Shown here one piece after another: positions 1 to 53,402 of a stretch of DNA of 53,402 nt. The notes beneath the pieces were generated by a model. That model did not search any database, was not told where the DNA came from, and saw nothing but the letters and a program-made list of their open reading frames with translations. How positions within the stretch are numbered: position 1 is the stretch's first letter; each line of letters starts with the position of its first letter. Location: positions 1 through 53,402 of the forward strand of contig JAESQX010000044.1 in the NCBI GenBank assembly GCA_016764875.1, in the 5' to 3' direction. Both the position numbers and the translations under genes were made by a program. This DNA is from Gammaproteobacteria bacterium. Its GTDB lineage: Bacteria > Pseudomonadota > Gammaproteobacteria > Pseudomonadales > Pseudohongiellaceae.

Positions 1-1134
1 TGGCGCGACTTTGCAGTACGGCTTCCTGCCCCTGCCATTGCCAGGGAATGCGAAAGCGCGTCAGGGCTTTTTCATTCTGATCAGAATCAAGCATGGCATA
101 GCCCAACTGCGACCACCGTCGGCTGAGACCTCGACACGACGTATTGCGCCAGCTCCTGACCAGGCAATGCCGTTGACCTGATAGAGACCGTGTCGCTTTA
201 ATGCCATCAGTCCTGATGGAGATGTAATCACCGACTTGGTTCCCATGGGGTAGGTGAATTGCAGGCTAAGTCGATCTTCTCTGGTGTCAGTGTATTTTGA
301 CGTTTCATCGCGGAACTGGGATGGTTGCTCGGACAATTTAAGCTGAGTCAGCCACTTAACGCTGATATTCCCTTCCCAGCCTGGCACCAACAGACGCATG
401 GGGTATCCTTGCTCCGGGCGAACGGGTTCGCCGTTTTGATAAAGGGCAATCAGCACATCATCCAGAGCCTTGTTGAGTGGCACCGAACGGCCCATGCTGG
501 CCGCATCCGCGCCCACAGCACTAACCCGCCTTGCTTCCGGTAGTACTCCCGCCTCATCAAGCAGGGTGGACAAGGGTATTCCCGTCCACTGCGCACAGGA
601 AACAAGACCATGTATGCTCTGGGCAGAACCGTCTGCGGGATTGTTGCCCCACAGTGTTCCGCTATTGCCCGAGCATTCCAGAAAATAAAATTTACTGACC
701 ATGGGGTAAGACAGTAAATCTTCGTAGCTGAATGACAACGCCTGCCTGACCAGCCCGTTAATTAATAATCGATGACTTGCAGGATTGATGTCAGGGATAC
801 CGCTATGGTGGCGTTCAAAGTGCAGACTATTGGGGGTAATTGTCCCCTGTAAAAGGTGTAGAGGGGACCGGGATGAGCCGCCGCCGGGGTACAGTGGATT
901 AGGATTGGCGGGGGTGCGAGCGATGTCTCGGGTGTAACTGGAAGGCTTTCCGTAGGCGCTGGGGCCGATGCCAGGTTGCTTCGACCAGGATGGTATTTCC
1001 AGGGATAACCCGCTCTCCGCGGCCATCACGCTGCTTGTTGCCAGCGTTCCGGCGGCCCCCAGCCCGAGCCCTAATAAATGGCGACGATTAATCAGTCCGT
1101 TGTCCGCCGCTTTTTCCAGTTTGTCATTGCTCAT
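1..1134 (-). CDS. soxC: SoxC-like sulfite dehydrogenase, molybdenum subunit (partial, apparent frameshift)
   Basis: Molybdopterin oxidoreductase of the sulfite oxidase/SoxC family. It is expected to oxidise sulfite, or enzyme-bound sulfane sulfur, in the periplasm. A twin-arginine export signal (NRRHLLGLGLG, residues 16-26) fits a folded, cofactor-loaded protein. The Mo-ligating cysteine lies in FLECSGN (about residue 154), followed by the family's VPGWEGN segment and the C-terminal Mo-co dimerisation domain (SADGGRSW). The open frame stops at position 61. After a single frame change near 95-105, however, the same strand continues as NEKALTRFRIPWQWQGQEAV to the window edge, which is the conserved SoxC C-terminus. 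The gene therefore appears to carry a one-base deletion (or two-base insertion), or the sequence has an error there. The end of the gene lies outside the window. No SoxD cytochrome is visible. Confidence 0.8.
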
Positions 1135-1354
1135 GGTAGTGCTCTCGAATTGCTTTGATTATTTTTTAAATTGACTGAAGGCATAATACTTGTCTGGTCT
1201 GCGTTGCTACTGCAATATTTATACAGATGAACTTCTACCATTGCCAGTATTGATTCTCCCTGCTATTACCCGGATTTCCGACCAAACTGACAGAACTCTA
1301 GCCAGACTCAATGTGCTAACCTAGCCACATACTTATTCAATAGAAAGGCATGAC

Positions 1355-2326
1355 ATGGCAGTATCGGATCAGTTACAAACCGGGTCAGGATTTGGCTCGA
1401 GAACCGAACCCTGGGAGGTGTTGAAAGGCATTGATCTCAGTGGTCAGGTGGTAATGGTAACCGGAGGTTACAGCGGCCTTGGGCTTGAAACTACCCGGGC
1501 ATTGGTTGCGGCGGGCGCCAGGGTTCATGTGCCCGTGCGCTCAGTGGAGAAAGCCGCCCTGACCCTTGCTGATATGCAGGGAGATATCGTTGTTGGCGAG
1601 ATGGATCTTGGCGATCTGGCCAGTGTGAGGGCCTACGCTCATCGGTTTCAAAGCAGTGAAGAAAAACTGGATGTACTTATTAATAATGCGGGTGTTATGG
1701 CCTGCCCTGAAACTCGAACGGGTAATAATTGGGAGAGTCAATTTGCCATAAATCATCTCGGGCATCATGTATTAACCACCGGGTTATTACCATCACTGAT
1801 GAATGCTGGGAAAGCACGGGTGATCAGCCTGTCGTCCAATGGCCACAAACGTTCCGATATCCGCTGGCATGACATTCATTTCATACATGAGCCCTACGAT
1901 AAATGGACAGCATACGGTCAGTCAAAAACCGCCAATGCGTTGTTTGCGCTGGGGCTGGATTTGAAATTTCGTAACCAGGGCATTCGTGGCTTTTCTGTAC
2001 ATCCAGGCGGAATCCTTACACCGCTACAACGCCATCTTGATAATGAAGAAATGGTGGCGCTGGGCTGGGTTGATGAACAAGGGAATATGTCCGAGCAGGT
2101 CAAGACACTGTTTAAAACACCCAGCCAGGGGTGTTCCACCAGTTTGTGGGCGGCAACCAGTCCGGCTCTGGACAACAAAGGTGGTTTGTATTGTGAGGAC
2201 TGCGATGTGGCGGTTGTTGCAACTGATGTGGCTGCCCGTCATAAAGGCGTTGCACCGTGGGCTGTGAATGATGAAAGCGCTCTGCGTTTATGGGATTTAA
2301 CTGAAAAAATGTTGGAAAATCAGTAG
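1355..2326 (+). CDS. Short-chain dehydrogenase/reductase (SDR)
   Basis: NAD(P)-dependent oxidoreductase of unknown substrate, 323 residues and cytosolic. The cofactor motif TGGYSGLG is at residues 36-43, NNAG at 110-113, the catalytic serine in ISLSSNG (about 160), and the YxxxK pair is Y187/K191 (YGQSKTAN). The length and the SxxGHxR sequence after the serine resemble the retinol-dehydrogenase/WWOX-like subgroup of bacterial SDRs, but the substrate cannot be inferred. The ATG is preceded by GAAAGG at suitable distance. The gene stands alone, divergent from soxC and convergent with the DUF599 gene. Confidence 0.85.
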   Translation: MAVSDQLQTGSGFGSRTEPWEVLKGIDLSGQVVMVTGGYSGLGLETTRALVAAGARVHVPVRSVEKAALTLADMQGDIVVGEMDLGDLASVRAYAHRFQSSEEKLDVLINNAGVMACPETRTGNNWESQFAINHLGHHVLTTGLLPSLMNAGKARVISLSSNGHKRSDIRWHDIHFIHEPYDKWTAYGQSKTANALFALGLDLKFRNQGIRGFSVHPGGILTPLQRHLDNEEMVALGWVDEQGNMSEQVKTLFKTPSQGCSTSLWAATSPALDNKGGLYCEDCDVAVVATDVAARHKGVAPWAVNDESALRLWDLTEKMLENQ

Positions 2327-2345
2327 GGATCAGGTCGTTGTTGTT

Positions 2346-2411
2346 GGCGGGCTTGATTGGTATCGCGCAGGCCTGATGGTCGACCAGGGCTCAGAACTCA
2401 AATCAACCGCC
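2346..2411. terminator. Nested inverted repeat between convergent genes
   Basis: The outer arms GGCGG..TTGATT (2346-2358) and AATCAACCGCC (2401-2411) are complementary except for a two-base bulge. Inside them, GCC..TGGTC/GACCA..GGC (2371-2390) forms a second stem around a 10-base palindrome. It lies exactly between the 3' ends of the SDR and DUF599 genes, so a bidirectional transcript-end structure is likely. There is no clear U-tract, so a classical Rho-independent terminator is not proven. Confidence 0.35.
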
Positions 2412-2421
2412 TGAACCGGGA

Positions 2422-3177
2422 CTATTCGTCAGGCCTGGTTTCTACGTCCTGGTCTTTATCAGCAGGGATGATCCTTCGAGACATGATCAGCGCCTGCACG
2501 GTTGAAGATTTGAATTCTCTGCGATAAAGCACAAGTACAATACACGCGCAGGCGAACATAAATACCCACGAGTTAATAAACCAGGCGAGGGCGGCCAATG
2601 CGAAATAATAAGCGCGCAGGCCGTAATTATAACTGTGAGCAGCCCGGTCCAGCACCTTGGCCATAGCCTTAAAATCCCGGTCTACAAAGGTGGCTCTGAA
2701 ATTTGGTGCCTCTTTGTAGTATTTCACGGTATGGAACGAGGAACCAAAAAGTATAAAGCAAAATCCATATTGTCGCATTGACCAGGTGAAGGTGAAAAAG
2801 GCATAGGCAAAAATGACTATCAACAGCATTAGTTTCATCTGAATGATCTGGATGGAAACCGCAGTGACAAAACTCAAAGTAGACAAGTTCATAAATACTT
2901 CACTGGATGTACTTACTACGGTTACCAGGCTGGCGAGTATTAACAACGATGTTGAAGCAAAGAAAGACACCTGCTTCTCAAGGCTGGCGAGCAGTTCGGC
3001 ATCAACTTCGCTCATGCCTGTAAGAGTGAGCTTTTGTACCCACTCTTTTCGAAAGCTATAGAGAACACTGGAAAGGGTATTGGTTTTTTTTGCCGCCCGA
3101 CGGGCAAACGTACTGTAGCCTATCCAGCAAAAAAAGAACCAGATGAAGCAGAGAACATCCAGCAGAGTAATATCCAT
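2422..3177 (-). CDS. DUF599 family inner-membrane protein
   Basis: 251-residue membrane protein with about four to five hydrophobic helices. The N-terminal segment LLDVLCFIWFFFCWIGYSTF, a middle pair (around residues 75-130) and a C-terminal helix near FINSWVFMFACACIVLVL are visible. The overall pattern, including the conserved RAAHSYNYGLRAYYFALA stretch, matches the DUF599 family, whose function is unknown. I chose the ATG at 3177 because it follows AGGAAAA seven bases upstream; a longer frame starts at 3231 without such a site. It is transcribed divergently from the ModF-like gene and nothing suggests an operon. Confidence 0.75.
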   Translation of the reverse strand: MDITLLDVLCFIWFFFCWIGYSTFARRAAKKTNTLSSVLYSFRKEWVQKLTLTGMSEVDAELLASLEKQVSFFASTSLLILASLVTVVSTSSEVFMNLSTLSFVTAVSIQIIQMKLMLLIVIFAYAFFTFTWSMRQYGFCFILFGSSFHTVKYYKEAPNFRATFVDRDFKAMAKVLDRAAHSYNYGLRAYYFALAALAWFINSWVFMFACACIVLVLYRREFKSSTVQALIMSRRIIPADKDQDVETRPDE

Positions 3178-3303
3178 CAGTAATTTTCCTGCGCCTGACA
3201 GCGAGAATGAAGAGCCTGTAAAATACAACAACTATATGACATAACAATGATACTGGTGATTATAACCAATTATCTGGCAGGTTATTAGAGGGAAAATATA
3301 TCC

Positions 3304-4821
3304 ATGGCAATCCAGGGTCGAAATTCTCAGGCTATGGTCACCATAAAGAACGCCAGTGTTCGCATCAGCCGAACCAGGCAGCTGAAAGTTGGTAATTTTC
3401 AAATTCTTCCCGGCCAGCACTGGTGCGTTTTTGGTGGAAACGGAGCAGGTAAGACATTGCTGGCCCGAATGATAAGTGGTGATCTGCTACCGGGGCTACG
3501 ATATGTCAGTTATGGCCCTGAATTCGAGCCCGCAAGTGATTTAATCAACGTGTCTTTTGAAGAACAACAAAAACTCTGGGAGCGGGATAATCGCCACGAT
3601 GTGAGTGAGTACATGGCAGATGCGCTGGATGTGGGTACTACTGTTGATGCATTATTAACCCAGCGGGCTGTGGGCAGCCGTAAGGAAACGGAAAGTGATT
3701 TACAAATCCTGAGGGAACTGGGCATTGAACAGATACGTGACAGTGGGGTTCGCTTTCTTTCTTCAGGCCAGGTAAGGAAAGTTCTGCTGGCCCGAGCACT
3801 ATTGAGCAAACAGGCCGGACGAGCCAGATTGTTGATACTGGATGAGCCATTGGAAGCCATTGATAAACAGTCGCAACCCCAGGTCGCCGATTTAATTAAC
3901 CTCTGGATGGATCAGGACAACAGCACCCTGGCGTTGTGCCGGAGCGAGCAGAATATTCTTTCCGGCATTACCCATATGGCGGTGATGAAGGACCTGCAGA
4001 TTCTACGACAGGGTCCGGTGGACGAGGTTCGTAATAGCGAAGAGTTTCGGCAACTTACGCAATTGAAGATGAACAGGAGAATCCGAATTCCACGTTCTGG
4101 CCCTCTGCCAGAGAAAAACAATAGCGCTGCTCCCCCGATCCAGCTTAGAGGTGTAACAGCGCTTTATCGGGACAAGCTGGTGTTGAACAATATTTCATGG
4201 AAAATGGACAGATGCCACAACACCTTGATTGAAGGTCCCAATGGCTGCGGAAAATCCACTTTACTGAGTCTGATCGATGGTGAAAACCATAAGGCTTATG
4301 GGCAGGAGGTGTATTTATTCGGCCTCAAACGCGGCAGCGGAGAATCAGTCTGGGATATTAAGTCTCACTTCGGAGTAGTATCCAACGAAATACACACCAA
4401 GTATATCAGGGGCAGGAAAGTACTGGATGTTGTTGTGTCAGGATTCTTTGATTCCATTGGATTATATGATGACAGTGGTGGCAGCCAGATAGAAATAGCT
4501 CGGCAATGGCTGGCGCAACTGGGTATTGCCGAATTAACCAAAGATTCGTATGAAGAAATTTCCTTTGGTCAGCAAAAGTTGGTCTTATTGGCACGAGCAA
4601 TGGTTAAGCAACCTGATATTCTGATTCTGGACGAACCGTGTGTCGGGCTTGATGACCACTTCCGAAGTTTTATCCTCCGGGCCGTAGATGCCATAACACA
4701 ATCTACCTCAACACAGATTGTGTTTGTCAGCCATACTGAAGGTGAGCAGCCCGATTGTATTAACCAGCATATTCGTTTCGTGCCCGCAGGCACGGGTGGA
4801 TATACTCTTGTTATTACCTGA
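3304..4821 (+). CDS. modF: ModF-like protein with two ABC ATPase domains
   Basis: 505-residue soluble protein with two complete ABC nucleotide-binding domains and no membrane segment. This is the layout of E. coli ModF (PhrA). Domain 1 has Walker A GGNGAGKT (44-51), signature LSSGQVRK and Walker B LLILDEP. Domain 2 has GPNGCGKST (about 312-320), SFGQQKLVLLARA and LILDEP. ModF is linked by position to molybdate uptake in E. coli, but its biochemical role is unsettled. Here no modABC is next to it, although several molybdoenzymes are in the window. The ATG at 3304 follows a GAGGGA-like site; 3334 is an internal alternative without one. Convergent with the CBS gene, with only five bases between stops. 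Confidence 0.8.
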   Translation: MAIQGRNSQAMVTIKNASVRISRTRQLKVGNFQILPGQHWCVFGGNGAGKTLLARMISGDLLPGLRYVSYGPEFEPASDLINVSFEEQQKLWERDNRHDVSEYMADALDVGTTVDALLTQRAVGSRKETESDLQILRELGIEQIRDSGVRFLSSGQVRKVLLARALLSKQAGRARLLILDEPLEAIDKQSQPQVADLINLWMDQDNSTLALCRSEQNILSGITHMAVMKDLQILRQGPVDEVRNSEEFRQLTQLKMNRRIRIPRSGPLPEKNNSAAPPIQLRGVTALYRDKLVLNNISWKMDRCHNTLIEGPNGCGKSTLLSLIDGENHKAYGQEVYLFGLKRGSGESVWDIKSHFGVVSNEIHTKYIRGRKVLDVVVSGFFDSIGLYDDSGGSQIEIARQWLAQLGIAELTKDSYEEISFGQQKLVLLARAMVKQPDILILDEPCVGLDDHFRSFILRAVDAITQSTSTQIVFVSHTEGEQPDCINQHIRFVPAGTGGYTLVIT

Positions 4822-4826
4822 GCAGA

Positions 4827-5255
4827 TCAGCCTTTAATGTAATTTTCCAAATGCTCAATAGTTGAATGTTGCTCACTGATTACCATTTTAACCAGGTCAC
4901 CGATGGAAATAATGCCAACTACCTGATCCTTGTCTACAATGGGTAAATGACGAATTCGATGCACGGTCATCAGCGAGAGAGAATCGTCAATCCGATGACT
5001 GGATGGAATTGTAATTACTTCCCGTGTCATTATGGCCCTTACGGGCGTTTCCTTTGACGACCTGCCTTTGAGAATGACTTCTCGGGCATAGTCCCGTTCT
5101 GAGAATATGCCTGTTAGATGATTATTTTCCATGACCAGTACGGCGCCAATGCGTTTGTCAGCCATTAACTGAATTGCAGAAAAAATTGTTTCTTCAGGTG
5201 CAACCGACCAGATGGCTTGTTCCTTGGTATCCAGAATCTGTTTTACTGTACTCAT
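4827..5255 (-). CDS. CBS-domain pair protein
   Basis: 142-residue stand-alone protein made of two CBS domains (about 15-65 and 78-130), with the typical SERDYAREVILKG and ISIGDLVKMVI segments at the domain ends. Such proteins bind adenosyl ligands (AMP, ATP, NADH, SAM) and modulate partners; the ligand and partner here are unknown. The ATG follows AGGAG seven bases upstream. No partner enzyme is adjacent in the same direction, so it is probably transcribed alone from the 312-base gap upstream. Confidence 0.85.
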   Translation of the reverse strand: MSTVKQILDTKEQAIWSVAPEETIFSAIQLMADKRIGAVLVMENNHLTGIFSERDYAREVILKGRSSKETPVRAIMTREVITIPSSHRIDDSLSLMTVHRIRHLPIVDKDQVVGIISIGDLVKMVISEQHSTIEHLENYIKG

Positions 5256-5567
5256 AGCTAGTCTCCTGGGGCCTTAATCAACAATGGTATGAAAAGTCAG
5301 TATCGTATCAAGTAGCCCTCTTTTACTTTTAGACAATGAAAGCTCCGGAAATGTTCGTTTACGAAGAAACATTTATAAAACTACTTTTCAATATGACCAG
5401 AGGGCTCAGGGGCAAGTGGGTACTTCTAAAGAATCGGGGTCAGGCTTGAGAGACAATGTATCGATGGCACGAATTCCCGCCGTTTAGTGGCCAACTTGTC
5501 ACTCGCTAAGAGCGTACGTTAGAGTCGTCATTAAGCAGACTACTTAATCACAGGTTTCCTGATTTAT
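5256..5567. other. 312-base gap: CBS promoter region, palindrome and transposase remnant
   Basis: No intact gene is here. The left part must carry the promoter of the leftward CBS gene. Positions 5349-5374 contain a symmetric element: outer arms AAATG (5349-5353) and CATTT (5370-5374) around a perfect palindrome TTCGT-TT-ACGAA (5354-5365), which could be an operator. The right part (5431-5530) is the decayed transposase start described separately. The leader of the pyroglutamyl-peptidase-like gene occupies the last 40 bases. Confidence 0.5.
5431..5530 (+). pseudogene. Decayed 5' end of a REP-associated (Y1/RAYT) transposase gene
   Basis: GAATCGGGGTCAGGCTTGAG (5431-5450) resembles the GGGGTCAG-type leader often found in front of RAYT genes. 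An ATG at 5464 opens the peptide MARIP. After skipping two bases the frame continues RLVA, and a further degraded stretch (GTCACT...GTACGTT, 5499-5520) resembles the family's VTQRGVR. Proteins of this family commonly begin MAR-(I/L)-PRLV. Only about 70 bases of coding sequence survive, with frameshifts and a stop, so this is a relic. The match is from memory of the family and needs a search. Confidence 0.4.
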
Positions 5568-6182
5568 ATGACGAATATATTACTAACCGGTTTCACACCC
5601 TTTGCAGGTCGGGATGTAAATGCGTCCTGGATTGCAGCGTCGTTGTTGCAGCAACATCTGGGTTGCGCGGATGTTGCCAGCATTGAAATTCCTGTGGAAT
5701 GGGGTAAGCCGGAAAAAATCCTGGATCGCGCGATAAGGAAATTTCGTCCTGAGATAATCATTTCCATGGGGGAGGGCAAGAGGGGTTGTTTCCAACTGGA
5801 AACCCTGGCGCTGAATCTCAGGGCCAGGAAACAGGATAATAAAGACGGCTATCCACCTGCGGCAAAAGTGGCTTTGGCCGGGCCGCCGAGTATAAAGAGC
5901 AGTGCTCCGGTGTTTGAGATTCGTAGACAGCTGGTAAGCAGGGGGGTACCTGTATTGTTATCACTGAATGCTGGCAGATTCCTTTGCGAAGAAACCTTGT
6001 TTGTACTTGAGCACAATTGTAAACGCCATGCCGAGGTAAAACTTGTACTGTTTGTGCATGTACCGCCCTACGGGACTTCCTTGAAATTTAAATACCAGGA
6101 CAGGATTTGCGATCACGAGTTGTTACTTGAATTTTCTCGAGACTTATTTGAAGCAGTTACCCTACACCTTCAATCTGGCTGA
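5568..6182 (+). CDS. pcp: Pyroglutamyl-peptidase I-like (peptidase C15) protein
   Basis: 204-residue cytosolic protein of the C15 cysteine peptidase family, which removes N-terminal pyroglutamate from peptides. The opening ILLTGFTPFAGRDVNAS matches the family. The catalytic triad seems intact: Glu78 in QLETLALN, Cys140 in NAGRFLCEE and His164 in FVHVPP. The middle is divergent and short compared with canonical enzymes (about 215 residues), so the substrate may differ. No strong ribosome-binding site precedes the ATG. It stands between the transposase remnant and the phosphatase gene, with an 80-base gap downstream. Confidence 0.75.
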   Translation: MTNILLTGFTPFAGRDVNASWIAASLLQQHLGCADVASIEIPVEWGKPEKILDRAIRKFRPEIIISMGEGKRGCFQLETLALNLRARKQDNKDGYPPAAKVALAGPPSIKSSAPVFEIRRQLVSRGVPVLLSLNAGRFLCEETLFVLEHNCKRHAEVKLVLFVHVPPYGTSLKFKYQDRICDHELLLEFSRDLFEAVTLHLQSG

Positions 6183-6262
6183 CTTCTAAACGTACCATCT
6201 TACTGATAAAGTTATCGCTTAGTAAAATCGCACAATAGTACGCAATGAATGGGGATTCCACT

Positions 6263-6835
6263 ATGAATAGACTAGCTGTATTCGCTGCTGGACTGCTTAT
6301 GTCAATGCAGGGATTGGCTCTGGAAGAACCAGATGCGGCTCTGGTTGATATCGTCAACTTCCGTCAGTACAGTTCGTTATTTGCCAGTGCAGGGCAACCA
6401 AGTCGTGAACAATTCCAGCTGTTAAGTGAGCATGGATTTGAGAAGATTATTTATATCGCCTTTACCAATTCCCCCAATGCAGTTGCTGATGAAGACCAGG
6501 TGGTTAAAGATGCTGGCATGGAGTACATGCAGGTACCAGTGGATTTTTTCAATCCACTACCTAGTGAATTCTATGCTTTTGCTGACTCAATGCAGCGAGA
6601 TACCCAAAAGAAAACTTTATTGCACTGTCAGGTAAATGCCCGCGCCACGGCATTCAGTTTTCTCTATAGGGTCATCTATGAAGATGTTTCAGTAGCCCAG
6701 GCCAAGGCGGATATGAATACAGTGTGGCAGCCTAATGAAGTGTGGCGGGATTTTATTTTTGAAGTGTTATCACTTAATGACAAGTCGCCAGATTGTGCCG
6801 GCTGTGATTGGACACCACCCCCTCCCAGGCAGTAA
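6263..6835 (+). CDS. Exported DUF442/tyrosine-phosphatase-like protein
   Basis: 190-residue protein with a Sec signal peptide (MNRLAVFAAGLLMSMQGLAL) followed by a cysteine-phosphatase fold of the DUF442/beta-lactamase-hydrolase-like type. The visible features are SAGQPSREQF, a strand IIYIAF, and the catalytic loop HCQVNARATAF, where Cys and Arg are separated by four residues as in rhodanese/DUF442 loops rather than the five of classical phosphatases. The tail has a CAGC pair and a proline run. I chose the ATG at 6263 because GGGGA precedes it and the signal peptide starts there; an in-frame ATG at 6245 has no such site. Substrate unknown. Confidence 0.75.
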   Translation: MNRLAVFAAGLLMSMQGLALEEPDAALVDIVNFRQYSSLFASAGQPSREQFQLLSEHGFEKIIYIAFTNSPNAVADEDQVVKDAGMEYMQVPVDFFNPLPSEFYAFADSMQRDTQKKTLLHCQVNARATAFSFLYRVIYEDVSVAQAKADMNTVWQPNEVWRDFIFEVLSLNDKSPDCAGCDWTPPPPRQ

Positions 6836-6842
6836 CAAGGGG

Positions 6843-6870
6843 TAAAAAACGCCCCGCAAGGCAGGGCGTT
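6843..6870 (-). terminator. Rho-independent terminator of the redoxin/cytochrome/copper gene
   Basis: Read leftward, AACGCCC (6870-6864) pairs with GGGCGTT (6854-6848) across a nine-base loop and is followed by a run of T (6849-6844). It sits 24 bases after the stop of the leftward gene. In the + direction no T-run follows, so it mainly serves the minus strand. Confidence 0.8.
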
Positions 6871-6893
6871 CTGGTCAGGAATTCCGGGGGTTT

Positions 6894-8750
6894 TTACTCG
6901 CCACCCTGGTCAACATATTTCCAGGAGTAAAATCCCATAAACATCTCTTCCCAACTTTGTTCGCCCCAATAAACAGGTGTATTTGGGTCGGGGTTGAAAT
7001 TGTTCTGAGACGAGTTGTCAAAAGCCCCTCTGGCGACAATTTTGGTGCCCGCCGGAACCAGTAGCGGTTCTTCCAGTTCATGGCTTAATTGCCAGTTAAA
7101 CGAATAGTTTGGCACTGACATGATTAGCTCTTCCCTGCCATCGGGATAAACCGCCGTAAAATTCATACGCTTGCCACGAAAATGCATGTGAGGCAGAAAA
7201 CTTTGTATATAGGCATCTTGAGGAACCACGGTAGTGATTTCCATTTCATGATCCTTGGCCTGGGCCGGGATATCAACAGCGAAAGAATTTGCCACACCCC
7301 GAGACATTCGCTCAGCGGGTATTTCTCCTTCAGGATAGAAGTAGATACCTATTTTGGTGGTATCGGTAGTTTCCTTTCCGGATGTGGTGTAGTGCAACTG
7401 TAGGCTCAGGCTTGATCCGGCACGCAGGAGTCCACCAACCCCTGGAGAGTACATGTTAGAAGAGGTTCCTGGTGCATATCCGGCAATGGATGCTGTATCA
7501 GCGTCTACACCGCCACGGAGCAATTCACCGACATCTACAGCGGGGCCCAATAACGCCATAATCTCCGCTATTTTAGGCCTTTCCCCGGATGCGGCGCTGG
7601 CAAACAATTTGACGCGTATTTCCTGAGCGCGTTCTTCAGGTAAGCTGTTAATCAGCTCCATTATAATTTGTTGGGGATTGCGCCGGCCTTCGGGAGGCAC
7701 AACGGAGGTGATTACATGGTGAACCACGCTTGGATCACCTGGTACTAATTCACTACCGCGTACCCAGACATCTTTTGCCAGGCCAAGGTCGATAGGAATA
7801 TCCCTGTAATCAAGTATGCCGGTCGCAGGAATAGCCTGTGGTGGAATCTGCACAATCAGATCAGGTTCACCGTTGGACCACTCGGACTCTGGCCAGGTCA
7901 ATTCGGCCAGGGGATCCACATCACCATCTACCGGCGCACCAGCATTAACCCAGTGAACCAGGGTTTGCATGTCAGCATCGGTCAGGTTCATTTCATTCTT
8001 GATTTTGTGGCCAACTTTATTGTCGATCTGGCCCGGGGGCATACGCTTGGTCAGTACTACTTCGCGAATCATCGGCGACCAACCCTGGGCTGACATGTGG
8101 CTGTCCAGCGCAAATGGCGCAATGCCATCAGCTCGATGGCAGCTGGCACATTTTTCGGCAATGATTGGAGCAACATCCGCTACATAAGAAGGAACGGTCT
8201 GCTCATGTCTGGCCAGTACGGGAAAATCAATCAGGGTACCCGAGGCCTGGATGGTAGTCTCAACTTCTTCTGAACGCAGCGTTTGTTGAAGCGCGGCTTC
8301 CAGATGGCCCTGTACTGGACCACGGTATGTCACTTCAAAGGTTTTGGGATTGTAAATTACCGCTTCGCCAATGTGTTTTACTCCCAATGCTTCAGCCACT
8401 AGCTGTGTATCATCCATTAGCACAGGCAGATCGATGCCCAATGCATCAACTTCACGCATTACGGCCTCGCGGTCAGTTTGAATTCCCGGGTTGAGCAGCA
8501 TGAAAACGACACCCTGATTCTTGTACTGGTCTGCCAGAGTGAGGAAGTCCGCCAGGTTATCTTGCACTTCCTTTGCTCCGTTGGCCTGAACCATCAGCAC
8601 GACGGCTTCCTGGTCGTCATACCAGGCCATGTGATGGAAAGTGCCTTTGTGGTCGATCAATGCGAAGTCACCAACTCGATCAGCCGCCACTGAAAAAGTG
8701 GTGGCGCAAGTAAGCAACAAACCTGTAAAAGAAAGTATTAGATTTTTCAC
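6894..8750 (-). CDS. Periplasmic redoxin-cytochrome c-copper monooxygenase (PHM-like) fusion protein
   Basis: 618-residue secreted protein with three parts. Residues 1-22 are a Sec signal. Residues 25-160 form a thioredoxin-like domain that has no CxxC or peroxidatic Cys (VLMVQANGAKEV lies where the active site would be). Residues 190-275 are a c-type cytochrome with one haem site CASCH (201-205) and a likely axial Met in RMPP (237). Residues 300-618 resemble the copper type II ascorbate-dependent monooxygenase (PHM) core. Its copper ligands appear intact: His344-His345 (VVHHV), His453 (LQLHY), His521/His523 (HMH) and Met603 or Met605 (EEMFM). It may hydroxylate or oxidise a small substrate with electrons passed through the haem; the substrate is unknown. 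The start is a GTG at 8750 behind GAGGAAA; the longer ATG frame (8897) would bury the signal peptide. Confidence 0.8.
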   Translation of the reverse strand: MKNLILSFTGLLLTCATTFSVAADRVGDFALIDHKGTFHHMAWYDDQEAVVLMVQANGAKEVQDNLADFLTLADQYKNQGVVFMLLNPGIQTDREAVMREVDALGIDLPVLMDDTQLVAEALGVKHIGEAVIYNPKTFEVTYRGPVQGHLEAALQQTLRSEEVETTIQASGTLIDFPVLARHEQTVPSYVADVAPIIAEKCASCHRADGIAPFALDSHMSAQGWSPMIREVVLTKRMPPGQIDNKVGHKIKNEMNLTDADMQTLVHWVNAGAPVDGDVDPLAELTWPESEWSNGEPDLIVQIPPQAIPATGILDYRDIPIDLGLAKDVWVRGSELVPGDPSVVHHVITSVVPPEGRRNPQQIIMELINSLPEERAQEIRVKLFASAASGERPKIAEIMALLGPAVDVGELLRGGVDADTASIAGYAPGTSSNMYSPGVGGLLRAGSSLSLQLHYTTSGKETTDTTKIGIYFYPEGEIPAERMSRGVANSFAVDIPAQAKDHEMEITTVVPQDAYIQSFLPHMHFRGKRMNFTAVYPDGREELIMSVPNYSFNWQLSHELEEPLLVPAGTKIVARGAFDNSSQNNFNPDPNTPVYWGEQSWEEMFMGFYSWKYVDQGGE

Positions 8751-9178
8751 ATGGATTTCCTCAAGTAGAAAATGAGGCTGCATCGGGTTATAGACGACGT
8801 AAACAACCCTGGTCTCGCCGTAGGCCCGCAACCAGCCCTTTAAGCTGAATCTACATTTCGTAAAATGATTCTGACCAGGAAGTGTTAAATGATACACCCA
8901 TTACAATCCGTGCAAAGGAGTTTGTGAAGATTTCACCCAAACCACCCAGTTTGCTGTCGAGGTTATCAAATCAGGGGATTGTAGTTATTTTGAGACACAC
9001 TGTCCTGGAGAGCAATGTTCTTAATATCAGTTACTGATTTTTAAATTTTGTATGTTTCAGTCCTTTATTCACGCGGCGATAAAATCTACAATCAAAGTGT
9101 TGAAATTATTGCCTGCGGAACTAATCGGAATTGGCAGGGCAACGGCATGACTAATAGCGGGCTTGTAAGCGCAATTTT
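8751..9178. other. 428-base divergent intergenic region
   Basis: This lies between the leftward copper/haem gene and rightward hemH and must hold both promoters. I see no RNA gene. A TATAAC hexamer on the minus strand about 45 bases before the GTG could be a -10 element, without a convincing -35. The only coding signal is an 11-codon leader frame at 9147-9182 that ends in an ATGA overlap with hemH. Confidence 0.5.
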
Positions 9179-9182
9179 ATGA
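9147..9182 (+). CDS. Possible 11-residue leader peptide overlapping hemH
   Basis: ATG at 9147 encodes MTNSGLVSAIL and stops at TGA 9180-9182, overlapping the hemH ATG as ATGA. hemH itself has no visible ribosome-binding site, whereas GGCAGGGC stands upstream of this ATG, so translational coupling is possible. The peptide is too short to judge by composition. Confidence 0.25.
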   Translation: MTNSGLVSAIL

Positions 9183-10216
9183 AGGCAATACTAATTCTCA
9201 ATGTAGGCACCCCTGCTGAACCTACGGCAAGAGGGTTAAGGCAGTTTTATAAATTCTTCTTTTCTGACCCATTTGTATTCGACATGCCTGGCTGGAGCAG
9301 ATGGCTTTTAAGAAACTTCATCATACTGCCATTTCGCGCTCCTAAAACCGCAAAAGATTATAAGAAAATATGGCTGGAAAACGGTTCACCTCTTAAAGTG
9401 TATACAGAAGAACTGTGTGAGAACCTGCAAAAATCACTGGATCCGAGTAAGAATAGAATCGTGGTAGCAATGGGCATGGCATATAGTGAGCCATTTATTT
9501 CCGATACCATGAGTCGGCTACAGCGACAGGGAGTCAGAGATATCCTCATACTGCCATTGTTTCCACAATACTCAACAGCGACCACAGGCTCGCTTATACA
9601 TGGGGTGGAGCAGGCCGCCGCGAAATGGGAAGAAGTTCCCCGTATGGTGATGGTTGATGATTTATACAGCGAGTTGGCGTTTGTTAATGCCTGGGCATCA
9701 TTGATTAACAAACACCTACCTCGGGATAATCCTGGTACGAACGTTGAACACGTTATTTTCAGTTATCACGGTTTGCCAGAAAAGAATATCAAGAAGGCGG
9801 ATGAAAACAACTATTGTGAATTTGGCTCTTGCTGTGATGTTATTAGTGAAAAAAATCAATCCTGTTATCGTGCACAGTGTATGCAGACTACCCGGTCGAT
9901 TGTGGCCGCACTGGGCTGGCGGGAAGATTTTTATTCCATTGCCTTTCAGTCTCGTTTTGGAAGAGACCCGTGGATACAGCCCTATCTCGATGAACATTTA
10001 ATACAATTAGCTGGCGGAGGGGTTAAGAGGGTAGCTGTGGCCACGCCATCTTTTGTGTCCGATTGCCTGGAGACGATTCATGAGATTGGCATCGAATACA
10101 GAAAGTTGTTTATTGAGCACGGTGGTGAAGAGTTAATTCTGATTCCTAATCTGAACAATGATGAAAACTGGTTTTCCGCTGTGGTACAAATAATCGAAAA
10201 CCATTTAAACGCCTAG
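9179..10216 (+). CDS. hemH: Ferrochelatase (protohaem ferro-lyase) with internal Cys cluster
   Basis: 345 residues, the full family length. It inserts ferrous iron into porphyrin, the last step of haem synthesis. The catalytic His197 lies in FSYHGLP and the conserved Glu298 in SDCLETIHEIG; FQSRFGRDPW (256-265) is the family signature. A striking feature is five cysteines in an internal segment (213, 218, 219, 229, 234) just after the catalytic loop. Such a cluster occurs in a described class of bacterial ferrochelatases that bind [2Fe-2S] through internal rather than C-terminal cysteines. Start: ATG at 9179 with no clear Shine-Dalgarno but an ATGA overlap with a short leader frame. Convergent with ppnN, six bases between stops. 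Confidence 0.93.
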   Translation: MKAILILNVGTPAEPTARGLRQFYKFFFSDPFVFDMPGWSRWLLRNFIILPFRAPKTAKDYKKIWLENGSPLKVYTEELCENLQKSLDPSKNRIVVAMGMAYSEPFISDTMSRLQRQGVRDILILPLFPQYSTATTGSLIHGVEQAAAKWEEVPRMVMVDDLYSELAFVNAWASLINKHLPRDNPGTNVEHVIFSYHGLPEKNIKKADENNYCEFGSCCDVISEKNQSCYRAQCMQTTRSIVAALGWREDFYSIAFQSRFGRDPWIQPYLDEHLIQLAGGGVKRVAVATPSFVSDCLETIHEIGIEYRKLFIEHGGEELILIPNLNNDENWFSAVVQIIENHLNA

Positions 10217-10222
10217 TTTTCT

Positions 10223-11614
10223 CTACGGTGAGATTGTTTTTTCATTCTCTACATTATTCAATTGATAACAGGGTACGTAATTTTCTGCGCTTACCTTCAT
10301 TCTTCCACTGGCAACTAATTCAGATAATAAGGTATCAATAGCCTCCATCAGGGAGGGATCACCGGTCAGCTGATAGGGACCTGACTCTCGAATCTGGTGG
10401 ATTCCATAGGGCTTCACGTTCCCTGCTACAATTCCGGAAAAAGCTCTCCTTAATTCTGCCACTAATTCTGCTTTTGGTAAGTCTCGATACAATTTCAAGG
10501 CTGCCATATTCTGGTGACTAACCTCAAATGGCCACTGCATACTTTCGGGAATGTTGAGCTCCCAGTTATAGGCATAGGATTCATTTATGCGCCTGCGGTG
10601 AGATACCACACGATTCAAATTACGTAAAGTAAGCTGTGCTACCTGCTCAGAATTGCCCGTTACGATCTGATAAAAATTCGTGGCCTCTTCACCTATGGTT
10701 TGCCGGATAAAATTATCCACCATGTTGAAGTACTCTTCATACCCCTCTGGCGAGGCAAAAATAATCGGCAAGGGAATATTGCGATTTTCCTTCCGCATTA
10801 GAATGCCGAGCAAGTAGAGGATTTCTTCAATTGTTCCCACACCACCGGGGAAAACGATAATGGCATGGGCCAGACGAACAAAAGCTTCAAGCCGTTTCTC
10901 AATGTCAGGTAGGATCACCAGTTCATTTACTGTGGGATTAGGTGGTTCAGAGGCGATGATTCCTGGCTCGGTAATGCCTATATACCTTCCTGAGCTTTTT
11001 ATTTGTTTTGCATGACCGATCATGGCACCTTTCATTGGGCCTTTCATCGCCCCTATGCCGCAACCAGTCGCGATATCCATACCTCTTAAGCCAAGCTCAT
11101 ATCCCACTTCTTTGGAGTACTCATATTCCTGCCGGTTGATGGCATGACCTCCCCAACAAACCACTAATTGTGGTGGATGGTTTGGTATTACAATGCCGGC
11201 ATTTCGAAGGACTCGAAAAACGGTATCGGTAATTCCTGTGCTGGTATCGATTTTAAAGCCACCGGCACTTTCAATTTTTGCCTGTGTGTAGACGATATCC
11301 CTTAAACAGGCGAACAAATGTTCCTGGATTCCCCGAATGAGCTTTCCGTCAACAAAGGCAGTTGCCGGTGCATTGCGAATTCGCAGTTTTATGCCCCTTG
11401 ATTCCGGGAGGATAGCAATACTGAATTCGGAAAATTCTTGCAACATTTCTGTTGCATCATCGGTTTCATTTCCAGTGTTTAATACGGCCAGGGCGCAATT
11501 TTGAAAAGTCTGAAACACTTCATCGCCGGTCTCCATCGCCGCCGTAATTTCCTGGTGAGAAAGCAGATTTAAACTGGATGATGGTCTGACAACACATTCT
11601 CTGATTTTTTCCAC
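10223..11614 (-). CDS. ppnN: Pyrimidine/purine nucleotide 5'-monophosphate nucleosidase PpnN (YgdH)
   Basis: 463-residue LOG-family enzyme that cleaves nucleoside monophosphates to base and ribose 5-phosphate. E. coli PpnN (454 residues) is allosterically controlled by (p)ppGpp. The central Rossmann-like domain shows GCGIGAMKGPMKGA and the catalytic/phosphate motif FPGGVGTIEE (about 256-265). N-terminal and C-terminal extensions of PpnN type flank it. The start is GTG at 11614 behind AAGGAC. It is monocistronic, with a divergent small membrane-protein gene upstream. Confidence 0.92.
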   Translation of the reverse strand: MEKIRECVVRPSSSLNLLSHQEITAAMETGDEVFQTFQNCALAVLNTGNETDDATEMLQEFSEFSIAILPESRGIKLRIRNAPATAFVDGKLIRGIQEHLFACLRDIVYTQAKIESAGGFKIDTSTGITDTVFRVLRNAGIVIPNHPPQLVVCWGGHAINRQEYEYSKEVGYELGLRGMDIATGCGIGAMKGPMKGAMIGHAKQIKSSGRYIGITEPGIIASEPPNPTVNELVILPDIEKRLEAFVRLAHAIIVFPGGVGTIEEILYLLGILMRKENRNIPLPIIFASPEGYEEYFNMVDNFIRQTIGEEATNFYQIVTGNSEQVAQLTLRNLNRVVSHRRRINESYAYNWELNIPESMQWPFEVSHQNMAALKLYRDLPKAELVAELRRAFSGIVAGNVKPYGIHQIRESGPYQLTGDPSLMEAIDTLLSELVASGRMKVSAENYVPCYQLNNVENEKTISP

Positions 11615-11745
11615 GTAAAGGTCCTTGGTTACTGCCGGGAACAGAGGATTAATTCGATTGATCTACAGGGGTTTATTATACAGGGCTTCCGTATGATTAA
11701 AGGCAAATTCAGGGAATTGATCCGCTTTATAAGCAATACGAAACT

Positions 11746-11787
11746 CTGATTTGCATCAAAACCTGTTGTAAATCTTTGATCTATCCT
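11746..11787 (+). promoter_or_regulatory. FNR/Anr-type class II promoter of the 37-residue membrane protein
   Basis: CTGAT-TTGC-ATCAA (11746-11759) matches the FNR/Anr consensus TTGATnnnnATCAA at nine of ten positions. A -10-like hexamer TATCCT lies at 11782-11787. If transcription starts about seven bases after it (near 11794), the box is centred at about -41.5, the classical position for an FNR-activated promoter. The first gene downstream is the small ORF at 11830. This is consistent with induction under low oxygen; no experiment supports it here. Confidence 0.6.
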
Positions 11788-11829
11788 GCTTTATGTATCA
11801 GTAGTAGACATCAACGTGGAGGTGGAGAT

Positions 11830-11943
11830 ATGAGTGCACATGTTCAGGAAAGAGAGGCAAGGCTTCAACCGGTAGTGCTTATTATTTTTGGCTGTTCGGT
11901 GGCGATCATGATAGGCGCTTATCTGCTGGGGCAGATGTTCTGA
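11830..11943 (+). CDS. Small single-helix membrane protein (37 residues)
   Basis: ATG at 11830 follows a strong GGAGGTGGAG site and encodes a polar 17-residue head (MSAHVQEREARLQPV) and one transmembrane helix (VLIIFGCSVAIMIGAYLLG), ending in QMF. It lies between an FNR-type promoter and a strong terminator, so it forms a complete one-gene transcription unit of its own. Size and topology are like the small accessory subunits of respiratory oxidases (CydX, CcoQ/CcoM types), but I recognise no specific family and no oxidase genes are nearby. The presence of all three signals makes chance unlikely. Confidence 0.7.
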   Translation: MSAHVQEREARLQPVVLIIFGCSVAIMIGAYLLGQMF

Positions 11944-11970
11944 CCTTCTTAAGGTAGTTCGAAAGCAAAG

Positions 11971-12007
11971 AAAAGGGGCAGATCTTTCGATCTGCCCCTT
12001 TTTATTT
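11971..12007. terminator. Bidirectional Rho-independent terminator
   Basis: AAAAGGGGCAGATC (11971-11984) pairs perfectly with GATCTGCCCCTTTT (11989-12002) across a TTTC loop. The + strand continues TTTATTTTT, and the minus strand reads CTTTTCTTT. It ends both the small membrane-protein gene and the leftward molybdenum hydroxylase operon. Confidence 0.9.
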
Positions 12008-12033
12008 TTCGGATCAGTTCATCTAATAGCTGA

Positions 12034-13023
12034 TTAAGCACTAATAGCGCGTTTAACCAGATTCTGCATTAGAGGAACTTTATATCCATTATGAGCCAGT
12101 ACTCTGGCGCCATCTGTTGACATGGCGGCTACTGACTCCGCCGTAGACGAATTTTTGGCTTGACCACGAATAGCATTTTCTACGTTGGTTACCCGTCGTG
12201 GAGTACATTGCACGGCACCACAAACTATTCGAGAGTCTTCAATATTACCCCCACTGACTTTGAATGCGGCAGCGATATTTACCAGAGCGAAGTCCCATGA
12301 GTTACGGTCAGCTACTTTTTCAAAATAGAAAGTTGCATTGGCCCAGGTAGAAGGGATTCTAACCGAAGTCAGGATTTCTCCGGGACGTAACGCAGTAGTG
12401 TTCTCGATGTCGATAGCCGGCCCCACAAAATAGTCTTCGGCAGCCAGAGTCCTTTCACCGCCTGAGCTTTGAATTACCATGGTTGCATCCAGGGCGACCA
12501 GAGCCGGGGCGGTATCTGATGGGCTGGCGGCCACACAACGACTGGCTTCGAAAAGAGAGTGTTCTCTGTTCATCCCTTCAGGTGTATCTGCATAACAGAG
12601 GTTACCACCGGCTCGATAACAATCCAGACCTCGACGGTAATACCAGCAGCGAACATCCTGTGAAACATTGCCTCCCAAAGTACCTATGTTACGTATTTGT
12701 GGGCTGGCTACACGACCCGCAGCATCCGAAAGCACGGAATAGCGTTGAGTAATAAGATCGTTACCGGTAATTTCGGTCAATGTCGTCAGGGCGCCGATCT
12801 CGATACCGTCAGCGGTTTCCTTGATGCCCCGCAGCGACTCGATTCCGCTCAGGTCGATCAAGGCTTCGACAGATTTTGCACGATCCTTCAACCAACCGTA
12901 AGTATCTTGTCCGCCGCCAACCAACCAACCTCTTTCTGCTAAGCGGTCAGCAATTGCTAAAGCATCTTCTACCTGTACTGGTTGGTAGAGGTCCATATTT
13001 GGCATTACGTCATGTGATGGCAT
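12034..13023 (-). CDS. Molybdenum hydroxylase FAD-binding subunit (PaoB/YagS-like)
   Basis: 329 residues, the medium subunit of a xanthine-dehydrogenase-family enzyme. It takes electrons from the FeS subunit to FAD. The FAD-binding region shows LVGGGQDTYGWLKD (34-47) and RNIGTLGGNVSQD (111-123). Four cysteines (126, 135, 143, 163) follow in an inserted loop, as in PaoB, where the equivalent loop binds a [4Fe-4S] cluster; all four are kept here. A CO-dehydrogenase flavoprotein C-terminal domain completes it. Third gene of the operon, nine bases after the large subunit. Confidence 0.88.
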   Translation of the reverse strand: MPSHDVMPNMDLYQPVQVEDALAIADRLAERGWLVGGGQDTYGWLKDRAKSVEALIDLSGIESLRGIKETADGIEIGALTTLTEITGNDLITQRYSVLSDAAGRVASPQIRNIGTLGGNVSQDVRCWYYRRGLDCYRAGGNLCYADTPEGMNREHSLFEASRCVAASPSDTAPALVALDATMVIQSSGGERTLAAEDYFVGPAIDIENTTALRPGEILTSVRIPSTWANATFYFEKVADRNSWDFALVNIAAAFKVSGGNIEDSRIVCGAVQCTPRRVTNVENAIRGQAKNSSTAESVAAMSTDGARVLAHNGYKVPLMQNLVKRAISA

Positions 13024-13032
13024 AGTTATCCC

Positions 13033-15474
13033 TCAGAAAGTATTAGTTTTAAGATTAGGAGTCTGGGTGCTGTAAGTATTACCAGCGAGATGGTTAATTA
13101 TCATATCCGTTGTTACCGGTGCTGTGTTAAACACATGGCCATCCAGAGCATCGGCGATCGCACTTGCCAGTGCGGCGGCTGAAGCACCCTGGGTAGGTTC
13201 GCCTATTCCTCTGGCCCCTATGGGGTTTTGTGGATCAGGAATATTTACTGCAGACATATTGGTATCCGTTGAAATATCCAGGTAAGTTGGCGGCTTGCTC
13301 TGATAGAGACCAACGTTGGCAGGCAAGCCGTTTTGAGGGTCATAGACATGACGCTCCAAACCAGCCAGGCCGACACCCCAAACTGCACCACCTCGCATGG
13401 CATTTTCAAAATTCTTTGGATGCACTACAGTTCCGCAATCGGCTACCGCCGCGTAATTGAGAATTTCGTATTTACCTGTATCAAGATCCATTTCAATTTC
13501 ACAAAATCCAACCTGGATTCCTGGTGGTTGACCCTGACCAGGAATTTTATCCTTGGATACCCCTACCAGGCCAGTGCCTTGTATTCCCTGCACAGCCCGT
13601 TGGGTAATGGGGTTAATATCGTCAGGATATTCCATGCCGCTATATTTGCCACCCATTTCAATGGCTTTTTGTGCGGCTTCAGCATAACTCAATCCTTGAG
13701 TTGAATCACTGGATTTGAATACTCTTTCGCCACCAATTTCAAAATCCTCAGGTGAGCCACCGAGTTCACTGGCGGCAATTTCCTTCAATTTGGTAATTGC
13801 ATCCTGAGCGGCTACCCAGTTGGCACGGCCATGGGTAAACATAGTGTTACTGCCACCCTGTCCGGAGCTGTGGGGAAGGTGATTGTCGGTTCGCCCGCGG
13901 TGAATTTCACAATTGTCCCATTCCACCTGCAGGGCTTCCGCCGCCGCTCGACTGGTGCCGGCATAGGAATAGGTTCCCAGGTTACCAACACCACTGTGTA
14001 TATGAAGTTTACCGTCCGGTGCTATGCGAACCAGGCCGTCATACCCCCGGCCACCAGCGCCGTGGTATCCGATGCCTACTCCGACACCCCGTACTTTTGA
14101 ACCGTTACGTTTCGGCTGATTGATTTTTTCGTCCCAACCGAACAACCGCGCACCCTGGTCAAGGGCTTCGCGCCCAAATGCGCTGGTCAAAGGTCCTCGG
14201 CTACCGCCCTGAAAACCATCACTATCCGCCACATTAACCCGGCGAAAAGCGACCCGGTCCATATTGATGGAAGTGGCAATTTTGTCACTGATCGGTGCCA
14301 GTACCGCCGCCATTTCATTTTGTCCCGGACCGCGTTGTGCGCCGCGAGGAGTAGTATTGGTGTATACGGAAATTCCGCGAAAACGCATGCTTTCAGGTTG
14401 GTACGCAATGGTTACATGTTGAGCAGAAGAACTCCCACTACCGCCGCCTGTTGAGCCTCCATCGTTAACAATTACCAGATCTACCGCGGCTACCTTGCCA
14501 TTGTCCTTAACACCTATCTTGATCCAGCCCTGCATACCGGAGCGTGCGGAGCCTAGATAAAACTCCTGCTCACGGGTAATCCTCAGCTGAACTGGCCGGT
14601 TGAGCATTCTGGAGAAATTACCGCTGATAGCCATGTAGGGATAGGGGCCAATCTTGGAACCGAATCCACCACCGGTGGCTTCGTTGATGAAAACAAGGTT
14701 AGCGGGATCAATGTTCAGCATTCGTGCCAGGCCGTTGTCGTTGGCACTCTGGCTTTGTGATGAACCATGAAAATAGCATTTACCATTTTCCCAGTAGGCC
14801 ATGCTGGTTCGTGGTTCCAGTGAGTGGTGAGGATAGCCAATGGTGACAAACGGCTCTTCTATAATATGGGTGCTTTGCGCGAACCCTGCTTCGAGGTCAC
14901 CGAAGGCCCATTCGCTGGGAAATTCAGCTCCTACTGGCTCCTTACCTTCGCGAAGGGCATCAATGGCGGATTGCGGCCATTTAATATCCTTGATTTCCGC
15001 GCTCATGATAGGCGTGCCTCCCGGACCTATTTCCCGGGTTCGCAGTAGCACATTTCCTTCCGGGTAGGCTTTGGGGCCGCCGGGGGCAAGGCTTTCAAGA
15101 GGATCAATCACAAAATCCTTGCGTTCTATATCGACACGGATACGGGATATGGCTTCCTCGGCAATCTCCTCGGACACGGCCGCTACAGCCAGGATAGGCT
15201 GGCCGACGAACGTAATATACTCGGAAGCCAGGGCCGGATTACCGGGAGGCGGTGAGGGAGGTAAATCGTCAGCGGTCATAATGCCAATCACACCATCCAT
15301 TCGTAAAGCATCCGAGGCATCGATGTTGGCTACCCTGCCGCTTGGCATAGGGCTGGTCAGCAGTCTGGCGAAAATCATACCTTCGCGTTTGTAATCCTCC
15401 GCATACTTTATCTCACCGGTTACCTTGCCAGGGATATCAGGTGGCATAAAATCTTTTCCTATGTGCATAGTCAT
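13033..15474 (-). CDS. Molybdenum hydroxylase large (Moco-binding) subunit (PaoC/YagR-like)
   Basis: 813-residue catalytic subunit of the xanthine oxidase family, expected to hydroxylate an aldehyde or N-heterocycle using water. The N-terminal half carries IPGKVTGEIKYAEDY, typical of aldehyde oxidase/xanthine dehydrogenase a/b-hammerhead domains. The glycine-rich Moco segments include NEATGGGFGSKIG and SSGQGGSNTMFTHG. The catalytic Glu is Glu759 in GARGIGEPTQGASAA. No signal peptide is present, so export would be as a complex with the Tat-bearing small subunit, as in PaoABC. The start overlaps the small-subunit stop as ATGA, indicating translational coupling. No dedicated XdhC/PaoD-type chaperone gene is seen in this window. 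Confidence 0.9.
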   Translation of the reverse strand: MTMHIGKDFMPPDIPGKVTGEIKYAEDYKREGMIFARLLTSPMPSGRVANIDASDALRMDGVIGIMTADDLPPSPPPGNPALASEYITFVGQPILAVAAVSEEIAEEAISRIRVDIERKDFVIDPLESLAPGGPKAYPEGNVLLRTREIGPGGTPIMSAEIKDIKWPQSAIDALREGKEPVGAEFPSEWAFGDLEAGFAQSTHIIEEPFVTIGYPHHSLEPRTSMAYWENGKCYFHGSSQSQSANDNGLARMLNIDPANLVFINEATGGGFGSKIGPYPYMAISGNFSRMLNRPVQLRITREQEFYLGSARSGMQGWIKIGVKDNGKVAAVDLVIVNDGGSTGGGSGSSSAQHVTIAYQPESMRFRGISVYTNTTPRGAQRGPGQNEMAAVLAPISDKIATSINMDRVAFRRVNVADSDGFQGGSRGPLTSAFGREALDQGARLFGWDEKINQPKRNGSKVRGVGVGIGYHGAGGRGYDGLVRIAPDGKLHIHSGVGNLGTYSYAGTSRAAAEALQVEWDNCEIHRGRTDNHLPHSSGQGGSNTMFTHGRANWVAAQDAITKLKEIAASELGGSPEDFEIGGERVFKSSDSTQGLSYAEAAQKAIEMGGKYSGMEYPDDINPITQRAVQGIQGTGLVGVSKDKIPGQGQPPGIQVGFCEIEMDLDTGKYEILNYAAVADCGTVVHPKNFENAMRGGAVWGVGLAGLERHVYDPQNGLPANVGLYQSKPPTYLDISTDTNMSAVNIPDPQNPIGARGIGEPTQGASAAALASAIADALDGHVFNTAPVTTDMIINHLAGNTYSTQTPNLKTNTF

Positions 15475-16061
15475 GCTAATTGCCCCGAGGCGCGCATCAC
15501 GCCGTTAAGATAATGTTCATAGGCACCACATCGGTACAAATTACCAGACATCGCCTGGAGTGCTTCTTTCCGAGTTGGTCTTGGATTGGATCGCAGTAAG
15601 GCTACTGCAGACATCACCTGCCCTGGGGTGCAGAAACCGCATTGAGGTGAGTTCTCGTCGATAAATGCCTGTTGTACCGCGTGTAGCGTACCGTCAGCGG
15701 CTTTAATACCTTCGATGGTGGTTACGGTTTTGCCTTTAACATTATGGGTCAATACAGAACAGGAATAGTTGGGGACTTCATCGATTAACACAGTGCAGGC
15801 GCCACATTCGCCACGATTACAACCGAGTTTTGTCCCGGTGAGGTCGAGTTTATAACGTAGTGTGTGGGCGAGTGTTTCCTGAGGAAGTACGTCAACTGGT
15901 CGGTTGCGACCGTTTATATTTAAGGTTACCAGGCGTTCGGCGGAGGATTGGCCTGATTGGGCATTTGCGAGATAAAAACTGGCGCCAGTAGAGGCAGCGG
16001 CGCCGGAAAAAATTACCCCTTTGATAAAACGTCTGCGTGTTAGTCTTGAATTCACTGACAT
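15471..16061 (-). CDS. Molybdenum hydroxylase [2Fe-2S] subunit with Tat signal (PaoA/YagT-like)
   Basis: 196 residues. A twin-arginine signal (RRRFIKGVIFSGAAAS, from residue 9) suggests a periplasmic enzyme. The plant-ferredoxin-type cluster has Cys81, 86, 89 and 101 (CNRGECGACT). The second, helical cluster normally uses CxxC plus CxC. Here Cys141 and Cys144 (CGFC) and Cys178 are present, but the first residue of the CxC pair is Tyr176 (GNLYRCGAY; codon TAC instead of TGC), so one iron ligand is missing. This is one base away from the normal sequence. First gene of the three-gene operon, with an FNR-type box upstream. Confidence 0.9.
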   Translation of the reverse strand: MSVNSRLTRRRFIKGVIFSGAAASTGASFYLANAQSGQSSAERLVTLNINGRNRPVDVLPQETLAHTLRYKLDLTGTKLGCNRGECGACTVLIDEVPNYSCSVLTHNVKGKTVTTIEGIKAADGTLHAVQQAFIDENSPQCGFCTPGQVMSAVALLRSNPRPTRKEALQAMSGNLYRCGAYEHYLNGVMRASGQLA

Positions 16062-16316
16062 TGCTCCGTTTCAGTTGTTTTTGTTGATATACAACCGGAG
16101 GGGTTATACATGCACATTTAATCTGGATTTACGACATTCAGCTGATGTGCAGGCTACGATTTTCTAGCTAAAAAAGCAACAAATCCTGATCTAAATCAAT
16201 ACGGAAACTGCCTGTAAATAGTGGCTCTGGATGAGAAAGGCAAAAATTGGCCACCGGTGTGGAACAAAATAACTGATGGTCAGCGATTACCCTTACATTC
16301 AGTGTACAAATAACAC
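16062..16316 (-). promoter_or_regulatory. Promoter region of the molybdenum hydroxylase operon with FNR/Anr-type box
   Basis: CTGAT-CTAA-ATCAA at 16186-16199 (minus strand TTGAT-TTAG-ATCAG) matches the FNR/Anr consensus at nine of ten positions. Downstream on the minus strand, TAGAAA (16166-16161) is a possible -10. The box lies about 130 bases before the start codon of the FeS subunit. It nearly equals the box in front of the 37-residue membrane protein, suggesting a shared oxygen-responsive regulator. Confidence 0.55.
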
Positions 16317-19142
16317 CTAGAGAGCCAGTGTCTTTTTAAGGTAAATCCCGGTATAGGAAGATTTATTCCGCGCTACCTCTTCGGGCGTTCCCTCGGCAAT
16401 TATTTCGCCTCCTTCGCTACCTCCTTCCGGGCCCAGATCCACTATCCAGTCAGCCGTTTTTATTACTTCCAGATTATGTTCGATGACGACGATGGTATTA
16501 CCCTGGTCGCGTAAATGATGCAGTACTGCAAGCAATTGGCGGATATCATGGAAATGTAGTCCGGTTGTGGGTTCGTCAAGGATGTAGAGGGTTTTACCAG
16601 TATCCCGTTTCGATAGTTCCCGTGAAAGTTTGACCCGCTGTGCCTCCCCTCCAGAGAGCGTGGTTGCCGCTTGTCCCAGGCAAACATAGGAAAGCCCCAC
16701 TTCCATCAAGGTTTGCAGCTTTCTGGAGATAACGGGTACGGCGGCGAAAAATTCCCGCGCCTCCTCGATAGTCATGTTCAGCACTTCACTGATATTTTTA
16801 CCCTTATAAGTTACTTCAAGGGTTTCCCGGTTATAGCGTTTGCCGTGGCAAACGTCACAGTCCACATAGATATCAGGGAGGAAGTGCATTTCCACCTTGA
16901 CCACGCCATCTCCTTCGCAAGCCTCGCAGCGCCCCCCCTTCACGTTAAAACTAAAGCGGCCAGGCTTGTAACCTCTGGCACGGGATTCATGGGTTCCGGC
17001 GAATAAATCCCTTACCGGGGTAAAAATGCCGGTATAGGTTGCCGGATTTGAACGGGGTGTGCGGCCGATAGGACTTTGATCAATATCCACAACCTTGTCC
17101 AGAAACTCCAATCCTTCCAGCTTGTCGTGGGGCGATGCGTTAAGTGTGGTAGCACCATTGAGGCGGGTAGCGCAGATGGGATAAAGGGTGTGGTTAATGA
17201 GGGTGGATTTGCCAGATCCGGAAACCCCGGTGATGCAGGTAAATAGCCCCACAGGGATATCCACGGTGATATTTTTCAGGTTATTGCCCCTGGCACCTTT
17301 CAGGGTAAGCGTTCTGTCCTTGTCCATTGGTGTGCGGTGTTGCGGTATCGCGATGAACTCTTTGCCGGAGAGATATTTGCCGGTAAGTGATCGTTCTGCC
17401 CCAAGCAGATCTTCAATGCTGCCCTGGGCTACAATCTCGCCCCCATGCACACCTGCACCGGGACCGATATCGATAATGTGGTCGGCACTGCGAATAGCCT
17501 CTTCATCGTGCTCCACTATGATCACTGTATTGCCCAGATCCCGAAGATGGAAAAGGGTGTTCAGTAAACGGTTGTTGTCCCGCTGGTGCAATCCAATGGA
17601 AGGTTCGTCCAGGATGTACATAACTCCCACCAGTCCTGCACCAATCTGACTGGCAAGACGAATACGCTGCGCTTCTCCCCCTGACAGGGTATCTGCGCTG
17701 CGGTTAAGTGTGAGATATTTGAGACCAACGTCCACCAGGAACTTCAGCCTGGCCTCAAGCTCTTTGAGAATTTTGTCCGCGATCTGTGCCTGCTTGCCGG
17801 CTAGCTTCAGTGTGTGAAAATATTCGGCAGACTGTGCCACCGTCATTTCTGTAATACTGGGTAGATTATGACCTTTGACGAGCACATGGCGTGCGTCTCG
17901 TCGCAAGCGGGTGCCTTTACAATCCGGACAGGATTGGGAGCTGAGATATTTGGATAGTTCTTCACGAACCATGGAGGATTCCGTTTCCCGGAAGCGTCTC
18001 TCCATATTCGGAAGAATTCCTTCAAACGGATGGTGGCGGACAATGGAGTCACCGCGGTCATTGATGAAATAGAAATCGATTTCTTCGCGGCCGCTACCAC
18101 GCAAAATGATCTCGCGATGCTTTTTGGCAAGAGATTCAAACGGAATATCTATCTTGAAACCAAAGTGCTCCGATAGTGAATTAAGCATTTGAAAATAATA
18201 CATATTGCGCCTGTCCCAGCCGCGAATGGCTCCTTCTGCCAGGGACAGTGTCGAGTCGATGACGATTCGACTCTCATCAAAGTACTGTTTAAGACCCAGG
18301 CCATCACAACCGGTACAGGCACCGGCCGGATTGTTGAATGAAAATAACCTGGGTTCCAGTTCGCTGATGCTGTGGCCGCACTGCGGGCAGGCAAACAGGG
18401 AGGAAAAAACGATGTCCTGTTGTTCGCCTTCCATGAAGCTGATTACTGCAAGCCCGTCAGACAATTGCACGGAGGTTTCAAAACTTTCGGCGAGTCGTTG
18501 CTGTATACCCTCTTTAACTTTCAGCCGGTCAACTACAACCTCAATACTGTGCTTCTTGTTTTTCTCCAGAGATGGGGGGAATTCGATCTCACAGACAAGG
18601 CCATCCACCCTGGCGCGGATAAAACCGCTGGTTTTCAGCTCACTGAAAACATGGACATGTTCGCCCTTGCGATCTTTGATGATGGGGGCGAGTACCATAA
18701 TGGGGCTGCCCTCGGGCAGGGTCATCACCTGGTCAACCATCTGGCTGATAGTCTGGGCTTCCAGCCTGAGCCCATGGTCGGGGCAATGGGGTTCCCCGAC
18801 CCGGGCAAACAAAAGCCTCAGATAGTCATATATTTCAGTAATAGTACCCACTGTGGACCTGGGGTTATGAGAGGTGGATTTTTGCTCGATAGAAATAGCC
18901 GGTGACAGACCTTCGATGTGGTCGATATCCGGTTTTTCCATAATGGACAGAAACTGGCGAGCATAGGTAGACAGGGATTCGACATAACGTCGTTGTCCTT
19001 CAGCATACAGAGTGTCAAAAGCCAGGGAAGATTTTCCGGAACCGGACAGGCCGGTTATGACTATCAGTTTGTCCCGGGGAATAGTTACATTGATGTTTTT
19101 GAGATTGTGGGTGCGGGCACCTCGTACCTGAATTGTATTCAT
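16317..19142 (-). CDS. uvrA: Excinuclease ABC subunit A
   Basis: 941-residue DNA damage recognition ATPase of nucleotide excision repair. It has two ABC-type domains ([19 protein letters not shown] near the N-terminus; [15 protein letters not shown] in the second half), two LSGGEAQR signatures, and zinc-finger cysteines (CPQCG...CTGCDG and CEACEGDG...CDVCHGKR). The frame can extend to 19181, but the ATG at 19142 ([16 protein letters not shown]) matches the family N-terminus and follows AAGGA. Divergent from ssb, as in many gammaproteobacteria. I see no CTGT-N8-ACAG LexA box in the intergenic region. Confidence 0.97.
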
Positions 19143-19328
19143 TAAATCCTTGCCAAACGGTGATGAATCGAAACCCGCCATTATCTTTTTATTTACCGTT
19201 GCGAGTAAAGAAGTAATATAAAAGGTGGTGAGACGTGAGCTTGGAATTCTGGCGTTTTATTTCTATTGCTTGCCTCATGGTATAGACTTAGCCGTACAGC
19301 TAATCAGCAAAAATTTCTGGAGGTCAAT

Positions 19329-19793
19329 GTGGCAAGTCGTGGCGTTAATAAAGTAATTTTGGTTGGTAATTGCGGAGGTGATCCTGAGACCCGCTACATG
19401 CCAAATGGTAATGCCGTCGTTAATTTGACAATCGCCACTTCTGAAACCTGGAAAGGCAAAAACACCGGTGACAATGTTGAAAATACCGAATGGCATCGAG
19501 TGGTTTTTTTCAATAAGTTAGCAGAGATCGTGGGCGAATATGTCCATAAAGGCTCCAAACTTTATATTGAGGGACGGCTGAAAACACGGTCCTGGGAACA
19601 AGATGGCGTAAAGCGTTATGCCACAGAGATAATTGCTAATGAAATGCAAATGCTTGATTCACGCGGCACCGGCGCCGCGCAAGGCGCTTCTTCCGGTTTC
19701 GGACAGTCGGCACCTGCCGCCGCAGCCCCTCAGGCGGCCCCTGAACAAGCGCCTGCTAATTTTGACAACTTCGACGACGACATTCCCTTCTAG
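19329..19793 (+). CDS. ssb: Single-stranded DNA-binding protein
   Basis: 154 residues. An OB-fold (about 1-110, starting [13 protein letters not shown]) binds ssDNA as a homotetramer. A flexible Ala/Gln/Pro linker follows, and the acidic tail FDDDIPF recruits repair and replication partners. The start is a GTG at 19329 with TGGAGG upstream and a clean match to the E. coli N-terminus; the longer ATG frame from 19266 adds residues foreign to the family. It shares its promoter region with divergent uvrA. Confidence 0.97.
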
Positions 19794-19877
19794 GGGGCCT
19801 CTGATTAAGCCAAGGCTCCCTGTAGCGCCGGTACGCAGCCCCTTCTCCAGAGCGCAGAAGCTGACCGAGGTTCTCCC

Positions 19878-20810
19878 GTGAAATTATTGATTGCCGGTGC
19901 TGGAACACCTACTGGCAGAGAACTGGTTGCGCAGTTAAAACACCTGGACGTAAATTATCAGTCAATTCCTGGCCGGCTTCTTGCGGCATCTGACAAAGTT
20001 GCTCTGGAGGAATTAATCAGCAGATTCAAGCCAGACCAACTGATTAATTTCCACACCTATTCGGCAAACAGTCAGATCGCAATAGCGAATGCAGAGTCCG
20101 AGAAAGAGGAATACCGTGTTGTTAACGAACAGCAAACTGCACTACTGGCAGAGGTTTGCGCTCACAGAGAGCTTCCGCTTATTCACCTTTCAAGCTGTTA
20201 CGTTTTCGATGGAGAAAAAAAACTGGGTTACAACGAACAGGATGAATTGAATCCTATGGGTGTGTACGGCAAGACAGCAATGGAGGCCGAACAGATTGTA
20301 GCCAAATTGCCACGGCATATAATTATCAGGGCGGGATTATTATTTGGGCGAGAGCAATGTACCACCATAAAAAGCTGGATCAAGACCTTTAAGAAAAACG
20401 CAGGGGCGATAACCGTAATACGTCGCCGTTTCAGTCCCACGGCAAATGAAGATCTGGCCAGGGTGGTAGTTGCCGTATGTCAACAAGTGGACTGCGGTGC
20501 TTCAGTGTGGGGTATGTACCACTACTGTGGGCTGGAAACTAAAAAAGAGAGCGAGTTTGTGAAACAGGTTTTAAATTATGCTTCGCAATACGATGAGGGA
20601 ATTTATCAGCTACTGGATAGCGTTAAAATCACCGAGAGACAGCCCGTGGCCCCCGAAATACCAAACACTACTTTATCCAGTAAGAAAATATTTGATACCT
20701 TTGGCATCAAGCAACGTTCCTGGCATGGAAGTCTGAAAAGCACCATTAAGTCAATGTACCCTAGGCCATCCGGTTCTGCAGCGACAGTCTTGTCTGAATC
20801 GGGCGCATAG
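19878..20810 (+). CDS. RmlD-like NAD(P)-dependent sugar-nucleotide reductase (extended SDR)
   Basis: 310 residues of the dTDP-4-dehydrorhamnose reductase (RmlD) superfamily. The N-terminal cofactor motif is IAGAGTPTGREL. LSSCYVFDG supplies the catalytic Ser/Thr position, and YGKTAMEAE the Tyr-x3-Lys. Unlike true RmlD it is not in a rhamnose gene cluster, and the substrate half is divergent, so it could act on another nucleotide sugar or be a methionine-adenosyltransferase-beta-type regulator. It lies 84 bases after ssb and 107 bases before moeA; co-transcription is uncertain. Confidence 0.75.
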   Translation: MKLLIAGAGTPTGRELVAQLKHLDVNYQSIPGRLLAASDKVALEELISRFKPDQLINFHTYSANSQIAIANAESEKEEYRVVNEQQTALLAEVCAHRELPLIHLSSCYVFDGEKKLGYNEQDELNPMGVYGKTAMEAEQIVAKLPRHIIIRAGLLFGREQCTTIKSWIKTFKKNAGAITVIRRRFSPTANEDLARVVVAVCQQVDCGASVWGMYHYCGLETKKESEFVKQVLNYASQYDEGIYQLLDSVKITERQPVAPEIPNTTLSSKKIFDTFGIKQRSWHGSLKSTIKSMYPRPSGSAATVLSESGA

Positions 20811-20917
20811 ACGCCTGACAAATCAAGTTCTGGTAAGTTGCATTGAGATTGCTTGCTTCGACACATACCAACTGCTGGTAGAGTTCCCTTAACAAGCTAC
20901 GGATTTAAATTCCTGCA

Positions 20918-22144
20918 ATGTCCACTATGAAAAATGAATTAACGCCAATAGACGATGCGCTAAAAAACCTGCTTGGGGGTTTGCAGCTTGTGACCGGGAC
21001 AGAAGTCGTTGAACTTGCCCACACAGTCAACAGAATTGTGGCAGCTGACCTGGTTGCCCCCGTGGATGTGCCGGGCTCTGATAACAGTGCGATGGATGGA
21101 TACGCCGTAACCACAGCTGACTTGAAAACCATTCCCATTTTAATGCCGGTGTCCCAACGAATCGCAGCGGGTAGTGTTGGTGAATCGCTGACTCCCGCAA
21201 CCGCCGCGAGAATATTTACCGGGGCACCATTGCCCGGGAGAGCAGACGCTGTTGTGATGCAGGAGAACTGTGAAATTTCGGAAGGCTCTGTAACGGTGCT
21301 GCAGAAGGTAACAGCGGGTGAAAATGTGCGCAAAGCCGGGGAGGATATCTCCGAAGGGGCGATTATATTTACGGCCGGGCACAGGATTAGAGTTCAGGAT
21401 ATGAGTGCGCTGGCATCCTCCGGGATTGCCACGCTGAAAGTCAGACGAAAACTCAAAGTGGCGGTATTAACCACCGGCGACGAACTGGTGCGACCAGGAG
21501 CGTTGCTTGGTCCCGGCAAAATATACAATTCAAACTATTATGCTATTGCAAGCGCTCTGAAGGCGCTGGGCATGGAGGTTGTGGATCTGGGGATCGTGGC
21601 AGATGATCTGGATTCCACCATAGCCAGCCTGAAGTTAGCTGCAAGCAAGGCTGACTGTATTATTTCCAGTGGTGGTGTTTCGGTGGGAGAGGAAGATCAT
21701 GTAAAGGAAGCCGTGGTGGCGTTGGGTCAGCTTGAGCTTTGGAAAATTGCTATTAAACCCGGAAAGCCGTTTGCATATGGGTCTGTTCTTGGTAAGCCTT
21801 TTTTTGGATTGCCGGGTAACCCGGTTTCCGCCATTGTTACTTTGGCATTGCTGGTGAAACCAGCGCTGTTAACGTTGTCTGGCGCCAGGGTTATTGCTGG
21901 CGCCAGCTATCAGTTACCTGCTGGTTTTAAGTTTTCCACTACAGGTGAACGCCAGCAATATCTGCGTGTTGTCAGGCGTAGCCGCGCCCTACACGGGCCT
22001 GATCTAATCCTCTTCAGCAGCCAAAGCTCTGGAGTTGGTTATTCGCTTAGCGCGGCAGACGGTCTGGCCGTGGTACCCCCGTTTACTTCGGTTGATGAGG
22101 GCGATATGCTCACGTTTCTTCCTTTTACAGAGTTGCTTGCCTAA
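20918..22144 (+). CDS. moeA: Molybdopterin molybdenumtransferase MoeA
   Basis: 408 residues. It inserts molybdate into adenylated molybdopterin to give active Moco. Hallmarks are DNSAMDGYAV, the domain-III segments TTGDELV, NSNYYAI and SSGGVSVGEEDHV, and the C-terminal FGLPGNPVSA. It supports the two molybdoenzymes in the window. In-frame ATGs lie at 20918 and 20927; the first is used here. Its TAA stop overlaps the next ATG by one base (TAATG), so the following lipoprotein is translationally coupled. Confidence 0.95.
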   Translation: MSTMKNELTPIDDALKNLLGGLQLVTGTEVVELAHTVNRIVAADLVAPVDVPGSDNSAMDGYAVTTADLKTIPILMPVSQRIAAGSVGESLTPATAARIFTGAPLPGRADAVVMQENCEISEGSVTVLQKVTAGENVRKAGEDISEGAIIFTAGHRIRVQDMSALASSGIATLKVRRKLKVAVLTTGDELVRPGALLGPGKIYNSNYYAIASALKALGMEVVDLGIVADDLDSTIASLKLAASKADCIISSGGVSVGEEDHVKEAVVALGQLELWKIAIKPGKPFAYGSVLGKPFFGLPGNPVSAIVTLALLVKPALLTLSGARVIAGASYQLPAGFKFSTTGERQQYLRVVRRSRALHGPDLILFSSQSSGVGYSLSAADGLAVVPPFTSVDEGDMLTFLPFTELLA

Positions 22145-22944
22145 TGTTAGTGCGCAGCACAATGTACAGAGTCATTTTCCTGTTTTCTCTACTGCTGCTG
22201 GTATTGAGCGGTTGTCAGGCGGTGGATGATGAAGTCATCATCGAAGAAGTCGAAGCACCAGAGGAGGTGGCGATTAGTGATGATAAAGCTCAGGAGCCGG
22301 AACTTGAGGATTGGGAGATTGCATTCGCACGACAGCGGTTCATAGGGGACTTGCTTTACGATGCACTGAATGCTCTGGAAGATGATCGCTTACTTACCCC
22401 GGTTGATGATAATGCCCATGGTCGATACCAGAGAGTGCTGGCTTATGATCCAGACAATGAGCTGGCCCTGCAAGGGCTGAAGGACATTGTGTCGCGCTAC
22501 CTCGAGTTGACGGAAGAAGCGAGTCGGCATGGGAGATTTGCCACTGCCCGGACCCTGCTGGATCGAGCTCGTTTCGTTGACGAGGAAAATCCTGACATTG
22601 AAAAGGCAGAGGTTGCGCTGAAAGCTGAGATGAATACCGGTGACCTGGTTTTTGAACTGAACTTGAAGGCCCTGATTGCACAAACGGATGAGGTGCGGGG
22701 TGAATTGTCAGATATAGCCGGTCAGGCCAGGGATCATGAAGCTTTTTTGTTAATTACGGCCCCCGAAGATGAGCAGGCAAGATGGATGTATACCATAATG
22801 CGCGAGTCTGTGAATGGCTACAGATTACGTGGAAACATCGAGCTGGGGTCCCACGCCATTGTCCGTCTGAGAATGCCCGACAATGACGTTAAGCAGGAAA
22901 GTAAATCAACCGGTTCAGATCTTTTGGTGCCCCAGGCACAATAG
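22144..22944 (+). CDS. Predicted lipoprotein with TPR-like helices, coupled to moeA
   Basis: Up to 266 residues. A signal peptide with lipobox LSGC (Cys24) is followed by an acidic linker (many Glu, Asp and Val). Then comes an alpha-helical region with TPR-like spacing (YQRVLAYDPDNELALQGL, RFATARTLLDRARFVDEENPD). The C-terminal 90 residues look like a small globular domain. I do not recognise a named family. The start may be 22144 (overlapping the moeA stop) or 22162 (MYRVIFLF), which gives a tidier signal peptide. A DUF2333 gene follows after 15 bases, so moeA, this gene and DUF2333 are likely one operon. Confidence 0.75.
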   Translation: MLVRSTMYRVIFLFSLLLLVLSGCQAVDDEVIIEEVEAPEEVAISDDKAQEPELEDWEIAFARQRFIGDLLYDALNALEDDRLLTPVDDNAHGRYQRVLAYDPDNELALQGLKDIVSRYLELTEEASRHGRFATARTLLDRARFVDEENPDIEKAEVALKAEMNTGDLVFELNLKALIAQTDEVRGELSDIAGQARDHEAFLLITAPEDEQARWMYTIMRESVNGYRLRGNIELGSHAIVRLRMPDNDVKQESKSTGSDLLVPQAQ

Positions 22945-22959
22945 CGAGTCATTGATTGT

Positions 22960-24012
22960 ATGGAATTTTCAAACCTGAAACGTCGAGTCAGGAATATTTT
23001 TACTATTCCATCCTTCGGTAATAAAGGAAAAGTTTTCTATAAGGTGGCGGCGTCATTGCTGCTGGTTTCTATTGCCTTGGTGGTGATACTCGGGCTCGTT
23101 TGGAGTAATGAGCCAAACCAATTTCAGGTTCAGCAAAATCTTGAGGAGAAACTTGCTTTAACCCGAAGCAATTATGTGGTCGGCAGTGCGACAACTGCAG
23201 CCCTGATTCGCGTAGCTGAAACGTTGTTGGAAAAACCGGGGGGATATCTCACCAACGATATTTTACCACCTGGTTTATATCTGGATAATATACCAAATTG
23301 GGAATTTGGCAGCCTGGTTCAGGTGAGGGATCTTTCCAGATCTTTTCGGGAAGCATTCAGTCGATCCCAGTCCCAGTCAGTTGAAGATCCGGACCTGATT
23401 ATTGCTGAGCCAAATTTCCATTTTGACAACAACAGTTGGTTATTTCCTCCGACTGAAAGTGAATACACCGAAGCAATAGATCATCTATATGCCTACCTGG
23501 AGCGAATCGCCGATAGAGAGACAAGTGACGCGCAGTTTTATGCTCGAGCGGATAACCTGTCCAGTTGGCTTTTAGCCGTTGAATCCCGACTGGGCAGTTT
23601 GTCGCAACGGTTAAGTGCCAGCGTGGGGCAGCGAAGGATTAATACAGATACCTCAGGAGATCAGTCGGGGACACAATCAACACCGGTACAAAGTGAGACA
23701 GTGATCAAAACACCCTGGTCACGATTAGACGACGTGTTTTATGAGGCACGTGGCGCTACCTGGGCGTTGATTCATTTCCTGCAGGCGGTAGAGATTGATT
23801 TCGCCGAGGTGCTGGATGACAAGAATGCAAATGCCAGTTTGAGGCAAATAATTCGTGACCTGGAGGCAAGTCAGAGAACCGTGTTTTTCCCGGTAATCCT
23901 CAATGGTTCCGGGTTTGGCCTGTTTGCTAATCATTCTCTGACTATGGCCAATTATATTTCCAGGGCCAATGCTGCAATTATTGACCTGCGTACCCTTCTT
24001 GCCCAGGGATAA
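22960..24012 (+). CDS. DUF2333 family membrane-anchored protein
   Basis: 350 residues: a basic N-terminus, one transmembrane helix (about 27-47, AASLLLVSIALVVILGLVW) and a long soluble domain, presumably periplasmic. The conserved block GGYLTNDILPPGLYLDNIPN, followed by WEFGSLVQVRDLSRSFR, is what I associate with DUF2333, a family of unknown function frequent in gammaproteobacteria. The region at about 215-245 is Gln/Ser/Thr-rich, probably a flexible loop. The gene is close behind the lipoprotein gene and may work with it in the envelope. Confidence 0.8.
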   Translation: MEFSNLKRRVRNIFTIPSFGNKGKVFYKVAASLLLVSIALVVILGLVWSNEPNQFQVQQNLEEKLALTRSNYVVGSATTAALIRVAETLLEKPGGYLTNDILPPGLYLDNIPNWEFGSLVQVRDLSRSFREAFSRSQSQSVEDPDLIIAEPNFHFDNNSWLFPPTESEYTEAIDHLYAYLERIADRETSDAQFYARADNLSSWLLAVESRLGSLSQRLSASVGQRRINTDTSGDQSGTQSTPVQSETVIKTPWSRLDDVFYEARGATWALIHFLQAVEIDFAEVLDDKNANASLRQIIRDLEASQRTVFFPVILNGSGFGLFANHSLTMANYISRANAAIIDLRTLLAQG

Positions 24013-24245
24013 GAGCTACCATGCTCCACCATTGTCCTGTAGTTTAATCGAATCTCAGCGATAACAAATTAATAGTAGCTCCGTCAGGTTGGCACAATAA
24101 CGCGCTATGTGCTCAATACGATTTAAAGGCGCCGCAAAGGATGACACAGCCAGTCGATTGGAACCCGTTCCCAAGGTGGTTCAGATTCTACCTGAATTTG
24201 ATTTAAAATCATTTCGGATACCTATGTTAAGGAACTGATTGCAAT

Positions 24246-24776
24246 ATGAAAGTAGGCCATTTATTGCGAGGATATCTCCGACTGGTGACTTTTGGCGCTG
24301 GCCTGTTGTTGGGTATACAAGTGCCCAGTTACATGGATCAATATCAAAAGAGGGTTGACGCGCACTTTCTGGAAATCAGTAATAACATAAGTGGGTTTCA
24401 AGCGACGGCAAACCTTTTGTTTAATGGCAATATGGAAGAACTTATCAGTTATTACGAAAACAGTAATGATCGAGTGTTTGAGGAAGACTCGGTCAGCATT
24501 CGGAATATTTACAACCGCTATAACCTTATCGTCGCCGAGCAAGGAGCGTTGAGCGCACCATGGTACACAAGCGCTCTTCACATAGTTTTTTCGGCTAATC
24601 CAGAGATTCGGGGCGAAGTCTTTCAAGCATATTCCTATACTGTTCCTCTTGACCTGCGGGCTCTGGAATGGGGTTTTGGTGCGGCTATTTTTGTGACACT
24701 GGTTCTGGAGTCAGCAGGGCTGGTGTGTTTGCGTTCAATATTTTTTATGCGACCTCGAAAACGGCGTGTAGTGTGA
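24246..24776 (+). CDS. DUF2937 family membrane protein
   Basis: 176 residues. An N-terminal hydrophobic segment (YLRLVTFGAGLLLGIQVPSY) precedes an extracytoplasmic helical region containing DQYQKRVDAHFLE, and a C-terminal transmembrane helix (about 144-164) is followed by a basic tail (RPRKRR). This arrangement fits DUF2937, of unknown function. The ATG follows AAGGA. The SulP gene begins 16 bases after its stop, so the two are probably co-transcribed. Confidence 0.75.
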   Translation: MKVGHLLRGYLRLVTFGAGLLLGIQVPSYMDQYQKRVDAHFLEISNNISGFQATANLLFNGNMEELISYYENSNDRVFEEDSVSIRNIYNRYNLIVAEQGALSAPWYTSALHIVFSANPEIRGEVFQAYSYTVPLDLRALEWGFGAAIFVTLVLESAGLVCLRSIFFMRPRKRRVV

Positions 24777-24792
24777 GAAAAAAGGAACAGTA

Positions 24793-26526
24793 GTGGAATC
24801 ACTTCGCCGCTATCTTCCCATCCTGGATTGGGGACGCCGTTACAATTCCAACACTTTCGCAAATGATGGTGTGGCGGCAATCATTGTCGCCATCATGTTG
24901 ATCCCACAATCCCTGGCCTATGCATTGCTGGCAGGCTTGCCTGCCGAGGCAGGTTTGTATGCCAGTATATTTGCTCTGACATTATACGGGCTGTTCGGGA
25001 CCAGCACGTCCCTTTCAGTTGGCCCGGTTGCAGTGATTTCTCTAATGACTGCCGCGGCTATTGGTAAATTAGCCCTCACCAATCCGGCGGATTATCTTGC
25101 TGCAGCCCTGACCCTTGCCTTTCTGTCTGGTGCCATGTTGCTAATTCTGGGGCTTTTACGACTTGGTTTTCTGGCCAATTTCCTTTCTCATCCCGTTATT
25201 GCCGCCTTCATTACAGCATCGGCCATAATCATAGCGGCTGGCCAGGTGCAGCATATTCTGGGTATTTCAGCAGGAGGCCACAATTTGCTGGATATTGTGC
25301 TTGCCCTGAGCCGGGAAATTACACATGCCAATGCCTATACGGTTTTTATCGGTTTTCTCGCCATAGCAATGATTATCTGGGTGAGAATCGGTCTTAAACC
25401 GCTTCTTCTGAAAGTAGGGGTGCCACCAGGAGTGGCATCACTGGTGGTGAAGGCGGGTCCTGTATTAGCCGTAGTTGTAACAGCTTTACTGACATTTCTG
25501 TTTAGATTAGATCAGCAGGGAGTAGAGCTGGTGGGGGATATACCGCGGGGTATGCCTGGGTTGACGATGCCCGATTTTTCCCGTGAACTGATTTCAAGCC
25601 TGTTTGGATCGGCGGTGCTGATTTCAATCATTAGTTTTGTGGAATCGATTTCAGTGAGCCAGACTCTGGCAGCGCGCCGCAGACAACGAATTGACCCGGA
25701 TCAGGAACTGATCGGACTCGGCTTATCAAACATGGCTGTATCTTTTGGCGGAGGGTTTCCCGTAACCGGCGGGTTTTCACGCTCCATAGTAAATTATGAT
25801 GCCGGTGCGGCAACACCAGCGGCTGGAATATTTACAGCGATTCTGATGGGAATGGTGGCGCTGTTTCTTACTCCGCTGATTTTCTGGCTCCCCAAAGCCA
25901 CGCTGGCAGCCACCATCATTGTTGCCGTTTTTTCTCTAATAGATTTTTCTCTATTCAAGCAGGCGTGGAATTTCTCCCGAACAGATTTTTTTGCCATGTT
26001 TACAACCATTTCCCTGACTTTGATAATTGGCGTAGAGGTGGGTATTGGTGCTGGCGTATTGTCATCGATATTGATGACTCTCTACAAAACTTCGAAACCC
26101 CATGTGGCCATCGTAGGCCGGGTTCCGAACACGGAACATTATCGGAATATTAAACGGCACAAGGTTCAGACTTTTGAAAATTTACTTTCCATCCGTATCG
26201 ATGAGAGCCTCTATTTTGCAAATACACGCTACCTGGAAGAGTTGATATACAAAATGGTGGCCGAATATCCAAAAGTCAGGCACGTTATCTTGATGTGTAC
26301 TGCGGTCAACAAGGTTGACTTGAGCGCCCTGGAAACGCTGACGCAGATTAATGAAACCCTCTCGGACCTGGGAATTCAACTACATGTATCAGAAGTAAAA
26401 GGGCCGATGATGGATAAATTGCAAAGGACTGACTTTTTTTCCAGATTATCCGGCAATTGTTACCTGAGCCATAATCAGGCGGTGGAGGATTTAAAAGAGG
26501 ATTTCATGCCGTTATCGGGGCTTTAA
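24793..26526 (+). CDS. SulP family inorganic anion transporter with STAS domain
   Basis: 577 residues. The membrane domain (about 1-400) opens with the SulP signature MLIPQSLAYALLAGLPAEAG and PVAVISLMT. A C-terminal STAS domain (about 435-560) contains ILMCTAVNKVDLSALETL; anti-sigma-antagonist-type domains regulate these carriers. Family substrates are sulfate, bicarbonate and sometimes molybdate. Which one applies cannot be read from sequence, although a sulfur-oxidising enzyme and molybdoenzymes occur nearby. The start is a GTG at 24793 behind AAGGA. Confidence 0.92.
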   Translation: MESLRRYLPILDWGRRYNSNTFANDGVAAIIVAIMLIPQSLAYALLAGLPAEAGLYASIFALTLYGLFGTSTSLSVGPVAVISLMTAAAIGKLALTNPADYLAAALTLAFLSGAMLLILGLLRLGFLANFLSHPVIAAFITASAIIIAAGQVQHILGISAGGHNLLDIVLALSREITHANAYTVFIGFLAIAMIIWVRIGLKPLLLKVGVPPGVASLVVKAGPVLAVVVTALLTFLFRLDQQGVELVGDIPRGMPGLTMPDFSRELISSLFGSAVLISIISFVESISVSQTLAARRRQRIDPDQELIGLGLSNMAVSFGGGFPVTGGFSRSIVNYDAGAATPAAGIFTAILMGMVALFLTPLIFWLPKATLAATIIVAVFSLIDFSLFKQAWNFSRTDFFAMFTTISLTLIIGVEVGIGAGVLSSILMTLYKTSKPHVAIVGRVPNTEHYRNIKRHKVQTFENLLSIRIDESLYFANTRYLEELIYKMVAEYPKVRHVILMCTAVNKVDLSALETLTQINETLSDLGIQLHVSEVKGPMMDKLQRTDFFSRLSGNCYLSHNQAVEDLKEDFMPLSGL

Positions 26527-26549
26527 GCCAGAGTCAGGTATTTTAAAAT

Positions 26550-27500
26550 TTACATCGACGGGAAAAGATAAAACATATAAGCAATGTAACCCCCCAACAG
26601 TACGAAACCTTCTTTGCGGCTTATTTGCAAATTGGTCCACGCAAAGGGTAATAAGACCAGCGCGTAGGCGAGCATAACACCGAAATCAACCAGGTTAAAT
26701 TCGGTGCCAATGATTGAGTCCAGTAAGGCGGTAATACCCAGGATTCCAAGAATATTGTACAGGTTGGAGCCAATGATGTTGCCTACAGCGAGGCCAGGCT
26801 CGTTTTTATAAGCAGCAATTAGCGATGTTGCCAATTCGGGAACGCTGGTACCAATAGCCACGATGGAAAGGCCAATTACGGCCTCGCTGATTCCCAGCAG
26901 CTGGGCTAATTCAACGGCACTATCTACAAAAATAGTGCAGCCATATACAAGCATGACAACACCGATAATCAGTATAAAAATGTAAAAGGGCGTGGGCTTT
27001 TTGGGCACTGAAATTATCGGGTTTGATGCGATTAGCTCACAGGCAGCCGCATCCTTTTTGGCTTGTGTGTAACTGAAGAATAAAAATCCAAGCAGGGCGC
27101 AGCAAAGGAAAATGCCATCAATAAAACCAATTTCACCGTCAATTAATAACAGCCACATAAATAAGGAGCTGGCGATTACCAGTGGGATCTGCTTTTTTAT
27201 CAGTTGCAGTTCAATATTAATGGGTCGGATAATTGCCATAAGTCCGAGAATCAGGCCTATATTAGCTATGTTAGAACCGATTACATTGCCAAGTGCCAGG
27301 GAACTGCGGCCGTTCAGGGTTGACTGGATACTGACAGCTAGTTCCGGAGCGCTGGTGCCGAATGCCACTACAGTCAGCCCTATGATCAGTGGAGAGATGC
27401 CCATTTTCAGGGCAATTGTAGAACTGCCGCGGACCATTAGTTCGGCCCCCAGCCCCAGAATCACAAACCCAATGCCGAGAAAACCCAGGGCAATCAACAC
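26550..27500 (-). CDS. Calcium/sodium antiporter (CaCA family, YrbG-like)
   Basis: 316 residues with about ten helices, built as an inverted duplication. The two alpha-repeats are seen as VAFGTSAPELAVSIQSTLNG and AIGTSVPELATSLIAAYK, with GNVIGSNIANIGLILG and GNIIGSNLYNILGILG as the second half of each. These hold the ion-binding Glu and Asn residues. It probably exchanges Na+ (or H+) for Ca2+ across the inner membrane. The start is GTG at 27500. Convergent with the SulP gene. Confidence 0.9.
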   Translation of the reverse strand: MLIALGFLGIGFVILGLGAELMVRGSSTIALKMGISPLIIGLTVVAFGTSAPELAVSIQSTLNGRSSLALGNVIGSNIANIGLILGLMAIIRPINIELQLIKKQIPLVIASSLFMWLLLIDGEIGFIDGIFLCCALLGFLFFSYTQAKKDAAACELIASNPIISVPKKPTPFYIFILIIGVVMLVYGCTIFVDSAVELAQLLGISEAVIGLSIVAIGTSVPELATSLIAAYKNEPGLAVGNIIGSNLYNILGILGITALLDSIIGTEFNLVDFGVMLAYALVLLPFAWTNLQISRKEGFVLLGGYIAYMFYLFPSM

Positions 27501-27636
27501 GGCATTATGCTCAGGGAGCTTTGAGGTAGGGGATATTGAGAAAGATTTTTCAATGGAGGTTTCGTTTTACTGTAGCTAAATTTCACAATCGTCTTGCCAG
27601 TAGACCAGCACAGTCATATACATATTACGGAATTTC

Positions 27637-29640
27637 CTACGTTGTCGCGGCTATGATTCTGCGTTGCCAGAGTATCACTCCTATCAGAATAGCGGCACCG
27701 ATGAGGTGATAGAAAATACCGAAGGGCATCCACAATAGTAAAAAGGCGCTCAGTAACAGTAACCCGGCGGATAGTGCGTTAAGCCGGATTTCAAGGTGCC
27801 AGTGCAACAGTCCGGCGAGGGCGTAAAATCCCAGGCAGGACCAGCCGAAAACCTCCAGCCGCTGTGGCCATGAGCCGGAAATAAGAGGTGAATAGGCAAA
27901 CAACAGAGGCACCAGATAAAGTCCTTTGGCAATTTTCCAGCTGGTAAGGCCCGTTGCCATTGGTCTGGTGCCGGCGATGCCAGCGGCGGCAAAGGATGCC
28001 AGGCACACCGGAGGAGTAACATTGCTGTCCTGTGACAGCCAGAAAATAATGAGATGAGCGCTCAACAGCATACCGGTAAGCAATTCCGGGTCCAGCATTT
28101 CCTGGCGAATGAGTTGTTTCATTTCCAATGGCATTTCCCGTAGTGCCACCACGGCGTCGCCACCAAACAATCCCAATGTGGCCTGAACGCTGCTCGGTAG
28201 GTCCCCCCCTTGCAGGGCGGCCAGCAACTGTGTCTGGGTGATAAGATCAAAAATAAGCGGGGCAGATAACGTTGCCAGAACTATATACGAAGCCGTAACC
28301 GGCAGGCCCATACCCAGCACCAATGAGGCTAAAGCCACCAGTACCAGGGTGATAAACAGGCTGCCCTGGGCCCATTCAACAATCATCAGGGAAAAGGCAT
28401 TACCAATCCCGGTGGTGGTGACCACATTAATGACCAGGCCCACAGCTATCAGTAATAAAGCTGTGGACATCATGGTTCTAACGCCCTGCAGGGTTGCATT
28501 GAAGATGTCATTCCATTTCATTGGATTTTTCGAAATCCAAGAAACAAGAATAATGGCCAGGGTGGAAACCGCAGCGGCGGTGGTAGGGGTTCGACCCATT
28601 ACCAGCAGGGAAACCAGAACCCCCAGCGGGATGATAAAGTGCCAGCCTTGCTTCATTACCTCGGTAAAGCTCTCTCGATCTTCTTCGTTTTCCGGAGTCA
28701 GCTTCAAGCGCTTGGCCTCGATACGAACGAAATAGGAGACTGTCAGAAAATAGAGAATTGCCGGTAAAATAGAGACGCTGATGATAGTCAGATAACTAAT
28801 TTGTGTGTAACTGGCCAAAACAAAGGCACCTGCCCCCATTACTGGTGGCATCAATGCTCCACCGGTGGAAGAAGCGGCTTCCACACCAGCGGAAAACTGG
28901 CCTCCAAAGCCGGATTTTTTCATCATGGGAATTGTAATCACCCCGGTGGAAACAGTATTGGCTACCGCCGATCCGGTGACGGACCCCATCAAGCCAGACC
29001 CCACGATGGCGACAATACCAGCGCCACCGGTGAAGCGACCGGCGAGGCAGCGGGCGAGGCTGACAATAAAATCTCCGGCTCCGGAATATAATAGGAATGA
29101 GCCAAATATTATGAACATGAAAACAAAGGTTGAAGAGATGTTGGCGGTTAGGCCAAACATGCCTTCGCTGCTGAAGTAGCTGCGGTAAAGAACCGTTTCT
29201 ATACTCAGGCCGGGAAACGAAAATACGCCACTTACGTAGCGTCCAAGGAACAGGATATAGGAGAGGCTCAGTATTACCAGTACCGGCATGAACCAGCCAG
29301 TGGTGCGCCGGGTAAACTCAATAGCCAGCAGTACCGCGATAGCGGCGAAGATGTAGTCACTTAAAATAAACTCTGCTTCACGATCATACAATGCGGTTTC
29401 GAAAAGAATCAGGTACGCCGACACCGAAACTGCCAGCACGGCAAGTAACACATTGCTCCAGTAGCGGAATTTATCCTTTTGCACTTCTTCCGTTTCATTG
29501 GCCATCAGTACACACAGTGCGCCAAAACCGCCAAAGTGAATTGCCGACAGCCATAATTCTGAAATGCTTGCAAATACATTGCAGTAAATATGAAACAGGG
29601 CAAACAGGAATGCGGCGATTTTAAGTGAGGGCGATTTCAT
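27637..29640 (-). CDS. TRAP transporter fused permease (TAXI type, DctQM-like)
   Basis: 667 residues, very hydrophobic. The N-terminal four to five helices correspond to the small DctQ part, and the long C-terminal region to the DctM permease, containing GSGLMGSVTGSAVANTVSTG, then TIPMMKKSGF, EAASSTGGALMPPVMGAGAF and GMGLPVTASYIVLA. This length and fusion are typical of permeases that pair with TAXI-type binding proteins. It imports a small carboxylate-type solute with Na+ or H+. It lies 28 bases downstream of the gene for its binding protein. Confidence 0.92.
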   Translation of the reverse strand: MKSPSLKIAAFLFALFHIYCNVFASISELWLSAIHFGGFGALCVLMANETEEVQKDKFRYWSNVLLAVLAVSVSAYLILFETALYDREAEFILSDYIFAAIAVLLAIEFTRRTTGWFMPVLVILSLSYILFLGRYVSGVFSFPGLSIETVLYRSYFSSEGMFGLTANISSTFVFMFIIFGSFLLYSGAGDFIVSLARCLAGRFTGGAGIVAIVGSGLMGSVTGSAVANTVSTGVITIPMMKKSGFGGQFSAGVEAASSTGGALMPPVMGAGAFVLASYTQISYLTIISVSILPAILYFLTVSYFVRIEAKRLKLTPENEEDRESFTEVMKQGWHFIIPLGVLVSLLVMGRTPTTAAAVSTLAIILVSWISKNPMKWNDIFNATLQGVRTMMSTALLLIAVGLVINVVTTTGIGNAFSLMIVEWAQGSLFITLVLVALASLVLGMGLPVTASYIVLATLSAPLIFDLITQTQLLAALQGGDLPSSVQATLGLFGGDAVVALREMPLEMKQLIRQEMLDPELLTGMLLSAHLIIFWLSQDSNVTPPVCLASFAAAGIAGTRPMATGLTSWKIAKGLYLVPLLFAYSPLISGSWPQRLEVFGWSCLGFYALAGLLHWHLEIRLNALSAGLLLLSAFLLLWMPFGIFYHLIGAAILIGVILWQRRIIAATT

Positions 29641-29668
29641 CGGTGGGGCTCTTTTAAAATCCTTTTGG

Positions 29669-30691
29669 TTATTCCAGAATAAGTCTATCGGGAATTTTCA
29701 GACCGGCTTCTCGATAATAGCGCAACGCCCCAGGGTGTAGTGGTGCGCCAAGTCCGGTAACAGCAAGCTCAATGCGCATGTCATTTGTAGCGGCGTGAAT
29801 TTCCTGCAGGGTTGCAAGATTCTCCCATATAACCTTTGTTATTTCGTAGACGACCTCTTCAGAAATATCTTCGCGTGTAACCAGGACGTTGGGCGAGGAT
29901 ATGGTTCTAACCAATTTGTCCTGATTCGGATAAGTGCCAGGAGGAAATTCATACCAGTCCCATAGCGGGTATTTTGCATTGATCTTGTCCAGGGCTTCCT
30001 GAGTCCAGTTAAGTATGGAGATACGGTCCCCCATCAAGGCAAAAGCCTGGGAAATGGAACTGACAGGGGCCCCGGCGGGGATGTTCATTCCGACGATATT
30101 GCCGTCCTGAAGGGCGCCGGTGGTAGGGCCATAGCCCATGTAACCCAGGGTGAATTTATTTTCGTAATCTATGCCGAGGGTATCCAGAATAAAGCGGCCT
30201 GTTTTGTCAGCGCCAGAGTTCCGGGCGCCCAACACGTAGCGTTCACCGTCCAGATTATCCAGGTCCATGATGTCGCCATTGGTCACCAGGGTATTCAGTA
30301 ATACAAAGTGCTCTACGTTATGCCACATGGCGCTGACGCTGCGCATATGGATCTGGGGCTGGCTTACCGGGCCTTCTCCGCTCCAGGCCCAGGCCCCAAA
30401 GGGCCCTTGTAACAGGGCAAATTGAGCCTGGTTATCCCTTAAAAGTTTGAGATTTTCCAGTGAGCCGGCGGAGCTTATGGCCGTCAAGGAGATTCCCTGG
30501 CTTTCACTTAGCTGGGCATGGGCAATAGTGGCAATGGCGACACCAACCGGATAGTAGGTGCCTCCGGTGGTTGCTGTGGTCAGCACAAAGGGGCGGGTTT
30601 GGGACATCTGGTCGGTGCAGGAGGAGAGCAAAATCAGAACTGTTAAGCCGAATATGTTGCAACAAAAGCCAGAGAAAGATCGAAATTTCAT
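29669..30691 (-). CDS. TAXI family TRAP transporter solute-binding lipoprotein
   Basis: 340 residues from the ATG at 30691. A signal peptide with lipobox LSSC (Cys25) is followed by the TAXI signature TTGGTYYPVGVAIA and the conserved LGARNSGADKTGRFILDTLG. It captures the substrate in the periplasm for the fused permease encoded just downstream. Known TAXI ligands include glutamate and other dicarboxylates, so the specificity is open. The frame extends to 30811, but the added 40 residues precede the signal peptide and are unlikely. Confidence 0.9.
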   Translation of the reverse strand: MKFRSFSGFCCNIFGLTVLILLSSCTDQMSQTRPFVLTTATTGGTYYPVGVAIATIAHAQLSESQGISLTAISSAGSLENLKLLRDNQAQFALLQGPFGAWAWSGEGPVSQPQIHMRSVSAMWHNVEHFVLLNTLVTNGDIMDLDNLDGERYVLGARNSGADKTGRFILDTLGIDYENKFTLGYMGYGPTTGALQDGNIVGMNIPAGAPVSSISQAFALMGDRISILNWTQEALDKINAKYPLWDWYEFPPGTYPNQDKLVRTISSPNVLVTREDISEEVVYEITKVIWENLATLQEIHAATNDMRIELAVTGLGAPLHPGALRYYREAGLKIPDRLILE

Positions 30692-30800
30692 TAACAATAC
30701 TACCCGGTTAAAAGCGCTTCGATGTAAACATATTTCCTCGTGAATCACAATGATGGCAGGATTGCAGAAGCTGGATTTAAATCCCTCATGGTGACGTGGC

Positions 30801-32033
30801 TCAGGCGGCAAAGAACATATAACTGGCTAATATTGCCACCACGATACCAGTGAGATCAGCCAGCAGGGCACAGCCAATGGCATGACGGGTTTTTCGAATA
30901 CCTACGCTGCCAAAATAGACCGCCAATACGTAGAATGTGGTTTCTGTACTACCTTGTATAGATGCCGCTGTGAGAGCAGCGAAGGAATCTACTCCATGGG
31001 AATCCATGGTCTCCAACATCATCGCGCGAGCCCCGCTACCGCTGAGCGGTTTCATGAAAGCTGTAGGCAGGGCATCGACGAAACCGGAGTCAATGTTCAT
31101 AAAATCTACCAGGTTACGAATCATTGACAAAATAAGATCCAGGCAACCACTGGCGCGAAAGACACCAACGGCTACCAGCATGGCCAGTAGAAATGGAATC
31201 AGGCGCACGGCTACCTCAAAGCCTTCCTTGGCACCTTCCACAAAAACCTCGTAGCACTCCAGCTTTTGTTGTATTCCCGAAACCAGGAATAGAATAATGA
31301 CGGTAAAAAGCAGCAGGTTTCCCGCTGTGGCTGATTTATTGGCCAGCAGTTCCGGCTCCTGCCCAGCAACCCAGAAAAGCAGAGATGTCATGAGCAGGAC
31401 AAAACCCGCAAAATAAGCTAGCACTACCCGGTCCAGAATCTGTAATTTCTGCATCCAGGCGACACTCAGTAGTCCCACCAGAGTGGAGGCAGAAGTAGCC
31501 AGTAGAATAGGTAGAAATACGGCTGCTGGTTCGGCGGCCCCCTGTTGTGCCCGAAACAGGAAAACGGTCACCGGTAGCAGGGTTACCGATGAGCTATTGA
31601 GTACCAGGAAAAGTATCTGTGCATTGCTGGCAGTGTCCTTTTGCGGATTCAGTTCCTGCAGGGAACCCATCGCTTTCAGACCCATGGGTGTCGCGGCATT
31701 ATCGAGCCCCAGCATATTTGCAGCCATGTTCATGGTGACAGAACCCAGGGCCGGATGATTGCGAGGTACTTCCGGCATTAGCCTGGCGAACAAGGGGGAC
31801 AGGCCACGGGATAACAAGGTAGCCAGGCCGCTCTGTTCGGCAATTTTAAACAGCCCCAGCCACAATGCCATTACACCGATCAGGCCAATGGCGATCTCAA
31901 CTGCCAGTGCCGACATTTCAAACGTGGCGGCAATAAGATCAGAAAAAACATCGGGATTATTACCACTGAACCACTGCCAGAATGCAGCAGCAAATGCCAA
32001 TAAAAAAAATCCGAGCCAGATACGATTTAACAT
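30801..32033 (-). CDS. SpmA-SpmB-like fused Gate-domain membrane protein
   Basis: 410 residues with about ten helices. The N-terminal half resembles SpmA (NHPALGSVTMNMAANMLGLD and NAATPMGLKAMGSLQELN), and the C-terminal half SpmB (PLSGSGARAMMLETMDSHG and ASIQGSTETTFYVLAVYFGS). Both carry nucleoside-recognition (Gate) domains. In spore formers SpmA and SpmB are separate; in proteobacteria the fused form is common and its substrate is unknown. It is preceded by an inverted repeat at 32067-32083 and followed after 109 bases by the TAXI protein gene. Confidence 0.82.
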   Translation of the reverse strand: MLNRIWLGFFLLAFAAAFWQWFSGNNPDVFSDLIAATFEMSALAVEIAIGLIGVMALWLGLFKIAEQSGLATLLSRGLSPLFARLMPEVPRNHPALGSVTMNMAANMLGLDNAATPMGLKAMGSLQELNPQKDTASNAQILFLVLNSSSVTLLPVTVFLFRAQQGAAEPAAVFLPILLATSASTLVGLLSVAWMQKLQILDRVVLAYFAGFVLLMTSLLFWVAGQEPELLANKSATAGNLLLFTVIILFLVSGIQQKLECYEVFVEGAKEGFEVAVRLIPFLLAMLVAVGVFRASGCLDLILSMIRNLVDFMNIDSGFVDALPTAFMKPLSGSGARAMMLETMDSHGVDSFAALTAASIQGSTETTFYVLAVYFGSVGIRKTRHAIGCALLADLTGIVVAILASYMFFAA

Positions 32034-32066
32034 AGGTTCCCCAGCTTAAGTTAGCGGCAGGAACCA

Positions 32067-32083
32067 TGTAATTGTTGATTACA
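32067..32083. promoter_or_regulatory. Inverted repeat TGTAAT-N5-ATTACA, possible operator
   Basis: Perfect six-base arms (32067-32072 and 32078-32083) with a five-base spacer, 34-50 bases before the SpmAB-like start codon. The size and symmetry suit a dimeric helix-turn-helix repressor, but no regulator gene is adjacent. Confidence 0.3.
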
Positions 32084-32208
32084 GAATAATTTCACTGGCT
32101 GAAGGTGACAGACGATATTAAGTGAAATATGAAGGGGGATAAGGGAAAATATAAGCATGGGTTGACTGCTTCAAATTCTCAAAGCTAACTCAGCAGAATC
32201 GGCACCAG

Positions 32209-32226
32209 TTAAAAACCGAAAGGTTT
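32209..32226 (-). terminator. Weak hairpin, possible end of the ABC/PDZ/VCBS operon
   Basis: On the minus strand AAACC (32226-32222) pairs with GGTTT (32217-32213) across a TTTC loop and is followed by TTAA. The stem is short and AT-rich and lies 225 bases after the last stop, so its role is uncertain. Confidence 0.25.
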
Positions 32227-32451
32227 AATAAGAAAGTAGACTGGATCGAGTTTTCCGCTGCCCTGGTCGCATCGAATTATTGGATGATAATGCGTCGCGC
32301 CGGAGCCGTGTTAGTACCCGGGTCTGGATTGACAAGAAAAGCTCCATCCTGCTGCCTGACTCTGGCCCAGGGTTACATCCATCAGGGCCTGGGTGATATT
32401 TTCCCGTCGCTGAGAGCTGGTATTAAGAGAATCGAGAAACCCGCCATTACT

Positions 32452-32727
32452 TTATTCATCGGTCTCGCTTTTTCCTGGCGTTTTTTCGGGTGTTGATGAA
32501 GACTGCAGGGTGTTATGGGTTTGACCGGTTAAAGGCTGTTCTTCTTCAAATTTATTTACTAAAAGAAAGGCGCCGACAAAAATGGCGGTAACCACTGAAA
32601 TGCCGAGGATTAGTGCCACCCGGAAAAGCACTACGATATAGAACCCGGTAAATTGCTCAACTAACCATGCGGCCAGATTTACCACTACCAGGGAGATTGC
32701 AAACGATAACCAGACAGCTTTCTTCAT
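32452..32727 (-). CDS. Small two-helix membrane protein, last gene of the ABC/PDZ/VCBS operon
   Basis: 91 residues. Two hydrophobic segments (about 4-24 and 32-58) separated by the short EQFTGFY loop are followed by a charged Ser/Thr/Glu-rich tail of about 30 residues. AGGAG lies ten bases before the ATG. It starts 29 bases after the stop of the first VCBS gene and in the same direction, so it is probably part of that operon. No family is recognised. Confidence 0.6.
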   Translation of the reverse strand: MKKAVWLSFAISLVVVNLAAWLVEQFTGFYIVVLFRVALILGISVVTAIFVGAFLLVNKFEEEQPLTGQTHNTLQSSSTPEKTPGKSETDE

Positions 32728-32756
32728 AGGACGCTAACTCCTTACAGTTCAGAGTA

Positions 32757-34427
32757 TTACATTGGCGTTGAGAGTAGCAGCAATCCCCGGATCTGGACAT
32801 CATTGCGTTCGGTAAAAACCAATACGTCATCCCGAGCATCGCCGTTCAATTCCACTGGAATAATGTCGCCATTCTCCACCGGCTGGCTCAGGCTGATCTG
32901 GTAATCGGCCCCATTGTTGCGCAGGCGATTCAATCGGGAACCCCCATTGATGGACACATTATTGATAATCTTCCTTACATCGATTTCATAATTGTCGCGT
33001 TCACGACTGTAGTTCAAGCCATCCAGAAAAGGGTCTGTTCGTGTTACCGGCTCGATAGAATTTAAAAACACCTCGACGTTATTATTGATTAGAACAAGCA
33101 GGTCCTGACTACTGGGATTATTGTCAATATTGGCAGTAGCGCTTGGGGGAATTTGGCTATTGTCGGTTTCCCGGGCTTGTCTGGCAATGTCCATGATCGA
33201 GGCTGCCAGTCGGATCGCCGAAGGAAATTTAAGGTCAATTGTAATTTTTCGCGATGGCCTGCGGGCAAAGCGTTCCCCCTCATTGGAATAAATAAAGGCT
33301 TCTACCGCTACACTCCCGGAAATGGCCAGCCACAGGAAAATGTCACCTACCGAGATGGGTTCTACTCGCCATAGCCAGAGGTCCTTCAAGCCATCCTCGT
33401 CCTCGTCGTACAGAAACGTACTCAATACGTTGCCACCGGAACGTAATACCTGCCTGGGCTGCTCAAAATCCATGCCATCAGAGGTGCCCGCAAACAGTGT
33501 TACCTTGCCCCCTTCGCGCAGTAACAGGTCGTCGATGCCATCAGCGTCTATGTCTTCAAGAATTTCTTCATGGCTAAGTGCAAGGATTCCGGTCAGATTG
33601 GAAAAATCCAGCTTATCGATATCAAAATCCCCGAGGCGCTCCTCTATTGCGGCAATATCCAGCGAGTAAGTGGGAGTGGGCGAAAAATACTGTGAATCGT
33701 TGCCCTGGGCGAGGAATACATCCAATTGCTCGTCGGTACGCGATACCAGGTCAGAGAAGCCATCATTATTCACGTCACGCAATTCCATCAGTGGAATAGT
33801 CATGGCCTGGCCGGTTCTCCTTTCAAGCCGACCCGGATCAAGGCTGGTACGCATTTTTATCTCTGTTTGCACAGTGATACCTTCCTGGTAACTGCCATCG
33901 GGTTTCCTGATTAACAGGTTCAATACTCCGGCTCCCGGAATTATCAGGTCGTCGAAACCATCATCATTAATGTCCCGGGAGAAATGTAAGCGATTGATTC
34001 CCTTGGTCAGATAACCCCCAAGACCCGATTTTAAGACAACTGGCGCCATTATCTGTTGTTGCTGAATCCGCCACAGCAGTACCTGTGCCCCGTCCACCAG
34101 CGCAACGATAGCCAGGGATTTATCTCCATCCGATGCATAACCATAGCTCAGATCCCATCCGATCGCGTCACCGGTAAACGTTATGGTCTTGTACCCGGAT
34201 TTAAAGTCGAACGATCCTTCTGACTGAAAATATATTCGCAGTTCATTACCTGTTACAGCCAGTAATTCGCTTAAGCCATCGTTGTCGGCATCTGCCACCA
34301 GCAGTTGCTCGGTATTACCCGGAAGCTCAAACTCAAATTGTCGGTAGCCATCAAGCGGGGCCGCATTCGCGGTGCCGGTCAGCCAGACAGAGAAGGTCAG
34401 TACCCAAAAAGTAGTAGACTGCTTCAT
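32757..34427 (-). CDS. Secreted FG-GAP/VCBS-repeat beta-propeller protein (copy 1)
   Basis: 556 residues. A Sec signal peptide ends near TANAA. At least six FG-GAP/VCBS-type units follow, each with a Ca-binding loop of form DxNxDGxxD: DADNDGLSEL, DINDDGFDDL, DVNNDGFSDL, DIDADGIDDL, DEDEDGLKDL and a looser ELNGDARDDV near the end. The repeats suggest an integrin-alpha-like propeller in the periplasm or at the surface. There is a short unpaired region near 410-480 with a hydrophobic stretch (IFLWLAISGSVAV). The start overlaps the preceding VCBS gene as ATGA. No enzymatic domain is seen, so a binding or scaffold role is likely. Confidence 0.82.
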   Translation of the reverse strand: MKQSTTFWVLTFSVWLTGTANAAPLDGYRQFEFELPGNTEQLLVADADNDGLSELLAVTGNELRIYFQSEGSFDFKSGYKTITFTGDAIGWDLSYGYASDGDKSLAIVALVDGAQVLLWRIQQQQIMAPVVLKSGLGGYLTKGINRLHFSRDINDDGFDDLIIPGAGVLNLLIRKPDGSYQEGITVQTEIKMRTSLDPGRLERRTGQAMTIPLMELRDVNNDGFSDLVSRTDEQLDVFLAQGNDSQYFSPTPTYSLDIAAIEERLGDFDIDKLDFSNLTGILALSHEEILEDIDADGIDDLLLREGGKVTLFAGTSDGMDFEQPRQVLRSGGNVLSTFLYDEDEDGLKDLWLWRVEPISVGDIFLWLAISGSVAVEAFIYSNEGERFARRPSRKITIDLKFPSAIRLAASIMDIARQARETDNSQIPPSATANIDNNPSSQDLLVLINNNVEVFLNSIEPVTRTDPFLDGLNYSRERDNYEIDVRKIINNVSINGGSRLNRLRNNGADYQISLSQPVENGDIIPVELNGDARDDVLVFTERNDVQIRGLLLLSTPM

Positions 34428-36010
34428 GGGTTTGCAATCAGCAGGGTGACAGAGGACGCATGCCTCAGAATGAGGTCTGGCAGATTATCTCCGTTCAGAT
34501 GTTGTACTGAAAATGCAAGAATAGTCCTAGTAGGCACATACTCCCAGAAAGGCTCTTCTACAATACGCAGATCTGTATTTATCTTTTTGCCAGCCAGCGC
34601 GCCTTCCTCTGTTATATACAGGGCATCAATCAAGCCGTCACCATCCACATCGTGTCGTAGTGACATCTGTTGAGCCAACCCTCTGACATTGCTGGCAGAA
34701 AAACTTTCTTCCAGCCGGAATTGTGGTCGTCGGGAGAAGAGTTGTTCGGGTTCAGCCTGATCGCTACTATAAAGCAGTTGAGTTCTGACAATACTGGCGT
34801 TGCGAATGACGTCAACAACAGGAATAGTATAGTAGCTTACATTGAGTTCTGGCCGGCCGCTGTTATCAAGGTCGACGAACTTCAATTCCACGTCATAGCC
34901 TGAAAATCGCATCACCTGACTCGGATGTTCAAAATCAAATCTGCCACCATTGTTGCGAAACAAGTAAGCATCCCACTCATTACCTTCGCCGGTCAATCTG
35001 ACGATATCCATCAGGCCATCACCGTCGAGATTTGCCAGCATGATGTCGCCACGGGTATCGATGGAGCCTTGCCAGTCAGGCTGGGATTGAAAACTTCCAT
35101 CGTCAGATTGAAACAAAAGGTTGACCTGCCCCCTTATGTCAAGACCAATATTAAGGAAGATAATGTCATCGAGTTTGTCGCCATTGAAATCGGCCAGAAT
35201 GGCTGATGGCATCCAGTTTTCAGCCTGCAATAGATTTGAAGTTTCATCGTCGGGTTGTTGCCAGTTTTCGACAAACCCGGTAAAAGGGGTAGGGTTGGAG
35301 GAATGGACTTCCAGTTTAATTCCATCCTCGGCATTGATGGCAATGTTGGCGGATAAGCCGCTGTTAGCCATTGAGCGCGCCGACGGGTCAAGTTGTAGAT
35401 TCAAGGTGGAAAATTCGGCAGCAAGAGTAAATGATTCGTTTTCAGCTCCGCGAAACAAGCCAAAAGTTTTTTCTCCTGGAACCAGCAGGTCGATAAAACC
35501 GTCTCCGTCAAGATCACGAATATTTCGAAAATACTGCACTCGATCCGGGTCTGGCACATCGGCAATTAATTTCCATTCAAACAAAGGCTTCAGGTTGCCG
35601 GTATAGCCGTCAATTGCTGTAGAAAGGCTGAATACTCCGTTGTTGGCAAACAGCACAAGCTCCTTGCCAGGATCGTCTCGAAGATCGGCAAAGCCAACGG
35701 CGATGATTTCAGTTTTAATCTCTATAGGTTTGGGTGTGGGTGAAAAACGGCCATCTTCAAGTTGAAAATAAACAAGCAGTTCCCGGCCCAGGTTTTTCTT
35801 CCAGCTGGAGACAACCAGGTCCAATCGCGTGTCGCCATTGAGATCTTCCATGATCACGCGCCTTCGGTCCATTTCATACTCAATTTCTGAACTGACATAA
35901 TTGCTCTGGCCGCTGGCGGTCTGAGCCAAAAGCAGGCAACCAAGAATGCCGGCTATACTGACATTTGCCAGTTCAGGAAGTATCAGTTGCTTTGCGGTTG
36001 TGATTAACAT
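34424..36010 (-). CDS. Secreted FG-GAP/VCBS-repeat beta-propeller protein (copy 2)
   Basis: About 528 residues from ATG 36010 (longer frames start at 36049 and 36127, overlapping the PDZ gene). A hydrophobic signal segment (VSIAGILGCLLLAQTASGQ) precedes seven Ca-loop repeats: DLNGDTRLDL, DLDGDGFIDL, DFNGDKLDDI, DLDGDGLMDI, DLDNSGRPEL, DVDGDGLIDA and HLNGDNLPDL. That number fits a seven-bladed propeller. It is clearly related in layout to the next gene, so the pair looks like an old tandem duplication or a heterodimer. The stop overlaps the next start by four bases. None of the candidate starts has a good Shine-Dalgarno site, which suggests coupling to the PDZ gene. Confidence 0.8.
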   Translation of the reverse strand: MLITTAKQLILPELANVSIAGILGCLLLAQTASGQSNYVSSEIEYEMDRRRVIMEDLNGDTRLDLVVSSWKKNLGRELLVYFQLEDGRFSPTPKPIEIKTEIIAVGFADLRDDPGKELVLFANNGVFSLSTAIDGYTGNLKPLFEWKLIADVPDPDRVQYFRNIRDLDGDGFIDLLVPGEKTFGLFRGAENESFTLAAEFSTLNLQLDPSARSMANSGLSANIAINAEDGIKLEVHSSNPTPFTGFVENWQQPDDETSNLLQAENWMPSAILADFNGDKLDDIIFLNIGLDIRGQVNLLFQSDDGSFQSQPDWQGSIDTRGDIMLANLDGDGLMDIVRLTGEGNEWDAYLFRNNGGRFDFEHPSQVMRFSGYDVELKFVDLDNSGRPELNVSYYTIPVVDVIRNASIVRTQLLYSSDQAEPEQLFSRRPQFRLEESFSASNVRGLAQQMSLRHDVDGDGLIDALYITEEGALAGKKINTDLRIVEEPFWEYVPTRTILAFSVQHLNGDNLPDLILRHASSVTLLIANP

Positions 36011-36020
36011 TGTTTTCGCT

Positions 36021-37001
36021 TTATTGGGTTTCTTCAACAAGTTCGCCATAATCGCTGCTGAAGCTGAATAATTCCAACAGCTGGTGGCGGCGCTCGCCTG
36101 CTGAGTGATCGAATCGGTAGACGGCAAACAACCAGAAATCCAGTAAGGAAAAACTTGTGCGTTGCGGGCTCAGGGTTGATTCATATTGCAGTAACGGGAG
36201 TAATGATAATCGACTGATACGCCGCCCCGGATTCCACAATGTCAGCTCACGTTCATGCAGCTGGTTATTCCGAAATACCGTCATAGACACAGTATCACCT
36301 AATTCATAGTCTGTATTTATTGAATTTATCAGGCCCTGGGCAGAACCTACGGGCCTGCCGTCTATTGCAACAATAATATCATCCACATAAAAACCATCTG
36401 TCAGTAACGGGCTGTCAGGGGCGATATCCATAATTCTGGCAGCGGCCATGTCGGGCTGGCCACTGATGGTTAATAATTCGGTCCGGTAGCCGCCCCGTGT
36501 GGCAATAGGGTCCACCCGGTACAGTTCGCGTAAGGGGGCGCCACTATTCTGCGCCGGACGGGCGATTACGCTGGCTTGCAGGAGCGTCGTATCTCTTCTG
36601 ATCTGAAACTGAAATTCGGTCTCCTCCCGGGTTTGTCGGGCCAGGGTATACAGCACATCAGGCTGATTGGTTTCCAACCCATTAATGCTGAGAATTACGT
36701 CACCAGGCTGGATTCCGGCGGCATTGGCCGGACCACCCGGGTTCACCGCCCGAATTCTTATACCGGGTAACACTTCTACATTGAACAGGGAGTCGCTTTC
36801 ATTAACAGCGGCTTCTATACCAAAATCCACGCCGGAATTCCTACTGGCATCGACCGGGGATTCATTTAGGCCAATGTCCTGCGCCGACAGGGTAAGGCTG
36901 GGGACCAGAACGCGCGGTTGGTAGCTTATACAACCGGTCAATAATGCGCAGACAACCAGGCTGAAAATATTTAACCGATGCAGGTAATAACGCTCCCGCA
37001 T
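36021..37001 (-). CDS. Lipoprotein with two PDZ domains
   Basis: 326 residues from the ATG at 37001, which overlaps the permease stop (TGATG). The lipobox LTGC gives lipidated Cys24. PDZ 1 has VNPGGPANAAGIQPGDVILSI and NGLETNQ (about 85-120). PDZ 2 has IAPDSPLLTDGFYVDDIIVAI and DGRPVGS (about 195-235). There is no protease domain, unlike DegP/DegS, so it probably binds C-termini or hydrophobic tails as a scaffold. The C-terminal region (FSLLDFWLFAVYRFDHSAGE) is unassigned. Its place between the ABC permease and the propeller genes suggests that it links membrane and secreted parts. Confidence 0.82.
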   Translation of the reverse strand: MRERYYLHRLNIFSLVVCALLTGCISYQPRVLVPSLTLSAQDIGLNESPVDASRNSGVDFGIEAAVNESDSLFNVEVLPGIRIRAVNPGGPANAAGIQPGDVILSINGLETNQPDVLYTLARQTREETEFQFQIRRDTTLLQASVIARPAQNSGAPLRELYRVDPIATRGGYRTELLTISGQPDMAAARIMDIAPDSPLLTDGFYVDDIIVAIDGRPVGSAQGLINSINTDYELGDTVSMTVFRNNQLHERELTLWNPGRRISRLSLLPLLQYESTLSPQRTSFSLLDFWLFAVYRFDHSAGERRHQLLELFSFSSDYGELVEETQ

Positions 37002-37861
37002 CAGACCGATCTCCTTTGCACCAGAACAAGGGAGATTGCTGCCAGCAGTAACATTTGTGGTAGTGGTACCCATGTGTTAAGTAATAACACACGTTCGTCA
37101 ATCAGGACATCGGAAAATCCCCTTACGATGCGGCTCACTTCCTGCAAGTAGGATTGATCTATCAGTGAAGGTTGAAAGCTCGCAAACAGATAGTGGGAAT
37201 AGTCGCCCAGAGTTGATTTAAAAATGTCCATGGCGAGGGTTATGCCAAGAGCAGTAGTAACAGCCTGGGTAGTTGATTGAGTGACAACTGACACCAGTAG
37301 ACCAAATGCGATCATCGCCGGAATTGGTAACACAGCCAGCTTCATCCCAAGCAGAATTTCCGTTTGAATTTCCGCTTCGCCAATCAGTTCAAAACCATCC
37401 TCTACTATCGCCCCGAAATCCCACAACAAGCCGCTGCAAAGCCAGGTTGAAATTAAAAGCAGTAGCAAGGACAGTAATGCAACGATATGCAGCTGGGCCA
37501 GTTTTGCAAGTACCAGCGCCGAGCGGGAAATACGTCGGATCAACAAATGACGGATCAATCCGGTATCGCGGTCATAGGCAAAAGAATAAGCGGCGAGCGC
37601 CACCAGCATAAGAATAAGAATGGTGAGGCCGGTACCAAGACCATCAACGAAATAGCCATAGGCGTTGGTAACCGGGCCTGAGGAGCCAAAGCCGGAGCCA
37701 TTCAGCAGGGCATCTCTGGCCTGCTCGCCGACCTCTCTCAGCCTGGTTGCAGCCAGTTGGGCAATCACAATGAGTGTTGGTAACAACACCGTCACTCTGC
37801 TGCTGTTACTGCGAGTGGCAATGAATAATTCGGCTCTGAGGGCGGTAAGAAAACCTTCCAT
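37001..37861 (-). CDS. ABC-2 type transporter permease
   Basis: 286 residues from the ATG at 37861. About six helices are visible, with a large periplasmic loop after helix 1 and the coupling region YDRDTGLIRHLLIRRISRSALVLAKL typical of ABC-2 permeases of the Nos/Gld type. The frame extends to 38005, but the extra residues overlap the ATPase gene and look non-coding. Its start lies four bases after the ATPase stop, so both are co-translated and form the transporter. The substrate is unknown. Confidence 0.82.
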   Translation of the reverse strand: MEGFLTALRAELFIATRSNSSRVTVLLPTLIVIAQLAATRLREVGEQARDALLNGSGFGSSGPVTNAYGYFVDGLGTGLTILILMLVALAAYSFAYDRDTGLIRHLLIRRISRSALVLAKLAQLHIVALLSLLLLLISTWLCSGLLWDFGAIVEDGFELIGEAEIQTEILLGMKLAVLPIPAMIAFGLLVSVVTQSTTQAVTTALGITLAMDIFKSTLGDYSHYLFASFQPSLIDQSYLQEVSRIVRGFSDVLIDERVLLLNTWVPLPQMLLLAAISLVLVQRRSV

Positions 37862-37865
37862 GGCC

Positions 37866-38792
37866 CTAATCCTGCGGCTCGGGCGTTGTGATTTCGTGGA
37901 ACAGTGAAACCAGAGAGTCACGTTTGAGTGATAATTCGGAGACCCCGATATCGGCTTGTACCAGTAGTCGGTTAAGTTGTGCTGAATCTCCTTTGAGCAA
38001 CTCAAACTGCAGTAGCGACTGCTCGGTGCTCTTCAGCTTCGCCACACCGGCTTTTTCAACCAGCGCTATAGCGCGGTCCGGTTGATCGCAGGCAATCAGG
38101 ATTTGGGTTTTGTGAGCTTCAAAAAGCGATTCTATTTTTCCACTGACAGCGATGGTTCCCTGGTGCAATATGGCCAGGTGACTACAGATTTGTTCGAGGT
38201 AAGGTAGTTGATGACTGGATAGTAAAAAAGCCGTTCCTTGTTCGTGGTTAAGATCTCGAATAAGTTGCAGAACATCTTCCACTCCTTCAGCGTCCAGACC
38301 GTTGAAAGGCTCGTCCAGAACAACGAGTTCAGGATTGCCGATAAGTGCGTGAGCGATTGATGCGCGCCTTTTATTACCCAGCGACAGGTGGCGAATTTTA
38401 AACCCCCGGTAAGCGGTAATACCTAAAAGGGTTTCCACATCTTCACAAGAGCGCACTGGCTTGTCGCATAAAAGTCGTGCATGTTCCAGGCTCTGGCGAA
38501 CGGTGAGGTTGGGGTGCAGGCTGGGTGTGTCAAAAATCCCAACGATCGCCCCACGTGATTTATACAGTTGAGAAGGCCGCAGACCAAGCACCTCGATAGT
38601 GCCTTGATTAAATTCCTGCATGCCAAGGATGCATTCCAGTGTCGTAGTCTTGCCGGAACCGTTTAGCCCCACCAGTCCGTGAATACTATTGGCCGTGAGT
38701 TCAAGGTTAAGGTTGCGAATGACATTAAAATTGCCGTAACTCTTGTGGAGATTACTTATTTTAAGTGGTGACTCGTTCTGAAATGCTGTCAT
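37866..38792 (-). CDS. ABC transporter ATP-binding protein (partner of ABC-2 permease)
   Basis: 308 residues. Walker A is GLNGSGKTTT (43-52). The signature LSLGNKRRASIAHAL is a variant of LSGGQ, and Walker B is LVVLDEPFNGLD. The C-terminal 80 residues form the extra domain seen in ABC-2 ATPases of the CcmA/NatA group. First gene of the six-gene operon. It probably powers export, or a mechanical membrane process, with the permease encoded next. Confidence 0.9.
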   Translation of the reverse strand: MTAFQNESPLKISNLHKSYGNFNVIRNLNLELTANSIHGLVGLNGSGKTTTLECILGMQEFNQGTIEVLGLRPSQLYKSRGAIVGIFDTPSLHPNLTVRQSLEHARLLCDKPVRSCEDVETLLGITAYRGFKIRHLSLGNKRRASIAHALIGNPELVVLDEPFNGLDAEGVEDVLQLIRDLNHEQGTAFLLSSHQLPYLEQICSHLAILHQGTIAVSGKIESLFEAHKTQILIACDQPDRAIALVEKAGVAKLKSTEQSLLQFELLKGDSAQLNRLLVQADIGVSELSLKRDSLVSLFHEITTPEPQD

Positions 38793-38835
38793 TAGCCCTG
38801 ACCCGGATTGGGGACATCAGTTATGAGACGGGCAT

Positions 38836-38869
38836 CCGTCACCCCGATTCAGGTCTGCCGGGATGACGG
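38836..38869. repeat. REP-like palindrome of the CCGTCA...TGACGG type
   Basis: CCGTCA-CCCCG (38836-38846) pairs with CGGG-A-TGACGG (38859-38869) around a 12-base loop, with one unpaired base in the stem. Read leftward, it begins CCGTCATCCCGGC, a sequence typical of short palindromic intergenic repeats in proteobacteria. It sits just after the M16 peptidase stop and before the ABC operon, so it may also end transcription. No second copy was noticed in this window. Confidence 0.45.
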
Positions 38870-38875
38870 GCTCCA

Positions 38876-41860
38876 TTAATCAACGAAAATCTCGTCAATC
38901 TGAACTTCTCTAACATGACCAAACTGTTCCAATGCGGCGGTGTCGATAATTGATGTGTCACCTACTATAGATATCAGCTTGGGTCGATCTTTGACGTGCT
39001 GCCGTTGAAAATTCAGCAAATCGTCCATGGTGATAATTTGCAGGGCTGCATAACGTGCTCGGCGGGGATCACCTTGCAGGCCCTTTCTTTCCCAGCTCCG
39101 CACGGCACCTATGACCTCGCGGAAGCCGATTTTGGAAGTGCGATAACGATTCAGCAGAGAGTTTACAGAGTTATCAAAGCGCTCTGTAGACGCAGGCATA
39201 TTGTCAATTAAATCGATAAATGCCTCGAGAGCGTCCACTGTCTTGTCAGTTTGGGACCCGATGGCACCCAGCATCAGGTTTTCGGCATTCTCCCTTGACC
39301 CCTGAGCGTAGTGGGCCGAGGCCGAGTAAGCCAGTGCTCGGGCCTCACGTAGCTCCTGGAATACCACGCTGGACATGCTGGTGCCGAAGTAGTTGTTATA
39401 GATTGAAGCGGGCAATGTGGATTCTTCGGTGAACTGTGCGTCCGGAAATTCAATACGCACCTGGGATTGGGCGGTTTCCCGGTTCACTACGTAGATCTCA
39501 GTGTCTGATATTTCCCGGGCGGTGCGAAAGCGGAAGTCGGGAGTATCGCGAAGCGGCGAATCTATCTGATGATGCTTGCGTAAGGTGGCCACCAGGTCTT
39601 CCAGGGCCATGGATCCGGTATAACTGATGGTGTGTTTGTAGTTCAACAAATCCGCCGGTATCGCCAATAATTCATTCAGGGGGGCGCTTTGTATTTCATC
39701 GCTGGTCATTGCTTCCAGCATGGGGGACTCATCGCCATAGCGGTTATAGAGGAATAGTGCCTGGGCGATGGCCCGAGGTGAATTTTTCTGGTCTTCCCGG
39801 GATTTAAGAATAATTCCTTTCAGCTCTTCCAGAGTTTGTTCCTCAACTACAGGATTACGTAGCAGGTCTAACATTAAAGCCAGGGTGGGTTCAAACTGCT
39901 CGTCCAGCCCGGAGATACTTATGCTCGATTGGTTCTCTCCCGCACCGAAATGGAAATCGCTACCCATGCGGTACCATTCTTTTTGCAGATCTTCATTGCT
40001 TAAACTGGCCGTACCGGATTTGTCCATGATGGCGGAAGCTAAACTCAGGTTTTTATTTTCCTCAGTACCAACATCCACACTGATGCTGAAGCTGAATAAA
40101 TCATTCAACGGGTTCGGGGAATAGTAAAGAGGCACTCCGTCGGCAAACTCAATCACGCGGTAATCACGATCCACCTCAACATAAGAAGGTTCGATTTCCT
40201 CCACCGGCATTGACAAAATTTTGGCTGCAAATTGTGACTGTCGTGTAGGATCAATGGTGACCGGGTCGATCTGTGGTTTTACTACCGAGGGAATAGTGTG
40301 CTGGGCATCAACCCGATAAACAGCCACATAATTATCGCCAAAATACTTGTTGGCAACATCAATAACATCCTGCCTGGAAACCTGTTCCAGACGGTTGATT
40401 TCCATTATGTGGTGGTTCCAGTCAGTGCCGGATAAATAAGCCTGACGCATCATGGACACTCTTGCGTTGTTGGATTCCAGGGACGCTTTTTCAGTCTTTT
40501 TAAAGTCATTAATGATGGCTGAAATAATCCAGTCCTCAAACTCGCCGGCCTTGATCAACTCCAGCTGCGACAACAGTAATTGCTCGACCTCTTCCAAGGT
40601 CTGGCCAGCCTTTGGCACGCCCCACAGTTGCTGGGAACCGTAGTCATTCAAGAAGCGCGGATAGGAGCCGGCACTGGCCACAGCCTGTGCCTGACTCAGG
40701 TTCAGGTTAATCAATCCGGCAGTGCGGTTATCCAGAATCATATCCAGCATCATCAGGGCTTCCATATCCGCGCTGGAATTGGATGCGGTACGGAATGCCA
40801 GTTGCACCTGCTCTTCACCGGGATATTGCACAGTGCGGCGTTCCGCGCCATGCAGAGGAGCTTCCACCCAGGGACCCACTTCCGCTACTTCTTTGCTAAC
40901 CCAGCGAGAGAATTTCTCATTAATCAGGGCAATGGTTTCATCGGGATCAATGTCACCACTGATAAAGATGGCCATATTGTTGGGCACATAATAGGTGTCA
41001 AGATACTGCCGGATATATACCAGGGATGGGTTTTTCAGATGTTCGGGGAGACCGATAGTGGGCTGCTGGCCATAGGGGTGTTGTTTGTAAAGCAAATCAT
41101 CTGTGGCATAAAGGATAACCCGGCCGCTGTTGTCCAGGCTGCGATTAAGTTCTTCGTACACCGTTTCCAGTTCCGTATGGAATAACCTGAACACCGGGTC
41201 GATAAAACGATCTGATTCAATTTCGGCCCATTGTTCCAGGCGATTGGAAGGCAGGCCAACCTTGTAGACAGTCTCTTCATAGGAGGTATGGGCATTCATG
41301 CCACTGGCTCCCATGCTGTTGTAAATTTTGTCGATTTCATTGGGCACGGCGTATTCAGCGGCCAGTTGCGCAACACGATTTATCTCGCTGTATATTTCGG
41401 CGCGCTCCGCCTCATCGGTGGTATTAAAATGGGTTTCATAGAGCTCAACGATCTGATCCAGATAGGGTTTCTCGGCGGCATAATCCAGCGTACCCATATT
41501 CTGGTTGCCCTTGAATAGAAGGTGTTCCAGATAGTGGGCCAGGCCGGTGGCATCGGCCGGATCGTGTTTGCTGCCGGCTCGAACAGCTATTTCGGCATAG
41601 AATCGTGGTTTTTCGTGATTTTCGGTCAGATAAACCCGCAAACCGTTATCCAGTTGATAGATATGGGTGTCCAGCGGGTCGTTGGGGTTTGCTGTGTTGA
41701 TGCGCTGGTAGCCAACATCCATTGCCGGCGATGAAGTAAGCTGTGACGCCTGGGTTTGATCGGTGTTATCCGGCGCTTCCGGGGAGCAGGCCGCCAGGAC
41801 AGAAAACAGTGCAGTAGTAGTCAGATACAACAGGCCTTTGCTCGAAAACCTTTTATTCAT
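38876..41860 (-). CDS. M16 family metallopeptidase lipoprotein (pitrilysin/PqqL-like)
   Basis: 994 residues: a signal peptide with lipobox LAAC (Cys25), then two M16 halves. The N-terminal half carries the inverted zinc motif HYLEH (in LAHYLEHLLFKGN) and the downstream Glu in SYEETVYK. The C-terminal half (from about 540) lacks HxxEH and should be the inactive partner that closes the chamber. It probably degrades peptides in the periplasm or at the outer membrane. It is divergent from a MacAB-TolC-type exporter; such peptidases sometimes process exported peptides, but a functional link here is inference. Confidence 0.92.
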   Translation of the reverse strand: MNKRFSSKGLLYLTTTALFSVLAACSPEAPDNTDQTQASQLTSSPAMDVGYQRINTANPNDPLDTHIYQLDNGLRVYLTENHEKPRFYAEIAVRAGSKHDPADATGLAHYLEHLLFKGNQNMGTLDYAAEKPYLDQIVELYETHFNTTDEAERAEIYSEINRVAQLAAEYAVPNEIDKIYNSMGASGMNAHTSYEETVYKVGLPSNRLEQWAEIESDRFIDPVFRLFHTELETVYEELNRSLDNSGRVILYATDDLLYKQHPYGQQPTIGLPEHLKNPSLVYIRQYLDTYYVPNNMAIFISGDIDPDETIALINEKFSRWVSKEVAEVGPWVEAPLHGAERRTVQYPGEEQVQLAFRTASNSSADMEALMMLDMILDNRTAGLINLNLSQAQAVASAGSYPRFLNDYGSQQLWGVPKAGQTLEEVEQLLLSQLELIKAGEFEDWIISAIINDFKKTEKASLESNNARVSMMRQAYLSGTDWNHHIMEINRLEQVSRQDVIDVANKYFGDNYVAVYRVDAQHTIPSVVKPQIDPVTIDPTRQSQFAAKILSMPVEEIEPSYVEVDRDYRVIEFADGVPLYYSPNPLNDLFSFSISVDVGTEENKNLSLASAIMDKSGTASLSNEDLQKEWYRMGSDFHFGAGENQSSISISGLDEQFEPTLALMLDLLRNPVVEEQTLEELKGIILKSREDQKNSPRAIAQALFLYNRYGDESPMLEAMTSDEIQSAPLNELLAIPADLLNYKHTISYTGSMALEDLVATLRKHHQIDSPLRDTPDFRFRTAREISDTEIYVVNRETAQSQVRIEFPDAQFTEESTLPASIYNNYFGTSMSSVVFQELREARALAYSASAHYAQGSRENAENLMLGAIGSQTDKTVDALEAFIDLIDNMPASTERFDNSVNSLLNRYRTSKIGFREVIGAVRSWERKGLQGDPRRARYAALQIITMDDLLNFQRQHVKDRPKLISIVGDTSIIDTAALEQFGHVREVQIDEIFVD

Positions 41861-42191
41861 GTTACTTTTCCCCGAATGATCCCAGTAATTTTCGCTACGT
41901 CAAAATTGATTACTGTAAAGGATTCTGTAGATAAATCCATAGCGGGATGTTATTCACGGTTTACCCGCTAATTGGCAAACAGATCCAATCATACAGGACC
42001 GATAACATTCCCAACCTATTGCGTCTTTACTGACTCGAATTATCGTCATCGGTTACAAGTAGCCGGTGATTTCCCGCAAAATACCTATACTTGGCCGTTT
42101 TAAGTAAACCAATTCGGCATTGAAAGCGTTACAATTCAGCACTTGAGAGGTTCCCTGGGTAACGCTGGCAACGTTCGCTTGAGATGACTCC
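41861..42191. other. 331-base divergent promoter region (M16 peptidase / exporter)
   Basis: It contains both promoters and no gene. An inverted repeat CAGTAAT (41883-41889) / ATTACTG (41909-41915), with inner AATTTT/AAAATT symmetry, lies 23-55 bases before the M16 start and may be an operator or 5'-UTR hairpin. I saw no RNA gene or terminator. Confidence 0.4.
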
Positions 42192-43877
42192 ATGACACTC
42201 AGAAAACTATTCACCTTGTTGATGGCGGCGGGTCTTGCTGCCTGCAGCACCGGGCATTACAAACAAAGTGCGGATTCGGAGGCATACACCGCGATTTTGG
42301 ATAAGGCGCCTGGGGTGCCTGGTATGTCCGGTAGTATCGCTATCGAAAGCGATGACCAGATAGTAGACCTGTCGCCTTACAGCCTGAATCAGGATACTTT
42401 CGAATTCCTGGATAACGAGGCGGACAGTGAAGTGGGCGCCAGCTCTATCAGTCTCGATAATGCCCTCGCCCTGGCATTTCAGTACAGTAAGGATTACCAA
42501 ACCCGAAAAGAGCGGCTTTACCTCGAGGCATTGTCGCTCACTTTTGACCGTTACCGCTATACACCAACGTTTTCCTTCAGTGCCAGTGGTGACTACCAAT
42601 GGGATGCGCAGGATCAGTTTGTCGCTGATATGCAGGCACTTACGGGTATGCGTAATATCGATACCAGTGAAACTGTCGATGCGAGCACCAGTCTGGGGTC
42701 CCGGTGGCTACTGAAGGGTGGTGGTGTGCTGGCGTTGACACTTACCAATAATTTTACCCGCTTTCTCACCGGCGATGTGCAGGAAACAGGCGGTGGCGCG
42801 CTGTTCGCTTCTTTTACCCAACCGCTGATTCGTGATTTTGGCAGTGAAATTGAGACCGAAGCACTGATGCAGGCTGAAAGGGATTTGCTCTACCAGCTCA
42901 GGGATTTTACCCGTTTTCGCAAATCCTTCGCGGTTCAGATTGCTTCCCAGTATTATTCGGTTTTACTTAACCGCGAAACGGCGCGCAACAACTTTTCCGG
43001 GCTCAACGCCGTGAATCTGAATCTTGAGAGAGAGCAGGCGTTTCAGGCGGAAGGGCTGCGTACGTTGCTGCAGGTGGGTCGTCTTGAGCAATCATCCTTA
43101 CAGGCAGATTTGCGCTGGGCCGCTTCCATTACGCGATACAAACGCTCTCTGGACAATTTCAAGATTTTAATCGGTCTCAGTGCACGCGATAATATTATTC
43201 TGGATGACAATGAGATGGTTTTGATCACTGAAACCGGCATGGCTACTCCAGACCTGGGTCTTGACCAGGCGATTGAATTGGCACTGCAGACCCGGCTTGA
43301 TCTCTATACTTCCCTTGATCAGGTTCAGGACAGTGCAAGGAAAATAAAGGTAGCCGCCAATCAGCTGGACCCGGCGCTGGATTTCAGCATTGACGTGTTG
43401 GTACCGGATGCAGGCAATGGCAACCTGGGTGAACTGGATTTCGAAAACGCCGTCTATACAGCGGGACTGGATTTTGATTTGCCGCTGGACAATAAAAGGG
43501 AGCGCAACGACTATCGGCGCTCATTGATTGATTATGATGCGGCAACCCGGGATTACGTCCTTGCAGTTGATGAAGTAACGCTTGATGTGGTTGATACCTG
43601 GCGGCGTATGGAAGAGGCGCTGAAGAGTTATGAAATCAATTTGACCAGTGTGCAAATTAATGAACGTCGGGTTGAAGAAGCCGAACTGAGAGCCGAGTTG
43701 GGGTTGGGAGATATTCAGGACACGGTGGATTCGCAGAATGATTTAACCGCTTCAAGAACTAATCTGGTCCGCACAATTGTAGATCATAATATTTCGAAAC
43801 TGGAATTCTGGCGTGATATCGGACTTCTGTTTGTAGACGATGGTGGGCAGGTGGAGGAGGGCGTTAATGAGCTTTAG
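42192..43877 (+). CDS. TolC/OprM family outer-membrane efflux lipoprotein
   Basis: 561 residues. A signal peptide with lipobox LAAC (Cys18) is followed by two outer-membrane-factor repeats rich in long helices: SLDNALALAFQYSKDYQTRK and LDQAIELALQTRLDLYTSLD are the starts of the two halves. It should form the trimeric exit duct of the export system encoded downstream. The adaptor gene overlaps its 3' end by 11 bases, a sign of an operon. Confidence 0.88.
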   Translation: MTLRKLFTLLMAAGLAACSTGHYKQSADSEAYTAILDKAPGVPGMSGSIAIESDDQIVDLSPYSLNQDTFEFLDNEADSEVGASSISLDNALALAFQYSKDYQTRKERLYLEALSLTFDRYRYTPTFSFSASGDYQWDAQDQFVADMQALTGMRNIDTSETVDASTSLGSRWLLKGGGVLALTLTNNFTRFLTGDVQETGGGALFASFTQPLIRDFGSEIETEALMQAERDLLYQLRDFTRFRKSFAVQIASQYYSVLLNRETARNNFSGLNAVNLNLEREQAFQAEGLRTLLQVGRLEQSSLQADLRWAASITRYKRSLDNFKILIGLSARDNIILDDNEMVLITETGMATPDLGLDQAIELALQTRLDLYTSLDQVQDSARKIKVAANQLDPALDFSIDVLVPDAGNGNLGELDFENAVYTAGLDFDLPLDNKRERNDYRRSLIDYDAATRDYVLAVDEVTLDVVDTWRRMEEALKSYEINLTSVQINERRVEEAELRAELGLGDIQDTVDSQNDLTASRTNLVRTIVDHNISKLEFWRDIGLLFVDDGGQVEEGVNEL

Positions 43878-45951
43878 TAGCGACAGTATTTTGATAACGA
43901 TCAAGGAGAAGTCTGCCGCGCTTAAGAAGCAGTTTCTGGCGGCCAATGAGAGGACTCAATACGCCATTGCAGGTGGCGCAGTTGTGATTCTTGTGCTGCT
44001 TTTTCTGGTTGGCGGTGGTTCTTCAGATTATGAAACTGGCCGCATTACTTTTGAAGCCCGACGCGGAGACCTGGATATTACAGTGCTTGAAGGGGGCGCT
44101 CTTGAAGCACTGCAATCCCAGGAAATACGTTCTCGAATAAAAGGTCGTGAAGGGGTAAAGATTCTCAATATAGTGGAAGAGGGTTACCGGGTTACGACCG
44201 AGGATGTGGCGGCAGGGCTGGTTCTGGTTGAACTGGATACAGCCCAGCTGATTGATCAGCAACTGAACCAGGAAATCGCTGTTGAAACGGCCGAGGCAAC
44301 CTACATCGAACGAAAAGCCCAGTACGAAATACAGCTTAATCAAAACATGACCGATCTTAACGATGCCCGTCAGAAGATGCGTTTTGCGCGGCTGGATTTC
44401 GCAAAGTTTCTAGGGGGTGACATTGTTAATCAGATCATTACAAAATTGGAAATTGAGGAGCGCCTGGCTAAAGCGGAAGAGGTAGATATAGCCGCCTTTA
44501 CGTTGCCCGACAGCAGTCCCCCGCGAGGCGTTGAACAGGGGGAAAGTAGCCCGGCCTCTTCAGGATTTGATCCAGCCAATCTGGAATTTATGCCACCACA
44601 AGTCAGAGAACGTATTGAGCAAATGATGGCGGAAAACGGCGGTGAATTACCGGCGGAAATGCTGGAACGCATGCGGCGCTTCAGCCAACGCGGTTCCCCC
44701 GGTGGCGTACAATCGGATCAGCGAAGCCGGAGTGGTTTTGGTGGTAGCACAGGGGGGACGGTCGAAGATGGCATCCCGGCTGGTGTGGAGCCGAAGCAAC
44801 TGTCGCTGCGGAAAACATCGCCTCAGAGGCTGCAAACCGTGGGGTCGCTATTGATGGATGACAGTTATATGGTTATTCGCGACCAGTTGGATTTCACCCG
44901 CTATGCCGATATCGACAAGCTGGAAGATGGCGAAGCAAAACAGCAACTACGGTCATTGCAGGATGAGTTGCAGGTGGCCCAGGAAGAGTATTTGTTGGCC
45001 CAGGATCGCATTGAAGGCCAGCGACGGTTGGAGGCAAGAGGATTCATCACTCCAACCGAACTGGAAGCCGAAGAACTGAACCTGAGCAAGGCAAACAACA
45101 AACAGGAAGCCAAAGAAACGGCGCTTGGATTGTATATTCAATACACCTTTCCTAAAGATGCCGAAGAAAAGCTGTCGGATTTTGAAAATGCGGTAATGGG
45201 CTATCAGCGGCAGTTGAAGCGAAATATCGCCGAACAAGCCCAGGAAGAAGCACGCTTTAGCTCGGCAGAGCGCAAGTTCAACCTTGAACGGGTGAAGCTG
45301 GCGGATCTTGATGAACAGATCGAACTGGCTACGATTATTGCCGAGCGACCGGGGCTGGTTGTTTATGGTGCCGCGAATCAGAATACCATGCGATTTCGCA
45401 GCAGTAGCAACCAGGAGGCGATTCAGGAAGGTGCTACAGTAAGAGAGCGACAGCCTATTTTGACTATTCCCGACATGCGCGAAATGGCAATTAAAGTAAA
45501 TATACATGAGTCTGCTGTGCAGCGTGTCGCCATTGGCCAGTCAGTAAAAGTGTCAGTTGACACCTTTCCGGATGAGGCGCTGACCGGTGTGGTTATAAAA
45601 GTAGCCGTGGTGGCGGACTCTGCCAATGCCTTTATGAATCCGGATTTAAAGGTTTACCCCACACTCATCAAAATCGATGGCACCCATGAGTGGCTACGGC
45701 CGGGAATGAGCGCCGAAGTGGATATCCTGGTGAAGAGCCTTGAGGATGTGGTGTATGTGCCTATACAAGCAGTAACTTACTTTGACGACATACATGTGGT
45801 TTACGTTTCCAGCGGTGGCCGTGTTCAGCGACGAGAGGTGAAAGTGGGTGCTTTCTCCGAGCAGTTTATTGAGATTAATGACGGCCTCAGAGCAGGCGAA
45901 CAGGTTCTTCTTCTGCCACCTCAACAGAGCCTTACCGACATTGGTGTATAG
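43867..45951 (+). CDS. HlyD/MacA-like periplasmic adaptor with large central insert
   Basis: 694 residues, about twice the usual MacA length. One transmembrane helix (about 34-50) is followed by a lipoyl/barrel half and long coiled-coil helices (about 125-205 and 355-490), then beta-barrel and membrane-proximal domains (IPDMREMAIKVNIHESAVQ; LRPGMSAEVDILVKSLEDVV). Between the helices lies a segment of about 110 residues (213-325), rich in Ser, Gly, Pro and Arg, containing a short helical MPPQVRERIEQMMAENGGE stretch. It is not part of the standard fold. The start at 43867 has GGAGG upstream and overlaps the TolC-like stop; the frame from 43840 is less likely. Confidence 0.85.
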   Translation: MSFSSDSILITIKEKSAALKKQFLAANERTQYAIAGGAVVILVLLFLVGGGSSDYETGRITFEARRGDLDITVLEGGALEALQSQEIRSRIKGREGVKILNIVEEGYRVTTEDVAAGLVLVELDTAQLIDQQLNQEIAVETAEATYIERKAQYEIQLNQNMTDLNDARQKMRFARLDFAKFLGGDIVNQIITKLEIEERLAKAEEVDIAAFTLPDSSPPRGVEQGESSPASSGFDPANLEFMPPQVRERIEQMMAENGGELPAEMLERMRRFSQRGSPGGVQSDQRSRSGFGGSTGGTVEDGIPAGVEPKQLSLRKTSPQRLQTVGSLLMDDSYMVIRDQLDFTRYADIDKLEDGEAKQQLRSLQDELQVAQEEYLLAQDRIEGQRRLEARGFITPTELEAEELNLSKANNKQEAKETALGLYIQYTFPKDAEEKLSDFENAVMGYQRQLKRNIAEQAQEEARFSSAERKFNLERVKLADLDEQIELATIIAERPGLVVYGAANQNTMRFRSSSNQEAIQEGATVRERQPILTIPDMREMAIKVNIHESAVQRVAIGQSVKVSVDTFPDEALTGVVIKVAVVADSANAFMNPDLKVYPTLIKIDGTHEWLRPGMSAEVDILVKSLEDVVYVPIQAVTYFDDIHVVYVSSGGRVQRREVKVGAFSEQFIEINDGLRAGEQVLLLPPQQSLTDIGV

Positions 45952-45971
45952 GTGGTATTTCTGGCTTGCAT

Positions 45972-46718
45972 ATGACTCCGCTTCAGTCTGAATCCATTAT
46001 CAAGCCAGAGTCTGCTGTAATCGCAGGCCAACCAGTGGTGGCCACTCTGGAAAATATTCATAAGACCTATTACATGGGAGCGCTTTCGGTGGAAGTGCTG
46101 CATGGTATTTCCCTGGAGTTTTACCACGGCGATTACATCAGTATCACGGGCCCGTCAGGCTGCGGAAAATCCACTTTGATGAACATTCTCGGTTGCCTGG
46201 ACAAACCCACTGACGGCAAGTATTACCTGGGAAATGAAGACACTTCGCAAATGGAAGATGATGAGTTGTCCAGCATACGTGGCGCGCGCCTGGGTTTCAT
46301 TTTTCAGTCCTACAACCTGATCCAGCAACTCAATGTATTGGAAAATATAGAGATGCCTCTGTTCTACCAGGGCTATTCAGAAGCGGAAAGTCATGAAATT
46401 GGCATGGGTCTGGCCGAACGTGTCGGCCTGGCAGACAGGGTGGATCATAAGCCTTTCGAACTTTCCGGGGGGCAACAGCAGCGGGTGGCTATCGCCCGGG
46501 CATTGGCGGTAGATCCGTTGATAATTCTGGCGGATGAGCCAACCGGTAATCTTGATTCCAAATCGGGGGCGGAGATACTGAATATATTTGATGAATTACA
46601 TGAGCAAGGCAAGACCTTGATCATGGTAACCCATTCGGAAGAGTTGGAAGAGCGATCAGATCGCTGGGTTCGCCTACTTGATGGGAGGGTGGAGAGTGAT
46701 GAGCGGCGTAACAACTGA
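45972..46718 (+). CDS. MacB/LolD-type ABC transporter ATPase
   Basis: 248 residues. Walker [10 protein letters not shown] (60-68), Q-loop FQSYNLI, signature LSGGQQQR, Walker [14 protein letters not shown] and the H-loop His in [14 protein letters not shown] are all present. This is the stand-alone ATPase of the type VII (mechanotransmission) ABC family, working with the FtsX-like permease that follows. I used the ATG at 45972; a TTG two codons earlier is possible. The permease start overlaps its end by 20 bases. Confidence 0.92.
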
Positions 46719-48057
46719 GCCCCCTGTATATTCGGAACCTTCGTCTCGCAAGCTGTCGCGGGGCGGGATCAGTTTTGTCCGCGTCAAAAAGATTACCCAG
46801 ATTGGTATAAAAAGCATTTATTCCCATGGCTTGCGTTCCTTATTGACCGTGCTTGGTATTGTCATAGGTGTTGCGGCTGTTATTGCCATGCTGGCAGTCA
46901 GTGAAGGCTCCAGCTATGAAGCGCAACAGCAGTTCAGGGACCTTGGGGCAAATAACATTCTGCTTAAAAGTGTAAAACCAGCTGAAGTTGAAGAAAGCAG
47001 CAGCCGGGGATTTGGCCGCCCTCAGGCGATAGTTTACGGGTTAACCTATGGTGATGTTGAAACCATCCGAGTGACGATTCCCGGGGTAACCAATGTTATT
47101 TCGTCTCGAATTGTAAAAAAGAACATCTGGAACCTGGGTATCAGCATGAACACCGACGTAGTAGGGACATCGGTTGATTATCCCGTTTCACGGAACTATA
47201 ACTTGCGTGCAGGACGCTTCTTTTCCGAAGCTGAGGTAAGAGACCATTCCAATGTGGTTGTACTGAGTGACGAAGTGGCAAAAGTTCTGTTTCCCATCGA
47301 TAACCCCCTTGGTCAATCTATCAAGATTGACAGTGATTACTACAATGTTGTGGGTATCATGGAGTCGGAGGGATTTTCCAACCTTGGGCAAAACCAGGCT
47401 GGTAGTTCAAATGCAGCACCGAGTCGTATATTCATTCCTATCACCTCGTCAAAAAGCCGGTTTGGTGAAACCACGATACGGCAGACAGCAGGTGGTATGG
47501 AAATGGAAACAGTTGAGCTGCATGAATCAATTATTCAACTTGATGATCAGGACGCGGTCATTGAGGTGGGTGAAATTATCGGGCAAATTCTGGGGCGCCG
47601 ACATAAAAATGTGGACTATGCTGTCGAGGTGCCACTTGCCCTGTTAAGACAGGCCCAGGAGAGTGCGTTTCGCGATCAGATTGTTGCCGGTGCGATTGCA
47701 GGTATTTCCTTACTCGTGGGCGGCATAGGCATCATGAATATCATGCTGGCCAGTGTTACTGAACGCACGCGGGAGATTGGAATTCGCCGGGCTCTGGGGG
47801 CCAGGAAACGGGATATTATTGCGCAGTTTCTGACCGAAGCGGTGATATTGTCCGGCGTCGGCGGAATTATAGGCGTAATACTGGGGGTCATAATTCCATT
47901 CGTAATCTCAGCGGTGTGGGGTATGACTACGATCGTAACACCCATGGCACCGGTTCTTGCCTTTTCTATCTCAGCTTTAATCGGTGTAGTCTTCGGAATA
48001 TATCCGTCGATTCGTGCCGCGGAGATGGATCCAGTGGAGGCTTTGCGCCATGAGTAA
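46699..48057 (+). CDS. MacB-like ABC permease (FtsX domain)
   Basis: 452 residues from the ATG at 46699 (GGGAGG and GGAG upstream). Four transmembrane helices: one after [20 protein letters not shown] and three at the C-terminus ([59 protein letters not shown]). The periplasmic MacB-core domain lies between. The conserved [17 protein letters not shown] coupling loop is intact. ATPase and permease are separate genes, unlike E. coli MacB. With the adaptor and TolC-like protein it completes a tripartite exporter, whose substrate (peptide, siderophore or lipid) is unknown. Confidence 0.92.
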
Positions 48058-48144
48058 AGCCTGCTTGCAAGGCAAATGGAAAAGCAAAAGGAAAGTGCAG
48101 GCGAGCCCCTTTGCTGGTCTCTTTGCTTCCCTCATTCTCTTCCT

Positions 48145-49812
48145 ATGAAATTGATCTTCCCAGGTATGGCCTGTTTGTTGCTCGGCATTGTGACGCCGCA
48201 TGCTCTGGCACAAGGCCCGGAACAATCATTCCAATGGCAACCCTATGATGAGTCAGAGGAGCTGAGATTACAGGCCGAGCATGAATTGCCCCGCATGCGA
48301 TTTAAATTGCTCAATTCAAAATATTTGGATAAAAATTTGCTGTGGTCAAGTTTTACCGAAGAGCTTTCAGGGTTCGACGCGCAGCAATACGAAACCCTGA
48401 AGCCTTTGATAATGGACCAGGATATTCCCGCTTTGCAGCTTGCTGTGCAAGAACAGCGGCTAAGTTACGAAATCCTGGTAAAATTTTACCTGTATCGCAT
48501 CCGCTTGTTTGAGAGTGATAATACCCGTTCCCTCAACGCCATAATTGCCATTAACCTTGATGTTATCGCAGAAGCCCGGCGTAAAGATCGAGCTCGTACT
48601 GTGGAAGGTGTGGCAATAGATGAGAACTCCCTGTTCGGGATTCCCATTTTGTTAAAGGATAATATCGGGGTAAGAGGTATGCCCACCACGGCGGGTGCGG
48701 TTGTTCTGCAACAGAACAACACCGGGGATGCTTTTATCACCCGGCGTTTGAAGGCCAACGGGGCTATCATACTGGGCAAGGCCAACCTCAGTGAGTGGGC
48801 TTATTTATTCTGTGACGGATGTCCTCTGGGCTACAGTGCTCTTGGGGGCCAAACACTGAACCCCTACGGGCGTAAGCAGATAGAGTCTGGTGGTTCCAGC
48901 TCCGGTAGTGCTGCTGCGGTTGCGGCTAATTATGCGGCCGCTGCTGTGGGCAGCGAAACATCCGGTTCAATTCTCTCTCCGGCAAGTCTTAATTCTCTGG
49001 TAGGGCTGAAACCAACGACCGGAATGCTGAGTCGAACGGGCGTGATCCCCATTTCCAGCACCCTGGACACCGCCGGGCCTATTACTCGAAATGTTACCGA
49101 TGCCGTAATCCTGTTTAACGCCATGAGTGGCTACGATAGGCAGGATCTCGCCATGCCTCTGTTAAGTGCAGACGTTGAATTAGTGCTTCGTAAGCGACCG
49201 CTGGCGGATATGCGCCTGGGCTATTTTCCTAACCTTGTCAAAGATAATTTATATAAGGGGGCAGTTGACACATTAAGGAAATCTGGCGCTGAACTCATTG
49301 AAATAGAGATGCCTGATGTTGTGTTGGAGAATTTTGGGGAGTTTCTTAAAGCTGAAATGAAAATTTATCTGGCCGATTACCTGACCCGGATCGCAGGCGA
49401 TGATGTTGAAGTAAAAACCGTGGGCGATGTGGTCAAATTTAACCGGATGCAGAGGGAGCTGAGGATGCCTTATGGGCAGAGTCATTTTAATGTTATGGAA
49501 TCAGCGAATTATAACCCCGGGCAGATAAACGCCATGCGGGATCAACTACGCGCCAGTGGAACCAAAGCACTGTCGACACCGCTGCGAACACAAAACCTGG
49601 ATGCCTTGCTGTCCATCAATAATTACCATGCGGCCTTTGCTGCAAGCGCCAATTATCCGGCTTTAACCGTACCCATGGGCTATCGGGAAGATGGCGAGCC
49701 GGCGGGAATAACTTTTATCGGAGTCAGCTTTTCCGAGCAGGAACTGGTTGATATTGGTCTGGCCTTTGAGAATGTGTCAGCAGGGCGAAGTATGCCGGCT
49801 GATTACCAGTAG
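48145..49812 (+). CDS. Exported amidase-signature hydrolase
   Basis: 555 residues from ATG 48145, which begins a clear signal peptide (MKLIFPGMACLLLGIVTPHA). A frame from 48076 adds 23 residues and has an AAGG site, so the start is unsettled. The amidase-signature triad is present: Lys in GIPILLKDNIGV, the cis-Ser in SGGSSSGSAAAV and the nucleophile Ser in GSETSGSILSPASLN. It cleaves an amide bond of an unknown substrate in the periplasm or outside. It lies 87 bases after the permease gene in the same direction, possibly in the exporter operon. Its 3' end overlaps the fpr gene by ten bases. Confidence 0.87.
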   Translation: MKLIFPGMACLLLGIVTPHALAQGPEQSFQWQPYDESEELRLQAEHELPRMRFKLLNSKYLDKNLLWSSFTEELSGFDAQQYETLKPLIMDQDIPALQLAVQEQRLSYEILVKFYLYRIRLFESDNTRSLNAIIAINLDVIAEARRKDRARTVEGVAIDENSLFGIPILLKDNIGVRGMPTTAGAVVLQQNNTGDAFITRRLKANGAIILGKANLSEWAYLFCDGCPLGYSALGGQTLNPYGRKQIESGGSSSGSAAAVAANYAAAAVGSETSGSILSPASLNSLVGLKPTTGMLSRTGVIPISSTLDTAGPITRNVTDAVILFNAMSGYDRQDLAMPLLSADVELVLRKRPLADMRLGYFPNLVKDNLYKGAVDTLRKSGAELIEIEMPDVVLENFGEFLKAEMKIYLADYLTRIAGDDVEVKTVGDVVKFNRMQRELRMPYGQSHFNVMESANYNPGQINAMRDQLRASGTKALSTPLRTQNLDALLSINNYHAAFAASANYPALTVPMGYREDGEPAGITFIGVSFSEQELVDIGLAFENVSAGRSMPADYQ

Positions 49813-50546
49813 TTTTCCACCGTAACCTGACCGGGCGTACGGCGCCGGTTTTTCTTCAGGCCGCGACTGGCCAGAATTTCCATAGTGTCTTTCACCATAT
49901 CCGGATTGCCACATAACATAACCTGAGAGCGGGTTATATCCAGCTTCAGACGGGCGGCCTGTTCCAGAGAGCCGTCTGCAATGGCAGGAGGAATCCTCCC
50001 CGGCAGGGTGTCTTCTACAGATTCACGGCTGACGAAGGCCTGAAAAATGAAGCGATTTTTGTATTCTTGCTGCAGTTGCTGAACAATTTCCAGGTATCTA
50101 AGGTCTGCACTGGTACGCACGGCATGAACCAATACAATATTTTCGAAGCGATCCCAGGGTTCTTTGGTCTTAAGTATGGATAAAAAAGGCGCAATACCTG
50201 TGCCCGTACCCATCATCCACAAATCTCTGGAATTCGGCACTTCATTGAGAGTAAAAAAACCGTTGGCGTTTTGCTTGATCCATAAATGATCACCGCTTTC
50301 TAGTTTTACCAGAGCGTTGGATAGCTTACCGCCAGTGGCGGTGTAAAAGAAGAACTCCACAGGTCTTTCATCTGGTGCGCTTAGATAGGAATAGGGACGC
50401 GCTATACGCTCGCCATCAATATCAAGGGCCAGGCTGGTGAACTGTCCGGCGGTGAATATGTTTACGTCGGCATTAACCCGTAATGTAAACAGGTTTTCAG
50501 TCCAGTGGATATTTTCGACCACTTCTCCTTTAATCCAGTCTTTCAA
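49803..50546 (-). CDS. fpr: Ferredoxin/flavodoxin-NADP+ reductase
   Basis: 247 residues. FAD-binding RPYSYLS (50-56), NADP-binding GTGTGIAPFLS (113-123) and the family ending VTVENYW are seen. It moves electrons between NADPH and ferredoxin or flavodoxin, and in gammaproteobacteria it often belongs to the oxidative-stress response. It is monocistronic and convergent with the amidase gene. The promoter lies in the 184-base divergent gap shared with the symporter; no SoxR or FinR site could be recognised. Confidence 0.93.
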   Translation of the reverse strand: MKDWIKGEVVENIHWTENLFTLRVNADVNIFTAGQFTSLALDIDGERIARPYSYLSAPDERPVEFFFYTATGGKLSNALVKLESGDHLWIKQNANGFFTLNEVPNSRDLWMMGTGTGIAPFLSILKTKEPWDRFENIVLVHAVRTSADLRYLEIVQQLQQEYKNRFIFQAFVSRESVEDTLPGRIPPAIADGSLEQAARLKLDITRSQVMLCGNPDMVKDTMEILASRGLKKNRRRTPGQVTVENYW

Positions 50547-50730
50547 TACAAGCCTCGCATGATAGCCTCACAGTAGTGGAACTATGTTATGAATTTCTAT
50601 AGTCTGATCGCAAGCTAAAAAACAGGCTTTTCAGGATCGACAAATCCCACTGTATAGTAGGTGAGATCTTTCTAAATTGTCACAAGCGGATGTAAGATTC
50701 CTGAATAGATAATAATTACCGGAGAAGTAA

Positions 50731-51975
50731 ATGCTTGGAACCTGGTTCGAAATAGCGCTTTGGAAACGTATCATGATGGCTCTGGTGTTGGGTCTGATTG
50801 CGGGCACGCTGTGGGGTGAGGGGGCGGAATCCATTCGATGGGTCGGTGATCTTTTTGTCCGCTTGATTCGTATGGTAGTGGTGCCTCTAGTATTTGTCAC
50901 CCTGGTTTCCGGGATTGTTTCCATGGGGGACCCCTCCAAACTGGGCTCCCTCGGCGTGAAGACACTGGCGCTTTACATGGGTACTACATTTTCCGCCATC
51001 ATAATGGGGCTGTTTCTGGCAGCGGTATTGCAGCCCGGGGTTGGGGTTGATCTGTCAAATGCAGTCCCAGGGGAGATACAGCAAGCCATTCCCCTGTCAG
51101 AACGTCTGATGAGTATTGTCCCGGAGAATCCCATTGCGGCTCTGGCGGAGGGCAATATTCTGGCCATTATATTTTTTGCACTACTGGTGGGCATCAGCCT
51201 GCTCACTATTGGTGACAAGGGAAAGCCCGTTGCTGACCTTATGGATGCAGGCATGGAGACCATGCTGAAAATTACTCACTGGGTGATGGAATTTGCTCCC
51301 TTTGGTGTATTCGCACTTATTGCCTGGGTTGCGGGCACTCAGGGCGCGGCAGCATTGCTGGATGTGGTGAGATTGGCGCTGGCCGTTTTTATCGGCTGTG
51401 TTGCCCATGTGGTTCTGGTGCATGGCAGTATAATGAAGTTTATGCTGAAACTGTCTCCGGCCAACTTTTTCAGGGGTGCCCGGGATGCCATGTTGCTGGC
51501 ATTTTCAACTTCCAGTAGTTCCGCCACCTTGCCCATGTCCATGTCCGTGGCTGAAGAAAATCTTGGAATAAAGCCGGTGGTGGCTTCTACCGTATTGCCC
51601 CTCGGTGCAACAATCAATATGGATGGAACAGCGCTATACGTGGGTATAGTGACTGTTTTTGCCGCCCAGGCCTATGGCCTGGATTTAACCATGACTGACT
51701 ATGGCATAATTGCCGGGACCACCACCATTGTTTCCATCGGCACCGCAGCGGTGCCAGGTGCCTCTTTATTTCTAATGGCCGCGGTAATGGAAGCTATCGG
51801 CATTTCTCCTGAACAGATCGCAATAGTAATAGGATTTATTCTTCCCTTCGACAGACCCCTGGATATGCTGCGTACCAGCGTTAATGTAACAGGTGATCTG
51901 AGCGTGTCTACGGCCGTGGCGAACTGGGAAGGCGAATTTGACAGGGAGATATTTGACAGGCCGCTGAAGTATTAG
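50731..51975 (+). CDS. Dicarboxylate/amino acid:cation symporter (DAACS family)
   Basis: 414 residues with about eight helices and two re-entrant loops. The hairpin motif STSSSSATLPMSM (re-entrant loop 1) and NMDGTALYVG (the Na+ and substrate site of helix 7) are the hallmarks of GltP/DctA transporters. It takes up glutamate, aspartate or C4-dicarboxylates with Na+ or H+. GGAGAAG precedes the ATG. Single-gene unit. Confidence 0.94.
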   Translation: MLGTWFEIALWKRIMMALVLGLIAGTLWGEGAESIRWVGDLFVRLIRMVVVPLVFVTLVSGIVSMGDPSKLGSLGVKTLALYMGTTFSAIIMGLFLAAVLQPGVGVDLSNAVPGEIQQAIPLSERLMSIVPENPIAALAEGNILAIIFFALLVGISLLTIGDKGKPVADLMDAGMETMLKITHWVMEFAPFGVFALIAWVAGTQGAAALLDVVRLALAVFIGCVAHVVLVHGSIMKFMLKLSPANFFRGARDAMLLAFSTSSSSATLPMSMSVAEENLGIKPVVASTVLPLGATINMDGTALYVGIVTVFAAQAYGLDLTMTDYGIIAGTTTIVSIGTAAVPGASLFLMAAVMEAIGISPEQIAIVIGFILPFDRPLDMLRTSVNVTGDLSVSTAVANWEGEFDREIFDRPLKY

Positions 51976-52009
51976 CAGGTTTTCAGCTTTAAAAAAATTT
52001 ATCCCGCCT

Positions 52010-52032
52010 TGCAAGGGAAGAATGCCCTTGCA
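52010..52032 (-). terminator. Inverted repeat downstream of the DUF4156 gene
   Basis: TGCAAGGG (52010-52017) pairs with CCCTTGCA (52025-52032) across seven bases. On the minus strand it is followed, after about a dozen bases, by a T-run (AAATTTTTTT), so it is a possible terminator for the leftward gene and separates it from the symporter gene. Confidence 0.45.
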
Positions 52033-52050
52033 GGAGTGGTCATTTCAGGT

Positions 52051-52362
52051 TCAAGGGCAACGATACACAATAAATTGCTGGCGTCCGCCTTCGATGGTGC
52101 TGCCAGCCACGATGGTATTTCCTCCCATTAGGCCTGCTTCATTTCTGGCCAGGGTCACCAGTTCACCCTGCACCGTCCCACCGCCGCGTTCCACCACCAG
52201 AAGCCTGCTGGTGGTGGCAGATGTTGTGGTTCCAATCCTTGAGCAGTTTGCGACTTCGGACTCGGTTGCCAGGCGCACGGTGCGACCTTCACTGGTTAAC
52301 TGAACCCAGCTACATGCGAAAAGAAACAGCAGGGCGAATGAAAAGGTGAAGGTTCGATACAT
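52051..52362 (-). CDS. DUF4156-like small lipoprotein
   Basis: 103 residues from the ATG at 52362, which has GGAG seven bases upstream (a frame from 52374 adds four residues). A signal peptide with lipobox LFAC gives lipidated Cys17. The mature part (VRLATESEVANCSRIGTTTS ... ARNEAGLMGGNTIVAGS ... FIVYRC) matches the layout of DUF4156 outer-membrane lipoproteins, of unknown function, with two conserved cysteines that may pair. It stands alone between the symporter and an SDR gene. Confidence 0.72.
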   Translation of the reverse strand: MYRTFTFSFALLFLFACSWVQLTSEGRTVRLATESEVANCSRIGTTTSATTSRLLVVERGGGTVQGELVTLARNEAGLMGGNTIVAGSTIEGGRQQFIVYRCP

Positions 52363-52732
52363 GGTGAACTCCATTTTGGCTCGATCCGGACTTCAATCCA
52401 ACGATAATTGTGGGTCGAATTAGGAACGGCAAGTGTATCAGCTCTACAAGTCAGTTCACAGTTGCCCGCGGCGGTGCTGTGTAAATATACGGCTTCATGG
52501 ACACCTTGGAATCATTGATTTGTGATAAAATTTTGTCCCTTCTTAAGGGGTCAATCATCGGCGGCTCTAACGCCTCTCAATTTGGGGCGTGGGTGTGACG
52601 GCAGAGCGTCTGATAACTTGTTGTGTCATTGCACGATCAGATATACAGATAGTATATAAGGGTTGAATACAGGGATTGTGCTTAAGCAGAAACACCATTA
52701 GATATGAAGAAAATAAACAGGAGAAAGGGTTG
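52363..52732. other. 370-base divergent intergenic region
   Basis: It separates the leftward DUF4156 gene from the rightward SDR. A promoter candidate for the SDR is TTGCAC (52629-52634), an 18-base spacer and TATATA (52653-52658). The long middle has no gene; a short stem (ACGCC / GGGCGT, around 52570-52590) is too weak to call. Confidence 0.4.
52629..52658 (+). promoter_or_regulatory. Candidate sigma-70 promoter for the terminal SDR gene
   Basis: A -35-like TTGCAC, an 18-base spacer and a -10-like TATATA, about 75 bases before the start codon. Both hexamers match four of six consensus positions, so support is only moderate. Confidence 0.35.
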
Positions 52733-53402
52733 ATGAGTTCAAATAAGCTGGCGGGCAAGAATATTGTGATCATTGGTGGCACCTCGGGAATAGGGCTTGC
52801 TACGGCGGTGGCAGCAAGCGAACAGGGTGCTAATGTCTGGGCAGCGGGCAGAACCGAAGCCAATCTTGAGAAAGCCAGGACAGCGGCCGATGGCAAATTC
52901 AAGGTAGTGCAGCTGGACACCCATGATGGGGAAGCGCTAAAAACCCTGTTTGAGGAGGTGGGCACTATAGATCACCTGGTTTCTGCTGCCATTGGTGGTG
53001 AAAGAACCCTTAAACCGTTTCTCGAACAAACCGAGGATCAGTTCAAGGGGGCGTATGACAAGTTGTGGGGGTATGCCAAGGTAGTGAGAATCGGCGCGCC
53101 TTATCTGGCGGAGGCAGGCTCAATAACACTGGTGAGTGGCTCACCGGCTAGAAAATTTGTCCCGGCTCAGTCGGCATTGAGCTGTGTGGGTGCATCTGTT
53201 GAAAACCTGGTTCGCTGTCTGGCAGTAGAATTGGCACCTATCAGGGTAAATGTAGTTTCACCTGGCACTGTTTCAACGGCAATGACCGACTGGCTGGGCG
53301 ATAAAAAAGAAGCAACGCTCAAAGCCATGACAGCTTCCCATTTAATTAAACGCGCGGGTAAGTCAGAAGAAGTCGCCGAGGGCCTAATTTTTGTCATGCA
53401 AA
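52733..53402 (+). CDS. Atypical SDR lacking the YxxxK pair (partial, runs off the window)
   Basis: The ATG at 52733 follows AGGAGAAAGGG. The 223 visible codons are open to the window edge. The cofactor motif IGGTSGIGLA is present near residues 15-24, and the strand VNVVSPGTVST closes the fold. The usual NNAG is replaced by SAAIGG. At the place of YxxxK, ten residues before LAVELAPIRVN, the sequence reads LSCVG, so both catalytic Tyr and Lys are missing. Known SDR subgroups (for example Lin1944-like) have such degenerate sites. It may bind NAD(P) without classical reduction, or use another mechanism. Confidence 0.85.
   Translation, partial: MSSNKLAGKNIVIIGGTSGIGLATAVAASEQGANVWAAGRTEANLEKARTAADGKFKVVQLDTHDGEALKTLFEEVGTIDHLVSAAIGGERTLKPFLEQTEDQFKGAYDKLWGYAKVVRIGAPYLAEAGSITLVSGSPARKFVPAQSALSCVGASVENLVRCLAVELAPIRVNVVSPGTVSTAMTDWLGDKKEATLKAMTASHLIKRAGKSEEVAEGLIFVMQ

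Follow-up and report, generated by a model that had tools for sequence, protein, structure and literature searches.

A new small single-helix membrane protein behind a conserved FNR-type promoter, tentatively an accessory of a low-oxygen respiratory complex

We describe a 37-codon gene, real and previously unnamed, in the window (the whole 53,402-nucleotide stretch of contig JAESQX010000044.1 that was analysed), and propose, tentatively, that it encodes an FNR-induced single-helix protein of the inner membrane that would act as an accessory of a low-oxygen respiratory complex, with a partner that we infer. Positions 11746-12003 hold a complete small transcription unit, made up of an FNR/Anr box, a −10 element, a Shine-Dalgarno region, the 37-codon frame and a terminator (Table 1). 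The original prediction had called each of these parts, together with one clear transmembrane helix in the frame; all of them were found where it had placed them, including a single hydrophobic helix. A box whose center lies about 32 bp from that of the −10, which puts the site at −41.5, matches the layout of FNR class II promoters, and transcription would be expected to start near 11794. Since the terminator scores on either strand, it is probably shared with the convergent xanthine-dehydrogenase-like operon at 12034-16061 (minus strand), which it would also end; the Tat-signal 2Fe-2S, molybdenum and FAD subunits of this operon were named by reading. Standard gene callers may overlook a gene of 37 codons. 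A single box matching at nine of ten positions is by itself weak to modest evidence, as eight such boxes were found in the window against 2.4 expected, and the case therefore rests on conservation, that is, on the recurrence in relatives of the box, of its spacing to the −10 and of the frame.

Table 1. Elements of the small transcription unit, in window coordinates.
Feature	Positions	Strand	Remarks
FNR/Anr box CTGATTTGCATCAA	11746..11759	+	9/10 to TTGAT-N4-ATCAA; center 77.5 nt before the ATG
−10 element TATCCT	11782..11787	+	center 32 bp downstream of the box center, class II spacing
Shine-Dalgarno region GGAGGTGGAG	11818..11827	+	GGAGG 7 nt before the ATG
37-codon gene MSAHVQEREARLQPVVLIIFGCSVAIMIGAYLLGQMF	11830..11943	+	ATG at 11830; stop ends at 11943
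Intrinsic terminator	11970..12003	+	15-pair stem, 4-nt loop, T tail

Homologues were sought with a six-frame search of 57 related genomes, which returned them within the same bacterial family, and then with a profile for which a clear match was set at E < 1e-5; such matches occur in 35 of the 84 genomes of the sister genus g5 and in the window's genome. The homologues that we read have 36-45 residues and the pattern L-x-P-V ... I ... Y-x-x-G, and ribosome sites precede them in the relatives too. Differences between close pairs fall mostly at third codon positions, and dN/dS is about 0.05-0.2 in most close pairs with an estimable dS (the highest value is 0.59, for L030/L045). Because these ratios are well below 1 and the differences sit at third positions, the small frame, judged by its codons, is under purifying selection as a protein. 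A structured RNA in its place was discarded on the same codon-wise selection and on the lack of any Rfam match. Outside genera g1 and g5 nothing convincing turned up, either in 392 genomes of the order or in 369 genomes of the class, two weak hits (L074 and L075) being noise on inspection. A scan of named genomes with a six-row subset of the alignment gave five loci in MAGs of Gammaproteobacteria or Proteobacteria; the carriers are gammaproteobacteria that are known chiefly through environmental or metagenome assemblies. The profile libraries offered no match of note, the best in Pfam and NCBIfam being to a eukaryotic family (E = 0.021, one member only) and the best in the PDB sequence profiles to a eukaryotic transmembrane helix (E = 0.024), and we found no literature on an FNR/Anr-controlled small membrane protein of such kind. 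We regard the predicted 37-residue protein as a new family. Its description as undescribed is well supported by a conserved frame that matches no family, and the proposed check for conservation in relatives found both the frame and the upstream box kept.

The 37-residue protein has a polar N-terminus, a hydrophobic helix at about residues 15-33 and an uncharged C-terminus. Across the family the charges precede the helix, and 24 of 25 members carry none on the C-side; since nearly all charges lie on the N-side, the N-terminus is probably in the cytoplasm. AlphaFold2 predicts one continuous helix over residues 3-36, with a mean pLDDT that exceeds 90 for residue 21 onward, a model that only restates that the helix is a helix.

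The control region is conserved along with the frame. Of 28 upstream regions from the family, which are not all independent as some of the species are close, 26 have a box matching at eight or more of the ten positions, 62-89 nt ahead of the ATG; the figure for shuffled regions is 6.3%. The −10 is typically TATnCT (often TATGCT or TATTCT) and is 31-32 bp from the box center in most relatives. The window's genome (G000) also has a match over the cut-off to NF008365, the Fnr model of NCBIfam, and hence the box, the spacing and an FNR protein in the same genome, the testable features of a class II unit, were all found. Within genus g5, where most genomes are incomplete assemblies, the oxygen sensor FNR is present in 31 of 35 carriers of the small gene and in 3 of 49 non-carriers (Fisher p = 2.6e-15, a plain value that overstates the link because of shared descent). 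Along a tree built on hemH from 35 genomes, the small gene changes seven times, five of them forced by well-supported branches; of the five supported independent pairs, FNR changes in step with the small gene in about 3.4 and against it in 0.2, which is consistent with the link and, with so few pairs, not significant. The exceptions are four carriers without a detected FNR (G101, G108, G134 and G137) and three genomes with FNR and no small gene (G095, G117 and G147), in the last of which the hemH contig ends too soon to judge the absence. G108 has its small gene elsewhere and without a clear box, and G099, also without a detected FNR, carries a decayed copy (L134, C66, about 1-350) that keeps a box-like site, the −10 and the start, with an in-frame TAG interrupting the helix. 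The small gene follows FNR more closely than it does the cbb3 oxidase, and much more closely than it does cytochrome bd; in ccoN-positive g5 genomes, its presence or absence matches that of FNR in all 28 cases (22 with both, 6 with neither). Putative control of the small gene by FNR is thereby strongly supported, and the earlier label of low-oxygen-induced appears well founded on the conserved FNR-type promoter and the co-occurrence with the FNR gene.

The link with respiratory complexes is less uniform. ccoN is present in 22 of 35 g5 carriers and in 6 of 49 non-carriers (p = 1.6e-6). In the four carriers whose ccoNOQP operons we read, a 9/10 FNR box, TTGAG-N4-ATCAA, precedes the first gene of the operon, so the small gene and the cbb3 oxidase are probably co-regulated. 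Some carriers have an oxidase of about 907 residues instead, a CcoN-CcoO-like fusion. At L122 (7775-10492) and L126 (6884-9595) we observed oxidases of about 905 residues that match CcoN, and FixO where tested; these fused CcoNO genes have a cytochrome-like gene close behind and a patchy spread in the genus. Carriers G022 (99% complete), G108 (97%), G132 (97%) and G128 (95%) showed no ccoN, FixO match or fused oxidase, and therefore cbb3 is not an obligatory partner. Nor is cytochrome bd a general one, given that cydA occurs in only 7 of the 35 carriers, with none detected in the other 28 nor in the window's genome. In G108 (C3, L064/L124) the small gene lies at the end of a cox - alternative complex III - SURF1 - DUF2909-like cluster, on the same strand, the genes of which were named from reading the sequences and not from a profile search. 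The lack of a C-type oxidase in the four genomes above and the context in G108 are the reasons why we speak of an accessory of a low-oxygen respiratory complex and name none. As for the original suggestion, that the protein may belong as an accessory subunit to a respiratory complex whose genes lie elsewhere, the association with cbb3 speaks for it and the carriers without a C-type oxidase against it; we continue to infer such a role.

Small single-helix subunits are familiar in oxidases: those of the CydX type belong to cytochrome bd oxidase, and CcoM is encoded apart from the oxidase operon. The cbb3 subunit CcoM of Pseudomonas stutzeri (PDB 5djq chain N), which has 36 residues and on which adaptation to low oxygen depends (PMC10433244), resembles our protein in size, in its one helix and in its link to low oxygen. 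Unlike CcoM, which has basic residues at its C-terminus, the 37-residue family bears its charges almost only on the N-side, and the small gene also occurs in genomes without a ccoN or FixO match. Homology to CcoM was rejected, as the profile score of 1.6 bits is reached by 18% of scrambled CcoM helices and the hhalign probability is 3.8%. CcoQ/FixQ (PF05545) is likewise a short single-helix protein tied to cbb3, but the small gene is not located between ccoO and ccoP and has no match to PF05545. The idea that it replaces CcoQ, raised by the apparent adjacency of ccoO and ccoP, was dropped once divergent CcoQ-like frames turned up between the two genes (L120 4898-5041, L121 8773-8913, L123 9197-9340 on the reverse complement and L125 10625-10792); these frames match PF05545 weakly or not at all. 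The protein is small and single-helix like CydX, yet it is not encoded with cydAB and cydA is rare among carriers; a CydX analogue was rejected. The box TTGAT-N4-ATCAA is the same as in the Anr/FNR regulon of Pseudomonas, while none of the core Anr targets listed in the abstract on that regulon is recognizably of the small-membrane-protein kind (PMC6588701). By analogy, the best explanation is that the 37-residue protein would work like the accessory helices CcoM, CcoQ and CydX, even though it departs from each of them in sequence or in gene neighborhood.

On this basis, we envisage that FNR (Anr) would switch on the monocistronic gene when oxygen falls: with its iron-sulfur cluster intact, it would bind the box at about −41.5 and recruit RNA polymerase to the class II promoter. 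The product, of about 40 residues, would insert as a single pass in the inner membrane, its N-terminus probably cytoplasmic. The face formed by the conserved Pro, Tyr and small residues (L-x-P-V ... I ... Y-x-x-G) may then pack on a larger complex of the membrane, for which a low-oxygen respiratory oxidase, or an intermediate in its assembly, is the most likely candidate, and this packing could stabilize or tune the complex as CcoM or CydX do.

Several other explanations have to be weighed against this one. A possible, if somewhat unlikely, reading is that of a free-standing membrane regulator or stress peptide, induced by FNR and similar to YohP of E. coli, that tunes the state of the membrane or its energy at low oxygen. 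The gene is indeed monocistronic and small, has its own regulated promoter and is present without cbb3 in several genomes, and roles of this sort have been described for small membrane proteins induced by stress (PMC12719787); nevertheless, the Pro, Tyr and Gly positions conserved along the helix point to a specific contact with another protein, and the gene is associated with oxidase genes. At the other extreme, a dedicated subunit of cbb3 alone, a functional counterpart of CcoM, would account for the ccoN association, including the small gene in 22 of 22 ccoN-positive g5 genomes with FNR, and CcoM itself provides the precedent. We consider it distinctly unlikely, as at least four carriers that are at least 95% complete lack a ccoN or FixO match, the sequence is no closer to CcoM than is scrambled CcoM, and other genera of the same family have ccoN and FNR and no small gene. 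That the partner belongs to an aa3 oxidase/alternative complex III branch is suggested by G108, where the gene follows coxB-coxA-ctaG-coxC, act genes, SURF1 and the DUF2909-like gene; this holds in one genome only, the gene being elsewhere in the others read, and even there about 200 nt separate it from the preceding gene, so that it may have its own promoter. We find this partner quite improbable.

The gene neighborhood offers a further candidate, an accessory of the ferrochelatase HemH or of the adjacent hybrid histidine kinase. Most g5 homologues are in the same place, between hemH and the xanthine-dehydrogenase-like operon, and the commonest order in that genus is hemH - hybrid histidine kinase - small gene. 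However, the window's genome has no kinase beside the small gene, with a LOG-like gene on the opposite strand instead, and G134 and G108 carry the small gene elsewhere. Moreover, several non-carriers without FNR keep hemH adjoining the operon with the small gene missing between them; as this junction is intact, the absence is not merely an assembly gap. The shared position is best read as common ancestry, and a function with these neighbors seems to us extremely unlikely. In G097 (C65 8619-9632, L152) the hemH reading contains five in-frame TAG codons, which may reflect decay or a changed code. The convergent operon of the window's genome has on its own strand a 9/10 FNR box, TTGATTTAGATCAG, at 16186-16199, about 138 nt before its first ATG; none of at least 9/10 was present at the corresponding place in the relatives checked. 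Finally, the box of the small gene might be read not by FNR but by another regulator of the CRP/FNR family, CRP-like or Dnr-like, since in one clade it is GTGATCTAGATCAT, which resembles a CRP half-site as well. In most members, however, the half of the box nearer the promoter reads ATCAA, and the small gene goes with the gene for FNR itself, which leaves very little room for this option.

Taken more broadly, the accessory role that we favor could be that of a new FNR-dependent single-helix family, lost or decaying with the loss of FNR, whose members would not be subunits of a single terminal oxidase but a low-oxygen adaptor that several of them share (cbb3, fused cbb3-like and aa3/alternative complex III), a generalization that we offer as speculative and rather doubtful. 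Gene callers miss small oxidase subunits and regulators, and chance sightings in structures have often brought them to light, as with the CcoM helix. Here, regulation and gain and loss together with FNR point, from sequence alone, to a new small oxidase subunit or regulator with a short list of partners.
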